Below are positions 1 to 64,000 of a DNA stretch of 64,000 nt, piece after piece. Source of the stretch: Flavobacterium sp. WV_118_3. Lineage in GTDB: Bacteria > Bacteroidota > Bacteroidia > Flavobacteriales > Flavobacteriaceae. The notes beneath the pieces are model-generated. The model saw only the letters and a program-made list of their open reading frames with translations. It was not told the origin of the DNA and made no database searches. The DNA is taken from NCBI RefSeq assembly GCF_039778605.1, contig NZ_CP156060.1, positions 1,984,001 through 2,048,000 on the forward strand, read 5' to 3'. The position numbers were made by a program, and so were the translations under genes. The first letter of the stretch is position 1, and every line of letters starts with the position of its first letter.

Positions 1-1
1 A

Positions 2-553
2 ATACTTCTGAATCAACCCCATGCCAATTTAAAGCCTTTTTTTAACGAAGATTTAGACGAAATGACGTTCTTAAAAGAAATCGGTAGTACAATAGCAACG
101 AGAATTAAAGACCGTAATTTATCCGAAAATAAAACCGGAATCGTTCATTTGGATATTTGGTATGATAATTTAAGTGTAAATAATGAAAATGAAATCACCA
201 TTTTTGATTTTGACAATTGCGGAAATGGGTTATTAATTTTAGATGTCGGCTATTTTTGCAAACAGTTATTTTTTATAGAATCGGATAAAAATGAATATGA
301 ATCAAAAGTGAAAAGCTTTCTAAATGGCTACCAAAAAATAAGGAATTTATCCAAAGAAGAAATGGAATCAATTCCAGAAGCCGGAGCGTCAATTTTTGTA
401 TTTTATCTCGGTGTACAAGCCCAACGATTTGATTGGTCGAATATATTTTTTACGGAGAACTATCTAAAAATGTATGTGGGAAGAATCCGCAATTGGATGG
501 AATATTATGAGCAAAAAAGAACTGTGGCTAGTTCCGAGAGTACGAACTTGTAA
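2..553 (+). CDS. APH-family phosphotransferase, 3' part (5' end outside window)
   Basis: The frame is open from the first bases, without a stop, so the N-lobe of this kinase lies upstream of the window. Visible is the catalytic C-lobe: a Brenner-type loop HLDIWYDN (HxDxxxxN) followed by the Mg-binding DFD in IFDFDNCG. This pattern is typical of the aminoglycoside phosphotransferase / homoserine-kinase-II-like superfamily. Members phosphorylate small molecules (antibiotics, choline, homoserine) or, as in SrkA, proteins; the substrate cannot be told from this fragment. The gene is followed closely by a repeat with hairpins (577-700) that may act as its transcription end. The family call is solid and the specific function unknown. 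Confidence 0.8.
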   Translation: MLLNQPHANLKPFFNEDLDEMTFLKEIGSTIATRIKDRNLSENKTGIVHLDIWYDNLSVNNENEITIFDFDNCGNGLLILDVGYFCKQLFFIESDKNEYESKVKSFLNGYQKIRNLSKEEMESIPEAGASIFVFYLGVQAQRFDWSNIFFTENYLKMYVGRIRNWMEYYEQKRTVASSESTNL

Positions 554-576
554 TTGTACTACTTTTATAAAGTATT

Positions 577-700
577 CACTAAAACCGCATATCCTCTAAA
601 AACAAAACTACAACTTTTTACAGTTGTAGTTTGCTTCTGTTTTCTAGCACGGCACATCCGAGGCTTTAGTCGAACGGATGAAATAAATCCACGCTATCGG
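577..700. repeat. Intergenic direct repeat, copy A (about 125 bp)
   Basis: This stretch is closely similar to 7701-7827 in the same orientation. Both copies contain a hairpin built on CTACAAC...GTTGTAG and a second segment, GAGGCTTTAG(T/C)CGAACGGATG, followed by AAATAAATCC. In copy A the second segment itself can fold (CATCCG...CGGATG). A short open frame over it (554-742) is made of the repeat and is not considered a gene. It probably works as a transcription end and as a substrate for recombination. Confidence 0.7.
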
Positions 701-863
701 GCGTTTCTTGAGCTATTTCTTTTATTAATTAAGCTTTGTTGAAATCATGTATCTGACAAAATTTGAGCGTTTTTTGTTTAGTTTTATTATAAATGCAAAC
801 AAGTTTGTACATTAGTTTAAAACAACAGTGCTTAGAATATTAACAGAAAAAACAACAGAAAAG

Positions 864-1682
864 ATGAAATTTATTTATTACAACTTGCTTTTTATTCTTG
901 TAACATTTATAAGTTGCTCTAACGCATCACAACCAAACGATCCAATTCCAGAATACGAGACTTTTAAAATTCAGTCTAAAAAAGTTGGGGAAGAGAGAAT
1001 TATTAATATTTGGACGCCAATGAACTATAAAACAGAATCTGACTCATTACCTGTAATGTATATGGCTGACGGTGGAATAAAAGAAGATTTTCCGCACATG
1101 GCAAATACTTTGGCGAAGTTAATTAAAGAAAACAAAATAAGACCTTTAATTCTCGTAGGGATTGAAAACACACAACGAAGAAGGGATTTGACAGGATTTA
1201 CAGAAGTAGCAAAAGACAAAAAAATCGCACCAATTGTTGGTGGTTCAAAAAAGTTTAGAGCGTTTATTCAAGACGAGCTTTTCCCTGAAATAGAGAAACG
1301 ATACAGAACAACGTATGAAAAAAGTATTATTGGTGAATCTGCATCAGGACTTTTTGTTATGGAAACATTTTTCTTGACACCTGAAATGTTTGACAATTAC
1401 ATTGCTTTTGACCCATCGCTTTGGTGGAATAATCATTACTTAGTAAGAACTGCAAAAGAACATTTGGCTAAATTTCCATCATCTAACAAACGACTTTGGT
1501 TTGCAGGTTCAAACGCAGAAGATATCGCGCCATTTACAAAAGAATTAGCAGATATTTTGAAAATAGAAAACCGAGCAAACGTACAATGGAAATTTTCTGA
1601 CGAACCGAAAGAAAAGCACACAACCATATTCAGAGCTACAAAGGAAAAGGCAATTATATGGACATTAAACAAAACGGAATAA
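864..1682 (+). CDS. Lipoprotein alpha/beta hydrolase, putative esterase (esterase D/Fes type)
   Basis: The product is about 272 residues when started at the ATG at 864. The open frame begins at a GTG at 828, but the ATG gives a clean lipoprotein signal: basic MKF, a hydrophobic stretch, then a lipobox ending in ISC. The mature part resembles the putative esterase family (PF00756). It has PVMYMADGG near the strand that leads to the oxyanion hole, IIGESASGLF as the nucleophile elbow (GxSxS/G), an acidic residue around IAFDPSLWW, and a late histidine in KEKHTT. It is probably an envelope-attached hydrolase of carboxylic esters or acylated compounds; the substrate is unknown. The next gene downstream is the convergent IS256 transposase. 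Confidence 0.75.
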   Translation: MKFIYYNLLFILVTFISCSNASQPNDPIPEYETFKIQSKKVGEERIINIWTPMNYKTESDSLPVMYMADGGIKEDFPHMANTLAKLIKENKIRPLILVGIENTQRRRDLTGFTEVAKDKKIAPIVGGSKKFRAFIQDELFPEIEKRYRTTYEKSIIGESASGLFVMETFFLTPEMFDNYIAFDPSLWWNNHYLVRTAKEHLAKFPSSNKRLWFAGSNAEDIAPFTKELADILKIENRANVQWKFSDEPKEKHTTIFRATKEKAIIWTLNKTE

Positions 1683-1792
1683 AAGCCCAACGCACTGCCC
1701 TGATGGTGTGGATTTATAATCCGTTTCTAAATATTATTGACACTATCCCAAAAAGTGTGTAAGTTAAAAAATAACAGGGTTTGACTTTTTAT

Positions 1793-2989
1793 TTAAAGTT
1801 GAACCCTTTTTTCAAATATGGTTAAGAACTGATTGAGGATTAATCCCCAATTATGGATTGGCATAGTCCATTTTTTGGTTGCTTCTCTTAAAGCCAAATA
1901 TACGGATTTTAAAACGGCTTCATCCGTAGGGAATGACAATTTGTTTTTGGTATATTTTCTAATTTTCCCATTAAGATTTTCAATTAGATTTGTGGTGTAA
2001 ATGATTTTTCTGATTTCAATTGGGAAGTCAAAAAAGACGGTAAGTTCCTCCCAGTTTTCTTCCCAGGATTTAACCGCATAAGGATATTTATGATTCCATT
2101 TGCTGGCAAAATCTTCCAAAGCTCCTTTTGCAGCTTGTTTGGTTGGCGCATCATAAACCTGTTTCATATCTTTAGAAAACTCCTTTTTATCTTTCCAGAC
2201 TACATAACGGGCTGAGTTTCTAATTTGATGAACAACACAGATTTGTGTTTGAGATTCCGGGAATACGTTTTTAATGGTTTGTGTAAAGCCATTGAGGTTA
2301 TCAGTTGCAGTAATGAGAATATCTTCCACACCTCGGGCTTTTAAATCCGTTAATACTCCCAACCAAAAACTGGCACTTTCATTCTTGCCTAACCATATAC
2401 CAAGAACTTCCTTTTTACCGTCTCTGTTTAGGCCTACAGCTAAATAGATAGTCTTATTAATAACTTTGGAACTTTCTCGAACTTTAAACACAATCCCATC
2501 CATCCAAACAATTAAGTAAACGGGATCTAATGGACGGTTTTGCCAAGCAATAATATCATTGGCTACTGATTCTGTAATCCTGGATATAGTAGAGGTAGAT
2601 ACATCAAAATTATAAACTTCTCTTATCTGCTCTTCAATATCGCTAACACTCATTCCTTTTGCATAAAGTGATATGATGACATTTTCCAATCCGTCAGCCA
2701 TATTTTGCCTTTTAGGAATTATCATGGGATTGAAAGAAGCTTCTCTGTCTCTGGGAACCTGAAGTTCTGATTCTCCAAATGAGGTTTTAACCTTTTTGTT
2801 GGAATAACCGTTCCTAGAATTGGATGTCGTTGATTTTTCGTGTTTATCGTAACCTAAATGAGCATCTAACTCACCATTCAAGATGGCTTCTAAACCACGT
2901 TTTTGTAGTTGGGCAAGAAAACCATTTAAGTCTTCACCTGTTTTGAACTGTTTTAAAAACTCTTCTGATAATAACTCTTCTTTTTTCAT
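1793..2989 (-). CDS. IS256-family (mutator-type) transposase
   Basis: About 398 residues from the ATG at 2989; the frame also offers an ATG at 3004. The protein has the DDE transposase layout of the family. The first Asp is in [12 protein letters not shown], the second in TATDNLNGF, a C-x2-H pair is in CVVHQIRNS, and the catalytic Glu is in LREATKKWT. An N-terminal segment with [10 protein letters not shown] is also characteristic. Length is normal and there is no frameshift, so the enzyme may be active. It catalyses excision and circle-mediated transposition of its own element. A long palindrome (3021-3050) sits just upstream of the start, inside the IS. Confidence 0.93.
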
Positions 2990-3020
2990 AAGACTGTGTA
3001 ACATTTAAAATTAAACAAAA

Positions 3021-3050
3021 AAATAATGGGGTTTTAAAACCCCATTATTT
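3021..3050. repeat. 30-bp perfect palindrome inside the IS256 right end
   Basis: The sequence is a perfect inverted repeat whose arms are AAATAATGGGG and CCCCATTATTT around TTTTAAAA. It lies between the right tip of the IS and the transposase start. As RNA it would form a strong hairpin. Such structures can stop transcription entering from outside and so keep transposase levels low. That role is inferred from position. Confidence 0.7.
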
Positions 3051-3085
3051 TTATACTTACACAGTTAGTGAGATACTACCTTATA

Positions 3086-3120
3086 ATGCCGAATACCATT
3101 GCTGGAAACGGATTATTGAC
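3086..3120. repeat. Module-spacer repeat, truncated copy C1
   Basis: The part ATGCCG...GGAAACGGATTATTGAC matches the second half of the repeats at 5888, 7847 and 8141. The first half (GGATGGACACG...CCATCC) is missing, and the IS256 right end abuts it. This suggests that the IS inserted into, or deleted part of, this spacer. Confidence 0.55.
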
Positions 3121-3128
3121 TTTAGATA

Positions 3129-3581
3129 TTAATTTATATTATAACTTATTACCTCATATGAATCTCCTTCATTTTCTTTAATAAAACCTATTTCCTCTAC
3201 TGTAGTGCGCTTTTTATAATTCACTTTGTATTTATGAATTGTTATACCTTTTTCAGGATTAGTTACACTAATTAAAGTTTTATTTAGAAATTTACCAAAA
3301 GTCTGATTTTTCTGTTCCATAATTTCTTTAAACTTAAAATACGGCGTTTTTTGATAAAACCGAAAACTCATCAAGGAATTCAAATGCTTAACATTATTTT
3401 GATTTTTATAAAATAAATCAGCTATTTCTTCCGCAGTTAAACTTTTTTCACGTTTGTTTGGATTAATTACTGTTTTTGATATAAGTTTCCCATTTGCATC
3501 TCTCAACTCTTCAGTTTGCACTTCTTGAGCGATAAATATTGTTGGAATCATTATCAATAAAAATATTAAGAGCTTTTTCAT
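3129..3581 (-). CDS. Small secreted protein in RHS module 3, unknown function
   Basis: 150 residues with a clear Sec signal peptide: MKKLL, a hydrophobic core, then cleavage around FIAQ|E. The mature part is polar and rich in Lys and Asn; I recognise no domain. Near its N-terminus it has the short stretch DANGKLISKTV, which recalls YD/MORN-type beta hairpins. It follows the membrane protein at 3604-4008 by about 22 bp and lies in the leftward module behind an RHS-core fragment, the place where immunity or accessory genes usually sit. A periplasmic immunity-related role is inferred from position only. A truncated spacer repeat and the IS256 follow. Confidence 0.6.
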   Translation of the reverse strand: MKKLLIFLLIMIPTIFIAQEVQTEELRDANGKLISKTVINPNKREKSLTAEEIADLFYKNQNNVKHLNSLMSFRFYQKTPYFKFKEIMEQKNQTFGKFLNKTLISVTNPEKGITIHKYKVNYKKRTTVEEIGFIKENEGDSYEVISYNIN

Positions 3582-3603
3582 TTCAATTGTTTCTTTTTCA
3601 AAT

Positions 3604-4008
3604 TTAGTTTTTATTTTTTTGATAATCTTGTAAAGCTTCTTTTTGATTTAAGTTAAACATGGAGTCATTTCTATAAACTCTAATGATATATTCTCCTTTC
3701 TTTTTAATCAAACTATCACCTTTTTTAATAACTGACCAAAAATCCCCTTCAATTAAAGAATTGCCATTAGTAAAATATATAGTTGGATTGTTATGATTAC
3801 TTTTATCGTAGTCTTTATACTTGACAACTCCAGTGTAACTGCTGTTGTATATATGTTCTAATGAGAGTTTATAACTATTGGCTTTATTTTTATCAGTATT
3901 TTTATAAAGAAATTCCCAACCAATCATAAAAGTTATAAATATTATAATAATAAAACCCAAAGCTTTATATAAAAAATTGTTAGAAAACTCGATACCAGTC
4001 TTTTTCAT
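3604..4008 (-). CDS. Small single-pass membrane protein, possible immunity protein of module 3
   Basis: About 134 residues from the ATG at 4008 (MKKTGIEFSNN). The longer open frame starting at 4044 overlaps the RHS fragment and is less likely. One membrane segment (about residues 17-35, rich in Ile and Phe) is followed by a soluble domain predicted to face the periplasm. The start lies 4 bp after the stop of the preceding RHS fragment, so translation is probably coupled. Toxin-immunity pairs show exactly this spacing. I recognise no family in the sequence, so immunity is an inference from context. Confidence 0.6.
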   Translation of the reverse strand: MKKTGIEFSNNFLYKALGFIIIIFITFMIGWEFLYKNTDKNKANSYKLSLEHIYNSSYTGVVKYKDYDKSNHNNPTIYFTNGNSLIEGDFWSVIKKGDSLIKKKGEYIIRVYRNDSMFNLNQKEALQDYQKNKN

Positions 4009-4012
4009 ACGA

Positions 4013-4903
4013 TTATAATTTAAAAGTCCAAGTTTTAGTTTCACTTATAGTTCCCCCGACTTGTATGTTAGGTACGCTTATACCTGGATAATGACCAGTT
4101 TGACTTCCTGCTTGATAAATGTAAGGTCTTTCTTGAGCTCCCTTTATATAAGAGCCATAGTCACTAAATCCATTTCCTTGAGTACCTCCTCTTTCATAAG
4201 TAACAGTCCCAAATCCTGCACTAAAGGAATTTCCTTTACCTCCAAAATCATTAACAGAAAAAGGATTATCACCAGTAGGAGTGACAACACCACCTTTCAT
4301 TCCGTAACCACCTCCAAAGCCTGAATTTCCTCCAAATGTAAAATATAAGGCTTTGCCTCCTGATGAATCGCTAACTAAACCAAGTTCAAATGAAATGCCG
4401 CCTCCAACAGCTCCTCCCATTGAAAAGCCACTAAAAGTTCCAGATTTATTTTCAGGACTTACAATAGTAGTTCCTCCAGGTGTTGTCAAATTACCATTGC
4501 TAAAATCTACATTTTGACCATTTTTGTCACTTACCGTGCCATCATTATGATATGTATAAGAATATCTACCATCTGCTTTGCCGTCTGTGGTGCTCACAGT
4601 ACGAGTTCCTTCATTTACAATATTTACATCATTTCCATAAGCGGCTACCGCCTGTTCATTTGTTTTGATTGTTGAATCATAGAAGAAAGTTGAATTACCA
4701 TCTTTTCCTTTTCTTTCAATCCAATCATCACTTTCCATTCCTGTAGGGTCTATAAAACGTAAAGGGTTATTATTTAAAAACGATTGCGGAGATAGACGAT
4801 AGAACTTTTCAGCAAGTGGGTCATGAGTTGTTGTTCTGCCTATATCAGGCATATATCCACGTGCTCCATAATCGTACATATTCAGCCCCAGCTCGTCCTG
4901 CAA
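4013..4903 (-). CDS. Orphan RHS-core fragment with glycine-rich tail (module 3, 5'-truncated)
   Basis: The fragment starts inside the conserved RHS-associated core (GKELQDELGLN, then MYDYGARGY and HDPLAEKF...NNNPLRFIDPTGM). It continues into a unique, glycine-rich C-terminal region of about 220 residues. There is no N-terminus. Upstream, the frame runs YKFNGKELQ and then hits the leftover IS256 end at 4921-4949 and a stop. The only starts are a TTG at 4903 or an internal ATG, so it may not be translated by itself. It is best seen as a stored C-terminal cassette for recombination into the full-length RHS gene, or a remnant of an inactivated RHS gene. The tail's activity is unknown. Confidence 0.7.
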   Translation of the reverse strand: MQDELGLNMYDYGARGYMPDIGRTTTHDPLAEKFYRLSPQSFLNNNPLRFIDPTGMESDDWIERKGKDGNSTFFYDSTIKTNEQAVAAYGNDVNIVNEGTRTVSTTDGKADGRYSYTYHNDGTVSDKNGQNVDFSNGNLTTPGGTTIVSPENKSGTFSGFSMGGAVGGGISFELGLVSDSSGGKALYFTFGGNSGFGGGYGMKGGVVTPTGDNPFSVNDFGGKGNSFSAGFGTVTYERGGTQGNGFSDYGSYIKGAQERPYIYQAGSQTGHYPGISVPNIQVGGTISETKTWTFKL

Positions 4904-4920
4904 TTCCTTCCCATTGAACT

Positions 4921-4949
4921 TATACTTACACAGTTAGTGAGATACTACC
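4921..4949. mobile_element. Solitary IS256 right-end remnant
   Basis: These 29 bases, plus two more on the right, are identical to the right end of the intact IS256 (3052-3080). No transposase or left end accompanies them. The remnant joins a truncated RHS core on its left to a truncated small-membrane-protein gene on its right. The IS tip ...TATACTTACAC resembles the RHS codons for YKY in this orientation, so a short shared sequence may have mediated the deletion that removed the rest of the IS. Confidence 0.85.
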
Positions 4950-5066
4950 TTCATATTCAGGTACAAATTGGTCGGTTAATTTTCCTTTAAATCCTTTTAG
5001 AATCCAGAAGAAAAAACCACCAATCCAAAGTGAAGTGAGTTTTGCTGCGAAAGGTTCTCTAGCCAT
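4926..5066 (-). pseudogene. Truncated small membrane protein (paralogue of 7919-8116)
   Basis: Reading left from the ATG at 5066 gives MAREPFAAKLTSLWIGG and on to VPEYE, nearly the same as the intact 65-residue protein at 7919-8116. The frame then runs into the leftover IS256 end and stops at 4926 after 46 residues. The second membrane segment of the paralogue is therefore lost. The start is 3 bp after the stop of the DUF2971 gene. It is clear evidence that an IS256 once inserted here. Confidence 0.85.
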
Positions 5067-5069
5067 GTT

Positions 5070-5831
5070 TTAATTCAATACTTTCTCAAATTCTAATTTT
5101 AAATCTGTTGGGTGAGGATAGACAACAGATATTGGAATGTCAGGGAATTTCATTTCATGAAGTTCCAGTAATAATTTATAAAGATTTATATCATTATCCA
5201 CTATTTTGTGACCAATGTAAATTGCTTTTACACATTTAGGGAAGTATTCCAAACATCTTTCATCATTTCCTAACTCTGTGATAATTCTCCATTCTTTCTC
5301 ATATTCCCAATGCTTGAATTTTGTTGTCAACACATAATGCGAAGCAAATGGGTAATCTTTTTTTATTTTAATTGGTTCTTTTGGATAAATTACCCTTGTC
5401 AATGTATGTCTTAATAAATGACCTTCTCTTTGTTTCATATCAATCTTATCACCATCAAATTCAAGTGCAAAACCGTAATAATTATTTGTATAATGTGCCC
5501 ACATCAAATGGTTGTCGATTGTTTCTGAAAAGGAACAAATTCCTAGATTACCGAAGTTGTTTCTTTTTACTGTTTTCATATGAGACAAATCATCGACATC
5601 TTCAATAAGATTTACGTTACAATCAAAAGGGTCGTTGAAATCTCCTGGATTTGAAAGATGAAAATAACTTCTAAAGAGCCCATCAATACTATAAAGGTTT
5701 AATGGATAAAACCTATATAATTTTTCAGCACTTTTTGACAAAAGTTTCCCATGTCGATATGTATCCCATAATTCAGAATTAATGGTATTTCTTTTTAAAA
5801 CATACTCTTCGTCAATAATAAATTCATCCAT
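5070..5831 (-). CDS. DUF2971 domain protein
   Basis: 253 residues, soluble, no signal peptide. It shows hallmarks of DUF2971: KLYRFYPLN near residue 40, FHLSNPGDFNDPFD, then ICSFSETIDNHLMWAHYTNNYYGFALEFD, and later KHWEYEKEWRI with a C-terminal PKCVKAIYIG. Members are widespread in variable and defence-related loci, but their biochemical function is not established as far as I know. Here it belongs to RHS module 2 and is followed 3 bp later by the truncated membrane protein. A spacer repeat (5888-5959) separates it from the lipoprotein upstream. It may be an accessory or immunity gene; that is positional inference. Confidence 0.8.
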   Translation of the reverse strand: MDEFIIDEEYVLKRNTINSELWDTYRHGKLLSKSAEKLYRFYPLNLYSIDGLFRSYFHLSNPGDFNDPFDCNVNLIEDVDDLSHMKTVKRNNFGNLGICSFSETIDNHLMWAHYTNNYYGFALEFDGDKIDMKQREGHLLRHTLTRVIYPKEPIKIKKDYPFASHYVLTTKFKHWEYEKEWRIITELGNDERCLEYFPKCVKAIYIGHKIVDNDINLYKLLLELHEMKFPDIPISVVYPHPTDLKLEFEKVLN

Positions 5832-5887
5832 TAATTTTTCTTTAAATTCAGATTACTTCTTTCAAATATACAGTTTTAAAAGAAAAA

Positions 5888-5959
5888 GGATGGACACGAT
5901 TGTTTGTGCACCCATCCCATCCCTTTATTATGCCGTTATCGAAGCGGATTAATGACTTT
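5888..5959. repeat. Module-spacer repeat, copy C2
   Basis: The unit begins GGATGGACACGATTG, continues with GCACCCATCCCATCC, and ends ATGCCGTTATCGAAGCGGATTAATGA. The first part forms a hairpin (GGATGG...CCATCC) and the second a smaller one (CCGTT...AGCGG). Similar units lie at 7847-7910 and 8141-8202, always between genes of the RHS modules and a few bases after the 3' end of a gene. It is probably a terminator-like mobile spacer. Confidence 0.75.
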
Positions 5960-5963
5960 AATC

Positions 5964-6686
5964 TTATTTAGCTTCCACTTCCCAAATTTCACCTTGCCAC
6001 TGTAGTTTCTTTTTGTCAAAGTAAATTAATTCTTGTTTATATGGCTGAAATTCAAAAAAGCATCTGTCAAAATTTGGAAGCTTAATTGTCAAATAGTTAT
6101 ATTTTTCAGTATCGATACTTTCATTAAAAATTTCAAAAAGAATTCTACTGTTATAAAGTGTAACACCAGCAGCTTTAGCATCCAGACTAAAACTGATTTG
6201 ATTTGTGTTAATTTTTCTATCCCACAAGTATTTTGATTTAGGTATTACAATTAATGTTTTCTCTGTCGTTATTGATTTACTATTATTATTGTTAAAATAA
6301 AAGTTCAATTTGACAGGATGAAAATCACTTGGAAAATCAATTTGAATGTACAGACTGTCCTGAGAAAAACTACTCTTCTTTTCTATATTATACTCATAAC
6401 CCTTTTGCTTAGTATAATAATTCTCACTAGTGATTTCAAGCAAATTATTTTGCAACATACTCCATCTACCTGTTGATGCAAAATCACATTTTTCAATAGC
6501 CGGTGTAAAAGTAATTTCTGGATTTAGCAAAACATATGTACCATCTTTTTTAAGCACCAGTTTTTCACTTGAACTTTTTTTCTTGTAAGTACCTGAATAA
6601 TCAACATCATTACTGTTTTTACTTTTATGTATTGAACAACTCAAAAGTTGAAATGCTATCAATAGCAAGAAAAATATTTTTTTCAT
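5964..6686 (-). CDS. Lipoprotein in RHS module 2, putative immunity protein
   Basis: 240 residues with a lipoprotein signal (MKKIFFLLLIAFQLLSC) and cleavage before Cys18. The mature part begins with VDYSGTYKKKSSSEKLVLKKDGTYVL, which resembles the start of lipocalin-like or META-type small beta-barrels, and has a mostly beta-rich pattern. I do not recognise the rest. It starts 4 bp after the zincin-tailed RHS fragment, so the two are coupled. A toxin followed at once by an envelope lipoprotein is the usual toxin-immunity order. The role is inferred from position. Confidence 0.65.
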   Translation of the reverse strand: MKKIFFLLLIAFQLLSCSIHKSKNSNDVDYSGTYKKKSSSEKLVLKKDGTYVLLNPEITFTPAIEKCDFASTGRWSMLQNNLLEITSENYYTKQKGYEYNIEKKSSFSQDSLYIQIDFPSDFHPVKLNFYFNNNNSKSITTEKTLIVIPKSKYLWDRKINTNQISFSLDAKAAGVTLYNSRILFEIFNESIDTEKYNYLTIKLPNFDRCFFEFQPYKQELIYFDKKKLQWQGEIWEVEAK

Positions 6687-6690
6687 TTTA

Positions 6691-7626
6691 TTATTTTTTA
6701 TCTTTTAATCCTTCATAAACTGAGGAACCATCTTCTCTTTTGATTTCCATTAAAGAACTAGCATTTATACTTTGCAAAGAACTAGCACCAGCAGGGTAAG
6801 TTCCATCATAAGAATATTGAACTTGATAAGCATTGATTTCATTATTTCTTGCGCCTTGGTATGTAGTAGCTGAATTTAATAATTGACCTTTATTATTGAA
6901 TTTAACCCCACCTGCTTCGATAGATTGTCCCACATGTCTAATTTCATGTATATGTAATCCCGTGTTACTTCCTTCAATTCGAATAACCCCCTTATCATCT
7001 TTAACAACGCCATGAGTGCCATCGTTCTTACTTGGTCCTGTCAATGTATACGTCTCCTTTGCATCGCCAATTGCTTTGATATCCAAGAGAGACTGGTTTA
7101 ATAAGCCAATTTTTTGCCCGTTTTCTGCTAATTGATTTTCAAGTTTAGCTAATTTTTTATCGCTTAGACCGCCTTTATCTATTTGCGCTTGAATTTTTGC
7201 ATTATCCTTATTAATGCTTCCAATTCGATTGTTTATCGAATTATTTAACTTTTCAGCTTGTTTCGGGTCTTCCCATGTCATCCCCGTTGGGTCAACATAT
7301 CTAATCGGATTATCTGCAAATGCTACATATGGTGAAGTCCCAATTTGTTTAGGATGCTCAGCTTTCGGGTCAATATTCATCCATCTACCAATGGCAGCAT
7401 CATAATTTCTTGCTCCATAATCATAAACATTAAGCCCCAGCTCGTCTTGCAGCTCTTTCCCATTGTATTTATATTTATACGGGTTGATCAACGGTTTTGA
7501 ACCGCCTTCCAGCAATACCGGCGACATATACTCCGGGGAACCATCCGGCGGGGTAACAAAAACAAACTGCTGTACGTTATACATCTTATGTTTTAATCCA
7601 AACGGATAATAATGGCTTTCTTCCAT
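6691..7626 (-). CDS. Orphan RHS C-terminal cassette with HEIRH zincin-like domain (module 2)
   Basis: 311 residues. Residues 1-116 match the end of the full-length RHS protein: HYYPFGLKHK, then KYKYNGKELQDELGLN, YDYGARNYDAAIGRW and a closing DPTGM. The tail is unrelated to other tails here. After a coiled-coil-like stretch (about 120-185) comes HEIRH at 227-231, a zinc-protease HExxH motif, and a possible third ligand Glu263 in NNEINAY. RHS homology extends upstream of the ATG to about 7673, where it ends at an in-frame stop. The gene thus lacks the RHS shell and any export signal. It is a displaced toxin cassette, likely a metallopeptidase effector when fused to the full RHS gene. Confidence 0.8.
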   Translation of the reverse strand: MEESHYYPFGLKHKMYNVQQFVFVTPPDGSPEYMSPVLLEGGSKPLINPYKYKYNGKELQDELGLNVYDYGARNYDAAIGRWMNIDPKAEHPKQIGTSPYVAFADNPIRYVDPTGMTWEDPKQAEKLNNSINNRIGSINKDNAKIQAQIDKGGLSDKKLAKLENQLAENGQKIGLLNQSLLDIKAIGDAKETYTLTGPSKNDGTHGVVKDDKGVIRIEGSNTGLHIHEIRHVGQSIEAGGVKFNNKGQLLNSATTYQGARNNEINAYQVQYSYDGTYPAGASSLQSINASSLMEIKREDGSSVYEGLKDKK

Positions 7627-7700
7627 TATTTTTAAACCTCCAGCTTTATCATCATAGGTCCAACTCGATCGGATTTACAATCCGCACTAAGTTTAAAATC

Positions 7701-7827
7701 CACTAAAACCGTATACCCTCTAAAAACAAAACTACAACTTTTTAGGGTTGTAGTTTGCTCTTTCTTTATTATCACGGATTACACCCGAGGCTTTAGCCGA
7801 ACGGATGAAATAAATCCGCGCTATCGG
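7701..7827. repeat. Intergenic direct repeat, copy B
   Basis: The second copy of the repeat at 577-700, in the same orientation, starting CACTAAAACCGTATACC and ending CGCGCTATCGG. It holds the hairpin CTACAAC...GTTGTAG with a T-rich loop. It lies between the end of RHS module 1 and the point where RHS homology of module 2 begins. Copies A and B bracket the whole set of orphan modules and the IS256. Confidence 0.7.
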
Positions 7828-7846
7828 TTGTTGATGGAAAAACAAA

Positions 7847-7910
7847 GGATGGACACGATTATGCGCCCATCCCATCCCTTTATGATACCGTTATCGAAAC
7901 GGTTTAATGA
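7847..7910. repeat. Module-spacer repeat, copy C3
   Basis: The same unit as 5888-5959: GGATGGACACGATTATGCG, CCCATCCCATCC, then ACCGTTATCGAAACGG and TTTAATGA. The inner inverted parts suggest two hairpins. It follows the 3' end of the 65-residue membrane-protein gene by 8 bp. Confidence 0.75.
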
Positions 7911-7918
7911 TTTCAAGA

Positions 7919-8116
7919 TTATTCTTTTAAGAAAATAAAATATACTGCTAAACAAACAGCTATAATTGAAATTAGATATCCTACCCAAATATTCCTATTT
8001 TGATATTCTGGTACAATTTGGTCTGTAAATTTCCCATTAAATCCTTTTAAAATCCAGAATAAAAATCCGCCAATCCAAATTGAGGTTAGCTTCGCTGCGA
8101 AAGGTTCTTTTGCCAT
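7919..8116 (-). CDS. Small membrane protein (65 aa) of RHS module 1
   Basis: 65 residues with two hydrophobic segments (about 12-25 and 45-62) around a short polar loop. It begins MAKEPFAAKLTSIWIGG. A truncated paralogue lies at 4926-5066. The duplication next to different RHS tails suggests that the gene travels with the modules rather than serving one specific toxin. I do not recognise a family. It could be an immunity or accessory membrane protein; this is inference. Confidence 0.7.
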   Translation of the reverse strand: MAKEPFAAKLTSIWIGGFLFWILKGFNGKFTDQIVPEYQNRNIWVGYLISIIAVCLAVYFIFLKE

Positions 8117-8140
8117 ACTTCAAATATAAAAAAAAGAAAA

Positions 8141-8202
8141 GGATGGACACGTTATGTTGCGCCCATCCTGTATTCCGAATGCCGTTGGAAACGGATTAAT
8201 GA
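8141..8202. repeat. Module-spacer repeat, copy C4
   Basis: GGATGGACACG...GCGCCCATCC, then CCGAATGCCGTTGGAAACGG and ATTAATGA. It is a diverged member of the same spacer family as copies C2 and C3, between the YwqK-like lipoprotein gene and the small membrane-protein gene. Confidence 0.7.
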
Positions 8203-8216
8203 TTTTGATTTTCAAC

Positions 8217-8756
8217 CTATTTTTCAATAGTTTTAATTAACTTTCCTTTCTCAAAAAAATCAATTTTTAGAGTATCCATTCCTTTGAGATGTATTTGTTT
8301 ACCTTCTTTTAATCCGTTTTCATAATTTGATTTCATTTCGATTCCATCTTCTTTACTGTAAAAATAACTAATACCTTCCTTTTTACCGTTGTGATAATTA
8401 TCAGAAAAGTTCAGTTTACCATCTTCATAAAAAACTGACATATTCCCGCTTGGAATACCATTTTTATAGTAACCTACACTATAAACACTCCCCGTTAAAT
8501 AATAACTAGTTGTAACTCCATCTAATTTTCCATTGTTGTAATTAGAAACCTTAACTAAAATATTATCATTATTAAAAAACTTCCAAATCCCCGTTTTTTC
8601 ACCATTTATTAGTCTACCTATTTCGTATCCGTCATTTGTTAATATTTTCTCGTCATTATTATTTTTGTTTTTCACACAAGAAATCAATATAGTTCCAAGC
8701 ATTAAAAACAATGAAAATAATTTTAAATAATTAAGGTTTGATTTGATTGATTCCAT
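8217..8756 (-). CDS. YwqK/MORN-repeat lipoprotein, likely immunity protein of RHS module 1
   Basis: 179 residues with a lipoprotein signal (hydrophobic stretch, lipobox LISC near residue 27). The mature part is built of MORN-like hairpins: GEKTGIWKFFNN, NGKLDGVTTSYY, NGIPSGNMSVFYEDG, NGKKEGISYFY and NGLKEGKQIH. This is the pattern of YwqK-family proteins, which are annotated as antitoxin or immunity partners of polymorphic toxins. Its start overlaps the end of the full-length RHS gene by 26 bp, so translation is coupled. The context supports protection against the RHS tail encoded just upstream. Confidence 0.82.
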   Translation of the reverse strand: MESIKSNLNYLKLFSLFLMLGTILISCVKNKNNNDEKILTNDGYEIGRLINGEKTGIWKFFNNDNILVKVSNYNNGKLDGVTTSYYLTGSVYSVGYYKNGIPSGNMSVFYEDGKLNFSDNYHNGKKEGISYFYSKEDGIEMKSNYENGLKEGKQIHLKGMDTLKIDFFEKGKLIKTIEK

Positions 8757-11700
8757 TATTAACTTCTGTTTTTACATTTTGCCAAAATTGTTTCATACTA
8801 TCTATTGCACTATTTACCAAATAGCCTGCATCTTTCTTAATGTCAGTTCCAGTTTGACTCTTATAAGCTGCATTCGCTGCTTCAGGAATTACACCCATTT
8901 TTGGAATTGCATCTGCAAAGCCATAGCCTGTTGCCCATTTTATCAAAGCTGGTATTGCTCCTAAAGCTGCTACTTTAGGTCCATCCTTTATGTATTTTTC
9001 ACCAACTTCTTTCATTCCCTCAACACTAACAAGTTTATTGTCAAAGCCCGTTTCATTTGCCCTATCTTGCATCTTATCAAAAACAACAGGCTCTTTTGCA
9101 ATCTCAGTAAAAACCGTTTTAACTTTATTTATGTACTCATCAGCTTTACCTTCCCATTCTTTTTTCGTCATTTCAGTAGATTGCTGATTTGTCTGGAATA
9201 ATTTTTTCCCTTTTTCATCGAAAAAGACATTAAATTTATCATTTGTTTGTTTTACCAACTCTAACTTACCCGAAGCATTTAACTTCCAATGGTCTAAAGG
9301 ACCTCTACCGTCTGGGTCAATTTTGCTAACTGGATTATTTTCAACGTAATTGTAAGGACTCCATTTTTGAAACTTTTCCGCCAGCGGGTCAATATTAATC
9401 CATCTACCAATCGCGGCATCATAATTACGCGCACCATAATCATAAACATTAAGCCCCAGCTCATCTTGCAGCTCTTTCCCGTTGTACTTATATTTATACG
9501 GATTTACAACCGGTTTACCACTTTGTTGTTCTAAATACGGGACATTATAACCCGGTGATCCATCAAATGGTAACACAAAAGTATATAACTCCGTATTATA
9601 GGCCGTATGTTTTAAACCAAACGGATAATAATGGTTTTCCTCCATTATTTTTAACGTATTGGTTCTTCTGTCCCAGGCCCAACTCGCGCGGATATTTCCT
9701 AAATGATCCGTATAGTTAAACACATAATTAAAATTATAACGACCCAACGTAAAAGCGACACTTACATAGCCTTCGGCATGTGGGAACAGTTTTAAAGTAC
9801 TATTTTCATACTGGAAGCCTAGCTGGTAATCTGTCTGAACCGTAGCTCCTCCGTTAATAACCTTTTTCTGAACTTTAACACCCGTTGCGTTGTAAAGATA
9901 CAGAATTTTATTTCCATCACTAAACAGAATTTCCATCGGCAGGTTTAAATGATTATAAACAATATTCGTGATCTTTTTATTTTCATCTTTGATCATGTTT
10001 CCATTGGCATCGTAGTCATAATCGTCGTAGGTATTGTTATACCCGTTGTCTTTAAAGCCTTCCGGATTGTTTGTCGCATCGTTCACCCGTTTCAGACGGT
10101 TTCCGTTATAGAAATAGGTCAACTCATCAATCGGAATGGAAAAAACCTGATTGTCCAGATTTCCGTTACGAAATAAGTTGGTGATATTTCCATTTTTATC
10201 GTATCGTACATATTCATTATAGGAATTCGTAGCCGGATTTCCAGTTTCCGGCCGCTGATAATAACTATATGTCATCCGGTTAATGGCATCATAGGTATAC
10301 CCGTATTTTCTAAGGACGTTATCATTACTGGTTACCCAAAAAGTCTCCGAAATATTCCCGTTATAAAGTGGTAATACATTACCATCCTGACTTTCGGTGG
10401 CACTTACTACCTGTGAATTATCGCTTTCGGTTACCTGATTATAATTGATCTTAAATCCAAACAGGTCGCCTCCGCCTAAAGTAAGTCCCGGATAGGACAA
10501 AGGAGCACTATTATTAATATCCGTTAACCATCCGCGGATGTTATAACGATAGTCTACCTTTTGTAGTCCAATCGCTCCGGTTATATCTTCACCGCCTACG
10601 TTTTTGGACACTAATCGACCTAATTCGTCGTAAGTGTTTTTGGCCAATAGCTGTTCCGTTCCGCCATTAATCTTATGCGTGTGTAACAACAAGCGGTCTT
10701 CTTCCGTATAACTGTAGGTATCGACTATATTCAGTTCCGTCGCGCTACTGTTAAGTTTATGAAACGTTTGGGTATACTGTACCTTTCCACTAAAATCCAG
10801 CTTACTGTCCACTCGGGTATAACCGCCCAAATGGTTAGCGGTATAGGTTCGAATCGGACGGTATTTCGGATCGTATAACGTATAACTTTGTTCGTTTAGC
10901 GTTTCCGATGCCGTAGTTAATACGCGTACCCAACTACCCGTTGATAACCCGGTTACCGAGGTTGCTACGTTTTGCCCTTCAACTAGCGACGGTGGTGTAA
11001 TGCCATTCGGATAGTTATAATTGTCGTAATAACTCACCGTGAGTAATTTCATCCCACTGGTCGGTATCACCAGATTGGTATATCCGATTGCAATATTGTC
11101 GACCATTACCGGGGCGCCAACCTTAGCTCTTGTTTCTGATACCACTGTGGCTGCGGCATTATATTGTGACTGCATACTGGCACGCGTGGTCGAAGTTTGT
11201 AACCAACCCGTATACACTACGCGGCTCAATCCGTCATATTTGGTGATTAGATAACCGGTTTGCGTGCCGCCAAAAGGTGACAAAACCGGTCCGGTGGCAA
11301 CCACACGGTCAATTTTGTCGTAAACAATAAACTCCCATTGTTTGCCCGGTAGTTTCTTTTCGACCATACGGTTACGGGCATCGTATTTATACTGATAACA
11401 CAAATCATCCAGTTGCGCAGTCGGATTGGTTACCAATGGCGGAATGACATACGTCAGATTTCCATACAAATCGTAAACATAATAGGTGTCATGAGGCTCT
11501 TTAAAATGGGTACGCTTTAAAACTACACGCCCATTTTTATCTTTAAACTCCTCAGTGGTATTGTCGGTTCCCGAAGTCCAGTTTTCGTCTTTAACAATCG
11601 TTTTATACAATTGGTTGATCGCATAATGTCCTTTGTCCTGCAACTGAATTGTATAGACACCGTTGGCATTATCCCAGGTGGTTGCGGCAAAATAGTTTTT

Positions 11701-12180
11701 GACTTCATTGGCACTATTGGTCTGATAGTCCATTTTTATCGTATGATCCGTATCCGAATCGGGTTTTACCTGCCAGTCGAATCCGGGTGCGCCCTGCTTT
11801 AACGGACGTGCCAAAGTCGATAATTCCAATAGCTTTTCACTAAACGGATATTGTCCGCTATATTGTGAATAACTTAGGGTTGCCGACTGTGCTCCGGCCT
11901 GATAACTCATATCGTTAGTTGTGGCGGGATACGGTAAATAGTCTTTTAACTGACGACCTAAATCGTACTCGATATGGGTGATCATATCCTTTCCGGTACC
12001 GGATTGTTTGTTTATATTTTGCTGAACCGGTCGACCTAAACCATCATAGTAGGTCACAGTCGAAGCCGGACGACCACTACCGGTTTCCCGATAGGTCGTT
12101 TTTTTAGTCCAGTTTTGCGAATTCGTTTGTGCCACCATCAAAACCGGCGCACACAATAAAGTGATAAGTATTTTTTTCAT
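8731..12180 (-). CDS. Full-length DUF6443 / RHS repeat-associated core protein with polymorphic C-terminus
   Basis: About 1,149 residues from the ATG at 12180 (MKKILITLLCAPVLMVAQ, a Sec signal); a longer frame to 12240 would overlap the upstream gene. The N-terminal region (GSGRPASTVTYYDGLGRP and onward) is DUF6443. Many YD repeats follow (YDYDANGNM, YDAINRMTYSYY). The RHS core is YNGKELQDELGLNVYDYGA, ending IDPDG. The last 190 or so residues are unique to this copy and form the presumed toxin; I do not recognise an activity. RHS shells enclose the tail until release. It forms an operon with the two genes upstream (10-bp gap) and the YwqK-type lipoprotein downstream. Confidence 0.88.
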   Translation of the reverse strand: MKKILITLLCAPVLMVAQTNSQNWTKKTTYRETGSGRPASTVTYYDGLGRPVQQNINKQSGTGKDMITHIEYDLGRQLKDYLPYPATTNDMSYQAGAQSATLSYSQYSGQYPFSEKLLELSTLARPLKQGAPGFDWQVKPDSDTDHTIKMDYQTNSANEVKNYFAATTWDNANGVYTIQLQDKGHYAINQLYKTIVKDENWTSGTDNTTEEFKDKNGRVVLKRTHFKEPHDTYYVYDLYGNLTYVIPPLVTNPTAQLDDLCYQYKYDARNRMVEKKLPGKQWEFIVYDKIDRVVATGPVLSPFGGTQTGYLITKYDGLSRVVYTGWLQTSTTRASMQSQYNAAATVVSETRAKVGAPVMVDNIAIGYTNLVIPTSGMKLLTVSYYDNYNYPNGITPPSLVEGQNVATSVTGLSTGSWVRVLTTASETLNEQSYTLYDPKYRPIRTYTANHLGGYTRVDSKLDFSGKVQYTQTFHKLNSSATELNIVDTYSYTEEDRLLLHTHKINGGTEQLLAKNTYDELGRLVSKNVGGEDITGAIGLQKVDYRYNIRGWLTDINNSAPLSYPGLTLGGGDLFGFKINYNQVTESDNSQVVSATESQDGNVLPLYNGNISETFWVTSNDNVLRKYGYTYDAINRMTYSYYQRPETGNPATNSYNEYVRYDKNGNITNLFRNGNLDNQVFSIPIDELTYFYNGNRLKRVNDATNNPEGFKDNGYNNTYDDYDYDANGNMIKDENKKITNIVYNHLNLPMEILFSDGNKILYLYNATGVKVQKKVINGGATVQTDYQLGFQYENSTLKLFPHAEGYVSVAFTLGRYNFNYVFNYTDHLGNIRASWAWDRRTNTLKIMEENHYYPFGLKHTAYNTELYTFVLPFDGSPGYNVPYLEQQSGKPVVNPYKYKYNGKELQDELGLNVYDYGARNYDAAIGRWINIDPLAEKFQKWSPYNYVENNPVSKIDPDGRGPLDHWKLNASGKLELVKQTNDKFNVFFDEKGKKLFQTNQQSTEMTKKEWEGKADEYINKVKTVFTEIAKEPVVFDKMQDRANETGFDNKLVSVEGMKEVGEKYIKDGPKVAALGAIPALIKWATGYGFADAIPKMGVIPEAANAAYKSQTGTDIKKDAGYLVNSAIDSMKQFWQNVKTEVNNGINQIKP

Positions 12181-12190
12181 ACGGCTGGTT

Positions 12191-15100
12191 TTAATTGATT
12201 CGATAATTGTTTTCATACGATTCGATAATGTTACCATCATGGTCTTTGATCTGCTTTAAGCGCATGAGCGCATCGTATTCATAATACGTACTACGACAAT
12301 TGCTATCGACCGTACGGCGCAGTAATCTTGTAAACGTATCGTAATAATACCAGGTAACCATTCCTTCCGGATACATCGCACCAAAGCCACATGGTGCTGC
12401 GGTTCCCGGTTCAAAGTCAACCGGAAGGTTTGGCGCTTCAACAGGTACCGAATCCGATCCGGTATAATTGTCGATTTTTGCTTTTACATTGTCATACACA
12501 TCATATTCGTAACGTGTTCTCGGACCATTAACCGTCGTAACATGTGTCATATTCGCTCTGGTATCGTATTGCAGAATCTGAAACCGGTCTTCCAAAGCTC
12601 CGCTTCCTTTTGCAAAACGGATCATCTCCGGTAAAATCAGATTCGAATTATTGTTCCAGCTTTTGTATAAAGTTACTTTGGTAGCCGTTGCCGTTGGAAT
12701 TCCATTCCCCGGTCCACGGAAGGTTTTAACCATAATCGGCTGGGATATTTTATTTAACTCCACCAATTTGTTTAAAGCCGTAGTCTGATCTGGTGTGATA
12801 TTTGGTATCAGACTGGATTGGTCGGCATAGAAATTATGCACAAAGTTTACCATAGTGTCTTCGCTAGTAGTGGTTTTAATTGCCGTAGGCAAACCGGCCA
12901 GCGCTCCATAGCTGTATTCCGTTTTAATTACAACCGGCTTGTATCCGTTTTCAAAGACGGCATCTAAGGTGATTGACATCGGAATCATAAATTCTTTCTG
13001 AGTCTGCGAAACAAGATGTACCTTTTTGGACATAAACTCAAATTTGGCGATGTCCAGATTGTCCGCACCATCGGTCGGATAACCGCAGTTCATATGCGCA
13101 TAACCGCCTATAACGCCCGTAATACCGTTTCCGTAAGGGATATAATCGTATTCATATTGCTGTTCCCTAACCTTATAGAGGGTATTTCCTCTTTTCATAA
13201 TATCCATTTCCGAAAGCAATGTGCCTTCATAGATATATTGCAGGTTACCCCTGTACATGGCGTGTTCGTTTTGGAACGGACTTACGTAAAACGGATGGAT
13301 TTCCTGATAGGTAGAGGATGACTTGTTTACAAACTGCTTCTGCTTTCCACCCAGTTCAAAATTATCACCACCATAACTAACGGTTACATACTCGTATTTC
13401 TGGTCAAAAGCACTGGTAAAGACACTTGACGAGTACAGGGTACGTAGCTTGATCTCTCCGGTATGGCTCATCCATCCGGGGCCAAAAATACCGCCCGGAC
13501 TACAGCATTTGGTCAGATACAGCTCGGTCACATAATCAACATTCTTTTTGAATCCCATAAGTGAAAACGGATCGACATATACGTCCTTTGCCTGCGTGTA
13601 ATAAAATCGCTTGCTAAATGCCGTCTGATCATTCTCTGTAAAATCAGTGGTACGCTTTACCCGCAGTCCACCTTGTTCATCCACCGTCTTAAACCCACGC
13701 GTATGGAAAAAGTAAGCGCTAGCTTCAAACATCACCGGAGCCGAATAATTGTTATACATTTCAACGGTATAGATATGATCCTTGATCACATTTACGGTAA
13801 ACTCACGGCTAAAATTAAAATCGCCCGTTCCGATCTCCTGATTACCATCTGGCATCTGTACCAGAAAGGACTGTACTGTCCCCGTAGTCTGATCCACTAA
13901 TCTAAAAGTAATCCTATCGGTATGTCCCATCTGAGCATCGGCCATTAACTCTACCCGCACTTTTACTTCTTCATCAACAACAGCGGCACTGGTTCCAAAT
14001 GTACCATCAGGATTTGCAATAAAATCACCCAAAGGTATTGCGATGTTTGTTTTGGAAGCAGGAACCCTACCGGGGCTGTTTCGCCAGATTGTCATTGATC
14101 GGTGCTGCCTGTCGTATGCTTTAGCCTTGGGTGTCTCGTATTCAAAAATGGTATATCCTTTGGTCGGATAGGTGATCTTGACCAAACTTCCTTTGGCCAT
14201 ATGCGCGGCACTTGGACTACGGTCAGCCAGATTCGGGTAATAGTTATGGAACAATAAATCTTCGTTCTGCGGCAATGCCGTCGTATTACCGGACTTACCA
14301 TTATAATATCCTATTAAATCCTTTGCCTCACTTCTACGGTTAGGTAGTCCGAGCGGGTCATTATATTCCAGTATATATTCTTCGTTTTTTCGTCCCTGAC
14401 CACTGCCGTAATTACGGTCTTTGTCAAACTCAACTTTTGTTAGAAAGAACCGTTCGGAAGTGGTTTTGGTCTGAGGAAACAGATAAGTAAATTCAGCCTT
14501 GCGCACCATCGTACTACCTTCCTTGATTTCTACATTATCCAATACATATTTGTAATTCCCACCGGAACCGTTACTGCGGTTGAATAGGATTTGTAGATAG
14601 CTGTGCGGACTATAAATCCGTTTCAGCCATTTACCATTCATAGTTACTGTCGCACTGCCAATATAGCTATGCTGCCCTTCGTTTGTCGGTGGTCGTTTGC
14701 ACAATTCACCTTCACGTGTTTCCAGTACTTTTACCGTTACGCTTTCTTCCTGACTTGTCCACACCGAGTGTGTTACCGTATCGGTATCGTACTCAAACAA
14801 GATCACACCATAATCCGGGTGCTGTATCTTATGCAGATAAAATCCGGTATTGGCATAAGGATTGTCACGGTGCGATCCCATAAAGGAGCTTTCGCAGGCA
14901 TTCAGACCACCGAAATAATATTTAATACCATCGGGGGTGGTAATACAGAACTCCTGACTGTTACGGAAGCGTTGGCGCATATCGGACTCGCTACCTACAA
15001 TTTCGACTTTTAGCGGGCTATCCACTTTTGACAGTTTAGGCATAAAATCTGCATCGAGATAAAACGTACCGGAATAACTGCCGAATGAAAAATTCCATAG

Positions 15101-15577
15101 ATCCGGTTTAAAGTCATAATGCTTTCGCGCCCCTACAAATACACCGTTCAGGAAATAAGCGTGTGCTGAACCGTTGACCAACTGATTGGGAATGATCATA
15201 TCTGCTGTCAGACGTTTATCTGCCGTTGTGGATTCATCCGGCGCATCATTGATCGTACGGGAAATAACGCCACCCGCATTCAGTGTCCAGTTGATACCCG
15301 TCCATGTAGCAGTTTGATTGACCTTAACACCTGCCGCCGCATAATTCAGCGTTATTGGTAATTCCAGTTTCCCGACCTTTGCCGTATAGATCGGTATAGT
15401 TGCATTGACCATTCCCGAAAATTCATTGACAGGAATGTCACCGTATTTGGTAAGGGCATATGCCTGTGGCGATGGAGCTGTAACATCAGGCTTCAGGATC
15501 GTTCCGTTACCTTCATCTTGCGCCATAGCTTCGCCGTAAAGCCCTAAAAGCAGTAAAGAGAGTACTATTTTTTTCAT
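12191..15577 (-). CDS. Large SpvB/TcB-like YD-repeat partner protein
   Basis: 1,128 residues with a signal peptide (MKKIVLSLLLLGLYGEAMAQ). The early segment, including VNEFSGMVNATIPIYTAKVG, ITLNYAAAGVKVNQ and WTLNAGGVISR, is the N-terminal pattern common to flavobacterial RHS partners and recalls the SpvB/TcB beta-propeller part. A long beta-rich middle follows, and the last 150 residues contain YD-type repeats (YEYDVYDNVKAK, YYEYDALMRLKQI). It has no RHS core and no toxin tail. It lies 8 bp after the T9SS protein and 10 bp before the RHS gene. It may form part of the shell or surface assembly with the RHS protein; this is inferred from operon structure. Confidence 0.8.
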   Translation of the reverse strand: MKKIVLSLLLLGLYGEAMAQDEGNGTILKPDVTAPSPQAYALTKYGDIPVNEFSGMVNATIPIYTAKVGKLELPITLNYAAAGVKVNQTATWTGINWTLNAGGVISRTINDAPDESTTADKRLTADMIIPNQLVNGSAHAYFLNGVFVGARKHYDFKPDLWNFSFGSYSGTFYLDADFMPKLSKVDSPLKVEIVGSESDMRQRFRNSQEFCITTPDGIKYYFGGLNACESSFMGSHRDNPYANTGFYLHKIQHPDYGVILFEYDTDTVTHSVWTSQEESVTVKVLETREGELCKRPPTNEGQHSYIGSATVTMNGKWLKRIYSPHSYLQILFNRSNGSGGNYKYVLDNVEIKEGSTMVRKAEFTYLFPQTKTTSERFFLTKVEFDKDRNYGSGQGRKNEEYILEYNDPLGLPNRRSEAKDLIGYYNGKSGNTTALPQNEDLLFHNYYPNLADRSPSAAHMAKGSLVKITYPTKGYTIFEYETPKAKAYDRQHRSMTIWRNSPGRVPASKTNIAIPLGDFIANPDGTFGTSAAVVDEEVKVRVELMADAQMGHTDRITFRLVDQTTGTVQSFLVQMPDGNQEIGTGDFNFSREFTVNVIKDHIYTVEMYNNYSAPVMFEASAYFFHTRGFKTVDEQGGLRVKRTTDFTENDQTAFSKRFYYTQAKDVYVDPFSLMGFKKNVDYVTELYLTKCCSPGGIFGPGWMSHTGEIKLRTLYSSSVFTSAFDQKYEYVTVSYGGDNFELGGKQKQFVNKSSSTYQEIHPFYVSPFQNEHAMYRGNLQYIYEGTLLSEMDIMKRGNTLYKVREQQYEYDYIPYGNGITGVIGGYAHMNCGYPTDGADNLDIAKFEFMSKKVHLVSQTQKEFMIPMSITLDAVFENGYKPVVIKTEYSYGALAGLPTAIKTTTSEDTMVNFVHNFYADQSSLIPNITPDQTTALNKLVELNKISQPIMVKTFRGPGNGIPTATATKVTLYKSWNNNSNLILPEMIRFAKGSGALEDRFQILQYDTRANMTHVTTVNGPRTRYEYDVYDNVKAKIDNYTGSDSVPVEAPNLPVDFEPGTAAPCGFGAMYPEGMVTWYYYDTFTRLLRRTVDSNCRSTYYEYDALMRLKQIKDHDGNIIESYENNYRIN

Positions 15578-15585
15578 TTGATTTC

Positions 15586-17193
15586 TTATTTAGGTTGGAT
15601 ACCCTTGATGACTTTTACCGAGTTGTGTTGTACGTTGGTGCGAATCTCTACGATATAGATGCCTTCCGGGTACTGACTTAAATCTACCGGTACGGTGCGA
15701 CTGTCAATAGAAAACTGTTGCAGTTGTCGGCCGGAAAGGTCAAAGACGGAGGCCGTTCCCGTTTGGAAGTCGTAACCCACAATGATGTTCGTGAATTGTT
15801 GTGCCGGGTTTGGAAGAGCTTCGATGGCCGGTTTGTCCAGTTCTTTTTTATAACGGTCTTTAAGCTTTACCACCCAAAAATCGCTACCACCATTTCCGCC
15901 GTTTTTATCGCGTGAAGGTTTCCCTTTCGACGTTCCGGCTAAAAGGTAGCCGCCATCGCGGGTTTCGATCAAGCGGCCTAAGATGTCTTCACCATCACTT
16001 CCTACGGTTTTACTCCATACTTCTTCGCCTTTATCGTTGATTTTTACCGCGATATAGTCGTTGATGTCTTTTTTATCTTTTTTGCCTTCGCCTACTTCGG
16101 TATGTGCGTATCCGCCGATCAGAAAAGTATGATCGTCATTCTCAATAATCGAAGTTAACAGGTCGGTTTTACCATAATTATAGGTTTCCTGCCAGATGGT
16201 TTGTCCGTCGGTGTCCAATCGTACCACCCAAAAGTCGGTTCCTTTACCGTTGGCCTTACTTTTATCGTTCGATGGATTTGAATTGGAACTTCCGCCCAAT
16301 AAATAGCCACCGGTTTTGCATTGGATCAGTGCCGTCAGGTTATCATCACCATCACCGCCTAAGGTACGCTGCCATTCGATGCCGCCCTGTTTGTCGGTTT
16401 TAAGAATCCAGTAATCCCCCGCGCCCATGTTGTCGTTGAGTTTGTTTCCTGAAGCCGGTGAATTCGAATAGCCACCAATGATATAGCCGCCATCCGGGGT
16501 TTGCTCGATCGTTTTTAACTGATCCAGGTTTTTACCTCCATAGGTTTGTTGCCATTCGATTTTGCCTTCGGAAGCGAGTTTAATCACCCAATAATCCAGG
16601 TTGCCAAAATTCGCTTGCGTTTTGTCACCCGATTTTCCCGATGCAGACGAACCGCCTACAATATAACCGCCATCTTTGGTACGACGGATACAAGCCAGTT
16701 GCTCCTGACCGTTTCCGCCAATAGTACGCTGCCATTGTTCGGCACCTTTGGCATCGAGTTTTACAATCCAGAAGTCGTCATGACCTTTGGAGTCGTCTTT
16801 TTTTCCGGCACTTTTCGGGGAATCCGAAATACCAGCCAGAATAAAACCGCCGTCGGTTGTTAATTGTACACTTTGTAGAAAATCCATACCGGATCCACCA
16901 TAGCTTTTTTGCCATTCGGCCGATCCGTGTTCGTCCATTTTCCAAAGCCAGTAATCGAAATTACCGCTTGATACCATTTCTTTGTTTCCGTTTTTGTCGG
17001 ATAGCGAACTGCCTGCTAAAAGAAACCCATAGTCGGGTGTGGGCAGCGCATCTGCTAAGAATTCGGCATGTTTACCGCCATAGGATTTTTCCCATAAGAT
17101 ATCCTGCGCCTGAGATACCATCGGAAAAAGACATGGCAATAGTAGTGCCGAAATCCTGCCTTGTAGTAAGGCACGATTCGTCATTTTTGTCAT
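15586..17193 (-). CDS. T9SS type A sorting-domain protein with WD-like repeats, first gene of the RHS operon
   Basis: About 535 residues from the ATG at 17193 (MTKMTNRALLQ) or 17184. The upstream ATG at 17253 lies in the promoter and is unlikely. After a signal peptide the protein has about seven repeats of the form W-x-K-(S/T)-x-G-G followed by DGG(Y/F)(I/L)(L/V)(A/G)G and DYW(V/I)(V/I)K, forming a beta-propeller. The C-terminus has a type A sorting domain: PNPAQQFTNI, then DLSGRQLQQF and YPEGIYIVEI. The protein is therefore exported by the type IX system and held at the surface or released. It may present or anchor the RHS proteins encoded just after it. Confidence 0.87.
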   Translation of the reverse strand: MTKMTNRALLQGRISALLLPCLFPMVSQAQDILWEKSYGGKHAEFLADALPTPDYGFLLAGSSLSDKNGNKEMVSSGNFDYWLWKMDEHGSAEWQKSYGGSGMDFLQSVQLTTDGGFILAGISDSPKSAGKKDDSKGHDDFWIVKLDAKGAEQWQRTIGGNGQEQLACIRRTKDGGYIVGGSSASGKSGDKTQANFGNLDYWVIKLASEGKIEWQQTYGGKNLDQLKTIEQTPDGGYIIGGYSNSPASGNKLNDNMGAGDYWILKTDKQGGIEWQRTLGGDGDDNLTALIQCKTGGYLLGGSSNSNPSNDKSKANGKGTDFWVVRLDTDGQTIWQETYNYGKTDLLTSIIENDDHTFLIGGYAHTEVGEGKKDKKDINDYIAVKINDKGEEVWSKTVGSDGEDILGRLIETRDGGYLLAGTSKGKPSRDKNGGNGGSDFWVVKLKDRYKKELDKPAIEALPNPAQQFTNIIVGYDFQTGTASVFDLSGRQLQQFSIDSRTVPVDLSQYPEGIYIVEIRTNVQHNSVKVIKGIQPK

Positions 17194-17223
17194 TAAACTA
17201 TTGTCAATTAAGTTAGTGGACTG

Positions 17224-17253
17224 CAAAGCTAACTCTTTATTAGCGCTATTCAA
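17224..17253 (-). promoter_or_regulatory. Flavobacterial promoter of the T9SS-RHS operon
   Basis: On the minus strand, TTG (17253-17251), a 19-bp spacer and TAGCTTTG (17231-17224) match the Bacteroidota consensus TTG-N19-TAnnTTTG exactly. Transcription would begin near 17217, about 25-35 bp before the ATGs at 17193 and 17184, which sets the gene start. Confidence 0.75.
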
Positions 17254-17424
17254 AAAGAAAGAATTGCAATCTGTGAAAAATAGAATCTTTATAAATTACA
17301 ATATGTGTATTATGGTATATCATTCAGATTTCGAGACTGCATTTTAAAACAATAAAAGTGTATTATTCGCAATACGAATATAATTTATCCTCTATACAAA
17401 CACTCAACAGTTTTTTTAACACAA

Positions 17425-17457
17425 ACACCTGACAGGTTTTAAAAACCTGTCAGGTGT
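17425..17457. repeat. Palindromic repeat, copy 1 (ACACCTGACAGGTTTT hairpin)
   Basis: Two 16-bp arms, ACACCTGACAGGTTTT and its exact complement, are separated by one base. A second, slightly diverged copy lies at 31367-31399. It sits between the ABC-F gene end and the T9SS gene promoter region, downstream of the ABC-F stop on the minus strand, where it can act as a terminator. The same element is, from memory, common between genes of flavobacteria. Confidence 0.8.
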
Positions 17458-17475
17458 AAAGAAGTAATAACAACA

Positions 17476-19062
17476 TTATAAAATTATTTCCCTCTCAATA
17501 TGCAACTGCTCCAGAAAAACCTCATCATGGGAAACAACAAGCAGGGTTCCTTTGTATTCATTGATCGAAGCCGTAAGAATTTCGATATTTTGCAAATCCA
17601 GATTATTTGTCGGCTCATCCAGAACAATACAATCCGGTGCTGTATTTCCAATCGTAAGACCACAAAGCAACAAACGCATTCGCTCTCCTCCACTAAGGAC
17701 TTTACAGGGCTTTTGCCAGTCATCATAAGTAAACAAAAAACGGTTTAAACGCATTTTTATCTCGTGTTCCGGTAAAACAGTCGTATTAAATTGTTGCGCT
17801 TGTTCGTATACCGTTATACCGTTATCAATCAATGAATATTCCTGATCGATATAAATCGTTTTAATTGGTATTCTGTGCATTGTTCCGGTTTCAGGTTGCA
17901 AATTGCCTAAAATAAGCTGAATCAATGTCGTCTTTCCGGAGCCATTTTGTCCTTTTATCGCAATACGATCGCCACTGGCGATTTCAATGTCAAGATTGCG
18001 CTTCCATAATGGTGTCTTGTCATAATAGTAATTTAGTTCTGTTGCCTTAAAAAGCAATTTGCCTTTATGTAGCGCTGGTAGTCCAAAACCAAATTTCATT
18101 TTGTCGATATCCGGTACTGTAGCCCGTAAATTTTGTAATTCTTTTGCGATACCGCCTATTTTTTCGGCATGAACATTTTTTAGTTTGGAAGTACTGTTTT
18201 CGGCTTTATTCCGCATGATGTTGATCATTATTCTTGCCACACCTGCTTTTTCCTGTTTTCCTTTTCCTTTTGCATCCAGTTTTTGTTGGCGCTCCAAGGT
18301 TTCACGCTCTTTTTCTTTGGCCTTTTTTAAGGCTTTTTCTTTGCTCTGGATGTCCTGTTGCAAGGCATTGTTTTCGATTTCTTTTTGAGTCTTATAAAAA
18401 TCGTAATTCCCGCCATAGGTCATAATACCGTTTGCGGTTAGTTCGCAGGTTATATCGAGTAAATTAAGCAGTTTGCGATCGTGACTGATTACGATCATAG
18501 CCCTATTGTCAGACTGTATAAAGTCGTATAATAATTCACGGCCAGCATAATCCAAATGGTTACTGGGTTCGTCCAACAAAATCAATTCCGGTTGATGGAT
18601 TGTTATTCCGGCCAGAAAAACTTTGGCTTTTTGTCCGCCGCTTAACGTATGCATCGGCTGATTCAGGTCGATGGCATCTAATTTCCAGTAACGCAAGGCT
18701 TCCTGACAACGTTCTTCCACCGTCCAGTCGTCATTGAGCGTCGTAAAATTTTCTTCGGTTACAATACCGGAAAGGATTTCGGATAGTGCCTGTAATTTTC
18801 TGTCAATCCGTAAAGCTTCGGCCACGGTAAGCCCGTTAAATTGCCCGAATACCTGTGGGATGTAATACGGTTCGGTACAAATAGTACACTGACCTCCGGA
18901 AATTGGTACAGCTCCGGTGATGATACGAAACAACGTGGACTTTCCTACGCCGTTATGCCCGATTAAGGCTATTTTGTCATAATTGTTAACAACCAGATGC
19001 AGGTCGTCAAATAAAAGCTCCCTATTGGGATGTATATAGGAGACATGCTGTAAAAGCAACAT
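17476..19062 (-). CDS. ABC-F family ATPase (ribosome-associated)
   Basis: 528 residues with two ABC domains in one chain and no membrane segments. The first Walker A is GHNGVGKST (35-43), with signature TLSGGQKAK and Walker B LILLDEPSNHLDYAG. The second is GQNGSGKTT with LSGGERMRLL and IVLDEPTNNLDLQN. A highly charged linker (KEKALKKAKEKERETLER and onward) separates them, as expected for the interdomain arm that reaches into the ribosomal E/P site. ABC-F proteins act on stalled or antibiotic-bound ribosomes, and the resistance-type members are close to this length. It may be a ribosomal protection protein or a housekeeping factor; the sequence alone does not decide. See the leader at 19022-19117. 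Confidence 0.88.
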   Translation of the reverse strand: MLLLQHVSYIHPNRELLFDDLHLVVNNYDKIALIGHNGVGKSTLFRIITGAVPISGGQCTICTEPYYIPQVFGQFNGLTVAEALRIDRKLQALSEILSGIVTEENFTTLNDDWTVEERCQEALRYWKLDAIDLNQPMHTLSGGQKAKVFLAGITIHQPELILLDEPSNHLDYAGRELLYDFIQSDNRAMIVISHDRKLLNLLDITCELTANGIMTYGGNYDFYKTQKEIENNALQQDIQSKEKALKKAKEKERETLERQQKLDAKGKGKQEKAGVARIMINIMRNKAENSTSKLKNVHAEKIGGIAKELQNLRATVPDIDKMKFGFGLPALHKGKLLFKATELNYYYDKTPLWKRNLDIEIASGDRIAIKGQNGSGKTTLIQLILGNLQPETGTMHRIPIKTIYIDQEYSLIDNGITVYEQAQQFNTTVLPEHEIKMRLNRFLFTYDDWQKPCKVLSGGERMRLLLCGLTIGNTAPDCIVLDEPTNNLDLQNIEILTASINEYKGTLLVVSHDEVFLEQLHIEREIIL

Positions 19063-19117
19063 AATTTCTTTCTTTAGAGATGAAACAAAACATCCGGGAG
19101 TATTTTGTAGTCCCCGG
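19022..19117 (-). promoter_or_regulatory. Possible attenuating leader of the ABC-F gene (hairpin plus uORF)
   Basis: Upstream of the ABC-F start is a hairpin with arms CCGGGAGTA (19094-19102) and TAGTCCCCGG (19108-19117). It is followed by a 23-codon open frame from an ATG at 19093 that ends at 19022, overlapping the ABC-F start out of frame. A TATCTTTG (-7 type element, plus-strand 19172-19179) would give a leader of about 100 nt. Resistance-type ABC-F genes in other phyla are often controlled through such leaders; applying this here is inference. Confidence 0.35.
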
Positions 19118-19223
19118 TTTAGTAGTGCCTGAAAGAAATTATTTTCACATGTAGATCACATTTTTGTACGACAAAGATAGTTTTTTTATCGCAATTCCCG
19201 ATTTATTTTCCGGTATAACAATA

Positions 19224-19262
19224 AAAAAGCGACTGCTGGAAAACTCTGGCAGTCGCTTTTTT
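19224..19262 (-). terminator. Rho-independent terminator after the alcohol dehydrogenase gene
   Basis: AGCGACTGC and GCAGTCGCT form the stem around a short loop, with A-tract and T-tract on both sides, so it can work in both directions. It lies 16 bp past the stop of the leftward dehydrogenase gene. Confidence 0.85.
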
Positions 19263-19277
19263 ATGATTTATGGTGGT

Positions 19278-20303
19278 TTATGGGATTAAAACAGCACGCC
19301 CTTTTATTTGTCCGTTTCGCAATTTATCATATACTTCCACGGCCTGGTCCAAATTGTATTTTTCAACTTCAATATGAATTTTCTTTTGTCGGGCCAATCC
19401 GATAACTTCCATCAACTCGGTACGCGAACCCCAATACGGATTGGTCATGCTTACACCAAAGGGTAAGCCATTCATATTGTATTCGTATTTTCCACCGCCC
19501 AGTCCAACAATAGTCAGGTCACCATCCAAGCCAACTACCTTCGTACCAAGGTCAATTGTAGACGATGCGCCAACAAAATCGATCACGACTTTGGCTTTTC
19601 GGATACCGGTAATCTTCTGGATTTGTTCCGCTGCATCTTTATCCATCGAATTGATCGCATAAGCAGCGCCCAGTTTTTTAGCAAATTCCAGTCGCTCCGG
19701 AGTGATATCGCAGGCAATAATCGTAGCGCCACTCATTTCTGTTAGTATTTGCAAGGCCACATGTCCTAATCCGCCAACTCCGATCACTACTACATATTCG
19801 TCGGGCATTAATTTGTGTAACGATCGTTTGATAGCCGAATAAGGTGTCAAAGCCGCATCAGTTAAAGGTGCTGCAATTACCGGATCAAGGTCATGAATCG
19901 GAACCAATAAACGGGAAGACGGTACCAACATATAGTCGGCCATACCGCCATTAAGCCCTAATCCGCCTCCAAAAGCCTGTTCCGACTGATGATCGCAATA
20001 ATTTTCCTGCGAATGCTGACACGGTTTGCAATGTCCACATCCCCACGGACCGTAAACCAATACGGCATCGCCTTTTTTAAAACCCTTTACATCCTGCCCC
20101 ACTTCTTCTACCCAACCTGCATTTTCGTGCCCTAATGTAAACGTAACTCCCGAAACAATCCCCTCATCAATAATATGTAAATCGGAATGACAAACACCGG
20201 CTCCTCCAATTTTTAATAGTACTTCATCACCCGACGGAACCGGTTTTTCCATATCGGTTACTACTCTGACATCTTTATGCCCAAAATATCGTACTGCTTT
20301 CAT
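19278..20303 (-). CDS. Zinc-dependent NAD(P) alcohol dehydrogenase
   Basis: 341 residues, a usual length for medium-chain dehydrogenases. The catalytic zinc site shows Cys38-His39 in GVCHSD and His59-Glu60 in GHENAG. Structural zinc is bound by Cys89, Cys92, Cys95 and Cys103. The Rossmann glycine motif is GVGGLGHVAL. The protein most resembles bacterial NAD-dependent alcohol dehydrogenases that interconvert primary alcohols and aldehydes. It acts in the cytoplasm. It stands alone between two terminators, with no pathway partners adjacent. Confidence 0.9.
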   Translation of the reverse strand: MKAVRYFGHKDVRVVTDMEKPVPSGDEVLLKIGGAGVCHSDLHIIDEGIVSGVTFTLGHENAGWVEEVGQDVKGFKKGDAVLVYGPWGCGHCKPCQHSQENYCDHQSEQAFGGGLGLNGGMADYMLVPSSRLLVPIHDLDPVIAAPLTDAALTPYSAIKRSLHKLMPDEYVVVIGVGGLGHVALQILTEMSGATIIACDITPERLEFAKKLGAAYAINSMDKDAAEQIQKITGIRKAKVVIDFVGASSTIDLGTKVVGLDGDLTIVGLGGGKYEYNMNGLPFGVSMTNPYWGSRTELMEVIGLARQKKIHIEVEKYNLDQAVEVYDKLRNGQIKGRAVLIP

Positions 20304-20460
20304 ACTTACTGTTTTTTAAAGGTTAACCTTATAAATTTAAGCAAATACGGTTTAAAAAAAGTTATTTAAGCGTTAAATCTGTCACCTCCAAGTCTAATGA
20401 TACCTTCTGGTTATCATTATGTCGCTTATCGTTTAAAATGTGATCCAAACCTCTTTCTAA

Positions 20461-20494
20461 AAAAAATGACGACTCCTTTCGGGTCGTCATTTTT
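20461..20494 (-). terminator. Terminator after the GNAT gene at 20507
   Basis: AAAAATGACGAC and GTCGTCATTTTT form a perfect stem with a ten-base middle (TCCTTTCGGG). On the minus strand it ends in a T-run 12 bp past the GNAT stop. Confidence 0.85.
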
Positions 20495-20506
20495 ACTATC
20501 GGTTGA

Positions 20507-21049
20507 TTATCCTTTTTCGAGCTTTTCCCAATCCTGTTTTCGGATTCTGTAGATAAAATTTAGTTTGGGCGTTTCGCCATGATAGGCTATGTTTTCTTCG
20601 GCAATTTTGGTTACACCAAGTCGTGATATGGCAATCTGCGAACGATAATTGGTTGCACCGACATGAAAGTCAATCGCATCAACATATTGAAAAGCGTAGT
20701 CCATCATTAGTCTTTTTACAGACGGGTTGATTCCGGTTCCCCAAAATGGTACCGCATAAAAAGTATAACCAATCAGAATCCTGTTTTCTTTTTCATCGTA
20801 ATCGTAAAAACGGGTACATCCGGCAACTTCTCCGGTCGCTTTGTCTACAATTTTATAAGCGCCTTTGCTTTGTATCGCTCCGTCGAAAAAAACACGAAAA
20901 ACGGCTTCTTTCCACCGGTCTTTGTTCGGATGTTGTTCCCAGACTTTTGGGTCCGAAGCCAGGGCAAAAAGAGGGGCAAAATCGGTTTCCTGTAACGGGT
21001 ATAACCCGACTTTATCGTTTTCTAAGGGTGTTTGAATGGAAAATAACAT
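20507..21049 (-). CDS. GNAT acetyltransferase, RimJ/RimL type
   Basis: 180 residues. It has the long N-terminal arm of the RimJ/RimL-like subgroup (LYPLQETDFAPLFALASDP), a central VAGCTRFYDYD strand, and IGYTFYAVPFWGTGINPSVKRLMMDYAF around the acetyl-CoA loop. This is followed by IDFHVGATNYRSQIAISRLG, a well-conserved family segment. Such enzymes acetylate protein N-termini, amino acids or small amines. No substrate can be named. The gene is single, with its own terminator. Confidence 0.85.
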   Translation of the reverse strand: MLFSIQTPLENDKVGLYPLQETDFAPLFALASDPKVWEQHPNKDRWKEAVFRVFFDGAIQSKGAYKIVDKATGEVAGCTRFYDYDEKENRILIGYTFYAVPFWGTGINPSVKRLMMDYAFQYVDAIDFHVGATNYRSQIAISRLGVTKIAEENIAYHGETPKLNFIYRIRKQDWEKLEKG

Positions 21050-21143
21050 GTTTTTATTTTTTTGACTTTCAAAATTAATCCAAAAGCGGACTACTAGTAT
21101 AGGCCATTCTTATAAAAAAGGCTACTCCATTTTATCCGACACT

Positions 21144-21755
21144 TTATACGATTGGTTGTGAAGTGACAGCGATCGAATCGAACACTTTTTTAAAAGCTGT
21201 TGCTGCGTTATGCACCTGAATTGTCCAGTCTTCCGCTGCAGCACCATCAGCACCATCCGAAATGTATTTTAAACATAAAAACGGAATCTGTTCCTGCTTC
21301 GCAATCAGTGCCATCACATAAGCCTCCATATCCACAACGGTATAATCGATTGTATCGTGATTGGTTTCAAAATTGTCGCCGGTTCCACAAATCCCTTCCG
21401 GTAAACCCGGAATTGTTAATCCGTATTCCAAAACGATGTCCTCATCCGAAAGCGGGGTTTTATACAAATCAAATCCCAATCCTCTTACGTCCATATCCCG
21501 TTGGATAAAACGGGTACAATTGACTACAGTTCCTTTTGTAAAGGTAGTACTCCCAGCCGATCCCAGATTTATGATCAACTCTGGTCGGTTTCGCTGAATT
21601 TCACGGGTCAAATGATAGGCTGCGTTGACTTTCCCAATACCAACAAAAAGGGTTTTCTCGTCTTGAAACAGTTCTCCTGCTTCAGAATTTAGTGCAAATA
21701 CATAAAGGGGATTCTCCTTTAGTAATTGCGTTATCGTCTTGGATTGGGTTTGCAC
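21144..21755 (-). CDS. Nucleoside phosphorylase / MTA-SAH nucleosidase-like protein
   Basis: 203 residues. GIGKVNAAYHLTREI and LIINLGSAGST are the phosphate/ribose-side loops of the PNP_UDP_1 fold. Further on, VDMEAYVMALIAKQEQIPFLCLKYISDGAD contains the Met-Glu pair that binds ribose and the late catalytic Asp. This family cleaves purine nucleosides or S-adenosylhomocysteine/methylthioadenosine. The protein is slightly shorter than a classic MTA/SAH nucleosidase (about 230), so I leave the substrate open. A TATCTTTG element on the minus strand (plus 21813-21820) is the likely -7 box. Confidence 0.82.
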   Translation of the reverse strand: MQTQSKTITQLLKENPLYVFALNSEAGELFQDEKTLFVGIGKVNAAYHLTREIQRNRPELIINLGSAGSTTFTKGTVVNCTRFIQRDMDVRGLGFDLYKTPLSDEDIVLEYGLTIPGLPEGICGTGDNFETNHDTIDYTVVDMEAYVMALIAKQEQIPFLCLKYISDGADGAAAEDWTIQVHNAATAFKKVFDSIAVTSQPIV

Positions 21756-21849
21756 GGTTTTACTATTTATGGTAGAAATAAACTGTAATGTCTAATTCCT
21801 GTTTTCGTCCGACAAAGATACAGAAACAACTGTTTTTATACCGATTCCT

Positions 21850-21884
21850 CCAAAAACAAAATGCCACCGATAGTCCGGTGGCAT
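21850..21884 (-). terminator. Terminator after the H1-like gene
   Basis: ATGCCACCG and CGGTGGCAT form the stem. On the minus strand it reads into TTTTGTTTTTGG. It is about 57 bp beyond the stop of the small H1-like gene. Confidence 0.8.
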
Positions 21885-21940
21885 TCGATGTTGTTATAAC
21901 CCGGCGTATTTATAAATGGAAATACACCCGCTATAGCTTC

Positions 21941-22117
21941 TTATTTTTTAGATTCTTCTACAGATACTTTTCTGAACTCTTTTAATAATTTGCTTAGTTC
22001 TAAAGCAGATTTACGAGCTCTTGTTCCTGCAGCTTTATTTCCTTTTTCAACTTGTAATTCTGACTCGGCTTTGAATGCATCAATTTCGGCGTTGATCTTC
22101 GTTAATAAGTCTTTCAT
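21941..22117 (-). CDS. Histone H1-like (Hc1-type) small basic protein
   Basis: A 58-residue protein too short for routine gene lists, but the reading is clear: MKDLLTKINAEIDAFKAE, then EKGNKAAGTRARKSALEL and LLKEFRKVSVEESKK. It is rich in Lys and Ala and predicted to be helical. This is the form of the small proteins annotated as histone H1 in flavobacteria, thought to bind DNA in the nucleoid. A TATTTTTG element (minus strand, plus 22147-22154) lies about 30 bp upstream of the start, and a terminator follows. Confidence 0.85.
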   Translation of the reverse strand: MKDLLTKINAEIDAFKAESELQVEKGNKAAGTRARKSALELSKLLKEFRKVSVEESKK

Positions 22118-22245
22118 AATATTATATTTTGTTAAAAATTAAAAAACAAAAATAGCATTTTAAGGTTAGGAAAAAAGCTTCCGGATGGGTTAATTTTACT
22201 TTTATTCCCCATTTAAAGTATTAATCACTAATAATCAACATTTTA

Positions 22246-23154
22246 CTACTTGACAAAATCTTCCGTCACCAGGTCATTATTGATAAAAGCTCCGGCCTGA
22301 GTGCCTGTAGCGACAGCAACTGACACGGTTCGCATGCTGGAACAATCGCCTGATGCATATACCCCTTCAATAGTCGTTTTAAAAGATGAATCTACTTTTA
22401 GTAAGCCTATTTCATTTATTTCGCAGCCCAATGCTTCCGGTAACGGGCAATTTTGTGTGAATTCCGGGCGGGAATAGACCACCTGAAGCGGCACACTGCT
22501 CTGATCTTGAAATACGATCTTTTTTAATTTCCCTTGCTCATGTTCGAGAGAAGCAATCTCTTTTTCAATAATCGCAATTGAATTGCTTTTTATTCCTTGT
22601 TCCTGTATCCCTGTAAGTGTCGATTTTCCATTGGTATAAATCGTCAGCCTTTTGGTCCAGTTAAAGATAAGTTGTGCATAATGAAAGGCTACATCTCCAT
22701 TGGCGATGATTCCGGTTGGTTGTTCCTTTACTTCATATCCATGACAATACGGACAATGTAATACCGAAATACCCCAACAAGCTGCGAAGCCATTACTATC
22801 CGGAAAGTTATCTTTTAAACCGGTCGCAAATAACAATCGTCTGGCGGTAAAAACGCTCCCGTCATCCGTTTTGATTTCAAAATTCCCGGTTGTTTTTTTA
22901 GCTTCTGTTGCGCTACCCTTATAAAAACGGATCGTTTCGTAACGGCTAACCTGTTCCCTGGCAATTGTGGCAATATGTTGTGGCGTTTCTCCGTCCTGTG
23001 TCAGGAAATTATGGGAATGTGGTGTTTGCCGGTTGCAGGGTTTTCCATCGTCCAGAACCAATACCTGTCGCAAAGCCCGTCCCAGACTCATGGCAGCGGA
23101 TAAACCGGAGTAACTTCCTCCAACAATAATAACATCATAAGTCGTTTTTGTCAT
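22246..23154 (-). CDS. Thioredoxin-reductase-like FAD/NAD(P) oxidoreductase
   Basis: 302 residues with an FAD-binding motif at the N-terminus (VIIVGGSYSGLSAAMSLGRA). Redox Cys134 and Cys137 are in HCPYCHGYE, and a C-terminal FAD motif reads GVYASGDCSS. The dithiol pair identifies it as a thioredoxin-reductase-type flavoprotein. The NADPH-domain loop (IIANGDVAFHYAQL) departs from the usual GGGxxA, so the electron donor or partner may differ from thioredoxin. The gene has its own promoter with an inverted repeat over the -33 box (23230-23250), which suggests regulation. No thioredoxin gene is adjacent. Confidence 0.85.
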   Translation of the reverse strand: MTKTTYDVIIVGGSYSGLSAAMSLGRALRQVLVLDDGKPCNRQTPHSHNFLTQDGETPQHIATIAREQVSRYETIRFYKGSATEAKKTTGNFEIKTDDGSVFTARRLLFATGLKDNFPDSNGFAACWGISVLHCPYCHGYEVKEQPTGIIANGDVAFHYAQLIFNWTKRLTIYTNGKSTLTGIQEQGIKSNSIAIIEKEIASLEHEQGKLKKIVFQDQSSVPLQVVYSRPEFTQNCPLPEALGCEINEIGLLKVDSSFKTTIEGVYASGDCSSMRTVSVAVATGTQAGAFINNDLVTEDFVK

Positions 23155-23208
23155 AGCTTTTTATGTTTTATATAGAAATATCAGGACAAAAAAATATCCT
23201 TTCGGAGA

Positions 23209-23237
23209 CAAAAATACGATTATTTTAATAAACGCAA
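23209..23237 (-). promoter_or_regulatory. Promoter of the thioredoxin-reductase-like gene
   Basis: On the minus strand, TTG (23237-23235), an 18-bp spacer and TATTTTTG (23216-23209) fit TTG-N17-23-TAnnTTTG. It lies 55 bp upstream of the ATG. Confidence 0.65.
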
Positions 23238-23250
23238 CTTAATTGCGTTT
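23230..23250. promoter_or_regulatory. Inverted repeat AAACGCAA-N5-TTGCGTTT, candidate operator
   Basis: Two perfect 8-bp arms with a 5-bp centre overlap the -33 element of the thioredoxin-reductase-like gene. It has no T-run, so it is unlikely to be a terminator. A dimeric repressor bound here would block the promoter. No regulator gene is adjacent. Confidence 0.5.
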
Positions 23251-23383
23251 AATTTTATAACTATTTGATTCCAAACAACAAATAAGAATACGCCTACAAA
23301 CCACTTATTTAAAATCATTTTAGATAAAATCGTCTTATCTAACTTCTATTTTATATTGGAACAAAATAGCTCCGGATACAAAC

Positions 23384-23541
23384 TGTTGATAAGTCGTTTT
23401 AAAAAGTAAAAACGAATCCAGGAAAAACCTGTTTATAACTTTTTTCCGATACTGAGCAAGCTGCCACAATCCTACTACTTTCCGCAAAATTATCAGCTGT
23501 TGATAACTCTTTTTTACAAGCTCCATACAGGCTGTTGATAA
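23384..23541. promoter_or_regulatory. Cluster of four DnaA-box-like sites upstream of nrdB
   Basis: TGTTGATAA occurs at 23384-23392, 23498-23506 and 23533-23541, and TGTTTATAA at 23430-23438. All are in the same orientation. Their complements TTATCAACA and TTATAAACA each differ little from the DnaA box TTATCCACA. The nrdB promoter starts 28 bp after the last site. DnaA controls nrdAB in Escherichia coli; a similar control here is inference. Confidence 0.45.
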
Positions 23542-23568
23542 AACATCCGGATTTCTTTCTTAAATCTT

Positions 23569-23599
23569 TTGACCAAAAATCAGGCTTGTCGTACCTTTG
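23569..23599 (+). promoter_or_regulatory. Promoter of nrdB-nrdA
   Basis: TTG (23569-23571), a 20-bp spacer and TACCTTTG (23592-23599) match the flavobacterial consensus. The transcript would start near 23606 and carry a leader of about 80 nt. The leader contains the 16-bp palindrome TTTTCCGATCGGAAAA (23620-23635), which may be an operator or a small hairpin. Confidence 0.75.
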
Positions 23600-23684
23600 A
23601 AAAATACCGGACAAGCTTATTTTCCGATCGGAAAAAAGCCCGACGCTACCTCCCCAAATCAGGTTCAATTTTAATTCTATATAT

Positions 23685-24659
23685 ATGTCAATTTTCGATA
23701 AACGAATCAACTATAAACCATTTGAGTACCCGGAAGTACTACAATTTACAGAAGCTATCAACAAATCGTACTGGGTACACAGTGAGGTCGATTTTACAGC
23801 CGATACGCAGGATTTTCACTCGCATCTGAGTTCATCCGAAAAAACGGCGATCAAACATAGTTTACTGGCTATTGCACAAATTGAAGTGGCCGTAAAAAGT
23901 TTTTGGGGCAATATTTATGAACATTTCCCGAAACCGGAATTCAACGGATTGGGTAGCACCTTTGCCGAATGTGAGTTTCGCCATTCGGAAGCGTATTCCC
24001 GTTTATTGGAAGTGTTGGGCTACAATGACGAATTCGAAAAATTACTGGACATTCCGGTAATTATGCAACGGGTGAACTATTTGTCGAAAGTATTACAGGA
24101 CACCCGTTCGGAAGACAATAAAAAATATGTCGTGGCATTGATTTTGTTTAGTATCCTGATCGAAAATGTATCGTTATTTAGTCAGTTTGCGATTATTCTT
24201 GCCTTTACCCGTTTTAAAGGATATATGAAAAACGTAAGCAACATTATTGCCTGGACTTCAGTTGACGAACAGGTTCATGCTAATGCCGGCATCTATATCG
24301 TAAACAAAATTCGCGAAGAACACCCGGAATATTTTGACGCGGAAACCATCGACCTGATTCGCGAAAGTGTTAAAGATTCCATCAACGTTGAATCGGATAT
24401 CCTGGACTGGATCTTTGAAGAAGGCGAAATTGAAATCATTAAAAAACACGATTTGGTGAATTTTATGAAGTTCCGTATTGATGAAAGTCTTAGTCAAATT
24501 GGCATAGAGAAAGTATTCTATGTGTCTCCGGAAGACTATCAGGCTATGGCGTGGTTTGAAGAAGAGGTATTTGCAAACAGTCTGGATGATTTCTTCGCTA
24601 AACGCCCGGTTGATTATACCAAACATGACAAAAGTATTACCGCTAACGATTTATTTTAA
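23685..24659 (+). CDS. nrdB: Ribonucleotide reductase, class I, small (beta) subunit
   Basis: 324 residues. The metal site is visible: Glu67 in AQIEVAV, Glu97 and His100 in ECEFRH, a later Glu in ILIENVS, and Glu/His in DEQVHAN. The radical tyrosine is Tyr104 (HSEAY, four residues after His100), so this is not one of the tyrosine-less subclasses. The subunit makes the stable radical used by the large subunit to reduce ribonucleotides to deoxyribonucleotides. It lies 15 bp before nrdA in an operon with the small subunit first. Transcription probably begins at 23606. Confidence 0.95.
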   Translation: MSIFDKRINYKPFEYPEVLQFTEAINKSYWVHSEVDFTADTQDFHSHLSSSEKTAIKHSLLAIAQIEVAVKSFWGNIYEHFPKPEFNGLGSTFAECEFRHSEAYSRLLEVLGYNDEFEKLLDIPVIMQRVNYLSKVLQDTRSEDNKKYVVALILFSILIENVSLFSQFAIILAFTRFKGYMKNVSNIIAWTSVDEQVHANAGIYIVNKIREEHPEYFDAETIDLIRESVKDSINVESDILDWIFEEGEIEIIKKHDLVNFMKFRIDESLSQIGIEKVFYVSPEDYQAMAWFEEEVFANSLDDFFAKRPVDYTKHDKSITANDLF

Positions 24660-24674
24660 TTTGAGTTTTTGAAC

Positions 24675-26372
24675 ATGCAAGATATCCCACAAACAAATAC
24701 CGAGATCGCAACCGGCAACAATACACTACCTAAATTATGGTGGAAAAACTCAGAAAGCGAACAAATCTTAAACCGGGGGTACCTTTTAAAAGGAGAAACT
24801 GTAGAAGGTGCTATTGACCGGATTTGTAGCGCTGCGGCGCGTCGTTTGTTCCGCCCGGAACTAAAAGAATCGTTCCAGGAAATGATTGAACGCGGTTGGA
24901 TGAGTATCAGTTCACCGGTTTGGGCCAATATGGGAACCGAAAGAGGTTTGCCGATCTCCTGTTTTAATGTACACGTTCCCGATCATATCGAAGGAATTAC
25001 CCATAAATTGGGCGAAGTGATCATGCAAACCAAAATCGGAGGCGGTACTTCGGGTTATTTCGGAGAGTTACGCGAACGCGGCAGTGCCGTAACCGACAAT
25101 GGAAAAAGTAGCGGTTCTGTTAGTTTTATGAAACTATTCGACACTGCTATGGATACCATTTCTCAGGGCGGTGTTCGCCGAGGTGCTTTTGCTGCTTATC
25201 TTGATATTGATCATCCAGATATCGAAGAGTTTTTAAAAATTAAAAATATCGGAAATCCAATTCAAAATCTGTTTACCGGAGTTTGCGTACCGGATTACTG
25301 GATGCAGGAAATGATTGACGGTGATACCGAAAAACGCCATGTTTGGGCCAAAGTACTCGAAAGCCGTCAGCAAAAAGGACTTCCGTATATTTTCTTTTCC
25401 GATAATGTGAATAAAAATAAACCGCAGGTTTATAAAGATCTCAACATGCGTATCAATGCCAGTAATCTGTGTAGTGAAATCATGTTGCCGTCTACAAAAG
25501 ATGAATCGTTTATCTGCTGCCTGTCGTCGATGAATCTGGAATTATATGAAGAATGGAAAGATACCGAAGCCGTTAAACTGGCTATTTTTTTCCTGGATGC
25601 CGTATTACAGGAGTTTATCGAAAAAACGGAAGGAAATTATTACCTGACCGCTGCGAACAAATTCGCGAAAAGACACCGAGCTTTAGGGCTAGGTGTACTA
25701 GGTTGGCATTCGTACCTGCAAAAGAACATGATTCCGTTTGAAGGTATGGAAGCCAAAATGAAAACCACCGAAATTTTCAAACATATCAGTGATAAAGCCG
25801 ATAAGGCGACTCAGGAATTGGCGCGTATTTACGGTGAACCGGAATTACTAAAAGGATACGGCCGTCGTAATACCACAACGTTGGCTATTGCTCCTACGAC
25901 GTCTTCTTCGGCCATTTTGGGACAAACCTCTCCTGGAATCGAACCGTTTAGCAGTAACTATTATAAAGCCGGACTTTCTAAAGGGAATTTTATGCGTAAA
26001 AATAAATACCTTAAAAAACTATTGGAAGAAAAAGGACTGGATAACGAAGAAATCTGGCGCGGTATTATGCTAAATGGCGGTAGCGTGCAACATATCACGG
26101 AATTGACACAACAAGAAAAAGATGTCTTTAAAACGTTTAAAGAAATCAGTCAGTTGGAGATTATCCAACAAGCAGCTATCCGTCAGAAGTTTGTGGATCA
26201 GGCGCAAAGTCTAAACCTGAATATTCCATCGGAATTGCCTATCAAAGAGGTCAATAGTCTGCTGATTGAAGCCTGGAAACTGGGAGTTAAAACCTTGTAT
26301 TACCAACGCAGTCAAAGTGTTTCCAAAGAGTTTATCACCAACCTGGTAAGTTGTAGTAGCTGCGAATCATAA
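24675..26372 (+). CDS. nrdA: Ribonucleotide reductase, class I, large (alpha) subunit
   Basis: About 565 residues from the ATG at 24675; a TTG two codons earlier is less likely. Catalytic features: Cys in ISCFNVHV, the Asn-Cys-Glu loop in ASNLCSEIMLP, the partner Cys in FICCLSS, and the tyrosine pair in TLYYQRS that carries the radical. The C-terminal tail ends in CSSCES, the redox-active CxxC re-reduced by thioredoxin or glutaredoxin. The chain starts directly at the catalytic barrel region and shows no ATP-cone, so overall dATP inhibition would have to come from elsewhere or be absent. A terminator follows 34 bp later. Confidence 0.95.
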   Translation: MQDIPQTNTEIATGNNTLPKLWWKNSESEQILNRGYLLKGETVEGAIDRICSAAARRLFRPELKESFQEMIERGWMSISSPVWANMGTERGLPISCFNVHVPDHIEGITHKLGEVIMQTKIGGGTSGYFGELRERGSAVTDNGKSSGSVSFMKLFDTAMDTISQGGVRRGAFAAYLDIDHPDIEEFLKIKNIGNPIQNLFTGVCVPDYWMQEMIDGDTEKRHVWAKVLESRQQKGLPYIFFSDNVNKNKPQVYKDLNMRINASNLCSEIMLPSTKDESFICCLSSMNLELYEEWKDTEAVKLAIFFLDAVLQEFIEKTEGNYYLTAANKFAKRHRALGLGVLGWHSYLQKNMIPFEGMEAKMKTTEIFKHISDKADKATQELARIYGEPELLKGYGRRNTTTLAIAPTTSSSAILGQTSPGIEPFSSNYYKAGLSKGNFMRKNKYLKKLLEEKGLDNEEIWRGIMLNGGSVQHITELTQQEKDVFKTFKEISQLEIIQQAAIRQKFVDQAQSLNLNIPSELPIKEVNSLLIEAWKLGVKTLYYQRSQSVSKEFITNLVSCSSCES

Positions 26373-26405
26373 GACATCATAGAAACCATCAGGTTTTCCA
26401 TTTCA

Positions 26406-26442
26406 AAAAGGACTTTATTAATGCTAATAAAGTCCTTTTTTT
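26406..26442 (+). terminator. Terminator of the nrdBA operon
   Basis: AAAAGGACTTTATT and AATAAAGTCCTTTT form a long stem around a six-base loop, followed by a T-run. Confidence 0.88.
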
Positions 26443-26487
26443 GACCTTTGTCACAAATCCATCCTAAAAACATCCGTCATATCATTA

Positions 26488-26503
26488 AAACATCATATGT
26501 TTG
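26488..26503 (+). promoter_or_regulatory. Operator and -7 box of the GntR gene
   Basis: AAACATCATATGTTT (26488-26502) is an inverted repeat, AAACAT-N3-ATGTTT. It overlaps TATGTTTG (26496-26503), a perfect TAnnTTTG -7 element. A near-identical palindrome lies before the exporter gene at 27194-27208. FadR-subfamily regulators bind short palindromes of this type, so self-repression is likely. Confidence 0.6.
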
Positions 26504-26518
26504 TACAAAATAAAGCGT

Positions 26519-27160
26519 ATGAAACTGTATACCAAAATTATCAACAGTATTAAAGAAGATATCGCGAACGGAGTTTACCAACCTGGTGAAAAAATTCCTG
26601 CCGAACCAGAATTAATGCAAAAATATGGCGTGGGACGCTCGACCATACGGGAAGCGATTAAAACACTGGCCATCTCGGGAATCCTTAAAGTAAAACAGGG
26701 TTCCGGTACTACTGTGACCAGCAATTACCAGGAACTAAATATGGAACAACGCTTGCAACGGGCTGATTTTAAAGATGTCAATGCCGTTCGAAAACTGTTG
26801 GAAGAAGAAATCATACGCCTCGCAACTGCCAACCGGACAGAAATACAACTGACCGAAATAACTCAATGTCTGGAACGTCGAAAAACAGCCATACTCGCCG
26901 AAAACCCAGAGGAATGTGCCAATGCCGATATCGATTTTCATATGGCGATTGCTTTTGCCTCCGGAAATAAGGTACTCGCCGAATTATACTATGGTTTTAC
27001 CGTGATTCTGCGCAATTTCTTTGCTGCCCGCGAGCCGAAAGGGATCAGTCAGTTTGCGATGAACCATCACCTGCACGAACAGTTGCTGGAAGCACTAAAA
27101 TCACAACAGGAAGCCGCCGGAATCGCTACACTCCGAAAAATACTGGATCAAAATCAGTAA
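26519..27160 (+). CDS. GntR/FadR-family transcriptional regulator
   Basis: About 213 residues from the ATG at 26519; a TTG at 26501 lies inside the -7 box and is rejected. The N-terminal winged helix reads IKEDIANGVYQPGEKIPAEPEL, then VGRSTIREAIKTLAISGILKVKQGSGT. The C-terminal all-helical FCD domain includes RKLLEEEIIRLA, NADIDFHMAIAFASGN and HHLHEQLLEAL, with Asp and His residues placed as in metal-binding FCD domains. These regulators respond to carboxylic acids. It precedes the TauE/DUF1634 pair, and both transcription starts share a palindrome, so it most likely controls that exporter and itself. Confidence 0.9.
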   Translation: MKLYTKIINSIKEDIANGVYQPGEKIPAEPELMQKYGVGRSTIREAIKTLAISGILKVKQGSGTTVTSNYQELNMEQRLQRADFKDVNAVRKLLEEEIIRLATANRTEIQLTEITQCLERRKTAILAENPEECANADIDFHMAIAFASGNKVLAELYYGFTVILRNFFAAREPKGISQFAMNHHLHEQLLEALKSQQEAAGIATLRKILDQNQ

Positions 27161-27193
27161 ACTCCGGTGTTAAAATTAGTCCAAAAAAAACCA

Positions 27194-27229
27194 AAACATC
27201 ATACGTTTAAATAAAAGAGCGTATGTTTG
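27194..27229 (+). promoter_or_regulatory. Operator and -7 box before the TauE gene
   Basis: AAACATCATACGTTT (27194-27208) matches the GntR upstream palindrome with one change. Downstream, GTATGTTTG contains a further half site and a perfect -7 element TATGTTTG (27222-27229). CATACG (27200-27205) and CGTATG (27220-27225) also pair as a wider inverted repeat. Confidence 0.6.
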
Positions 27230-27267
27230 CACAAAATTAACGTGATTACGAATTAAAACCTCTTCTT

Positions 27268-28101
27268 ATGTCTGTACTAACCTTTACCCTAATCCTTTTA
27301 TTAGGTGCCTATCTGGCTGGTCTTTTGGGATCGTTAACCGGTTTGGGCGGTGGTGTTGTCGTTATTCCCCTATTAACACTGGCTTTTGGTGTGGATATCC
27401 GTTATGCTATCGGAGCGGCTTTACTGGCTTCAATCGCCACCTCATCGGGATCGGCCAGTGCCTATGTAAAAGAAGGAATTACCAATATCCGGCTGGGTAT
27501 GTTTCTCGAAATTGCTACTACCATTGGAGCCGTTATCGGTGCGTTGATAGCCGTGTATACGCCTACCAATACGATTGCCATTTTATTTGGATGCGTCCTG
27601 ATTTTCTCTGCTGCGATGACTTTACGAAAAAAAAATCAATCCGCTTTGACCGAAGGAAGTCCGCTTTCTTATAAACTGAAATTAAACAGTACGTATCCCA
27701 CTCCAAACGGGGAAGTTCCGTATAAACTCAAAAATATCGGAGCCGGTTTTTCAATTATGACCGTAGCCGGTGTACTTTCGGGTTTACTGGGAATTGGTTC
27801 CGGCGCTTTAAAAGTATTAGCGATGGATGCGACCATGCATATCCCATTTAAAGTGAGTACGACCACGAGTAACTTTATGATTGGTGTTACGGCCGCAGCG
27901 AGTGCTGTTGTTTACTTACAACGAGGTTATATGGATCCTGGAATTGCTTTTCCGGTGATCATCGGTGTATTGGCCGGTGCTTTTACAGGTTCGAAACTCC
28001 TCACCCGAATGGATCCGAAAGTATTGCGAATTATTTTCTGTGTGGCGATCACTTTTGTCGCATTGGAAATGATTTATAACGGTTATCACCATAAATTTTA
28101 A
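27268..28101 (+). CDS. TauE/SafE-family membrane exporter
   Basis: 277 residues with about eight predicted membrane segments arranged as two related halves. Each half opens with a glycine-rich loop: LLGSLTGLGGGVVVIPLL near residue 20 and VLSGLLGIGSGALKVLAM near residue 170, both characteristic of the sulfite exporter TauE/SafE family. Members move sulfite, sulfoacetate or other organic anions across the inner membrane. The GntR regulator upstream and the DUF1634 gene 11 bp downstream suggest an inducible anion-efflux unit. The substrate is unknown. Confidence 0.9.
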   Translation: MSVLTFTLILLLGAYLAGLLGSLTGLGGGVVVIPLLTLAFGVDIRYAIGAALLASIATSSGSASAYVKEGITNIRLGMFLEIATTIGAVIGALIAVYTPTNTIAILFGCVLIFSAAMTLRKKNQSALTEGSPLSYKLKLNSTYPTPNGEVPYKLKNIGAGFSIMTVAGVLSGLLGIGSGALKVLAMDATMHIPFKVSTTTSNFMIGVTAAASAVVYLQRGYMDPGIAFPVIIGVLAGAFTGSKLLTRMDPKVLRIIFCVAITFVALEMIYNGYHHKF

Positions 28102-28112
28102 AACAACGCCTT

Positions 28113-28499
28113 ATGAAAAAACATATTTCAGATACCGATGTACAGCAACTGGTGGGAAAAGTGTTGCGTTATGGTGTTTTAACGGCTTGTTTTCTGGCCA
28201 TTGCCGGTGGTGTTGCCTACCTGTTACATCATGGCGGGTCGACCGTTCCTTCCTATCATACTTTCCAGGGAGAAGGTGCAGCATATACCACTTTCGAAGG
28301 GATTCTTAAAGGTGCAATGGCATTAAATCCTACCGAGATCATACAGTTTGGCGTTTTGGCATTGATTGCAACACCAATCCTGCGTGTGGTACTCTCGCTA
28401 TTTGCTTTTATTCTTGAAAGGGACAAAATGTATATCGTCATTACACTAATCGTTCTCAGTATTATTATGACCAGCATTTTTGGTGGATTAAAGGTATAA
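28113..28499 (+). CDS. DUF1634 small membrane protein
   Basis: 128 residues with three membrane segments: about 20-40, 78-98 and 105-125. The pattern VLRYGVLTACFLAIAGGVAYL at the start and FGVLALIATPILRVVLSLFAF in the middle matches DUF1634. Genes of this family very often stand directly after TauE/SafE exporters, as here with an 11-bp gap, so it is probably a partner or accessory subunit. Confidence 0.85.
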   Translation: MKKHISDTDVQQLVGKVLRYGVLTACFLAIAGGVAYLLHHGGSTVPSYHTFQGEGAAYTTFEGILKGAMALNPTEIIQFGVLALIATPILRVVLSLFAFILERDKMYIVITLIVLSIIMTSIFGGLKV

Positions 28500-28523
28500 T
28501 ACAACACGAATTTAACATCTCTT

Positions 28524-28545
28524 TACCTTTGAATTGGTATATTTG
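28524..28545 (+). promoter_or_regulatory. Candidate -7 elements of the aldo/keto reductase gene
   Basis: Two perfect TAnnTTTG boxes, TACCTTTG (28524-28531) and TATATTTG (28538-28545), lie 33-50 bp before the ATG. Neither has a clear TTG at the usual distance. Confidence 0.45.
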
Positions 28546-28577
28546 AATTGATCATAAATCTATAAATCACAACCATT

Positions 28578-29429
28578 ATGCATAACAGCATTCCAGATTA
28601 TACGCTTAATAACGGGGTTACCATTCCGGAAATTGGTTTCGGAACCTGGCAAACACCCGATGGAGCAACCGCAGTACTGGCTGTAAAATCGGCTTTGGAA
28701 AACGGATATCGTCATATCGATACCGCTGCGATCTACGGAAACGAAAAAAGTATTGGTCAGGCGATTGCCGATTCAGGAATCGACCGTAAAGAATTGTTTA
28801 TTACCAGTAAGCTTTGGAATTCGGAACGTGGTTACGAAAGCACTTTAAAAGCGTTTGACAAAACGTTAAGCGATTTACAAACGGATTACCTGGATCTCTA
28901 TCTGATTCACTGGCCGGCTAACGCCAAACAATTTCCCGACTGGAAACAGAAAAATGCCGATACCTGGCGTGCTTTCGAAAAATTATATCAGGACGGAAAA
29001 ATCAAAGCCATCGGACTGAGTAATTTTATGGTACATCACCTGGAAGCCTTATTGGAAACGGCTACCGTAAAACCGGTGATCAACCAAATCGAATACCATC
29101 CGGGTTATCTACAGACGGAAGTTGTGGCATTTTGTAAAGCAAACGACATTTTGATCGAAGCCTGGTCGCCACTGGGAACCGGAAAAATGCTTAACGATCC
29201 TACTTTATTGGAAATCGCATCAAATTACAATGTTTCGGTGGCACAATTGTGTATCCGCTGGTGTTTACAAAACGGAACCCTGCCATTACCGAAATCGGTT
29301 ACTCCGGAGCGAATCAAGCAAAATCTAAATGTATACCATTTCGAAATTTCGGAAAGCGATATGAGACGTATCGATGCCCTGCCTTATATTGGCGGATCGG
29401 GCTTACTTCCCGACGAAGTGGCTTTCTAG
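28578..29429 (+). CDS. Aldo/keto reductase
   Basis: 283 residues, the usual size for the AKR5-type 2,5-diketogluconate/methylglyoxal reductases. The catalytic tetrad is present: Asp48 and Tyr53 in HIDTAAIYGNE, Lys78 in ITSKLW and His111 in YLIHWP. The NADPH-binding end carries LPLPKSVTPERIKQNL, the KS...R motif that selects NADPH. It reduces small aldehydes or ketones in the cytoplasm. It stands alone, and a bidirectional terminator separates it from the convergent DapB-like gene. Confidence 0.92.
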   Translation: MHNSIPDYTLNNGVTIPEIGFGTWQTPDGATAVLAVKSALENGYRHIDTAAIYGNEKSIGQAIADSGIDRKELFITSKLWNSERGYESTLKAFDKTLSDLQTDYLDLYLIHWPANAKQFPDWKQKNADTWRAFEKLYQDGKIKAIGLSNFMVHHLEALLETATVKPVINQIEYHPGYLQTEVVAFCKANDILIEAWSPLGTGKMLNDPTLLEIASNYNVSVAQLCIRWCLQNGTLPLPKSVTPERIKQNLNVYHFEISESDMRRIDALPYIGGSGLLPDEVAF

Positions 29430-29437
29430 CTAACTAT

Positions 29438-29464
29438 AGCCCTGATCGGTAACCGATCAGGGCT
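29438..29464. terminator. Bidirectional terminator between aldo/keto reductase and DapB-like genes
   Basis: AGCCCTGATCGGT and ACCGATCAGGGCT form a perfect 13-bp stem with almost no loop, followed by ACTTTTAT. It lies between two convergent genes. Confidence 0.85.
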
Positions 29465-29471
29465 ACTTTTA

Positions 29472-30272
29472 TCAATCCATTACGCTATCCAATCCTCTTT
29501 TAAAACCGGTAAAACTACTTACTTTTTTAATCGCCAGTATACCACCTTTTACGTAGGGTTCGGCTCCGGTTCCGGAATCATGACGGATCGTAAGTCGTTC
29601 GTCTGTAAGTCCGAAAATGGTTTCGACCGAAATGGTATAACTGGGCAAACGCAACGCATGTACGCGTACACCATTCATTTTGGCACCCCAAACTTCCGGT
29701 GGTCCTACCCGATCGGCTGCTGCAACTGTTTCATTCGGAACCTGTACTTCCGACAGTCTTTTTACCAGTTCGCGTACCGTACCGCTTGGCGCATCCACTT
29801 TTCGATCATCGGCATAATCGATCACTTCAAAATTCGGAATATACTTTGCTGCCATCTCCGAAAATTTCTGTAGTAAGACCGCTGTAATCGCAAAATTTCC
29901 CACGGCAAGTACCGCCACCTTATGTTCATCGGCCAGTGCCGCTATCGCATTATAATCCGCATCGGTTAGACCAGAAGTTCCGATTACTACATGAACACCT
30001 TTACGAATAGCCGTCATAACATTCGTTTTGGCGCTATCGGGTTGGGTAAATTCGACGAAAACATCACAGTTTACGGCATTCAATGCCTCCGAAGCGGTTT
30101 CATACACCGGAACTGGAGCCGTTTCCAATCCTAATAGCTCCGAAAGATTCTGCCCTTTTGCTTTTCTTGAAATTCCGGCAACCAATTCCAATTCCGGATC
30201 GGTTGCCACGCCACGGCTCAACGCTGAACCTGCCCATCCGGTGGCACCGGCTATACACACTTTTATTTTCAT
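29472..30272 (-). CDS. DapB-like reductase lacking the catalytic histidine pair
   Basis: 266 residues. The Rossmann start (VCIAGATGWAGSAL), EFTQPDSAKTNV, VHVVIGTSGLTDADY and KVDAPSGT (158-165) are DapB features. In classical 4-hydroxy-tetrahydrodipicolinate reductase, the segment before KVDAPSGT carries two adjacent histidines (159 and 160 in the E. coli enzyme). Here it reads DYADDRK, so these positions are Ala154 and Asp155. The binding lysine (Lys158) is kept. The protein therefore probably acts on a different substrate or by a different mechanism from lysine-pathway DapB. No lysine genes are nearby. Confidence 0.75.
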   Translation of the reverse strand: MKIKVCIAGATGWAGSALSRGVATDPELELVAGISRKAKGQNLSELLGLETAPVPVYETASEALNAVNCDVFVEFTQPDSAKTNVMTAIRKGVHVVIGTSGLTDADYNAIAALADEHKVAVLAVGNFAITAVLLQKFSEMAAKYIPNFEVIDYADDRKVDAPSGTVRELVKRLSEVQVPNETVAAADRVGPPEVWGAKMNGVRVHALRLPSYTISVETIFGLTDERLTIRHDSGTGAEPYVKGGILAIKKVSSFTGFKRGLDSVMD

Positions 30273-30474
30273 CGTTTTTTCTTTTAAAGTTACGGATTTT
30301 ACAGTAGCCGTATCCTCATTAAAAAAGTAACTTTTTATTTTTAAAACACATATTCTGTTTTCGGTTTTTGATCCAAATTATGTAATTTTAACTTGATATA
30401 ATTTCCAATTGCTATCCCGGAAATCATAAAAATCAATACTGCATAAAACACGATATAACTAAAAAATATTCATC

Positions 30475-31374
30475 ATGCCGATTCAAATTGTAACTGTAGC
30501 CGGAAGTGGTGTTTTGGGAGCGCAAATCGCATTTCAAACAGCATTCCACAGCTATACCGTAAATGTTTATGACATCAGCGAAGCACTACTGGAGAAAGCC
30601 AAAGTAACGTTTCAAAAACTGGGAGAAGCCTATGAGCAAGATCTGAAAGCAACGCCAGATCAAATTCAAAAAGCTATTGGAAACATTCGTTATTTTTCCG
30701 ATTTAGGTAAGGCAGTTGCCGACAGTGATCTGCTCATTGAAGCCATTCCTGAAAATCCGGAAATCAAAATTGATTTCTATCAAAAACTGGCTACCGTAGC
30801 GCCTCAAAAGACCATTTTTGCGTCGAACTCGTCCACCTTATTACCAAGCCAGTTTGCTGCTGCTACCGGCCGGCCGGAACGTTTTTTAGCATTACATTTT
30901 GCCAATGAAATATGGAAACACAATACTGCTGAAATCATGGGACATCCGGGAACCAGTTCTCAGGTTTTTGATACAGTTGTCGCTTTTGCTAAATCGATCG
31001 GAATGGTGGCTTTACCTTTACATAAAGAACAACCAGGTTATATTGTGAACTCTTTACTGGTACCTTTGTTGGGTGCCGGACTCGGACTTTTGGTAAAAGG
31101 TGTTGCCGACGTGGAAACCATCGATAAAACCTGGATGGTGGCAACCGGTGCGCCTGTTGGTCCTTTTGGCATTTTGGACGTTGTAGGAATTACTACGGCC
31201 TATAATATTAATAAAATTGCAGCCGAAAAGACCAAAAACGGTCACGAGCAAAAAGTGGTGGATTACCTCAAAACCCATTTTATCGATACCGGAAAACTGG
31301 GTGTCGCCACCGGTGAAGGATTTTATAAATACCCTAATCCGTCCTATCTTGATCCAGATTTTTTACACACCTGA
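30475..31374 (+). CDS. 3-hydroxyacyl-CoA dehydrogenase family protein
   Basis: 299 residues. The N-terminal NAD domain has VAGSGVLGAQIAFQTA (residues 8-23) and YDISEALLEKAK. The substrate part shows LIEAIPENPEIKIDFYQKL, FASNSSTLLPSQFA and LHFANEIW with the catalytic His, then a C-terminal helical domain with GPFGILDVVG. This is the short-chain 3-hydroxybutyryl-CoA dehydrogenase type, used in fatty-acid oxidation or butyrate metabolism. HFANEIW differs from the usual HFFNP, so the substrate may be unusual. Its stop codon lies inside a palindromic repeat (31367-31399). Confidence 0.87.
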   Translation: MPIQIVTVAGSGVLGAQIAFQTAFHSYTVNVYDISEALLEKAKVTFQKLGEAYEQDLKATPDQIQKAIGNIRYFSDLGKAVADSDLLIEAIPENPEIKIDFYQKLATVAPQKTIFASNSSTLLPSQFAAATGRPERFLALHFANEIWKHNTAEIMGHPGTSSQVFDTVVAFAKSIGMVALPLHKEQPGYIVNSLLVPLLGAGLGLLVKGVADVETIDKTWMVATGAPVGPFGILDVVGITTAYNINKIAAEKTKNGHEQKVVDYLKTHFIDTGKLGVATGEGFYKYPNPSYLDPDFLHT

Positions 31375-31399
31375 CAAGTTTCGAAAACCTGTCAGGTGT
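31367..31399. repeat. Palindromic repeat, copy 2
   Basis: ACACCTGACAAGTTT and AAACCTGTCAGGTGT flank a short centre, matching 17425-17457 with one changed base in the left arm. The TGA stop of the hydroxyacyl-CoA dehydrogenase (31372-31374) is inside the left arm. It sits between two convergent genes and may serve as their shared terminator. Confidence 0.78.
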
Positions 31400-31417
31400 A
31401 GGATCTGTCGGGGCTTG

Positions 31418-33121
31418 CTATTCTTTTATAATTTTTATCACTGCCGTTTTTGATCCGTTATCCGATAACTGTAGTATATAAATACCTTTTGTAAGCTCAC
31501 TAACATCAATCGATCCGGTTTCCGGACGAATGCTACCTCCGGCAACTTTTGTTCCTAGGATGCTGTATAAGGCATAGGTTGTAAAAACTTCCGGCTGGTT
31601 GATATACAATTGGTCTTTGGCCGGGTTTGGGTAGACTTTAATTTTATTCGTATTCCAATCGGTAGTACTCAATGGTTCGTAATAAAGTTTGGCCAGATAC
31701 AAATCGACATTATTTTCCGATTTTGTTACCAATTGGTTCCCAAAAGTCATTGTCGGATTATTAAAAGTACCGCAGATATAGATCTCGTTTTGCGATTTAC
31801 AATCGATATTTAATGTATTATTTGCGTTAAGTGAAGTGGCTTTTCTAGCCCAAACGGCTTCACCACCCGGAGTATATTTTACGACAAAAACGGCACCATC
31901 GGTCGGAACAGGATTCGTTAGTGTCACTCCGTTTCCAAAATTTAACTGGGTATTATTGTAGGTTCCCGCTGTATACAAGCTATTGTTTTCGTCAACATCT
32001 ATGGAATGAATCGTGTTAAATCCGGCTGTGGCAGTGGCCGCTTTAGCCCAAAGTACATTTCCACTCGGATCGTATTTTACAAGAAATTGTTGCGAACCAC
32101 CACTTGCACTCAATATTGCATCTCCAAAACTAACTATATTCGAAAAATAACCGGCCGCATATATATTGTTGTTTAAATCAGTTTTTACGGCCAGCGTACA
32201 GGTGCCGTTATCGTAACTGCTTCCGGCATTACGAGCCCAGATTTCGTTTCCGTTGCTGTCGTATTTCACCAGATACATGTTGAAATTATAATTATAGGTT
32301 GTGGTTTTTGTCAATGTTATTGTTCCAAAGCGAATCGTATTACAGCCAAAATGCCCTCCAACATATACATTACCATTCGTATCTACATCAAGCCCAAAGG
32401 GTATGATTCCCATGTAATGCGCATCATTACTTTGAGACGCTTTCGCCCAAAGGTAGTTCCCCTGACTATCCATTTTGGCAACATACGTTCTATACGATGA
32501 GCCCAAACCCGCACTGTTATAGTCTTCATAATTTAATGTGATCGCTCCCATCTGTATCGAAGGGGTATTAAAAAATCCCGTGAGATAAATATTTTCAGCA
32601 TTATCTGTTTTAATCATACGAATTACCGTTCCTGAAGAATCGTTGGTTACTTTTTTGGCAAAAATAAGGTTTCCGTTCGTGTCGAATTTTGCGATAAAAT
32701 TTCCGGCTACTCCGGATGGGTCGGCAGTTAAGGTAACGGAATCGAAGGTAATCGTATCTAAAAATCCACCGGCTATATAGAAATTGCCCGCTGTATCGGT
32801 TGTAATCGCGGTGGCCTGATCCACTCTCGGACCGCCATAGGCTTTGGCCCATACCACATTCCCCTGATTGTCGTATTTTACAATAGCAATATCCGAATAA
32901 TAATAGGATGGACTATCGTTGTATACGGTTATGTTTCCGAAGGTTATCGATGGTGTTATAAAATCGGTAATCACAATACTGTTTCCATTAGGATCGACTG
33001 CAGTAAATTGTTTTACGCTATTATAATGTATGCCCATACTACGAGCCCAATGCCAGTCGGGAACCTGTGAAAAGGCAATCTGCACACAAAATATGACTAT
33101 TAAAAGGGTAATTTTTCGCAT
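31418..33121 (-). CDS. T9SS-sorted beta-propeller protein, paralogue 3 of 3
   Basis: 567 residues: signal peptide MRKITLLIVIFCVQIAFSQ, then a series of SBBP-like beta-propeller repeats (IAIVKYDNQGNVVWAKAYGG, FIAKFDTNGNLIFAKKV and similar). These have the core KYD-x-GN-x-(V/L)WA(K/R). The last 80 residues form a type A sorting domain: KVYPNPAKDQLYIN and onward, then LTKGIYILQL and a basic end. It is exported by the type IX system to the cell surface. It is the last of three tandem copies separated by about 55 bp. The function of such propellers is not known; adhesion or carbohydrate binding is a guess. Confidence 0.87.
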   Translation of the reverse strand: MRKITLLIVIFCVQIAFSQVPDWHWARSMGIHYNSVKQFTAVDPNGNSIVITDFITPSITFGNITVYNDSPSYYYSDIAIVKYDNQGNVVWAKAYGGPRVDQATAITTDTAGNFYIAGGFLDTITFDSVTLTADPSGVAGNFIAKFDTNGNLIFAKKVTNDSSGTVIRMIKTDNAENIYLTGFFNTPSIQMGAITLNYEDYNSAGLGSSYRTYVAKMDSQGNYLWAKASQSNDAHYMGIIPFGLDVDTNGNVYVGGHFGCNTIRFGTITLTKTTTYNYNFNMYLVKYDSNGNEIWARNAGSSYDNGTCTLAVKTDLNNNIYAAGYFSNIVSFGDAILSASGGSQQFLVKYDPSGNVLWAKAATATAGFNTIHSIDVDENNSLYTAGTYNNTQLNFGNGVTLTNPVPTDGAVFVVKYTPGGEAVWARKATSLNANNTLNIDCKSQNEIYICGTFNNPTMTFGNQLVTKSENNVDLYLAKLYYEPLSTTDWNTNKIKVYPNPAKDQLYINQPEVFTTYALYSILGTKVAGGSIRPETGSIDVSELTKGIYILQLSDNGSKTAVIKIIKE

Positions 33122-33176
33122 CGTTATTTCTAATTATGATTATAACGATCGGACTTCTAAAGTCCGATACGGCTTG

Positions 33177-34862
33177 TTATTCTTTTATGATTTTGATCGT
33201 TTCGGATTTCGATTCGCTATTTGATAATTGCAACAGATAAACACCTTTCGGAAGGGTACTAACATCAATCGATCCGGTTTCCAAACGAATCCCTCCGCTC
33301 GCTACTTTTATACCCAAAACATTGTATAAAGTATAGGTTGTAAAAACCTCGGGATGATCCATATATAATTGATGCTGCACAGGATTCGGATATACTTTAA
33401 TGGTATGTGTATTCCAGCTGGTCGTGGTCAACGGATCGAAAGACAACTTTGCCAGAAACTGATTGTTACTTTCCTCGGATTTTGTTATGGTATGATCGCC
33501 AAAATTCATCACGGAAGTGTTGTAGCATCCGGATAAATACAATTCATTTTCCGATTTACAATGGATATTTACCATATTATACCAGCTTAACGAAAAGGCT
33601 TTTCGCCCCCAAACAGCTTCCCCCTGAGGTGTGTATCTGACTACAGCAACGGCTCCTTGTAGAGCGGATGGATTGGTTAGTAGCACACCATTCCCGAAAT
33701 CCATCTGAGTTGTATTAAAAACCCCTGCAGTATACAGATTATTGTTTTCATCGGTATCCAGATCATATATGGCATTATAACCCGCCGGAGCATTGGCATT
33801 CTTAGCCCAAAGTACATTTCCGCTTGCATCATATTTGACAATAAACTGTTGGGAATCCCCTGAAGAAGTTAAGGTTGTCTGGGCAAAATTAATACTGTTT
33901 GAAAAAGATCCCGCAGCATAAACATTATTCTCTAAGTCGGTTTTTACTGTCCTGCTGTTTGTTGCCGTGTTTTGGTTACTTCCTGCGTTACGCGCCCATA
34001 GCTCATTTCCGTCTGGATCGTATTTTACGAGGTACATATTGAGATTATTATCCCCTACTGCTGTTTTAGTTAGTGTTATGGCGCCAAACCGGAGTGTATT
34101 ACATCCAAATTGCCCGCTATTGTACACATTACCTGCTGTATCAATATCCAAACCATAGGATAAGACCCCAGTAAAATGCCGGTGGTTGCTTTGTGAAATT
34201 TTCAGCCAAAGATAATTCCCCTGACTATCCATTTTAGCAACATAGCCACGGTTGGAACTTTGTGTATCGATAAAGTCTTCGACAGTTGCGCTAATCGTTC
34301 CTAAAGTAATTGTTGGTGTACTAAAACTTCCTGTAAAATATACATTTCCAGCAGTATCCGTTTTAATTTTTGTAGCCCATCCGGGACCTTCTTCCGTTAT
34401 TTTTTTAGCAAAAATGACATCTCCATTGGGATCAAACTTGGCTATAAAAGTACCTACCGTAAAGGTTGTCAGTGTAAAAGAGCCTAATGTAATCGTTTCG
34501 TTAAACCCGCCGGATATATAAAAATTTCCAAAAGCATCCGTTGCAACGGCATTTGAAAAATCGGTCTTTGGACCACCGTATTTTTTGGCCCATAGTACAT
34601 TCCCCTGACTGTCGTATTTCACAATGGCAATGTCGGCATAGTAATACGAAGGGCTGTCATTATAAAGGGTTATGTTTCCAAAGGTTATTTCAGGCATCCT
34701 AAAATCGGTGATCACAATAACATCACCATTACTATCTACTACAGAACAATGCCTCCCGGTATCAAAATACAGATCCATATTGCGAACCCACTGCCAATCG
34801 GGAACCTGTGAAAAGGCAATTTGCACACCAAACAAAGCTATTAAAAGGATCATTTTTTGCAT
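33177..34862 (-). CDS. T9SS-sorted beta-propeller protein, paralogue 2 of 3
   Basis: 561 residues with signal peptide MQKMILLIALFGVQIAFSQ, starting at the ATG at 34862. It has the same plan as its neighbours: repeats with the core KYD-x-GN-x-LWAK, then a sorting domain (KVYPNPVQHQLYMD, LPKGVYLLQLSNSESKS). Similarity to the other two runs through the whole length, including the start and the sorting signal. This shows a tandem duplication. Divergence between copies is spread over the propeller loops, where ligand binding would be expected. Confidence 0.87.
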   Translation of the reverse strand: MQKMILLIALFGVQIAFSQVPDWQWVRNMDLYFDTGRHCSVVDSNGDVIVITDFRMPEITFGNITLYNDSPSYYYADIAIVKYDSQGNVLWAKKYGGPKTDFSNAVATDAFGNFYISGGFNETITLGSFTLTTFTVGTFIAKFDPNGDVIFAKKITEEGPGWATKIKTDTAGNVYFTGSFSTPTITLGTISATVEDFIDTQSSNRGYVAKMDSQGNYLWLKISQSNHRHFTGVLSYGLDIDTAGNVYNSGQFGCNTLRFGAITLTKTAVGDNNLNMYLVKYDPDGNELWARNAGSNQNTATNSRTVKTDLENNVYAAGSFSNSINFAQTTLTSSGDSQQFIVKYDASGNVLWAKNANAPAGYNAIYDLDTDENNNLYTAGVFNTTQMDFGNGVLLTNPSALQGAVAVVRYTPQGEAVWGRKAFSLSWYNMVNIHCKSENELYLSGCYNTSVMNFGDHTITKSEESNNQFLAKLSFDPLTTTSWNTHTIKVYPNPVQHQLYMDHPEVFTTYTLYNVLGIKVASGGIRLETGSIDVSTLPKGVYLLQLSNSESKSETIKIIKE

Positions 34863-34916
34863 TGTAGCTTCTAATTATGATTAAAACGGTCGGATACCGA
34901 TAATCCAATCGGGTTC

Positions 34917-36614
34917 TTATTCCTTTATGATCCTGATTGTCCCGGTTTTTGATTCGCTATTTGATAATTGCAACAGATAAACACCTTTCGAAAGGAAACC
35001 AACATTAATCGGTCCGGTTTCGGGACGGATCATCCCGCTTGTTATTTTAGCTCCGAAAACATTATATACCGAATAGTTGGTGTAAGCTTCCGGTTGGTTG
35101 ATAAACAATTGATCTTTGACAGGGTTTGGATATACTTTAATCGTATGCGCATTCCAGTTGGTGGTGCTTAATGGATCGAAAGACAACTTTGCCAGAAACT
35201 GATCGTAAATCCCATCCAGTTTTTCCACTGCATGATTTCCAAAAGTCATCGCATAAGCATAAGAACCGGACAAATAGATTTCATTTTCCGATTTACAATA
35301 GATATCCACCAGGCAATTTCCATTAAACGGCAATGCTTTTCGTCCCCAAACCGCTTCACCTTCCGGTGTAAATTTTACCAGAAAAAGCGCTCCTTCGAAC
35401 GATGTCGGATTTGTTAGTACGACTTCATTTCCAAAATCGATTTGCGGAATATTTGAAAAGATTCCGGCGGCATACAGATTATTTGCTTCATCAATAGCCA
35501 AACCTTGTATCTGATTGATTCCCGATTCGTTGATCGCTGTTTTCGCCCAAAGTACATTGCCATTTACATCATACTTAACAACAAATAGTTGTCCCGCCTG
35601 ACCAGGAGGTTGCAAGGTTATATTGTCAAAACGTATGTCATTCGCAAAATAACCGGCTGCGTATACGTTATTGTCCAAATCGGCTTTTACCGACCAAAGG
35701 TGAGCACTTTTATTTTCGGAGCTACTTCCTGCATTACGCGCCCATATCTCATTACCGTTAGGATCATATTTAACCAGGTATATATTTTTATCATCCGGTC
35801 CATTGGTCGTTTTATTTAACACGATTGTCCCGAACTGAAGCGTATTACAGGCAAAATATCCACCCGAATACACATTCCCTTCAGCGTCAATATCAAGACT
35901 GTAGGCTACAACTGTTTTCGTTTCAGCATTCGGACTTCTCGGGACTTTCACCCAAATATAATTCCCTTCACTATCCATTTTTGCCACATAAGGTCGTTGA
36001 GCCCAAGGCGCATTCGCTGTCCAACCTTCGTTATTAAAACTAATTGTTCCAAATGTGGCTGTCGCTGTATTAAAAGAACCGGTCAGATAAACATTCCCGG
36101 AAGTATCGGTTTTTATAGCCGCATAAAACGCAAAAGCATCTTCCTGTATAATTTTCCGGGCAAAAATAGTGTTCCCGGTAGCGTCCAGCTTTGTTATAAA
36201 TACGTTTTTCCCTGTAGCATTTAATGTAAAAGAACCAAACGTAATAGCATCCTCAAATTGCCCTATCAGATAAATATTTCCATTATTATCTGTCGTCACT
36301 GCAGATGGAATATCCGCTTTGGGTCCGCCATAATTTTTAGCCCATAACACATTTCCCTGATTATCGTATTTTATAATTGCAATCTCGCTATAATAATGAG
36401 AAGGATTATCACTCGTCAGTGTTATATCTCCAAATGATATGGAAGATCCTACAAAATCGATAACAACAATAACATCACCATTATTATCAACAGTCACGCA
36501 GCGTGCCCAATTATTAAGATTTCCGTCCATACTCCTGACCCATTCCCAATCGGGTGTTTGAGCGCCGGTCATTTGAAAGAAAAATAATGCAATTAGTAGT
36601 GTAATTTTTGGCAT
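34917..36614 (-). CDS. T9SS-sorted beta-propeller protein, paralogue 1 of 3 (first in the cluster)
   Basis: 565 residues with signal peptide MPKITLLIALFFFQMTGAQ. The repeats (AIIKYDNQGNVLWAKNYGG, VFITKLDATGNTIFARK, YLVKYDPNGNEIWARNAGS) and the C-terminal sorting domain (KVYPNPVKDQLFIN, LSKGVYLLQLSNSESK) match the two genes after it. Spacing of 54 bp suggests that the three are cotranscribed, with any promoter in the 118-bp AT-rich gap before 36733, although no perfect consensus is seen there. Confidence 0.87.
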   Translation of the reverse strand: MPKITLLIALFFFQMTGAQTPDWEWVRSMDGNLNNWARCVTVDNNGDVIVVIDFVGSSISFGDITLTSDNPSHYYSEIAIIKYDNQGNVLWAKNYGGPKADIPSAVTTDNNGNIYLIGQFEDAITFGSFTLNATGKNVFITKLDATGNTIFARKIIQEDAFAFYAAIKTDTSGNVYLTGSFNTATATFGTISFNNEGWTANAPWAQRPYVAKMDSEGNYIWVKVPRSPNAETKTVVAYSLDIDAEGNVYSGGYFACNTLQFGTIVLNKTTNGPDDKNIYLVKYDPNGNEIWARNAGSSSENKSAHLWSVKADLDNNVYAAGYFANDIRFDNITLQPPGQAGQLFVVKYDVNGNVLWAKTAINESGINQIQGLAIDEANNLYAAGIFSNIPQIDFGNEVVLTNPTSFEGALFLVKFTPEGEAVWGRKALPFNGNCLVDIYCKSENEIYLSGSYAYAMTFGNHAVEKLDGIYDQFLAKLSFDPLSTTNWNAHTIKVYPNPVKDQLFINQPEAYTNYSVYNVFGAKITSGMIRPETGPINVGFLSKGVYLLQLSNSESKTGTIRIIKE

Positions 36615-36732
36615 CGTAGTTTTGGTTAGAATAACGAATTTATAAAAATATTCATCATTTTAACCAAAAAATAAATCATTAACACAAAATATAACGATTT
36701 TAAATACATTTTTCACATTTAAAATCGATACT

Positions 36733-37584
36733 TTATTTCTTCTTAATTGTTAGGGTAGCGCCTATACTGGCTGCAATGACACAGCCTATAGCGATTGCCT
36801 GTATAAGGCTTAATTGTTCGTTTAAAAAAAGGAAACCGGATAAAGCTGCAAATGCCGGATGCAAGCTCATCAAAATGCTAAATGTTTTGGATGGCAATTG
36901 TCGCAAAGCACCCATATCGAGACTAAATGGAATAGCACTGGTGAGTAAAGCAACAGCTAATCCTAATAGTAGTAAATTACCGTTCAATACATTCAGATCG
37001 CCACTAAAAACTCCAAATGGAATCACAAACAGAGACGCAAATAACATTCCAAGTGTTACGGCATCGCCGCTTTTCATCATTTTTGAAATCTTTCCACCTA
37101 TCACGATATAACCCGCCCAAAAAGCACCGGCAAGTAGCGCCAGTATAATTCCCAATACGTCTACAGTGCCTTCATTCCATGGAGCTATCAGGAAAATTCC
37201 CAGCCCGGCCAATAACGCCCAAATCCAATCCAAAAGCTTGTGTGATCCGGCTAATGCCAGTACCAATGGTCCTAAAAATTCCAAGGTTACGCCCAATCCT
37301 AACGGAATGCGTTGGATCGCAAAATAAAAGATGAGGTTCATAGCCCCGATAGACAATCCGTATACCAAACCCAGCAGCAGTTCTTTTCGCGTCAGTTTTC
37401 GGAAATCCGGTCGGAAAAATCCATACAATACCATGGCCGAAATACCTATCCGTAGGGTTGCCACACCACTAATTCCTAAAACCGGGAATAATTGTTTGGC
37501 CAGTGAAGCACCGGATTGTATACTGATCATCGATAAAAGAACAGCCGGTATAGCCGGCAGGACAAATTTTTTATTCCGGGACAT
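36733..37584 (-). CDS. EamA-family (DMT) transporter, RhtA-like
   Basis: 283 residues with ten predicted membrane segments formed by two EamA repeats. The line FYFAIQRIPLGLGVTLEFLGPLVLAL and the late SLHPAFAALSGFLFLNEQLSLIQ resemble the threonine/homoserine exporter RhtA group. It probably exports an amino acid or similar metabolite across the inner membrane. The GNAT gene ends 31 bp upstream on the same strand, so the two may be cotranscribed. Confidence 0.87.
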   Translation of the reverse strand: MSRNKKFVLPAIPAVLLSMISIQSGASLAKQLFPVLGISGVATLRIGISAMVLYGFFRPDFRKLTRKELLLGLVYGLSIGAMNLIFYFAIQRIPLGLGVTLEFLGPLVLALAGSHKLLDWIWALLAGLGIFLIAPWNEGTVDVLGIILALLAGAFWAGYIVIGGKISKMMKSGDAVTLGMLFASLFVIPFGVFSGDLNVLNGNLLLLGLAVALLTSAIPFSLDMGALRQLPSKTFSILMSLHPAFAALSGFLFLNEQLSLIQAIAIGCVIAASIGATLTIKKK

Positions 37585-37614
37585 TCGCTTTTTGAGTTTG
37601 TTTTTTAGGCTACG

Positions 37615-38082
37615 TTACGATTCGTACACTAGTTCCATTTCCATATATACATCGGCTCTTTTGTATTTGGAACTGTCAATTGGCTTGTGTTCAAAACCGT
37701 ATTTTTGGTATATTCCTACTGCCGTTTCCAATTGTGTTTGCGAATATAAAACCAATTTTTGAAGTTTCAGGTCGCGTGCCAGTGCTATTGCCGCTTCACA
37801 TAGTAGCTTACCGGCGCCCAATCCCTGGTATTTTTCATCCACCGCCATTTTGGTAAATTCCATTACGCCATCGGCTACTTTTCGCAACGCAACCGTACCA
37901 ATAACCTCGTTCTGATAAACGGCAAATAAAATCTGCCCGCCATCGTTTAAAATTGCTTCTTCCGGATGGGTCAACACATATTCGTCTATCGCTTCAACGA
38001 CAAAGTATTTTTCGAGCCAGGCTTTGTTAAAGGCTTCGAAATAGCGTTGGTATTCCGGTTTGTATTTTTCTATAGTGATCAT
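37615..38082 (-). CDS. GNAT-family N-acetyltransferase
   Basis: 155 residues, one GNAT domain. The acetyl-CoA binding loop reads VDEKYQGLGAGKLLCEAAI (Q/R-x-x-G-x-G/A). Before it is IGTVALRKVADGVMEFTKMAV, the central beta strands, and after it LVLYSQTQLETAVGIYQKYGFEHK, the family's C-terminal pattern. It transfers an acetyl group to an unknown amine. It lies just before the EamA exporter gene, a common arrangement for detoxification pairs. Confidence 0.88.
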   Translation of the reverse strand: MITIEKYKPEYQRYFEAFNKAWLEKYFVVEAIDEYVLTHPEEAILNDGGQILFAVYQNEVIGTVALRKVADGVMEFTKMAVDEKYQGLGAGKLLCEAAIALARDLKLQKLVLYSQTQLETAVGIYQKYGFEHKPIDSSKYKRADVYMEMELVYES

Positions 38083-38419
38083 TTGTGTAAATTATTTTGT
38101 ACCCACAAATTTCGCAAAAAGACACTACTGTACACAGATACAATTTCTTTATTTTTATAGGACACAGTTTTGTTTTTTTGGAAGATTTAGATCGATCACG
38201 GATTGTTTTTGCATCAGATTATAAATTGAATTACCAACACAAAGAGCAATAGAATGCCAACTGCTCTTGTTTCACTTCAACTTAATCTTATTTTTTATAT
38301 CGATACTATACTGGTTTTAAGATTAAAATAGTATATTTATTGTGATTTCGGACTTACAAAAAACTAAGGCGATTCCGATCGTTTTTAGAATACGATTTAA
38401 TTTAATTGCTTAGAAAATT
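38083..38419. other. Intergenic gap between divergent GNAT and HdeD-like genes
   Basis: 337 bp, AT-rich, holding the promoters of both genes. No open frame, strong hairpin or perfect TAnnTTTG box with a matching TTG was found. Confidence 0.5.
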
Positions 38420-38953
38420 ATGAATAACAAGCTTATTTTTCTGGTACTCGGTTTACTTTTTATCGGAGTTGGAATAAAAGTGTTTTGCACACCGTTAACT
38501 TCATATGCCGTACTGGCCACCTTATTTAGTATTACTTTCCTTGTAAATGGTCTTTTGGAACTGGGTTATTATATCACCCAAAAAGAAAAAGTATATGGCT
38601 TTGGATGGGGCGTTTCGGCCGGTATACTCGATCTGGTATTAGGAATATGCCTGTTGGCCAATCCGGAACTCTCCGAAATCGTACTTCCCTATTTTATCGG
38701 GTTTATGCTTTTATTTCGTTCGTCAACCATATTCGCTTTAGGTTTCGAGCTCCTTTCGCTAAAACGACACAATTGGGGCTGGTATATGCTGTTCGGTGCT
38801 TTCGGTTTTTTGTTCTCTCTTTTCCTGATCCTGAATCCACTTTTTGCAGCGATTACCATAATTACCTGGACTTCACTCAGTTTTATTACGATCGGGATTT
38901 CTAAAATTCTATATATCATGCTTTATCCGCAAAACATACAGCCTATTCTATAA
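38420..38953 (+). CDS. HdeD-like DUF308 membrane protein
   Basis: 177 residues, six predicted membrane segments arranged as three pairs (DUF308). Typical pieces are LVNGLLELGYYI, WGVSAGILDLVLGICLLANPE and YFIGFMLLFRSSTIFALGFEL. HdeD of E. coli is linked to acid resistance; the role in flavobacteria is unknown. A related protein is encoded at 54337-54921. Its stop overlaps the stop of the convergent gene at 38948 by six bases. Confidence 0.85.
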   Translation: MNNKLIFLVLGLLFIGVGIKVFCTPLTSYAVLATLFSITFLVNGLLELGYYITQKEKVYGFGWGVSAGILDLVLGICLLANPELSEIVLPYFIGFMLLFRSSTIFALGFELLSLKRHNWGWYMLFGAFGFLFSLFLILNPLFAAITIITWTSLSFITIGISKILYIMLYPQNIQPIL

Positions 38954-39175
38954 TTCGTTTTTTCCGCCCGATGGGTTTTCCTGTTTCATTTTTCGTAGCC
39001 ATAACCTTATACACCAAATTACAGTAATGCCAAACAGGATAAATAACAGCATGTAATACTTTTCAAAAAAAGAATGAAAACAGGTCCCAATTATAACGTA
39101 GGCCGAGGCAATACATAGTTTTAACGGAATAAATTCCGCATTGGTCCAGGTGGTTTTACGATTGAAGAAATTCAT
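38948..39175 (-). CDS. Small two-pass membrane protein, unknown function
   Basis: 75 residues: short polar start (MNFFNRKTTWTN), two hydrophobic segments (about 17-36 and 40-58) and a basic C-terminus (RLWLRKMKQENPSGGK). No family is recognised. It ends inside the convergent HdeD-like gene. Its membrane pattern and clean start make it a real gene in my view, but there is no functional evidence. Confidence 0.6.
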   Translation of the reverse strand: MNFFNRKTTWTNAEFIPLKLCIASAYVIIGTCFHSFFEKYYMLLFILFGITVIWCIRLWLRKMKQENPSGGKNEL

Positions 39176-39307
39176 AGCTTTCGTTTTTTTTTAAATCCAT
39201 TAATTCAGTACAATTTAGCCAATTAAAAAATAGCATCGCCTGTTTTTCTAAAAAAGAAAACCGCCATTTCATTCGAAACCGCGGCTTTCCCGAAGGTAGT
39301 CTCTTTT

Positions 39308-41740
39308 TTAATTTTTCATTCGTTTTTTGGTTTCGTCGTCCTCGATGTTTATTTTCCGGGCCGACTGGCTTTGATCACCAAAATTATAGGTAAAAGAAAC
39401 GTTCAAAATACGACTGTCGAGGTTGATGTTTTCTTTCATGTTGATGTTGTTAAACTGCATGTTTCGATAAAAGCGTCGACTTTTAAAAATATCATTGACC
39501 GCCAGTTTTACCGTTGCTTTATCCGAAAACAGTTTTTTCTGAATCCCTGCCGAAACGACAAAGAAGTCCTTACGTTCGAACGTGCTGTATATCGATCGGG
39601 AGTTGTACTGGAAACTAAATTCCGAAGACAATCCTTTTGTAAGTTTTAAACTGTTTTGCGAATTAATCGTATAACTCCAAATTCCGGTCGCAACATCGGT
39701 TTCGTTTTGTTCACCGCTAAATTCATTTCGGTATAGATTTAGAAAATTGCTCGAATCCCACCAACGGGTTAGTTTTATAGAAGACGTAAGACTTAGCCCG
39801 TAATTTTTCCGTGTACTCAGGTTCTCAGAACGCAATATCGTGGTATTGGTATTGTCAATCTGCGTGATCGCATCGACAATAACGTCACTGGTTGTACTGT
39901 AAAAAAAGTTGATCATATGCTTACTTCGAAACGAATAGCCCCATTCTATCGAATGCGTTAGTTCCGGTTGTAAATACGGATTTCCTTCATAAAAAATAAA
40001 CGGGTCTCTAAAAAAACGGAACGGGTTCAGATCGTAATAATCCGGTCGGTCGATTCGTCTGCTATATGATAGTTGCACGGTATGCGCCTCGCCGAGGTTC
40101 TTTTTTAGAAACAAACTTGGGAACAACTGCGTGTAGTTTCTTTTTACCGTAGATTGCATCGTAACCTGATTGCCTTCTGCGATGGTATGTTCGGCGCGTA
40201 ATCCGGCCTGAACATCGATAAATCCAAAGTTTTGTTTGTAGTTGATATAACCGGCATGGATCTGTTCTTTATAAATAAAATGGTTGGTCGTTCCTTGATC
40301 AATCGTCCAGTTACCACCGGAAATCGTATCGTAACGGACATCGTTATCCGATTTTACAAAGCTGCTTTTCCAACCGGCTTCAAACGACAATTTTTCTTTG
40401 ACCCGATATACATAATCGGCTTTTGCTACAAAAATCGAGGTGCTGGACGGCGTCATTCCGCGGCGGGTCGATTCGTAGGCTTGTTGCACCGGTGTCGGAT
40501 TAAATTGTGTCGCCAATAGTGCATTGTCCCGAAAACGGGAATGGGTATAATCGACATCGGCGCTGATTTCCTGTTTGTCACTGTCAAATTTGTGTAAAAA
40601 ACTTCCATTATAGCTCATACTATTCCATTTGGAATGGTTGTGATTATTGGTCAAAGCGTCCGATAAAAGACTCGTATCGGCCGAACGGACTTTGTTTTCC
40701 GACATGCTGTTGTTGGTATAACTACCGATATCGCCGCTCACTTTAAAGCCCACAAATGTGTTTTCGGAAAGATCGTATTCCAGTCCGGCTTTAAAATTGT
40801 TGGTTTTTAACGGTTCGTCCGTCACGCTATATTGGTTCGAAAATTTGTCAAGGGTTTGTCCCGTGGCATCGGTATAAAAATTCCGGTCGAACGTAAAGGT
40901 TTCACTTTCGCCACGATAGTATTGATCATAACTTCCATAAAAATTGTATTTCCCGGTTTTATAATTCAGATTCAATCCGCTTCCGAAACGGTTTTTACGA
41001 CCGCGTCCATAGTTGGCATTAACCGATCCGTTGAATCCGTTGCGGGCATTTTTTTTAAGTTTAATATTGATCACTCCGGCATTTCCTGCGGCATCGTATT
41101 TGGCCGAAGGGTTGGTGATGACTTCTACCGCGCTGATCGACGAGGAGGATGTTCCTTTTAGCAGGTTGGTGAGTTGTTGTTGTGACAAGTAGGTCTTTTT
41201 ATCGTTGATCATAATTGTAACACCCTGTTTTCCTCTCAGGCTTATATTGCCATCATTGTCGACCATAACGCCGGGTGCTTTTTCTAATAATTCCAATGCG
41301 GTGTTCCCTTCCGATAGTACACTGTTTTCAACATTCATCACGATTTTATCCGATTGCAACTGAATTAACGGTTTTTTGGTTGTGGCTTCCACCACGACTT
41401 CGTTGAGCAACTTGCCGTCCTGTTTTAGATTGATCAAAGGTATAGTCTGCATGGTATCACTACCCACTTTTATAGCATCCGATTCGTAGTTTTGGTATCC
41501 TAAAAAGCTGGCTTTAACCGCATAGGTTCCCGGTGCGATCGCAAATGAAAAAGCTCCGTCCGCATCGGTTACGGCTCCGGTTACTATTTTTTTGGTTTCC
41601 CAATCGAGTAACACGATGTTTACAAATTCCATCGGTACGGTTTCGCTAACGATCTTTCCGGTTAGGGTTGTTGCAGTTTCCTGGGCGTATACGGCACACT
41701 GGCTCCATACGACCAGTAGTAATAGGTAAAATTGTCTCAC
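39308..41740 (-). CDS. TonB-dependent receptor-like outer-membrane protein
   Basis: About 810 residues from the GTG at 41740 (VRQFYLLLLVVWSQCAVYAQ, a good signal peptide); the frame extends to a GTG at 41773. Domains in order: CarboxypepD_reg-like beta-sandwich (about 25-110: TLTGKIVSETVPMEFVNI, GTYAVKASFLGYQ), a plug (LSEGNTALELLEKAPGVMVD, NPSAKYDAAGNAGVINIKL), and a long beta-barrel that ends VSFTYNFGD. This is the outer-membrane beta-barrel type common in Bacteroidetes. It imports a large ligand, such as a siderophore or oligomer, or acts in signalling. No SusD partner or sigma factor is adjacent. Confidence 0.85.
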   Translation of the reverse strand: MRQFYLLLLVVWSQCAVYAQETATTLTGKIVSETVPMEFVNIVLLDWETKKIVTGAVTDADGAFSFAIAPGTYAVKASFLGYQNYESDAIKVGSDTMQTIPLINLKQDGKLLNEVVVEATTKKPLIQLQSDKIVMNVENSVLSEGNTALELLEKAPGVMVDNDGNISLRGKQGVTIMINDKKTYLSQQQLTNLLKGTSSSSISAVEVITNPSAKYDAAGNAGVINIKLKKNARNGFNGSVNANYGRGRKNRFGSGLNLNYKTGKYNFYGSYDQYYRGESETFTFDRNFYTDATGQTLDKFSNQYSVTDEPLKTNNFKAGLEYDLSENTFVGFKVSGDIGSYTNNSMSENKVRSADTSLLSDALTNNHNHSKWNSMSYNGSFLHKFDSDKQEISADVDYTHSRFRDNALLATQFNPTPVQQAYESTRRGMTPSSTSIFVAKADYVYRVKEKLSFEAGWKSSFVKSDNDVRYDTISGGNWTIDQGTTNHFIYKEQIHAGYINYKQNFGFIDVQAGLRAEHTIAEGNQVTMQSTVKRNYTQLFPSLFLKKNLGEAHTVQLSYSRRIDRPDYYDLNPFRFFRDPFIFYEGNPYLQPELTHSIEWGYSFRSKHMINFFYSTTSDVIVDAITQIDNTNTTILRSENLSTRKNYGLSLTSSIKLTRWWDSSNFLNLYRNEFSGEQNETDVATGIWSYTINSQNSLKLTKGLSSEFSFQYNSRSIYSTFERKDFFVVSAGIQKKLFSDKATVKLAVNDIFKSRRFYRNMQFNNINMKENINLDSRILNVSFTYNFGDQSQSARKINIEDDETKKRMKN

Positions 41741-41855
41741 GGTTTTGTAATTTATCGCGGTCAAAATTAACACTATTTAGACTAAATAAAAATAATATTA
41801 CTCTTAAAATTACTGTTAAATATTACTTAAAATAAAAACGGATCGCTGCTAAAAA

Positions 41856-41883
41856 GATAAAGCCTCCTTTTGGAGGCTTTATC
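41856..41883 (-). terminator. Terminator of the vioB-like/ebo/VOC operon
   Basis: GATAAAGCCTCC and GGAGGCTTTATC form a perfect 12-bp stem with a four-base loop; the minus strand then reads TTTTT. It lies 12 bp past the VOC stop. No other such structure was found between 41896 and 51828, so the operon most likely ends here. Confidence 0.88.
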
Positions 41884-41895
41884 AATCGCTTTTAA

Positions 41896-42318
41896 TTAAT
41901 TCATATTCTGACGAATGGCCAGGGTATTATTATCCGGATCGGAAAAAAATGCGAAATGATCAATATACCCTTTGTCAGATGTGTTTTCAACAATTTCGCT
42001 TACTTCTATACCTTCCGCGATTAAATGTTCTCTTGTTTTTACAATATCACTCACCATAAAAGTGGGCGCGGTTCCGGTTTCTTCGGGCTCTAACGGTTTG
42101 TCAATATCTTTAAACAAGCCGATAGCTATGGTGTCCATAGCATCGTGTAACAGTTGTACATAGGAGTCCTTTTCAAAAGTCCCGCCATTGTTGATCGTGT
42201 AATCCGACTGTACTTTAAATCCTAACTTTTCGGTATAGAATTTTTCGGAAACCGGCATATTGCTCACAGATAGTTTGATCACCATTTGTTGTTGTTGCTT
42301 TATTGCTTTAAAAATCAT
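41896..42318 (-). CDS. VOC-family (glyoxalase-like) protein, last gene of the ebo operon
   Basis: About 140 residues from the ATG at 42318; the frame upstream overlaps eboF and is rejected. It has the paired beta-alpha-beta-beta-beta modules of the VOC superfamily: KLSVSNMPVSEKFYTEKLGFKVQ at the start, then APTFMVSDIVKTREHLIAEGIEVS and IDHFAFFSDPDNNTLAIRQN at the end, with metal-ligand type Glu/His positions. VOC proteins include glyoxalases, dioxygenases and fosfomycin-type resistance proteins. It starts 11 bp after eboF and is followed by a strong terminator, so it is cotranscribed. A role in the ebo-linked pathway is possible but not shown. Confidence 0.83.
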   Translation of the reverse strand: MIFKAIKQQQQMVIKLSVSNMPVSEKFYTEKLGFKVQSDYTINNGGTFEKDSYVQLLHDAMDTIAIGLFKDIDKPLEPEETGTAPTFMVSDIVKTREHLIAEGIEVSEIVENTSDKGYIDHFAFFSDPDNNTLAIRQNMN

Positions 42319-42329
42319 GGTATTCGTTT

Positions 42330-43754
42330 TTAATCGGTTAGTTCTTTTTCTGTAATCCGGTCGGTTTGTTGTATTTTCCGGGCATCTTCCCCAAAGATCG
42401 CATTCAGTACAAGCGGACAAACGTCTATAGCGCTTATCTTTTCCTTAATGGCGGATGTACTGATAAAAACCGGTTTGTCCACATCATCTGTGTCAATTCG
42501 TCCATGCGAACCTTTTACCAATCCGGAATCCAGAGAAATCAAGTCCATTACGGTTCGGAATCCAAGTTTTTTGCGAAGTAATTTTATCACTATTCGCGGA
42601 AAGAGCATTTTCTTTTTCCGATCAAAAAACATTTCCGCCGGATCGTAACCCGGTTTTTTATGAATGTCGACCGTTCGGGCAAAATCCGGCGCGCGACGAT
42701 CGTCTTCCCAGTAATAATAGGTAAACCAACTGTCTTTATCGGCGATACAAACCAGCTCTCCAGCTCTTTCATGGTTGATATGGTATTCTTTTTTACCTTT
42801 TTCATCCAATACCCGTTCTATTCCCGGAATGGTTTCCAATAAGGCTTTTACTGCGGCAATCTGCGAAGGATTTTTGATATAAACATGGGCAATCTGATGA
42901 TCGGCCAAAGCAAATGCCGATGATTGTCCGGCGTCCAACAGTTCGAGTCCTCTTTCTTCCCGGATTGCAATATGTCCGTTATCGCGTAGTGTCCTATTGA
43001 TCGCAATCGGATTACTGACATTGGTAATCCCATATTCCGATACAATAATCGGGTTCACTCCCTTAGCTTCAAAAAACAAGATCAGGTCTTCACAAATGGC
43101 ATCAATTTCTTTTAGATCTTTGGTGATTTCTGGCGCTCCTTGTTTGAATTTCTGACAACAATAATCCAAATGCGGAAGATAAATCAACATTAGCGTCGGA
43201 TCATGCCATTCGTGTACCAATTTGGAAGCATCGGCGATCCATTTACTGGACTTTACAGATGTTTTCGGTCCCCAGAAATCAAAAAGCGGAAAAGTGCCCA
43301 AGGTTTGTTGTAACCGATCGCGAAGGCCTGCCGGCTGACTGTAGCAATCCGGTTTTTTCTGTCCGTCTGCCCAATATTGCGGCCGTGGCGTCACCGAAAA
43401 ATCGGCATCGGAATACATATTGTACCACCAAAACATATTGGCGCAGGTAAATTCCGGATCGATCGCTTTGGCCATATCCCAGATTTTGGGTGCCTGAACC
43501 AGTTTATTGGATTGCCGCCATAATTTGACTTCGGCTTCCTCCCGAAAATACCATCCGTTCCCTACTATACCGTGTTCCGAAGGCCATTTCCCGGTTAAAT
43601 AGGTTGCTTGTACCGAACAGGTTAACGCCGGAAAAACGGGTTCTATAAGGCTTTTAGCTGCTTTTTTCTTTATCCATCGGCTTAGGAAAAGTGTTTCGTT
43701 ATCGAGTAAACCGGACGTAAGCCCTACTATGTTTATGACTGCTGTTTGCTGCAT
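42330..43754 (-). CDS. eboF: EboF: alkaline-phosphatase-superfamily nucleotide pyrophosphatase/phosphodiesterase
   Basis: 474 residues. The nucleophile Thr lies in PVFPALTCSVQATYLTG, the type I phosphodiesterase site. Metal ligands are likely in YLPHLDYCCQ, VSEYGIT and GSHGRIDTDD. There is no signal peptide, which fits the ebo-type enzyme. The start overlaps eboE by 56 bp, and MQQTAVINIVGLT is the natural N-terminus. In ebo clusters this gene comes last and is thought to process a phosphate-linked precursor. Its place after eboA-E supports the assignment. Confidence 0.87.
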   Translation of the reverse strand: MQQTAVINIVGLTSGLLDNETLFLSRWIKKKAAKSLIEPVFPALTCSVQATYLTGKWPSEHGIVGNGWYFREEAEVKLWRQSNKLVQAPKIWDMAKAIDPEFTCANMFWWYNMYSDADFSVTPRPQYWADGQKKPDCYSQPAGLRDRLQQTLGTFPLFDFWGPKTSVKSSKWIADASKLVHEWHDPTLMLIYLPHLDYCCQKFKQGAPEITKDLKEIDAICEDLILFFEAKGVNPIIVSEYGITNVSNPIAINRTLRDNGHIAIREERGLELLDAGQSSAFALADHQIAHVYIKNPSQIAAVKALLETIPGIERVLDEKGKKEYHINHERAGELVCIADKDSWFTYYYWEDDRRAPDFARTVDIHKKPGYDPAEMFFDRKKKMLFPRIVIKLLRKKLGFRTVMDLISLDSGLVKGSHGRIDTDDVDKPVFISTSAIKEKISAIDVCPLVLNAIFGEDARKIQQTDRITEKELTD

Positions 43755-44994
43755 TTTTTACTGCTTTTGTTACGGTTGAATGTTCTTTTTCCAGCTGCAT
43801 TTGCACCCATGATAATTCCCGGTGTATCGCGTCGGTCAAATGCATTTGCAGTTGCGATGGCAATACGTCCCAGGTATAGGTTTCGACTTCCAGATGGGTC
43901 GAATATGGTTTTTTCGACCAAAGTTGCAACGCCTTGATAATGTCCTCCTGCGTTGACAGTAAGCCTTGATAATCCGACAGGAATATTGGTACATGAAAAT
44001 GGGTACGAAGTTCTTCGGAATCGCATTCCATCATGTTTGTGATACCTTGCTTTAGATCGGGAAACTTTAGCAAAGCCCCGGATTTTGTTCTAATTACCGC
44101 CTGATGCAAATAAATCGGTTCGTCAAATTGTTGTAAGCGTCCGGAAAGCGCTTCCTTGTCTGATGCAGAGGCTATAGTGCATTTTAAAGCAGCACTGATT
44201 TGTATCTTTCCGATTTTTATCCTGTTAAGTTCCATGATGCGGATTACGTCTTCCGGTTTTTCGAAAGCAACCGCAAAATGACAAACATCATAGCACAATT
44301 GGATGTGTTCGCGAATATAATTGCGCGCTTCTGCTCCGCTACATTTTATTTTTTTGACCAGTTCGTTCGCGCCTTCTTTTAAGAGGTAGTTTTGGAAAAA
44401 ATCAATAACATCATCGGTATTTTCAAGTAATCCGTCGGGTTCCGGTTCGATATCGAGGTGCATTTTCTTTCCGGTTGTTTGTTTTAAACCGATCAGATGT
44501 GTTACGATATCGATCATATGAAGACAACTTTTCCTTTTAGCATCTTCCCTTTCCGCTTCATTAGCAAACCAATATTTATACGAAAGTGGCGAAGTGGATA
44601 TGCCTCCGTCAATTTCTTTGGGTACTAATTGTGCCAATAGATCGAATAATAAACGCGTATAATCCACCCGTTCCTGACTTAACCAGTCGGGCGAATGTAC
44701 GCGGTCTTTTACTTCCTCGTTGTGGAAATTGCCATACGGAAAACCGTTAATTGTAAATACGTAAACATCGTTTTCCGTTAGCCAGTGCTGGAATACGGTC
44801 AGATTTTCTTCCTGTTGTAATGCCAACGCGCTTTCATTGGATAATCGCAATCCGATTCCAAAAGGTTTCCCTTCGGCCATTTTCGACTTTACATCGCGTG
44901 TGTAGCGTTTTAAATTTGTAAACACTTCCTCCCAGGTTTCCCCGGAATGAATGTTCGTACAATAACTTAAATGGGCGTTGTTCCTGATTTTCAT
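43699..44994 (-). CDS. eboE: EboE: sugar-isomerase/TIM-barrel-like metabolite traffic protein
   Basis: 431 residues, soluble. The opening NNAHLSYCTNIHSGETWEEVF is characteristic of EboE. A TIM-barrel-like pattern follows, with GIGLRLSNESALAL, INGFPYGNFHNEEVKDRVHSPDW and LDIEPEPDGLLENTDD. In the last, Glu and Asp may bind a metal as in xylose-isomerase-like enzymes. The final part has DYQGLLSTQEDI and HLEVETYTWDVLP. It lies 1 bp after eboD and overlaps eboF. The reaction is not known; the family is required for scytonemin-precursor traffic in a cyanobacterium. Confidence 0.88.
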   Translation of the reverse strand: MKIRNNAHLSYCTNIHSGETWEEVFTNLKRYTRDVKSKMAEGKPFGIGLRLSNESALALQQEENLTVFQHWLTENDVYVFTINGFPYGNFHNEEVKDRVHSPDWLSQERVDYTRLLFDLLAQLVPKEIDGGISTSPLSYKYWFANEAEREDAKRKSCLHMIDIVTHLIGLKQTTGKKMHLDIEPEPDGLLENTDDVIDFFQNYLLKEGANELVKKIKCSGAEARNYIREHIQLCYDVCHFAVAFEKPEDVIRIMELNRIKIGKIQISAALKCTIASASDKEALSGRLQQFDEPIYLHQAVIRTKSGALLKFPDLKQGITNMMECDSEELRTHFHVPIFLSDYQGLLSTQEDIIKALQLWSKKPYSTHLEVETYTWDVLPSQLQMHLTDAIHRELSWVQMQLEKEHSTVTKAVKNAANSSHKHSRAYVRFTR

Positions 44995-44995
44995 T

Positions 44996-46156
44996 TTATT
45001 CCTGAATTAGAACATTCGATTTTATCAGATATTGAACTGCCTGCGAAAGGATCGTTTTTTCGATATGGTGTACTTCCTCACCAGTTCCGATACCTTTTAA
45101 CAACATGACAGTGAGTTCTCCTCCCAGATGTTCTCTGAATTCTTCAAGTCCTTTATACAATAGCGGATTGACTTCCGATTGGGTTTTATCCGATAATAAA
45201 GTGTGAAAAATTTCAAAGCCTAAATCGGTTAAACAGGTCAGAATGCGCTGTAACGCTTCTTCATCCAATCGTCCGGTTTTGTATGAATATACCGAATCCA
45301 GTGCTATTCCAATAGCAACGGCTTCTCCGTGAAGCACTTCGTATCCGGACAAATATTCGAGTTTATGCGCAGCCCAGTGTCCGAAATCCAATGGTCGTGA
45401 CGAGCCTTTTTCAAACGGATCACCTGCAGTTCCTATATGTTCGATATGCAATTGGGCACAACGGAAAATCAATTGTTCCATAACCGCCATATTCCGTTCG
45501 TTTAGTGCTTCGGTATTTTGGGCGATCCAGTTAAAAAAAGCAGCATCTTTGATCAACGCTACTTTTATCGCTTCTGAAATTCCCGAACGCCAGTTTCTGT
45601 CGTCAAGGGTTTCCAAAAAACAGGAATCGTTGATAACGGCATATGGTGGCGAAAAGGTTCCCAGAAAGTTCTTTTTTCCAAAGTAATTAATACTGGTTTT
45701 TACGCCTACTCCCGAATCGTTTTGCGACAATACCGTTGTCGGAACGCGAATCAAACGAATCCCGCGGTGAGCAATAGCGGCGGCATATCCTGCGGCATCG
45801 AGTACGGCGCCTCCTCCAATGGCGATTAAATAGGAATGTCTGTCGATGCGGTTGTTGTGAATGAGTTGTAATATTTCTTCAATAGTATGATCATCATTTT
45901 TAATGTTTTCGCCGCCTCTTACAATCAAGATACTGCTGTCAACTGTATGTAATTCAAAATAATCGGATATATCGTTAATGATGTTGGGATGATAAACCGC
46001 GATATCTCGTTCGATCACCACCACTATTTTGGAATTTTCGGTTTTAATGATGTTTATAAGTTCTTTATTGTCGGTTTTAAAGACATTACGGGTAAAAACA
46101 ACATCGTAATGATAGTCTACCTGAAAATGCTGACGGATATTTTGGGCTTTATACAT
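44996..46156 (-). CDS. eboD: EboD: 3-dehydroquinate-synthase-like enzyme
   Basis: 386 residues. The NAD site reads YLIAIGGGAVLDAAGYAAAIAHRG, followed by RVPTTVLSQNDSGVGVK. The metal ligands of dehydroquinate synthases are likely the Glu in SGISEAIKVALI and the His residues in GHWAAHKLE and VLHGEAVAIGIALDS. The N-terminal part differs from AroB. It acts on a related phosphorylated sugar acid in a side pathway. The gene lies between eboC and eboE in the usual order, 23 bp after eboC. Confidence 0.88.
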   Translation of the reverse strand: MYKAQNIRQHFQVDYHYDVVFTRNVFKTDNKELINIIKTENSKIVVVIERDIAVYHPNIINDISDYFELHTVDSSILIVRGGENIKNDDHTIEEILQLIHNNRIDRHSYLIAIGGGAVLDAAGYAAAIAHRGIRLIRVPTTVLSQNDSGVGVKTSINYFGKKNFLGTFSPPYAVINDSCFLETLDDRNWRSGISEAIKVALIKDAAFFNWIAQNTEALNERNMAVMEQLIFRCAQLHIEHIGTAGDPFEKGSSRPLDFGHWAAHKLEYLSGYEVLHGEAVAIGIALDSVYSYKTGRLDEEALQRILTCLTDLGFEIFHTLLSDKTQSEVNPLLYKGLEEFREHLGGELTVMLLKGIGTGEEVHHIEKTILSQAVQYLIKSNVLIQE

Positions 46157-46179
46157 AATTTATCGTATTAAATTATAAA

Positions 46180-47070
46180 TCAGGTTACTGCAAATTTTCG
46201 AGCCAGTAAAACGGATAATGGCAATAAGATTAAAACCGGAAGGGCATAATTCCAGTTTGCAAATCCGGCGATATAACAGGCATTGAGTAGTATTAGCGAC
46301 AACACGCCTGTTTTTACGGCTTTTTTGATCCAATCGGGTTGGTTGTTTTTATAGGCTTTGTACTTGGCTAAAAAGTTAACACCATACCAAAGTACCAGAA
46401 ACGGTGCGGCAATTTTTAAATTAAGGTTGCCGTATTGACTAATCCCGATAAATAGAATTACGACTACCGCATCCAAAAGCATGGCTAGCAAAATGGATGT
46501 TTTGTTGTTGCCGCTTACTTCTTTTTGTCCGGTTAACGTTATCGCGGCAATAAACAATACCGGGATGATCACCATATACCCGTCACGGAATATGTTTTCG
46601 GGGATGATACTCATGCCGAGTAATAAATTACCGCCACGACAAAGTCCCATATTTAAGGGTCCCAGAAACGAATGGTGTTTCCCGATTTTATCGTAGGTTA
46701 AAGCCAATACCATAATAATCAGAGCCAAAATGCCACTGATTTTGGACACCATAAAAGCGGATACAATCCCCATAACGAAAAGTACAATTCCGAGTACCGA
46801 TGCTTCTGTAACAGAGACTTTTCCACTGGGTAAAATTCTTTCCGGACGATTGACACGGTCTTCTTTAAGGTCGAAAACGTCGTTAAAAACAATTCCTCCG
46901 GCATAAAGACCAATGGTAGCAAGCAATAACCATCCGACACTACTCCACGACGTTGTGTCCCAATCGGTTGCGATAAGAAAACCGGAAATCGCTACGCCGC
47001 CCAAAATGTCGGATAAAGCCGTCATGATATTGGCCGGTCGCATTAACGTCAGATAATAATATAATTTCAT
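46180..47070 (-). CDS. eboC: EboC: UbiA-like prenyltransferase
   Basis: 296 residues with about eight to nine membrane segments. The first Asp-rich prenyl-diphosphate site is NDVFDLKEDRVNRPERILPSG, and the second region is LTYDKIGKHHSFLGPLNMGLCRG. Together they mark the UbiA superfamily. In the ebo cluster EboC is proposed to attach a prenyl group to a precursor so that it can reach the periplasm. It lies 8 bp after eboB, and its translation is probably coupled. Confidence 0.9.
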   Translation of the reverse strand: MKLYYYLTLMRPANIMTALSDILGGVAISGFLIATDWDTTSWSSVGWLLLATIGLYAGGIVFNDVFDLKEDRVNRPERILPSGKVSVTEASVLGIVLFVMGIVSAFMVSKISGILALIIMVLALTYDKIGKHHSFLGPLNMGLCRGGNLLLGMSIIPENIFRDGYMVIIPVLFIAAITLTGQKEVSGNNKTSILLAMLLDAVVVILFIGISQYGNLNLKIAAPFLVLWYGVNFLAKYKAYKNNQPDWIKKAVKTGVLSLILLNACYIAGFANWNYALPVLILLPLSVLLARKFAVT

Positions 47071-47078
47071 TGTATCGG

Positions 47079-47984
47079 TTAATTATCAACAATATTCGAA
47101 AACGATACGACTTTGGCTTCTTGTCCTCTCAGGATTCCGCTACCGTCATACAAAGCCGACTGCTCTACGATCATTTCTTTTTTCCAGTCGTCTTCTTTCA
47201 TCTGTCCACTTTGCGAATAGGCGGTTAAGGCATTTTTATAACAAGTCAGGTGTACGTCTTCTTTAGCAATACCTCTTTCCAGCATTAAAGCGGCTGTTTT
47301 GGGTACGGATAACGGATCACTTACACCCCAATCGGCTGAACTGTCGACAATAATTCTTTCGGAGCCGTATTTTTTGACAATTTCAACCATTCGTTCGTTC
47401 CCCATTTTGGTATTCGGATAAATGGTAAATGCGGTCCAATAGCCTCTGTCCAATACGTGTTTTACGGTTTCTTCGTTGTTGTGATCAATCACAACCATAT
47501 GAGGCGGAATACCGTGTTCTTCGAGTACGTCCATACTTCTGATGGTTCCGTTGATTTTATCGCGGTGTGGCGTATGTACCATAACCGGAAGATTAAACTG
47601 CAACGCCAGTTCTATTTGTAATCTGAAATATTTGTCTTCCGCAGCTGTTTGATCATCATAACCAATTTCGCCAATGGCCACGACGCCTTCTTTTCCGGCA
47701 AATAAGGGTAATAATTCCATTACCTGTTCTGCCAGTGCTTCGTTATTCGCTTCTTTGGAGTTAAGTCCCATCGTACAATAATGCTTGATTCCAAATTGGG
47801 AAGCACGGAAACGTTCCCAACCGATTAGCGTACTGAAATAATCTTTAAAGGATCCGGCTTCGGTTCGGGGTTGTCCCAACCAAAAAGCAGGTTCAATTAC
47901 GGCTACAATTCCGGCGGCGCGCATGGCTTGGTAATCATCAGTTGTTCTGGATACCATGTGAATATGTGGGTCTATAAAATACAT
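47079..47984 (-). CDS. eboB: EboB: TatD-family metal-dependent hydrolase
   Basis: 301 residues. Metal-binding HIHMVSR at residues 7-13 and GEIGYDDQT in the middle are TatD-type amidohydrolase features, with VMVHTPHRD and MVVIDHNNEE supplying further ligands. Late in the chain is IVDSSADWGVSD. The fold is a TIM barrel acting on an unknown substrate. It follows eboA by 31 bp and precedes eboC by 8 bp. Confidence 0.88.
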   Translation of the reverse strand: MYFIDPHIHMVSRTTDDYQAMRAAGIVAVIEPAFWLGQPRTEAGSFKDYFSTLIGWERFRASQFGIKHYCTMGLNSKEANNEALAEQVMELLPLFAGKEGVVAIGEIGYDDQTAAEDKYFRLQIELALQFNLPVMVHTPHRDKINGTIRSMDVLEEHGIPPHMVVIDHNNEETVKHVLDRGYWTAFTIYPNTKMGNERMVEIVKKYGSERIIVDSSADWGVSDPLSVPKTAALMLERGIAKEDVHLTCYKNALTAYSQSGQMKEDDWKKEMIVEQSALYDGSGILRGQEAKVVSFSNIVDN

Positions 47985-48015
47985 CGTGTTTCTTTTTTAA
48001 TAATTTGTAATGGTG

Positions 48016-48843
48016 TTATGTGTTTTTGATCAGCGCCTCATAATCGGCTCCTATTTCGTTCCAACCTCTGCCGTTGGACTCCAAAACTTTGGCGGCCACT
48101 TCTTGTTCGAGCGGCGTGCCGGTTTGCATGACTTTATACAGATCGGTTTCGATTACTTCATCGACAAAACCTTCAATTCCTCTCCATATTTCCGGGGTTA
48201 CGGCTCTTCCCGCCGACCAGCGTTCGTGGATGTATCCGTGGAGCATAAAAGCCAGTTTTTCGTTGGCCCGCAAATCCAAACCATAAATACGGAATAAGGG
48301 TCGTGCGGTAAAAACGGCTTTTAAAACCAACTGGTTCCAGGCGTCTTCGGGTAAATACAAATAAGCATACGGGTTGTGCAGCGCTATGGCTTCGAAAACA
48401 TCGGTCATATTGGTGCGCACACCTTCCTGCATCCGCAAGGTGAAATCTTCTGCATTATCCAGAAAATACAAGCCTTTGTAAAGGGTTATCAGCTCTTTTA
48501 TATCGGCAGTTTCAAAGATCAGTTTCAGTAGGTTTTCATTTCTTTCCAACGGTAGGTTAACCATTAAAAATACCCGGCTCAATTGTTGGTTGTTCCATTC
48601 TGAAGCCGCAAATCCGGGATACAATTTTTCCAGTCGGCTTAGGGTTTCCGGTTTGTATTCCGGTAAATCCAGCGTGATATGACGCGGAATCAAACTAAAT
48701 AAGGAAATGAACTGGTTTCCCAGTTCATCTCTATTTTTAGAACCTATGTTGGCGTCGAACCAGCTGCGTTGGACTTCCGGTAAGCTGTCCTGCAACAATT
48801 CCAGTAGTACCTGGTGTGCTGTAATTTCTGCCGTTTTATACAT
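48016..48843 (-). CDS. eboA: EboA family protein
   Basis: 275 residues, soluble, mainly helical, without a recognised catalytic motif. The place before eboB and the closing part (MLHGYIHERWSAGRAVTPEIWRG and onward) fit the EboA family, which is found only in ebo clusters. It lies 17 bp after the ferritin-like gene, so the VioB-like pair and the ebo genes form one transcription unit. The molecular role is unknown. Confidence 0.8.
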   Translation of the reverse strand: MYKTAEITAHQVLLELLQDSLPEVQRSWFDANIGSKNRDELGNQFISLFSLIPRHITLDLPEYKPETLSRLEKLYPGFAASEWNNQQLSRVFLMVNLPLERNENLLKLIFETADIKELITLYKGLYFLDNAEDFTLRMQEGVRTNMTDVFEAIALHNPYAYLYLPEDAWNQLVLKAVFTARPLFRIYGLDLRANEKLAFMLHGYIHERWSAGRAVTPEIWRGIEGFVDEVIETDLYKVMQTGTPLEQEVAAKVLESNGRGWNEIGADYEALIKNT

Positions 48844-48860
48844 CTGTCCGGTGTTTTATA

Positions 48861-49982
48861 TTAAACATTTACTTTGTTTTCCATGTACTGATCTTTTTCA
48901 CTTGGCGTTAGATTATCGTTTGTGATATATTCATAGCTAGGTCCGGCGGTATATCCCGGTTGGTTCGGACTAGGCAGCTTTAATAGTCGTAAAGCGTATA
49001 ATCGCAACGAATACATCAACCCCATTGCCGTGTCGATTTTTTCCGGTGCTCCGTTAAATGTGATATGCAAACTGTTTAACAGGTTGGTATAGGTGTAATT
49101 AAAAAACTTGCTGTTTACATAAGCTGGAGAATCTACAGGGTAATCGCTCATTTTAGGGTTTTTGGCCATATTCGGGATTTTTGATTCGTCACACGGAATA
49201 GGATCTCCGGAGTACGAATACCCACTTTCGGCATTCGGATCTTTAACCAGTTTTCGACCTTTATAGATTTCCTCAAAACGATAGTAATGTGCCGGTTCTG
49301 TTGCTTCACCCGGCCCTAAATCTTTTTCACTTATAAAAGGATCGGTACTGGTTCCTTCTCCCTGATCCACTATAATATTGATCCCTTTTAATGCAGTAAT
49401 CAAATCCTTGATCGGGAATAATTCTTTGGCCGGAAACCATTTTTCATTGGTCATCTGATACGTCGAATCGCCTGTAAAAATGGTTTTACCTTTTAATTTT
49501 GCTTCTGCTTCCAAAAAGGTAAGCTGTTTGGCAATTTTATCGTAAAACATTCCGATGGTCAGTTTGTCTTCTGCTCCTTTCATCATCATAAAACTTTTTA
49601 TTTTGATCGGATCTTCCGGTTCTTCAATCGCCATAAAAACGTCTTTCATCAGGTCTTTTGTAAATTTTGCGATCGGTACAATCAAACCGGAATCCACGCC
49701 GCCCGGAAGTGGCCCCGGATACGTTGGGATAAAACCCGGTTGGTTTAGTACCGGTTTTCCTCCAATAGCGTTCATTAAATTACATGCGATGGATAAATGC
49801 AGCATTTCTTCTACTACAACGGATCCGATTAATTTTGAAATTTCATTATTCCCGGTTTCAAACAGGGTAAACATAGCAGTCAGATAAGGTGGAATCGTCG
49901 AGTGTTCCAGCTCAATTGCCGTTTGAAGTGCCTTTCTGATATCTTCAATCGTTTCTATTTGTATATTTTTAAGATAAATCAT
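48861..49982 (-). CDS. VioB C-terminal-half-like protein with ferritin-like domain
   Basis: About 373 residues from the ATG at 49982. The frame continues upstream to 50069 as a low-complexity, Gln/Lys-rich stretch that overlaps the previous gene and is not used. A ferritin-like domain (PF12902 type) lies at the N-terminus: Glu24/Glu26 in ELEHSTIPPYL, Glu58-Glu59 and His62 in EEMLH, and NLMNAIGGKPVL. Later, IVDQGEGTSTDPF and HYYRFEEIYKG match the VioB pattern recalled from violacein synthesis, where the enzyme couples two imine molecules. Here it begins as a separate chain exactly where the VioB interdomain linker would be. Confidence 0.8.
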   Translation of the reverse strand: MIYLKNIQIETIEDIRKALQTAIELEHSTIPPYLTAMFTLFETGNNEISKLIGSVVVEEMLHLSIACNLMNAIGGKPVLNQPGFIPTYPGPLPGGVDSGLIVPIAKFTKDLMKDVFMAIEEPEDPIKIKSFMMMKGAEDKLTIGMFYDKIAKQLTFLEAEAKLKGKTIFTGDSTYQMTNEKWFPAKELFPIKDLITALKGINIIVDQGEGTSTDPFISEKDLGPGEATEPAHYYRFEEIYKGRKLVKDPNAESGYSYSGDPIPCDESKIPNMAKNPKMSDYPVDSPAYVNSKFFNYTYTNLLNSLHITFNGAPEKIDTAMGLMYSLRLYALRLLKLPSPNQPGYTAGPSYEYITNDNLTPSEKDQYMENKVNV

Positions 49983-50019
49983 GAGTAGTTGGTTTTGTTT
50001 TGTTGTTTGCTTGTTTGTT

Positions 50020-51828
50020 TTAGGTGCTTTGGATGATACGTTCTGCTGTTGATAAATCGGCCAATGCATTTTCTTTTATGGCACGGTCCAAATAATTCAG
50101 TATCATCTGTTTTTTGTCTCTCGAAAGGTCACGGGTAACCGGCATATGGTTCGGATCTTCTCTTGGCAGATCGAAAACAAAGCGCAGTAGTTTGGCGTTA
50201 TTATCGACCACTTCTCTATTGGCAAGATTAAAAATGCCTTTGGACATTAGCGGGTACAAATTGGCATATTGCTGCATTACCGGTTGCACGTCTTTGTCCC
50301 AATCTGGTTTTGCAATGACTTCCGGCTTAACGGAATCGAAAACCAGAATACTGATAAAGTTCGTCGGATCGATCCCCGATAATGCGGCTGGTAATACAAC
50401 CGGATTTCCATCTTTTATTGTAAAAGTGAAATCGACCGTTGGATATCCTTCCAGGTAATACCATAGTGCATAAACCTGACCATCGATAAATCCTCTTGGA
50501 TTTTGCGGATTGGATGCTTTTACTGTTAGTGTCGCTTTTCCATTAGTATCGGTTACTACACCGGGCTCGAAAGCCAGAATATTTGGTGTGGAAGTGGCCG
50601 GCGTTCCGTCTCCTTGTCCCATAATATTGATCAAACTATCTTGAAACTGACAAACAATAGCCTGATTTACCATCGGTTTCCCTAAATAGGTTGCGTAGAA
50701 ATCGATGTTACTTTCTTCTCCCGAATTCATCCGGAATACAAACTGGTCGGCTCTTACATAATGGGTAAGTTCTTTAACTAAAGGCGATAAGCTTCCGTCC
50801 GATTGCTGGTTCATGATGGCCAATGGGCAATTTCTCACCATATCCACCTGCTCGTCAGTTAGCCTGATCTTAACCAAACCACCTCTGTTTTCATACCATT
50901 TTGGTAGTTTAAAGTTGAGTTCTCCCAGCGGAACATACGCTTCACCTCCAATATTTGCAGCTAGAACCAATGTGCGTGATTCTGCAATGGCTCCTTCCGG
51001 ACCTGCAGTTTGCAGAAAATTTCCAAGATCCAGAATAAATTCTTTGGTTTCTTCCTGTAGTAGTCCATTGGCCACATATACGGAGGTGCTCAATGGCATA
51101 TACATTCCACTGTTACAGGTAAGATCGGAAACGAATTGTCTACCCATTATAAAGTGTTTCGGTTCGTCCATACGCGATGGTCCGATACTTCCCACTATTC
51201 GGCCAATTGTAAAATGGGCGGAATCGTGTTGCTGGTTAAAAATATCCACATTGAATTTCATCGATAAGCGCTCCGGGCTTTCTTTTCGTAGTTCCTCCAG
51301 ATAACGGGATTTACTTTCTACTTCCGACCATTGCAGGTCTGTAACTACCGACTGATAGCTAGCCGATGCGCCACCGGATCCTTTTTGAGTCGTTGAACGA
51401 TTCCACCAGATGTCGTTAAAGGCAATTGGTTCAAAATTTCCTTTTACAAAATCGGTTTCGCCTTGTCCAATCCGAACAATCATTCCCCAAATTTGGGAAA
51501 CCGATTGTTGTTGCGGGTCCAGATCCACAATTTTTCCAGCTACCCGGCTGTTGGCATCCATAATACTCATCCCGATAATCGGGTCCTTAGCAGGATCACT
51601 GGTTGTAGTGCCGTCCATATAGGTCACACTGGTTATGACGCAGTCTATCAAACGCCAGTTCCCGGTTCCGTCCGGATTCCACCAACCATTCGTTCCTCCT
51701 TCCCCGTATTCCTGATAGCTGGGTTGGAAGGTCGCATTGTTGTAATGATTCACATCATTGTTTACCGTGGAAGGATCTGCCTGAAACTTCCCTGAAAAGG
51801 TTAGTCTTGGTGAATTTAAATAAGCCAT
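50020..51828 (-). CDS. VioB N-terminal-half-like protein, first gene of the ebo operon
   Basis: 602 residues, soluble, beta-rich. Its start, LNSPRLTFSGKFQADPSTVN, resembles the LDFPRIHFRG... start of VioB, and its end (ANLYPLMSKGIFNLANR, then MPVTRDLSRDKKQMILNYL) resembles the last part of the VioB N-terminal half (YPFMSDKVFSLADR, MPSTRELSAPKARLFLKYL, both from memory). It has no ferritin-like domain; the next gene supplies that. The two reading frames differ by one phase and overlap if the second is extended, so a 1-nt error between 50020 and 50069 could also explain the split. It is the first gene after a 410-bp divergent gap. Confidence 0.72.
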   Translation of the reverse strand: MAYLNSPRLTFSGKFQADPSTVNNDVNHYNNATFQPSYQEYGEGGTNGWWNPDGTGNWRLIDCVITSVTYMDGTTTSDPAKDPIIGMSIMDANSRVAGKIVDLDPQQQSVSQIWGMIVRIGQGETDFVKGNFEPIAFNDIWWNRSTTQKGSGGASASYQSVVTDLQWSEVESKSRYLEELRKESPERLSMKFNVDIFNQQHDSAHFTIGRIVGSIGPSRMDEPKHFIMGRQFVSDLTCNSGMYMPLSTSVYVANGLLQEETKEFILDLGNFLQTAGPEGAIAESRTLVLAANIGGEAYVPLGELNFKLPKWYENRGGLVKIRLTDEQVDMVRNCPLAIMNQQSDGSLSPLVKELTHYVRADQFVFRMNSGEESNIDFYATYLGKPMVNQAIVCQFQDSLINIMGQGDGTPATSTPNILAFEPGVVTDTNGKATLTVKASNPQNPRGFIDGQVYALWYYLEGYPTVDFTFTIKDGNPVVLPAALSGIDPTNFISILVFDSVKPEVIAKPDWDKDVQPVMQQYANLYPLMSKGIFNLANREVVDNNAKLLRFVFDLPREDPNHMPVTRDLSRDKKQMILNYLDRAIKENALADLSTAERIIQST

Positions 51829-52238
51829 ATTATAACAAGTTAAATAATTACGTTAATGAACGATTTGAGGTATTTTTTTATTCTCAAAATGAGAATATTT
51901 TTATGTATTCAAAATCTAGTATTTCTCATTATTCGACAGTGAATGTTCAACACCTTCACTTTCAATTTAATAAACTATAAATATCACAAATACAAACCCT
52001 TAATTACCAAGTACAAATACCCGTTTATCAATTCACGTATTTATACCGAATGCTATTGATAACAGCAGTAATTTCATACAAATACCATAAAATACTGTAA
52101 TAAAAGGAATTAGCTTTGGTGAATTTAAAAATATAAAATATTCTCAAAAAGAACCATTTTTTTTTTATATTTATTTTAAAATTAATCACATTTTGCGTAT
52201 TTTAGTTTTTAGAATTAATCCCAAAAATCAATACTGTT
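51829..52238. promoter_or_regulatory. Divergent regulatory gap with inverted repeat ATTCTCA-N3-TGAGAAT
   Basis: 410 bp, very AT-rich, between the vioB-like/ebo operon and the propeller lipoprotein. It contains the perfect inverted repeat ATTCTCAAAATGAGAAT (51880-51896). A half-site-like copy, ATTCTCAAAAAGAA, is at 52140-52153, near the lipoprotein start. TAGCTTTG (52111-52118, plus strand) is a possible -7 box. A regulator acting on both sides is plausible. Confidence 0.45.
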
Positions 52239-53465
52239 ATGGTAAAAAAATTACTTTTCTTTTCCGGATGCCTTTTTTGGGCACTTCTTTCCGGTTGTAA
52301 TGATCACGACGACAATCCGGTTGGTACTTCGCATGATTCGATGTTTTTTATCGATTATCGGGATCTGAACGGTGGTTCGGATGGCATGGCGGTGATCGAA
52401 CTCGATCCTGAATCGCCTAATTTTGGAAATATTAGCAGTCGATTGGAATTGGGTGTTGGCGTACTTCCGCATCATATTTATTACGACTATTTTGCCCAAA
52501 GGCTCTATACGACGGCTTTAGGTGGTAGTTATCTGTATCAGATCCGTACGGTGGAAGATGCCAATGGCTTACCGACATTGGTGAGCGCTACTCCGATAAA
52601 TACCGGGACAAGTACGGTTGGTGAAGATATTTTCTTTACAAGTGATAATCGGTATTTTGTGACATTTATGGGTGGCGACGGTAGTCTGAAGGGCGGAAGT
52701 GTGGGTGTTTTTAACGCGACTAATAATCAATTGATCAAAACAATATCGGGTTCTATTGATGCAAATCCGAATACGTTTATCATGTATCCGCACGGTATTT
52801 CGATCAGTGCCGAAAAAGGATTGATGATGGTAACCTCAACGATTCATCCGGATCTGACTTCCGGTGTGGGCAATACCTGTACCCTAATCGATTTGAACAC
52901 CTATGAAATGATCGAAACTTATACGGTTGCCGATAGTCCTTCGGATATGTCGAGTCCGGTGGAGGTTTTATTACTGCGCGGTCAGTTTCCGAAATTTGCG
53001 CTGGCGACGACGATGTTGGGCGGCGATATCTGGATGGCTCCTTATAATGCGACTACCGGTAAATACGATGCTTTTACCAAGGCATTCGACGGTTCGACTA
53101 TGGGATTGGGATGGGCTTTGGAAATGTATATGGACAATAACAAACATCTTTATGTTAGTTTTGGAGAACCCGGAAAAGTGTTGGTTTTCGATATCAGCGA
53201 ATTGCCGACTTTAAAGCTTTTGCGAACACTGGATGCCGATGAGGGGGCGCATCATATGGTTTTCTTTAAAACAAAATCCGGAAGAGAGGTGGTTGCGGTT
53301 CAGAACAATCTGCTAAATCTACCCAACTTAAATTCCGGGACGATTACCGTAGTCGATGTGAAGACCGGCGAAAAACTGGGCAAAGTCGATTTGCGAAATC
53401 GTTACGGCATATTACCGGAATCGATCGAAGGTACCGGCGGACCGAGCAATTATTTGCATCATTAA
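52239..53465 (+). CDS. Beta-propeller lipoprotein (YncE / selenium-binding-protein-like)
   Basis: 408 residues with a lipoprotein signal (lipobox LLSGC near residue 20) and then Asp/His-rich residues. The mature part is a series of propeller blades: FFIDYRDLNGGSDGMAVIELD, TTALGGSYLYQI, FNATNNQLIKTI, TLIDLNTYEMI, VLVFDISELPTL and ITVVDVKTGEKLG. His pairs in LPHHIYYD and GAHHMVF and a PHG in MYPHGISIS recall the histidines of selenium-binding/methanethiol-oxidase propellers, but this is not certain. It is divergent from the VioB-like operon and may share its regulation. A terminator follows. Confidence 0.7.
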   Translation: MVKKLLFFSGCLFWALLSGCNDHDDNPVGTSHDSMFFIDYRDLNGGSDGMAVIELDPESPNFGNISSRLELGVGVLPHHIYYDYFAQRLYTTALGGSYLYQIRTVEDANGLPTLVSATPINTGTSTVGEDIFFTSDNRYFVTFMGGDGSLKGGSVGVFNATNNQLIKTISGSIDANPNTFIMYPHGISISAEKGLMMVTSTIHPDLTSGVGNTCTLIDLNTYEMIETYTVADSPSDMSSPVEVLLLRGQFPKFALATTMLGGDIWMAPYNATTGKYDAFTKAFDGSTMGLGWALEMYMDNNKHLYVSFGEPGKVLVFDISELPTLKLLRTLDADEGAHHMVFFKTKSGREVVAVQNNLLNLPNLNSGTITVVDVKTGEKLGKVDLRNRYGILPESIEGTGGPSNYLHH

Positions 53466-53470
53466 TATTA

Positions 53471-53506
53471 AAATAGCAACACCCGGAAATCCGGGTGTTG
53501 CTATTT
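53471..53506. terminator. Bidirectional terminator between propeller lipoprotein and alpha/beta hydrolase
   Basis: AAATAGCAACACCCGG and CCGGGTGTTGCTATTT form a perfect 16-bp stem with a four-base loop. It separates two convergent genes. Confidence 0.9.
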
Positions 53507-53516
53507 TGTTTCAGTA

Positions 53517-54212
53517 TTACTTTTCCAGTTCTTTAACCGCATGTAGTATCAGTTTTGCAATCTCATGCGGATGAGAAACCATTGACGCATGACTGGCATC
53601 GAGCGACAAGGTTTTGGCATTCATCCTTTCGGCAAAAAAATGTTGTGTGATCGGTGGCAACATCTGGTCGCTTTCCGAAATCTGATACCAAACCGGTAAT
53701 CGCTTCCAACCTACGGTTGTGGGCTTGTCTTCAAAGCACCTTCCCGATGTGGGCTTATGGGTTGCTGCCATAACCAGCGCTTCGGCTTCGCTACAATCGT
53801 GGGCAAAACTTTCTCTGAATTTGTCTCTTTTGATCCAGAAATTCCCATAAGCATCCGGATAAATATGAGCACCTCCGGCCGGAATGGCATCCTTAGTCAG
53901 CAGGGTTTTTAGGTTTTCGGTTTCATCAGGCGCAAAAGCAGCGATATAGACGAGTCCTACTACATCCGGACATTTTGCCGCGGCATCTGTTATAACTACT
54001 CCTCCATACGAATGCCCAACCAAAAGTGTAGGACCTTCCAAAGATTCAACCAGTCGCTTAACCGTTTCCACATCATCAGCCAATGCCGTTAACGGATTTT
54101 GTGCGGCTACGACCGTATGTCCTGCCATTGCGAGTTCCGGAATCACATTTTTCCAATGCGAACCGTCACCCCATGCGCCGTGAACCAATACTATATTAAG
54201 TTTATCAGACAT
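53517..54212 (-). CDS. Alpha/beta hydrolase (EstC/PNAE-like)
   Basis: 231 residues. Oxyanion-hole region LVHGAWGDGSHW near the start, nucleophile elbow LLVGHSYGGVVITDAA, catalytic Asp near QISESDQMLPP, and His in LDASHASMVSHP. This subgroup of the alpha/beta hydrolase fold (hydroxynitrile-lyase/EstC-like) cleaves esters of many kinds. It has no signal peptide. The gene is single and its substrate unknown. Confidence 0.88.
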   Translation of the reverse strand: MSDKLNIVLVHGAWGDGSHWKNVIPELAMAGHTVVAAQNPLTALADDVETVKRLVESLEGPTLLVGHSYGGVVITDAAAKCPDVVGLVYIAAFAPDETENLKTLLTKDAIPAGGAHIYPDAYGNFWIKRDKFRESFAHDCSEAEALVMAATHKPTSGRCFEDKPTTVGWKRLPVWYQISESDQMLPPITQHFFAERMNAKTLSLDASHASMVSHPHEIAKLILHAVKELEK

Positions 54213-54336
54213 AACTTTCTTTTTAAATTTAGCCTCTTAAAATTACGAAAAAATCATTTCCGGTAAAAAGAATTTGTTTTTTCTTCGTTTATATTTAACA
54301 GTCCAAAGTATTCATAATCAACAGATTTAAAAAACA

Positions 54337-54921
54337 TTAGTCTTCAAAATGCTTTTTACTGAATGTATGCAATCGGCGTAGTTTAAAAGCCAGAATAATC
54401 CTAAAAATACCATAGGTGATAAAAGCCATTGCCGTCCAGATGATGATGGTCATTCCGCCAAAAACCGGATTCCAGATCATAATAAACGAAAAAAGTAATC
54501 CCAAAATTCCCAGTAGCAACAGCCAATACCAGTCACGTATGCCAAAACCTTTCAGATCGAACGCATAGCCTATGGCTGCCACCGATCGGAACAATAACAT
54601 AAATCCGACATAAAACGGCAATACTGCCATCGACAATCCCACGTTGGATGCCAATACAATTCCGAACAGCAAATCGATAATCCCACCGGCCAATATCCAA
54701 CCCCAGTTATCGATTTCTTTTCGATTGCTAATTGAAAAAATAATTTCGAAAATCCCGTTTACTAAAAAAATAACACCAAACAAAAGGGCCAGCGTTACAT
54801 AGGACTCCAATGGTGTTTTTAAAATCCAGAATCCGAATAAAAGAAACAGAATACCTACAATAAGCGATAAATACCAATGTTTTACAGCATTTTTAATGTT
54901 TTTGAACAATTGTTTTTCCAT
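54337..54921 (-). CDS. HdeD-like DUF308 membrane protein, second copy
   Basis: 194 residues with six membrane segments, related to 38420-38953: LESYVTLALLFGVIFLVNGIFEI, WGWILAGGIIDLLFGIVLASN and LPFYVGFMLLFRSVAAIGYAFDL. A basic tail (FKLRRLHTFSKKHFED) may be cytoplasmic. Function unknown; HdeD is linked to acid stress in E. coli. Confidence 0.85.
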   Translation of the reverse strand: MEKQLFKNIKNAVKHWYLSLIVGILFLLFGFWILKTPLESYVTLALLFGVIFLVNGIFEIIFSISNRKEIDNWGWILAGGIIDLLFGIVLASNVGLSMAVLPFYVGFMLLFRSVAAIGYAFDLKGFGIRDWYWLLLLGILGLLFSFIMIWNPVFGGMTIIIWTAMAFITYGIFRIILAFKLRRLHTFSKKHFED

Positions 54922-55065
54922 ATCGATCGATTTAAAAGTGAATACAGCTTCTTATTTCTTCTTTTACCTGCCCAAATTCAAAATTTCCTGTCAGAAGAAA
55001 CTACTATCTGGTTTTAAATTACTAAATTTCTGTGACTTTTACAATTATATCTAATCGATACGCTT

Positions 55066-55512
55066 ATGAAAAATCTTATCTTAGCCTTGTTCGCCTTAGC
55101 GGTAATGGTGTCTTGTTCCGATAAAAAAACAGATCGAAAAGAAACGTTACACCAAAACGAAAAACTGATCCAACAGTATTTCGACTATTTTAACAAGCAC
55201 GATTGGGCAAAACTGTCTGAAATGTATACCGAAACGGCCGAATTCCGGGATCCGTCACTCGGTCCGGATGTGGTCAAGCAATCCCGCTATCAGATCATTA
55301 AAAAATATACGGAATTAGCACAGCTCTTTCCCGATCTGAAAGATACCGTTTCGACGATTTATCTGGCTGGAGAACATCATGTAGTAGTCGAGTTTACGTC
55401 AAGTGGTACAGCACCGGATAAGTCCCGGTTCCTGCTACCGATCTGTACTATTTTTACAATTGAAAATGGAATGATCACTAAAGATTTTACGTATTATGAT
55501 AATTTCGAATAA
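55066..55512 (+). CDS. NTF2-like (SnoaL) lipoprotein
   Basis: 148 residues with a lipoprotein signal (hydrophobic core, MVSC at about 14-17). The domain has the NTF2-like cone fold: LIQQYFDYFNKHDWAKLSEMYTETAEFRDPSL, then VVVEFTSSGTAPDKSRFLLPICTIFTIENGMI and a C-terminal FTYYDNFE. Members bind or isomerise small hydrophobic compounds or act as binding proteins. The catalytic Asp/His positions of SnoaL are not clearly present. Its end overlaps the convergent phosphoesterase by 26 bp. Confidence 0.82.
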   Translation: MKNLILALFALAVMVSCSDKKTDRKETLHQNEKLIQQYFDYFNKHDWAKLSEMYTETAEFRDPSLGPDVVKQSRYQIIKKYTELAQLFPDLKDTVSTIYLAGEHHVVVEFTSSGTAPDKSRFLLPICTIFTIENGMITKDFTYYDNFE

Positions 55513-56266
55513 CCCGTTCCTGGCGTTGTAACAATAGGAAATTGGCGTAAAAATCGGGAATTCCGCTTGTCATAATAGCATCAGCCGTTTCTTCTACCGG
55601 ATAGGGTAATTTAATGATTTCGACCGTTAATGTTGTTGTTCCGATATCCAACAGTAAATAGGTCGCCATCGATTCACCTTCTTTGGAACGTCCCACCGAA
55701 CCACAATTCAGCGCCAGTTTTTCGATGGCTTCACCGGCTTTGATTTTTCGGATATACGATTGGTGGGTATGTCCCATAACCAGAACATCGGCATTTTCCT
55801 GTTCCATCATGTCGTACAGATCGGCCTCGTTATGGTTTTCATAAATATATTCTTCGTTACTTCTCGTACTGCCATGTACCAGTAACAGGGCCAGTTCGCG
55901 TTCCTGTTGCGTAAAAGTAAGCTTGATTTTTTGCGGCAGTTTGCTTAAAAAGTCTTTGTTTCCGGGCGTAATGGTATCACGGGTATGAGCAACAGCCTGA
56001 ATCCGCGCACGGGTTTCATCCTCGGAATGTTTTTTCAACGGAATCACCGGGTAATCAAAAGCAATGCGCTCATCATGATTTCCCATGATACAAGGTATGC
56101 GGGAACTTCGTAATAATTCGATCACTTCATTCGGCCAGGGTGCAAAATCGACCAGATCACCCAGACAATATACCTGATCGGGTTTTCGTACATCCAAATC
56201 GGCTAAAATGGTTTTTAAAGCCGGAAGGTTTCCATGTACATCACTAAAAATAGCTATTCGACTCAT
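55487..56266 (-). CDS. Calcineurin-like metallophosphoesterase
   Basis: 259 residues. All five blocks of the metallophosphoesterase family are visible: FSDVHGNL (Asp8, His10), CLGDLVDFAP, MGNHDERI, LLVHGST and VMGHTHQS. The fold binds two metal ions and cleaves phosphoesters. The family includes YfcE-type phosphodiesterases and Ap4A hydrolase-like enzymes; the substrate here is open. The end overlaps the convergent NTF2-like gene. Confidence 0.9.
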   Translation of the reverse strand: MSRIAIFSDVHGNLPALKTILADLDVRKPDQVYCLGDLVDFAPWPNEVIELLRSSRIPCIMGNHDERIAFDYPVIPLKKHSEDETRARIQAVAHTRDTITPGNKDFLSKLPQKIKLTFTQQERELALLLVHGSTRSNEEYIYENHNEADLYDMMEQENADVLVMGHTHQSYIRKIKAGEAIEKLALNCGSVGRSKEGESMATYLLLDIGTTTLTVEIIKLPYPVEETADAIMTSGIPDFYANFLLLQRQERVIRNYHNT

Positions 56267-56349
56267 AGGCTTGGGGTTTGTTACAAAGGTACGGCATTTG
56301 TCAATTTTGATACCAATTTTCCGATGATTCCCCTTTTTATCACGATCAG

Positions 56350-57834
56350 TTACATTAACGGAGCTGCCAAACGTACCAGTCGCTCTTTAAATTTTTGCAT
56401 CCGGGATCGTTTTCGCCATTGTACCGGATCAATCTGTTCGGAATCGTCAAGGTCTTTGTAAAATTGAGCGCGTAACGCTTCCGCTATGGTCGTATCATAA
56501 ATAATCGCATTGGCTTCAAAATTCAGATCAAAACTCCTGTAATCCATATTGGCCGAACCTACCATACTAAATTGTCCGTCGCAAACCATAGTCTTGGCAT
56601 GAACAAATCCTTTTTGGTAACGGTATACCGCAACTCCGGCTTCCATCAATTCTTTATAATACGAAGCCGATACCGCATTTACTATTTTCGAATCGGAAAT
56701 GCCTGGAACCAGTACTTTAACCGCAATACCGCTTAACGCGACAACTTTAATCGCGTTCAACAGGGTTTCGTCCGGAATAAAATACGGTGAGGTAAGTAAT
56801 ACTTCCTTTCGCGATACCGCGATGCTTTGTGCCATCGATAACATAATGGACGGTATCTTCGAATCGGCTCCACTAACAACCGTCTGCACAATAGTATTTC
56901 CTGCCTTTTCGCGGTTTAATCCGGACGGAAAAAAGCATTCTTCCGGCTGTAAGGTTTGTCCGGAGGCAAAGTTCCAGTCGCTTAAAAAAGTATATTGCAG
57001 GTTATACACACCAGTTCCCGCGATACGGATGCTCGCATCCCGCCAATAATAGTCGTTTTCAAAACGAGAGTCGTTTATATAGCGATCGCTTACATTAATG
57101 CCGCCTACATAGCCAATTTTACCATCTATCACCACTATTTTCCGGTGATTTCGGTTGTTGACACGGTTGGCGAGCAGTGAAAAAATGATTTTATAAAATG
57201 GATAGACTTCCACACCGTTTTCCCGTAGCCGACGCGCCAGTTTTTTGATCCCGGAACTCCCAAAAGCGTCATAAACAAAACGTACCGCTATACCTTCTCT
57301 GGCTTTTCGGATAAGCAGGTTGGCAATCGCATTTCCGGTTTCATCGTCTTCGTAGATATAATATTCGAGATGAATATTTTTTTCGGCCGCCTCCATATCC
57401 TCCAGTAATCTTGGAAACTTTTGCTCCCCGTTAATCAGTAAATCAACACGATTGGTATCGGAAATCAGACTGTTTTCATTTTTTAAAACCATCTTCGCTA
57501 CACTGTCAAAATTGCCGAAAGCTTCCGGTTTGTTTTGCAGTATCTTCCGGGAATTATCGTTGACCGCCCGTATTACCTGAGCCAGTAAATTATCGTCTTT
57601 TATGATCTTCTTGGAATAAATTTCCCGTTTCCGGTAATTGAATCCAAAAGAAAAGTAAACAAAAATACCCGCTACCGGAAGGAAAGTAACCAAAAGCAGG
57701 TAGGCAGAGGCTTTGGCTGGTGATTTGGTGTTGTAGATAACAATACAGCAAACCGTTATTACGATCAGGTAATAAACCGATAGGAATAAAGTGCTCCACT
57801 GGTTGATCAATCCTTCCAAAGTCATCAATGCCAA
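56350..57834 (-). CDS. cls: Cardiolipin synthase (phospholipase D superfamily)
   Basis: 494 residues. Two N-terminal membrane segments (about 12-32 and 42-62) are followed by two HKD motifs: NHRKIVVIDGKIGYVGG in the first half and VHAKTMVCDGQFSMVGSANMD in the second. This layout and length fit ClsA-type cardiolipin synthases, which condense two phosphatidylglycerol molecules into cardiolipin and glycerol at the inner membrane. Function can be stated with good confidence. Confidence 0.92.
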   Translation of the reverse strand: MALMTLEGLINQWSTLFLSVYYLIVITVCCIVIYNTKSPAKASAYLLLVTFLPVAGIFVYFSFGFNYRKREIYSKKIIKDDNLLAQVIRAVNDNSRKILQNKPEAFGNFDSVAKMVLKNENSLISDTNRVDLLINGEQKFPRLLEDMEAAEKNIHLEYYIYEDDETGNAIANLLIRKAREGIAVRFVYDAFGSSGIKKLARRLRENGVEVYPFYKIIFSLLANRVNNRNHRKIVVIDGKIGYVGGINVSDRYINDSRFENDYYWRDASIRIAGTGVYNLQYTFLSDWNFASGQTLQPEECFFPSGLNREKAGNTIVQTVVSGADSKIPSIMLSMAQSIAVSRKEVLLTSPYFIPDETLLNAIKVVALSGIAVKVLVPGISDSKIVNAVSASYYKELMEAGVAVYRYQKGFVHAKTMVCDGQFSMVGSANMDYRSFDLNFEANAIIYDTTIAEALRAQFYKDLDDSEQIDPVQWRKRSRMQKFKERLVRLAAPLM

Positions 57835-57899
57835 ATTTTACCTTAAATGTACCTTGTTTTCGTTACAGTAACAAATTTTAACCGGAAAAACAGAAGTGT

Positions 57900-57907
57900 T
57901 ATATTTG
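57900..57907 (+). promoter_or_regulatory. -7 box of the alpha/beta hydrolase gene
   Basis: TATATTTG is a perfect TAnnTTTG element. It overlaps the upstream end of the longest frame (57896), so translation must begin downstream, at 57935 or more likely 57956. A proper TTG at -33 is not evident. Confidence 0.5.
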
Positions 57908-57955
57908 TATAACCTCGCGATACGGATCAAAAAAATGCTGAACCAATACTTCGTT

Positions 57956-58945
57956 ATGAAAATTAAAAAGATCATTTTAGGATTGTTGGGAACCCTTCTG
58001 ATTTTGGGTATTGCTGGCTATACCACTTCTAAAATCAGTCCGTGGCCTATGGCACTTTTTCTTCGGTATGCGTTTGATTACGGCGCCGATAAAAAGTCGG
58101 AAGCCATAGAAAAATACGTTCCGGATCGTATTACTACAATACCGGATCAATGTTATGATCCGACCGATCCGGAAGCGCTTCTGGATGTGTATTATCCCGA
58201 AAATCAACCGATAACGGCCTCCATTGTCTGGGTTCACGGTGGCGGATGGCTTTCCGGGAATAAAGAACAGGTAGCCAATTATGGTAAAATACTGGCCTCA
58301 AAAGGTTTTTCGGTGGTTAGTATTGACTATGCACTGGCACCATCCGTAGTCTATCCCGGTCCGGTACGCCAATTGAATACAGCCTTGGATTATCTGATAC
58401 AAAACCAACACCGATTGCATATCCGCACTGCGAAAATGATTTTGGCAGGCGATTCGGCCGGAGCGCAAATTGCAGCACAAACCGCTGCTTTACTTACGTC
58501 CCCGGAATATGCCAAACTACTGGGGATTCTTCCGAAAACTCCGGTTTGTCCCATTGCCGGATTGGTTCTGTATTGTGGACCATACGACATTGGCAAAACC
58601 GATGTGGAAACCGGATTTAAAGGACTCGCCAGACCGATATTATGGTCGTATAGCGGTACCAAAGATTTTATGAACGATGCTTATTTTAAAACCGCTTCAG
58701 TAAACCAATACATCACTAAAAATTTTCCACCGGCGTTTATTTCGGCCGGAAATGGAGACGATTTATTGTTGCAATCACAGGTATTGGCCCGACATCTATG
58801 TGATTTGGGCGTTCCGGTCGACACCTTGTTTTTCCCGAATACCTATACTCCGAAACTGCCGCACCAGTACCAATTTGATCTCGACGATAAAGCCGGAACT
58901 ATTGCCTTACAACGTTCCGTTGCATTTATTAAGACGTTGCCCTAG
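57956..58945 (+). CDS. Membrane-anchored alpha/beta hydrolase (carboxylesterase/HSL-like)
   Basis: About 329 residues from the ATG at 57956 (MKIKKIILGLLGTLLILGIAG, a signal anchor). The HSL-type oxyanion motif reads WVHGGGWLSGNK. The nucleophile elbow is ILAGDSAGAQIAAQ (GDSAG), and the Asp and His are likely in AGNGDDLL and LPHQYQFD. This family cleaves short- and medium-chain esters, including acyl groups on carbohydrates. It acts in or near the inner membrane facing the periplasm. Its stop overlaps that of the patatin gene by 17 bp. Confidence 0.85.
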   Translation: MKIKKIILGLLGTLLILGIAGYTTSKISPWPMALFLRYAFDYGADKKSEAIEKYVPDRITTIPDQCYDPTDPEALLDVYYPENQPITASIVWVHGGGWLSGNKEQVANYGKILASKGFSVVSIDYALAPSVVYPGPVRQLNTALDYLIQNQHRLHIRTAKMILAGDSAGAQIAAQTAALLTSPEYAKLLGILPKTPVCPIAGLVLYCGPYDIGKTDVETGFKGLARPILWSYSGTKDFMNDAYFKTASVNQYITKNFPPAFISAGNGDDLLLQSQVLARHLCDLGVPVDTLFFPNTYTPKLPHQYQFDLDDKAGTIALQRSVAFIKTLP

Positions 58946-60578
58946 CCGCGATCATAAATAACGGATCGGCATTAAAGGTTTCAAAATCAAACTTTAACAG
59001 CGCTTCCAATTCGATAATTTCAGGTGTTTTATCGGTTTCTTTTATTTTTTTCAGGTATTGCAACAGGTTATAACAGGTGGTAAACTGTCCGGTGGCAATA
59101 ATGCTTTCCTTTACTTTTTCCGACTGATGACGGGAATCAAACCATAAGGTTGTACTCATCGTTCTGGCTTTTTCGGCTGTTGCAATTAGTTTTTGCGACG
59201 GATATAACGGATCGATGGAAACATCGTCGGGATTAAATTTGGTTCGGCTCAGATCGTAAATCGTATTCTGAATGACTTTATCACGGTATTTTTTATCCGT
59301 AAACAAACGATCGTAATACATGCGCCGGATTTGTTTCAGATATATATCATTGGCCAAAATAAAAACCGATTTGGCTCTTGATAGCAACATGTGTTTTAAA
59401 ATGTCAAAACGCAATCTGTACAATACATTACTGTATTTTTTAAATACGGTATTCCAGGATCCGGTTTCGGAAGTTTTTCGGACCGCTTTTATCATTTTTG
59501 ACACCATAAATCCGATCACTACCGCCGAAAAAATTCCGGACAGCGTTCCTACAATGTAATGCCACGGCTTCCACTGATTAATAAAAACCAATAGCAATGG
59601 GAACACGCATGCCAGCAGAAAAAACAGGGTTCCGATACTACGAAGTGAAAAACCATTATACCAACGGTTTTTATAAACCGGCAACGTATAACCATCCATC
59701 AGATAACTGCTCACATCACAACTGATAAACAAATCAAATTTATCCGCTTTTTTTCGTCGGTCGTCCGCTTTTAAAAAGGAACCGATTCCCTGATTGTCGG
59801 TAATTCCGCCGTCCATGATTCCGAATTGTTTTTGCTCGAAATTTTTATTTTTAAGGAAATCCACCCGATTGTAATCGGACAGGGTATATTCGTTTTCTTC
59901 ATAGGCAATGGCATTTTCCAACGCTTCTTTAGTCAGATTCGGACCTGTAAAGTCTTCCGGGAACAACATGGGTTCAAAACCGGACGGAAAACAGGACGAA
60001 CAAGCTAATATATCGGACAATCTAAGCTGATCGGCTACGGTTTTTCCTTTTGGCGTAAAATAGATATAGCGGTTTCCAATTTTTCCACCGGATCGTTTTT
60101 TATCACCATTTTGCGATTGGAAACGAAACGGTAATCCGTTTGAAAATTCGGTTGCATTGACACAGATTTCCTCCAGGTGTACCGGGTTTTCGGATTGTGA
60201 AAATACTCCGAAGGTTTTTCCGGCAAACATTTTATCGTATACCAGACTAAAAGCATTAATAAAGTTACGACTCTTATGTGGTCGTTCCTTCCAGAAGGCT
60301 GGATTGTCTAAGGTTTGGATTGCATCGGCTAAAAGTTGTTCGCCTGTGAGTTGCTGATCCAGAAAGGTATAAAATTCCTCGAAGGTTTTCCCTTCAAATA
60401 GAAAGCTGCTGTAGGATAAATTGGTAATACTACCACCGGAAGTCGATGATATATAACGGACATTATGTAACAACGGTTTCCCTTCGTATTGAATTCTGTT
60501 TAGATAAGACAGACATCCCAAACTATAGGCCGCTGCCCGGAATCCGCCTCCGGAAAAAGCGAGTGCAATGTTTTTCAT
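58929..60578 (-). CDS. Patatin-like phospholipase with membrane segments
   Basis: About 549 residues from the ATG at 60578 (MKNIALAFSGGGFRAAAYSLG); a longer frame starts at 60626. Anion-hole GGGFRAA, nucleophile Ser in STSGGSIT (GxSxG variant, S-T-S-G-G) and catalytic Asp in IMDGGITDNQG are all in place. Two hydrophobic segments (about 315-360) follow the catalytic domain, and a helical C-terminal domain ends the protein. It is a lipase of the patatin family, likely acting on membrane phospholipids; whether it serves turnover, defence or secretion is not known. Confidence 0.85.
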   Translation of the reverse strand: MKNIALAFSGGGFRAAAYSLGCLSYLNRIQYEGKPLLHNVRYISSTSGGSITNLSYSSFLFEGKTFEEFYTFLDQQLTGEQLLADAIQTLDNPAFWKERPHKSRNFINAFSLVYDKMFAGKTFGVFSQSENPVHLEEICVNATEFSNGLPFRFQSQNGDKKRSGGKIGNRYIYFTPKGKTVADQLRLSDILACSSCFPSGFEPMLFPEDFTGPNLTKEALENAIAYEENEYTLSDYNRVDFLKNKNFEQKQFGIMDGGITDNQGIGSFLKADDRRKKADKFDLFISCDVSSYLMDGYTLPVYKNRWYNGFSLRSIGTLFFLLACVFPLLLVFINQWKPWHYIVGTLSGIFSAVVIGFMVSKMIKAVRKTSETGSWNTVFKKYSNVLYRLRFDILKHMLLSRAKSVFILANDIYLKQIRRMYYDRLFTDKKYRDKVIQNTIYDLSRTKFNPDDVSIDPLYPSQKLIATAEKARTMSTTLWFDSRHQSEKVKESIIATGQFTTCYNLLQYLKKIKETDKTPEIIELEALLKFDFETFNADPLFMIAARATS

Positions 60579-60692
60579 GGGTGTTGGTTTGGCCTCGCTA
60601 AAATCACTATTTATGACGGAATACACAAATTTTCACCATTATGTTTCCAACAATAACACAATAACGATTGTATTTGTAATTATCTTAAAACA

Positions 60693-60717
60693 AAAATGAG
60701 CCTTAATGGCTCATTTT
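60693..60717 (-). terminator. Terminator after the PrcB-like lipoprotein gene
   Basis: AAAATGAGCC and GGCTCATTTT with a five-base loop, followed on the minus strand by a T-rich tract. It lies 17 bp past the stop at 60734. Confidence 0.85.
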
Positions 60718-60733
60718 ATTTTTATCTGCTTTT

Positions 60734-61201
60734 TTAGTCTTCAAAGACAATCGGCTTCCCGGTTCGTTTGATTTTTACAATTTCAAAAGGTTGTGTAATC
60801 ACCGTGGTCGCATCGCCTGTTTTGATATTGTCCAGATGAACTAACAAATTTTGTTGGTTCTCGGCTATATCCGTAATGTCAATCGTCCATCCGCCGCTCA
60901 TTTTAACTTCATCAAAAATGGCCAATACCTGATATAACTCAAAATCAACCTCCGTTTGCGTAAACTGATAGGTCGTATTATTAACGGCATCCATCGCTGC
61001 TTTTAAGGCATCCCATTCCGCTTGTGAATTGATCACTAAATTTTGCTGACCAATATTTTCAGAACTGCCACCATAAAGGTTTCCTTTTCCAACCATCTGG
61101 AAATTGACATTCTGATCCTGTGGAGCGCTCGCTACAGTTGTTGCATCATCGCTACAGGCAACCAGTAACAAACCTGTAAAAAGAAGTAGTATTTTTTTCA
61201 T
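60734..61201 (-). CDS. Lipoprotein with PrcB-C-like domain
   Basis: About 155 residues from the ATG at 61201 (MKKILLLFTGLLLVACSDD), a lipobox at LVAC. After a short linker, GGSSENIGQQNLVINSQAEWDALKAAMDA and FELYQVLAIFDEVKMSGGWTIDITDI, then ITQPFEIVKIKRTGKPIVFE, match the PrcB C-terminal-like domain found in Bacteroidetes lipoproteins. Such domains help protease complexes such as dentilisin in Treponema; in flavobacteria the role is unknown. Likely an outer-membrane-attached protein. Confidence 0.8.
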   Translation of the reverse strand: MKKILLLFTGLLLVACSDDATTVASAPQDQNVNFQMVGKGNLYGGSSENIGQQNLVINSQAEWDALKAAMDAVNNTTYQFTQTEVDFELYQVLAIFDEVKMSGGWTIDITDIAENQQNLLVHLDNIKTGDATTVITQPFEIVKIKRTGKPIVFED

Positions 61202-61325
61202 AGTCATTCGTTTATAGGGGTTATTGTTGTTTGGTCCGACACGGCTCAATTGCCAAAGTCTTTTCAAATTTAAAAAAATTACACTAAAACACTACATATC
61301 AACATTATAAATTTAAACCAATAAA

Positions 61326-61351
61326 AAAACCGGGATCGAAACCCCGGTTTT
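61326..61351 (-). terminator. Terminator after the Lys/Ala-rich lipoprotein
   Basis: AAAACCGGG and CCCGGTTTT form the stem; the minus strand then has a T-run. It lies about 19 bp past the stop at 61370. Confidence 0.85.
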
Positions 61352-61369
61352 ACTTTTTCATTACAGGAC

Positions 61370-61777
61370 TTATTTTTTCAATTTATCCATAGCGTTTTTA
61401 GCGTCTTCTTTTGCTTTTTCAGTTCCGGCTTTAACGTCTTCAGCGGCTTTGTTTGCAGCATCTTTTACGTCCTGAGCAGCCTCTGCTGTTTTGGTTTTTG
61501 CTGTTTCCCAGGCCGCTTTCGCTTTATCTACAGCCTCCTGAGCCAGTTTTTCTGCAGCTTTGTCACCTTTAGCTTTCGCTTCTTCCAACGACTTCTCCGC
61601 CGCTTTCACGTCAGCCTCCAACTTCGTCATATCCGAATTGGTGTCGGCTTCCATTTCAGCAGGTGCTGGTGGTGGCGCTACTTCCATTGTTTCTTCTTCC
61701 GGTTTTGGTGTTTCTTTTTTACACGATGTTGCGAATAACATTCCGCATACAGCAAGGGTTAACGTTAACTTTTTCAT
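61370..61777 (-). CDS. Alanine/lysine-rich coiled-coil lipoprotein
   Basis: 135 residues with a lipoprotein signal (MKKLTLTLAVCGMLFATSC). A Pro/Glu linker (ETPKPEEETMEVAPPPAP) leads to a long helix of Ala, Lys and Glu, with repeating EAKAKGDKAAEKLAQEAVDKAK patterns. It has the form of envelope spacer proteins that join the outer membrane to peptidoglycan or stabilise the envelope, but no family is recognised. It stands alone with its own terminator. Confidence 0.75.
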   Translation of the reverse strand: MKKLTLTLAVCGMLFATSCKKETPKPEEETMEVAPPPAPAEMEADTNSDMTKLEADVKAAEKSLEEAKAKGDKAAEKLAQEAVDKAKAAWETAKTKTAEAAQDVKDAANKAAEDVKAGTEKAKEDAKNAMDKLKK

Positions 61778-62023
61778 TAGTTATAATTTTAATGGTTGAA
61801 ACTTACTCCTAAAAGTATAAAAAAAAATAATTAACTCCGCTATTTTTTTAACTAAAAAAGCTTTACAAAAATAAAATAGAATCAAAATCACCTTACAAAA
61901 AATGTCTTTTTACTCGGTTAAATCCAAGCCATTTTATTTTTTTAACAAATCTGATGGCTCAAAATAACGTCACAACGCTTCCAAATAGATCGGACTATTT
62001 TTTCCGGTCTCGCTTTTAGTTCG

Positions 62024-62031
62024 TAATTTTG
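62024..62031 (+). promoter_or_regulatory. -7 box of the MFS gene
   Basis: TAATTTTG is a perfect TAnnTTTG element 24 bp before the ATG at 62055. No TTG lies at a proper distance upstream. The rest of the 277-bp gap from 61778 is AT-rich with no gene. Confidence 0.5.
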
Positions 62032-62054
62032 CGTGCTTAAAATCTTTATCGGAA

Positions 62055-63227
62055 ATGATTACTAAGCCCTCCCATCCCATTTACAATATTCACTTCGGCT
62101 TGGTATGCCTGAGTTCTTTACTATTTTCAGCCAGTTTTAATATGCTTATACCCGAACTACCGGAATATCTGAGTAGCATGGGCGGTGCGGAATATAAAGG
62201 CTTGATCATCGCTTTATTTACACTTACTGCCGGTATTTCAAGACCTTTTAGCGGCCGGCTTACCGATACCATGGGACGCGTTCCCGTTATGGCTACCGGT
62301 TCTATCGTTTGTTTTGTATGTGGTTTCCTTTACCCGGTTTTAAGTACGGTTTCCGGCTTTTTATTCCTGCGATTACTACATGGTTTTTCAACCGGTTTTA
62401 AACCTACGGCTACGGCCGCCTATGTAGCCGATATTATTCCAAGGGAACGTTGGGGCGAAGCGTTGGGTTTACACGGACTTTGTTTTAGTACCGGAATGGC
62501 AATCGGACCGGCAATCGGAAGTTCGATAAAGCTCTATTTTTCGATGAATATACTCTTTTATGCCTCTTCCCTGTTTGCGCTGTTGTCGATTTTGATTTTA
62601 CTGAACATGAAAGAGACGCTTAAGGACAAAGAACGTTTCCGTTTTTCCATTTTAAAAATCTCCCGAAAGGATATCATAGCCGTCGAAGTACTTCCGGCCG
62701 CTATTGTTACTTTTCTGTCTTATATTGCCTATGGCGCGATCCTAACGCTTATCCCGGATTGGAGTCAGCATATGGGTATTGAGAATAAGGGTTTGTTTTT
62801 TATGGTCTATACAATCGCTTCATTGGTGATCCGTTTTATAGCCGGTAAAGCCTCCGATCAATACGGTCGTATCCGCGTGATCAATATCGGACTGGTTTTA
62901 TTGTTCGTTTCGTTGGCGGTTATCGGTTTTGCCGATACGTTTACCGGATTGATGGTCGGTGCTTCTATTTATGGTATTGCCACCGGTATTTTATCACCGG
63001 CTTTAAACGCCTGGACTGTCGATATGAGTCATGTGGATCATCGTGGAAAAGCCATGGCAACCATGTATATCGCACTCGAAGCCGGTATTGGTCTTGGGGC
63101 GCTTTGTGCCGGATGGTATTATCAGGATGTCATCGCAAAAATCCCGATCATTATGTACACCACAGCCGTAATGTCGGTCTTTGCTTTAGTTTATATGCTG
63201 TTGCGAAAACGATCACAATTGACCTGA
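62055..63227 (+). CDS. MFS transporter
   Basis: 390 residues with twelve predicted membrane segments. The conserved loop between segments 2 and 3 reads GRLTDTMGRVPVMATGS, with a related GKASDQYGRIRVINIG in the second half. LLHGFSTGFKPTATAAYVADI is the motif-C-like region of drug antiporters. It most likely exports drugs or a metabolite. The TetR regulator 160 bp downstream is in the same direction but has its own promoter, so control of this gene by TetR is uncertain. Confidence 0.88.
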   Translation: MITKPSHPIYNIHFGLVCLSSLLFSASFNMLIPELPEYLSSMGGAEYKGLIIALFTLTAGISRPFSGRLTDTMGRVPVMATGSIVCFVCGFLYPVLSTVSGFLFLRLLHGFSTGFKPTATAAYVADIIPRERWGEALGLHGLCFSTGMAIGPAIGSSIKLYFSMNILFYASSLFALLSILILLNMKETLKDKERFRFSILKISRKDIIAVEVLPAAIVTFLSYIAYGAILTLIPDWSQHMGIENKGLFFMVYTIASLVIRFIAGKASDQYGRIRVINIGLVLLFVSLAVIGFADTFTGLMVGASIYGIATGILSPALNAWTVDMSHVDHRGKAMATMYIALEAGIGLGALCAGWYYQDVIAKIPIIMYTTAVMSVFALVYMLLRKRSQLT

Positions 63228-63337
63228 TTGCTTGTCAATTAATGGTATAATCGGATAATTTCATGGTCTTTTGCGGTTTTATCAGTACCAAAATAGGCGA
63301 AACACCATTTCTATATACTAATTTTAAATTAAAAGTA

Positions 63338-63368
63338 TTGCAAAATAATACCAATCGGTATATATTTG
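63338..63368 (+). promoter_or_regulatory. Promoter and operator of the TetR gene
   Basis: TTG (63338-63340), a 20-bp spacer and TATATTTG (63361-63368). Within the spacer is ATACCAATCGGTAT (63348-63361), a near-perfect palindrome. The same sequence type, ATACCGATCGGT, occurs at the window end (63989-64000). Autorepression by the TetR protein is the simplest reading. Confidence 0.7.
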
Positions 63369-63385
63369 TTTTTTATCTGTAACCA

Positions 63386-63970
63386 ATGGGCAAAGCCGAA
63401 AAAACCAAACAGTTCATTATCGAAAAAACTGCTCCAATCTTTAATTCCAGAGGTTTTTGGGGTACTTCGTTACAGGATCTTACCAGCGCAACCGGGCTAA
63501 CCAAAGGGAGTATTTACGGAAATTTTAAAAATAAAGACGAGGTGGCGTTGGCTGTTTTGGAATACAATCTCAATAAAGTGAGTAGTCTGGTGATTCGTGC
63601 GATTGCCGAAAAAAAGAGCTATCGGGACAAATTATTATGTTATCCGGATTTATACGAAGATTTTGCCAAACACGATTTCCCGGCTGGTGGTTGTCCGATT
63701 TTGAATACAGCCATTGAAGCCGATGATACGCATCCGGCACTAAAAGAAACGGCTAAAAATGCCTTATTATATTGGAAAGATTCCTTGATGCATCTTATTA
63801 ACAAAGGCAAAGAAAAAGGCGAATTTAAACCCGAAACCGATGCCGAAGAAAATGCCTTGGCGATCATTGCATTAATCGAAGGTTCGCGTATGATGATCAA
63901 ACTAACTGGAAAACTAAACCATAACCGTTCCATCATGCAGACGCTTCGAAAACTAATTGTAGAACTCTGA
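63386..63970 (+). CDS. TetR/AcrR-family transcriptional regulator
   Basis: 194 residues. The N-terminal helix-turn-helix is FNSRGFWGTSLQDLTSATGLTKGSIYGNFKNKDEVALAVLEY, the canonical TetR form. The C-terminal ligand domain includes FPAGGCPILNTAIEADDTHPAL, with a Cys in GGCP that recalls redox- or electrophile-sensing NemR-like members. Two palindromes, one in its promoter and one just after the gene, are likely operators. The second points to a target gene beyond the window, possibly an oxidoreductase or exporter. Confidence 0.9.
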   Translation: MGKAEKTKQFIIEKTAPIFNSRGFWGTSLQDLTSATGLTKGSIYGNFKNKDEVALAVLEYNLNKVSSLVIRAIAEKKSYRDKLLCYPDLYEDFAKHDFPAGGCPILNTAIEADDTHPALKETAKNALLYWKDSLMHLINKGKEKGEFKPETDAEENALAIIALIEGSRMMIKLTGKLNHNRSIMQTLRKLIVEL

Positions 63971-63988
63971 TTTTTTTTAACCAAAAAT

Positions 63989-64000
63989 ATACCGATCGGT
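63989..64000. promoter_or_regulatory. Second TetR operator, cut by the window edge
   Basis: ATACCGATCGGT at the last bases of the window is the same palindrome as at 63348-63361, probably continuing with AT. It would lie in the promoter of the next gene. Confidence 0.6.

Follow-up and report, generated by a model that had tools for sequence, protein, structure and literature searches.

RebD and StaD, the chromopyrrolic acid synthases, are relatives of VioB. Both have been reported to contain heme and to couple imines (PMC10851217). VioB itself links two units derived from tryptophan on the way to violacein. It has been described as a heme b protein that shows catalase activity, and its structure was still lacking as of a 2021 review (PMC9705886). 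The ebo genes (of the eustigmatophyte/bacterial operon) are a widespread set that has been poorly understood biochemically since its description in 2016. According to published accounts, the scytonemin monomer stays trapped in the cytoplasm in each of the five ebo deletion mutants of Nostoc (PMC6282210), quinolines are farnesylated by EboC homologues in assays with crude membranes (PMC9235831), and the EDB cluster of Pseudomonas fluorescens NZI7, which includes ebo (PMC6282210), gives indole products in Escherichia coli (PMC9655573, citing Zhou 2022).

We analysed a 64,000-nucleotide stretch of the genome of Flavobacterium sp. WV_118_3 (the window), in which a first-pass annotation had proposed that two adjacent genes represent a VioB enzyme split in two. 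Sequence comparison indicates that the pair is a real variant of the VioB kind, composed of two subunits and widespread, that recurs within ebo operons; it is plausible that the pair works like VioB.

Relation of the gene pair to VioB

The annotation had listed a 602-aa gene followed by a gene carrying the motifs ELEHSTIPPYL, EEMLH and IVDQGEG; both reading frames and all three motifs were recovered at those places on the minus strand (Table 1). The first protein (the N-subunit) begins MAYLNSPRLTFSGKF, contains YANLYPLMSKGIFNLANR and HMPVTRDLSRDKK, and is a multi-domain beta protein with the motif MPVTRDLS in its C-terminal helical part. Its predicted structure is mostly beta (mean pLDDT 83.1, pTM 0.86), and a single Ig-like sub-domain of the model resembles solved structures. 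The ferritin-like reading frame as listed extends from 50069 to 48861, but this longer start is less likely. The internal ATG at 49982 is the likelier one because its relatives point there (most of the 120 relatives listed have 344-408 aa, some 420-510), and with this start the two genes are spaced 37 nt apart. A cytoplasmic site is probable, since no signal peptide was evident by eye.

Table 1 Features of the nine-gene row and its probable end in the window
Feature	Position	Strand	Size or evidence
VioB N-region homologue, first operon gene	50020..51828	-	602 aa
PF12902 ferritin-like subunit, VioB C-region homologue	48861..49982	-	373 aa
eboA	48016..48843	-	EboA domain NF035938 151 bits (cut-off 50); subfamily NF035937 192 bits, below cut-off 320
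eboB, TatD-type metallo-hydrolase	47079..47984	-	PF01026; position
eboC, UbiA-like	46180..47070	-	NF035940 360 bits, cut-off 250
eboD, sugar phosphate cyclase / AroB-like	44996..46156	-	profile class; position
eboE, TIM barrel	43699..44994	-	NF035939 483 bits, cut-off 250
eboF, type I phosphodiesterase family	42330..43754	-	PF01663 202 bits; position
VOC (glyoxalase-fold) protein, last gene	41896..42318	-	Pfam VOC
Terminator-like stem (12 bp, T tail), probable end of the operon	41856..41883	-	among the longest stems

The ferritin-like protein scores 233 bits against PF12902, above the Pfam gathering score (cut-off 22.3), and the same domain lies within VioB itself at 612-833. In a search against the VioB model, one of the checks suggested in the annotation, the N-subunit matches TIGR04492 (VioB) with 29.7 bits (E 1.4e-7; residues 509-584 on model positions 507-583), in the N-half only and far under the full-model equivalog cut-off of 1250 bits, and no match to TIGR04492 was found for the ferritin-like protein at E 0.01. 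Among 36 diverse N-half relatives, 33 matched TIGR04492 at a permissive E ≤ 10 (best 9.7e-12).

Profiles were then compared with true VioBs, for which three reference proteins (L084-L086, scores 1701-1856) came from a TIGR04492 search of six genomes, three of which were above the cut-off. Separate profiles were made for the N-half and the ferritin-half, each from 120 sequences with the window's among them. Positions 496-571 of the N-half profile fell on about 517-593 of L084 (40 bits), and positions 8-214 of the ferritin-half profile on about 600-819 of L085, in two pieces of 6.9 and 15.9 bits (27.8 in all). The matches of the two halves to the VioBs were in order, with E-values from 2e-12 to 2e-5 for a library of 18950, the separate stretches of the ferritin half reaching only 3.8-15.9 bits each. 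With hhalign, the N-half profile (2-573) aligned collinearly to VioB 1-585 (probability 97.7, E 1.9e-12), and a profile of naturally fused relatives (2-895) aligned to VioB 1-935 (probability 99.6, E 7e-25). Such a full-length collinear profile match is far beyond what chance would be expected to give.

Because both halves align collinearly with VioB, the gene break can be placed at about VioB 585-600, which agrees with the proposal that the split lies at the interdomain linker and that the VioB architecture is distributed over two genes. The likeness thus consists of two regions in the same order, a PF12902 domain and the full-length profile match, and VioB and the pair also have signatures in common (LxxPRxxFxG...TxNxx..H at the start, YMPxTR(D/E)LS, EEM(L/I)H and QGEG). 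In contrast to VioB, which is one protein, the pair is two, and it sits with ebo and VOC genes in a genome where VioA was not found. By the curated model neither protein is VioB; judged by superfamily and architecture, the pair corresponds to its two halves. The ferritin-like subunit also resembles 3hl1, the ferritin-like protein CC_0557 of Caulobacter, in sequence (E 1.7e-9) and fold, but 3hl1 is the solved structure of a single-domain protein, unlike the two-subunit pair, and its entry title gives no function.

The ebo operon and its linkage to the pair

The annotation had pictured the pair without a wider setting. It actually heads a row of nine genes on the minus strand from 51828 to 41896 (VioB-N-like, PF12902, eboABCDEF, VOC), and the idea of an isolated pair was dropped. 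The nine genes probably form one operon, judging by their strand and spacing. The VOC reading frame is listed from 42420, but an ATG at 42318, just past eboF, is the likelier start. Terminator-like sites numbered 14 in the region against 12.3 expected, and the base composition of the row is not set apart. The six ebo genes are adjacent, on one strand and in the order ABCDEF, as they are in five other loci (L004-L008). The scores of EboC and EboE exceed their equivalog cut-offs, that of the EboA domain exceeds its own, and B, D and F were assigned by Pfam class and position. This complete order is of the type described for Bacteroidetes (PMC5133447), from which the window's operon differs in having the VioB-like pair in front and a VOC gene behind. 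Elsewhere in the window, a divergent gene upstream of the operon (52239-53465) gave weak SBP56 / methanethiol oxidase matches, and three tandem similar proteins of 561-567 aa (31418-36614) look secreted and have alike C-terminal ends.

The relatives of the pair were surveyed with one genome per species, which yielded 216 confirmed loci, of which the best 80 were studied. With the window's Ebo proteins as phmmer queries, ebo genes were found near the pair in 32 of these 80 loci, with at least three ebo genes in 31; the other, cut by the contig end (L037), has eboF alone. The pair (N-F) precedes ABCDEF in Bacteroidota and DECABF in Chromobacterium, and it follows DCABEF in Photobacterium. Further ebo-linked pairs occur in Undibacterium, Massilia, Pseudoduganella, Solimicrobium, Nitrospirillum, a Lysobacterales MAG and cyanobacteria. 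This recurrence of the partnership in several phyla suggests that ebo may handle products of VioB-type chemistry. No report of a VioB-like pair together with ebo was found in the literature searched, which leaves out most subscription papers; "VioB" and "ferritin" are absent from the main texts of PMC5133447 and PMC6092422, and "ferritin" and "violacein" from PMC6282210.

The linkage does not seem obligatory in either direction. Forty-six of the 48 non-linked loci fall in the 45 genomes examined (L053 and L060 were left out); EboE was present elsewhere in 23 of these genomes and was not found in the other 22, some of which are MAGs that may have gaps. The pair is thus probably able to function in the absence of ebo. 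EboE was present in 24 of the 27 Bacteroidota genomes with a pair, inside the locus in 12 and outside it in 12, compared with 31 of the 395 genomes sampled; these are raw counts that ignore kinship and genome size. Conversely, a full-length N-half was present in only two of the 31 ebo-bearing Bacteroidota genomes (the window's own and G166), with remote partial matches in two more. Thus, the Bacteroidota pair goes with ebo, and ebo does not need the pair.

VOC genes occurred in 29 of the 80 loci. In 24 of these, the VOC gene directly follows the ferritin-like gene (19 loci) or eboF (L004, L005), or is fused to the ferritin-like gene (L015) or to EboF (L006, L007); in the remaining five it lies elsewhere in the locus. 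Pfam confirmed the VOC assignment in all four proteins tried (those of the window, L006 and L032, and the ferritin-VOC protein P0188). Since VOC swaps its fusion partner between the ferritin-like protein and EboF, the ferritin subunit, VOC and EboF probably belong to one pathway.

Possible chemistry of the pair

Our preferred explanation, to which we give even chances, is that the pair is a coupling enzyme of the VioB type made of two subunits, and that the ebo system finishes or exports its aromatic product. The comparisons establish homology and collinearity with VioB, fused forms in other loci, an operon-like row, a recurrent linkage to ebo and a conserved ligand set; a complex in the window's strain, a metal site, coupling chemistry and an export step are inferred from them. 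The large beta-rich N-subunit and the ferritin-like protein would together make up an oxidative enzyme of the VioB type, and the existence of naturally fused relatives suggests that they work as one complex. The ferritin-like subunit would probably carry a two-metal site (Glu26, Glu59/His62, Glu209 and His232), Glu120 and Tyr147 also being invariant. In the cytoplasm, the complex would act on an aromatic imine or enamine, either coupling or oxidising it, and would pass the product to EboA-F for modification or export; the VOC protein may do a further step.

E26, E59, H62, E120, Y147, E209 and H232 of the ferritin-like protein are conserved in 90 of 90 family sequences, which include the window's own three times, and in all three VioBs. 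Mapped onto the model of a fused relative, E26, E59, H62, Y147 and H232 correspond to helix positions, and E120 and E209 to loop positions. The conserved set resembles ferritin-type carboxylate/histidine ligands, and both dimer formation and an iron or heme dependence of the pair are plausible. However, the heme b described for VioB (PMC9705886) does not follow from a ferritin-type site, which counts against the preferred explanation, as do the great distance of both halves from VioB in the curated model and the 22 genomes that have an unlinked pair and no EboE found.

A further difficulty is the source of the imine. The annotation had noted that no amino-acid oxidase is adjacent, and for VioA-type oxidases this proved correct: the best match to VioA in the genome was 19.7 bits over residues 5-65, with no full-length match found, and the four PF01593 matches in the genome all lie outside the window. 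The cluster thus differs from the violacein system, in which a VioA-type flavin tryptophan oxidase is present. Across the ORFs of the loci, a VioA search gave one weak match (L081, 40 bits in three pieces).

An oxidase of the LodA/GoxA type is a lead only. The window's genome encodes a GoxA/LodA-like quinoprotein oxidase and a GoxB/LodB-like maturase at 1.70 Mb of the same contig (C1), about 330 kb from the pair, both below the curated cut-offs for GoxA, LodA, GoxB and LodB. There (C1:1699857-1703857; L125:5858-9858), a gene that appears catalase-like by eye, for which no Pfam match was found at 0.001, is followed by the GoxA/LodA-like and GoxB/LodB-like genes, and the stretch looks like a quinoprotein amino-acid oxidase operon. 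LodA/B-type genes stood beside the pair in two of the 80 loci (phmmer, locus ORFs). In a Verrucomicrobiales MAG (L041:3-992) the fused gene and a LodB-like gene have 4 nt in common. In a Symploca MAG (L067:1963-4171) a short LodA-like ORF and a LodB-like ORF in two pieces lie between eboD and eboE. Among Bacteroidota, a LodA/GoxA match above the cut-off was seen in 10 of 27 pair genomes and in 2 of 53 controls (p 0.0002), the controls being every seventh genome, G004 to G368, of the Bacteroidota sample; among genomes of at least 4 Mb the difference was not significant (8/24 vs 2/16, p 0.26). In the fungus Gymnopus luxurians, too, PF12902 genes have been shown next to genes resembling lodA/lodB (PMC4417212).

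The missing VioA would be accounted for if the pair were instead a tailoring oxidase of the ebo pathway, acting on an EboC/EboD-derived (prenylated or cyclitol) intermediate without any coupling of amino-acid imines. This is rather unlikely in our view, but it also fits the near-constant company of ebo in Bacteroidota pair genomes (24/27) and the fusion of VOC to EboF in L006 and L007. It sits poorly with the rarity of the N-subunit among ebo-bearing Bacteroidota genomes (2/31), since ebo does not need this subunit, with the 22 of 45 genomes noted above, and with the homology of the N-subunit to VioB along its full length. It is improbable that the ferritin-like subunit handles iron or peroxide with the N-subunit as a beta-sandwich binding partner, the VioB likeness being one of fold and ancestry only, without bond-forming chemistry; both regions are conserved collinearly, fused forms occur, and the context is that of a biosynthetic operon.

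Broader, and in our estimate distinctly unlikely, is a reading in which ebo serves generally to finish and export aromatic metabolites made by oxidative coupling. The pair would then be one of its core enzymes, an imine-coupling complex working with two metals and not only heme and fed by a quinoprotein amino-acid oxidase of the LodA/GoxA type instead of a flavin VioA, with VOC as a third catalyst. If true, VioB/RebD/StaD chemistry would have a branch not reported so far, and the company of ebo with the dimer scytonemin in cyanobacteria and with indole products in Pseudomonas would be explained. The pair gives ebo a partner whose chemistry can be recognised across phyla, which makes the function of ebo testable. 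For VioB, the split form offers two smaller proteins for crystallising, and it predicts a conserved ferritin-type ligand set in a protein described as a heme b enzyme.

Occurrence of the two-gene and fused forms

N-half homologues numbered 1505 at E ≤ 0.001 among 7996 candidates scored, the best 120 of them having 503-657 aa. By a scripted rule, the best 80 of the 216 loci were classed as two adjacent genes in 57 and one fused ORF in 15. The eight unclassed loci comprise four with an upstream-called start of the ferritin ORF, one with reversed order (L067) and three in which the ferritin match was missing on the contig part examined. The intergenic gap was -4 to 50 nt in 50 of the 60 two-gene rows from the 57 loci. 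The two-gene form is thus kept in relatives, Bacteroidota included, a check that the annotation had suggested. Its picture of a VioB split in two holds for the two-gene architecture, but a recent split of VioB is unlikely, since the two-gene form is usual in a large family.

That a single fused vioB-like gene was broken by a base error at 50020-50069, as the annotation had allowed, by pseudogene formation or by a recent mutation has practically no chance of being right despite the 15 fused loci, because Flavobacterium supellecticarium (L004), with an N-half 99% identical, is also split (gap 36 nt), 57 of 80 loci have two adjacent genes, and the window is not among the fused forms, which need only one change on a quick tree of 85 rows (one clade, support 78, below the starred level).

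On the same tree, the window's pair groups with L004 and Pedobacter, away from other Flavobacterium rows, which suggests horizontal transfer. By record titles, the pair occurs in Bacteroidota, Proteobacteria, Cyanobacteria, Acidobacteria and Myxococcota, and is ebo-linked in the first three. Of 303 genomes from the class to which Chromobacterium belongs, 4 gave a match, and in two of these (the centre genome and G559) it covered most of the N-half profile. Tandem double pairs were found in four loci (L059, L063, L069 and L071).

Ten stretches from other Bacteroidota (L103-L112) encode PF12902 proteins of 404-566 aa with no N-subunit match in the stretch examined, apparently of other subfamilies. 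Two ebo-bearing genomes (L114:7032-9203, L115:5418-7556) encode proteins of 712-723 aa with remote VioB-N-type matches, and no ferritin-profile match was found within the 14 kb examined there. Four loci (L028, L034, L055 and L057) have a recurrent family of unassigned kind of about 325 aa, and each carries a second, divergent ferritin-like protein of 464-523 aa.
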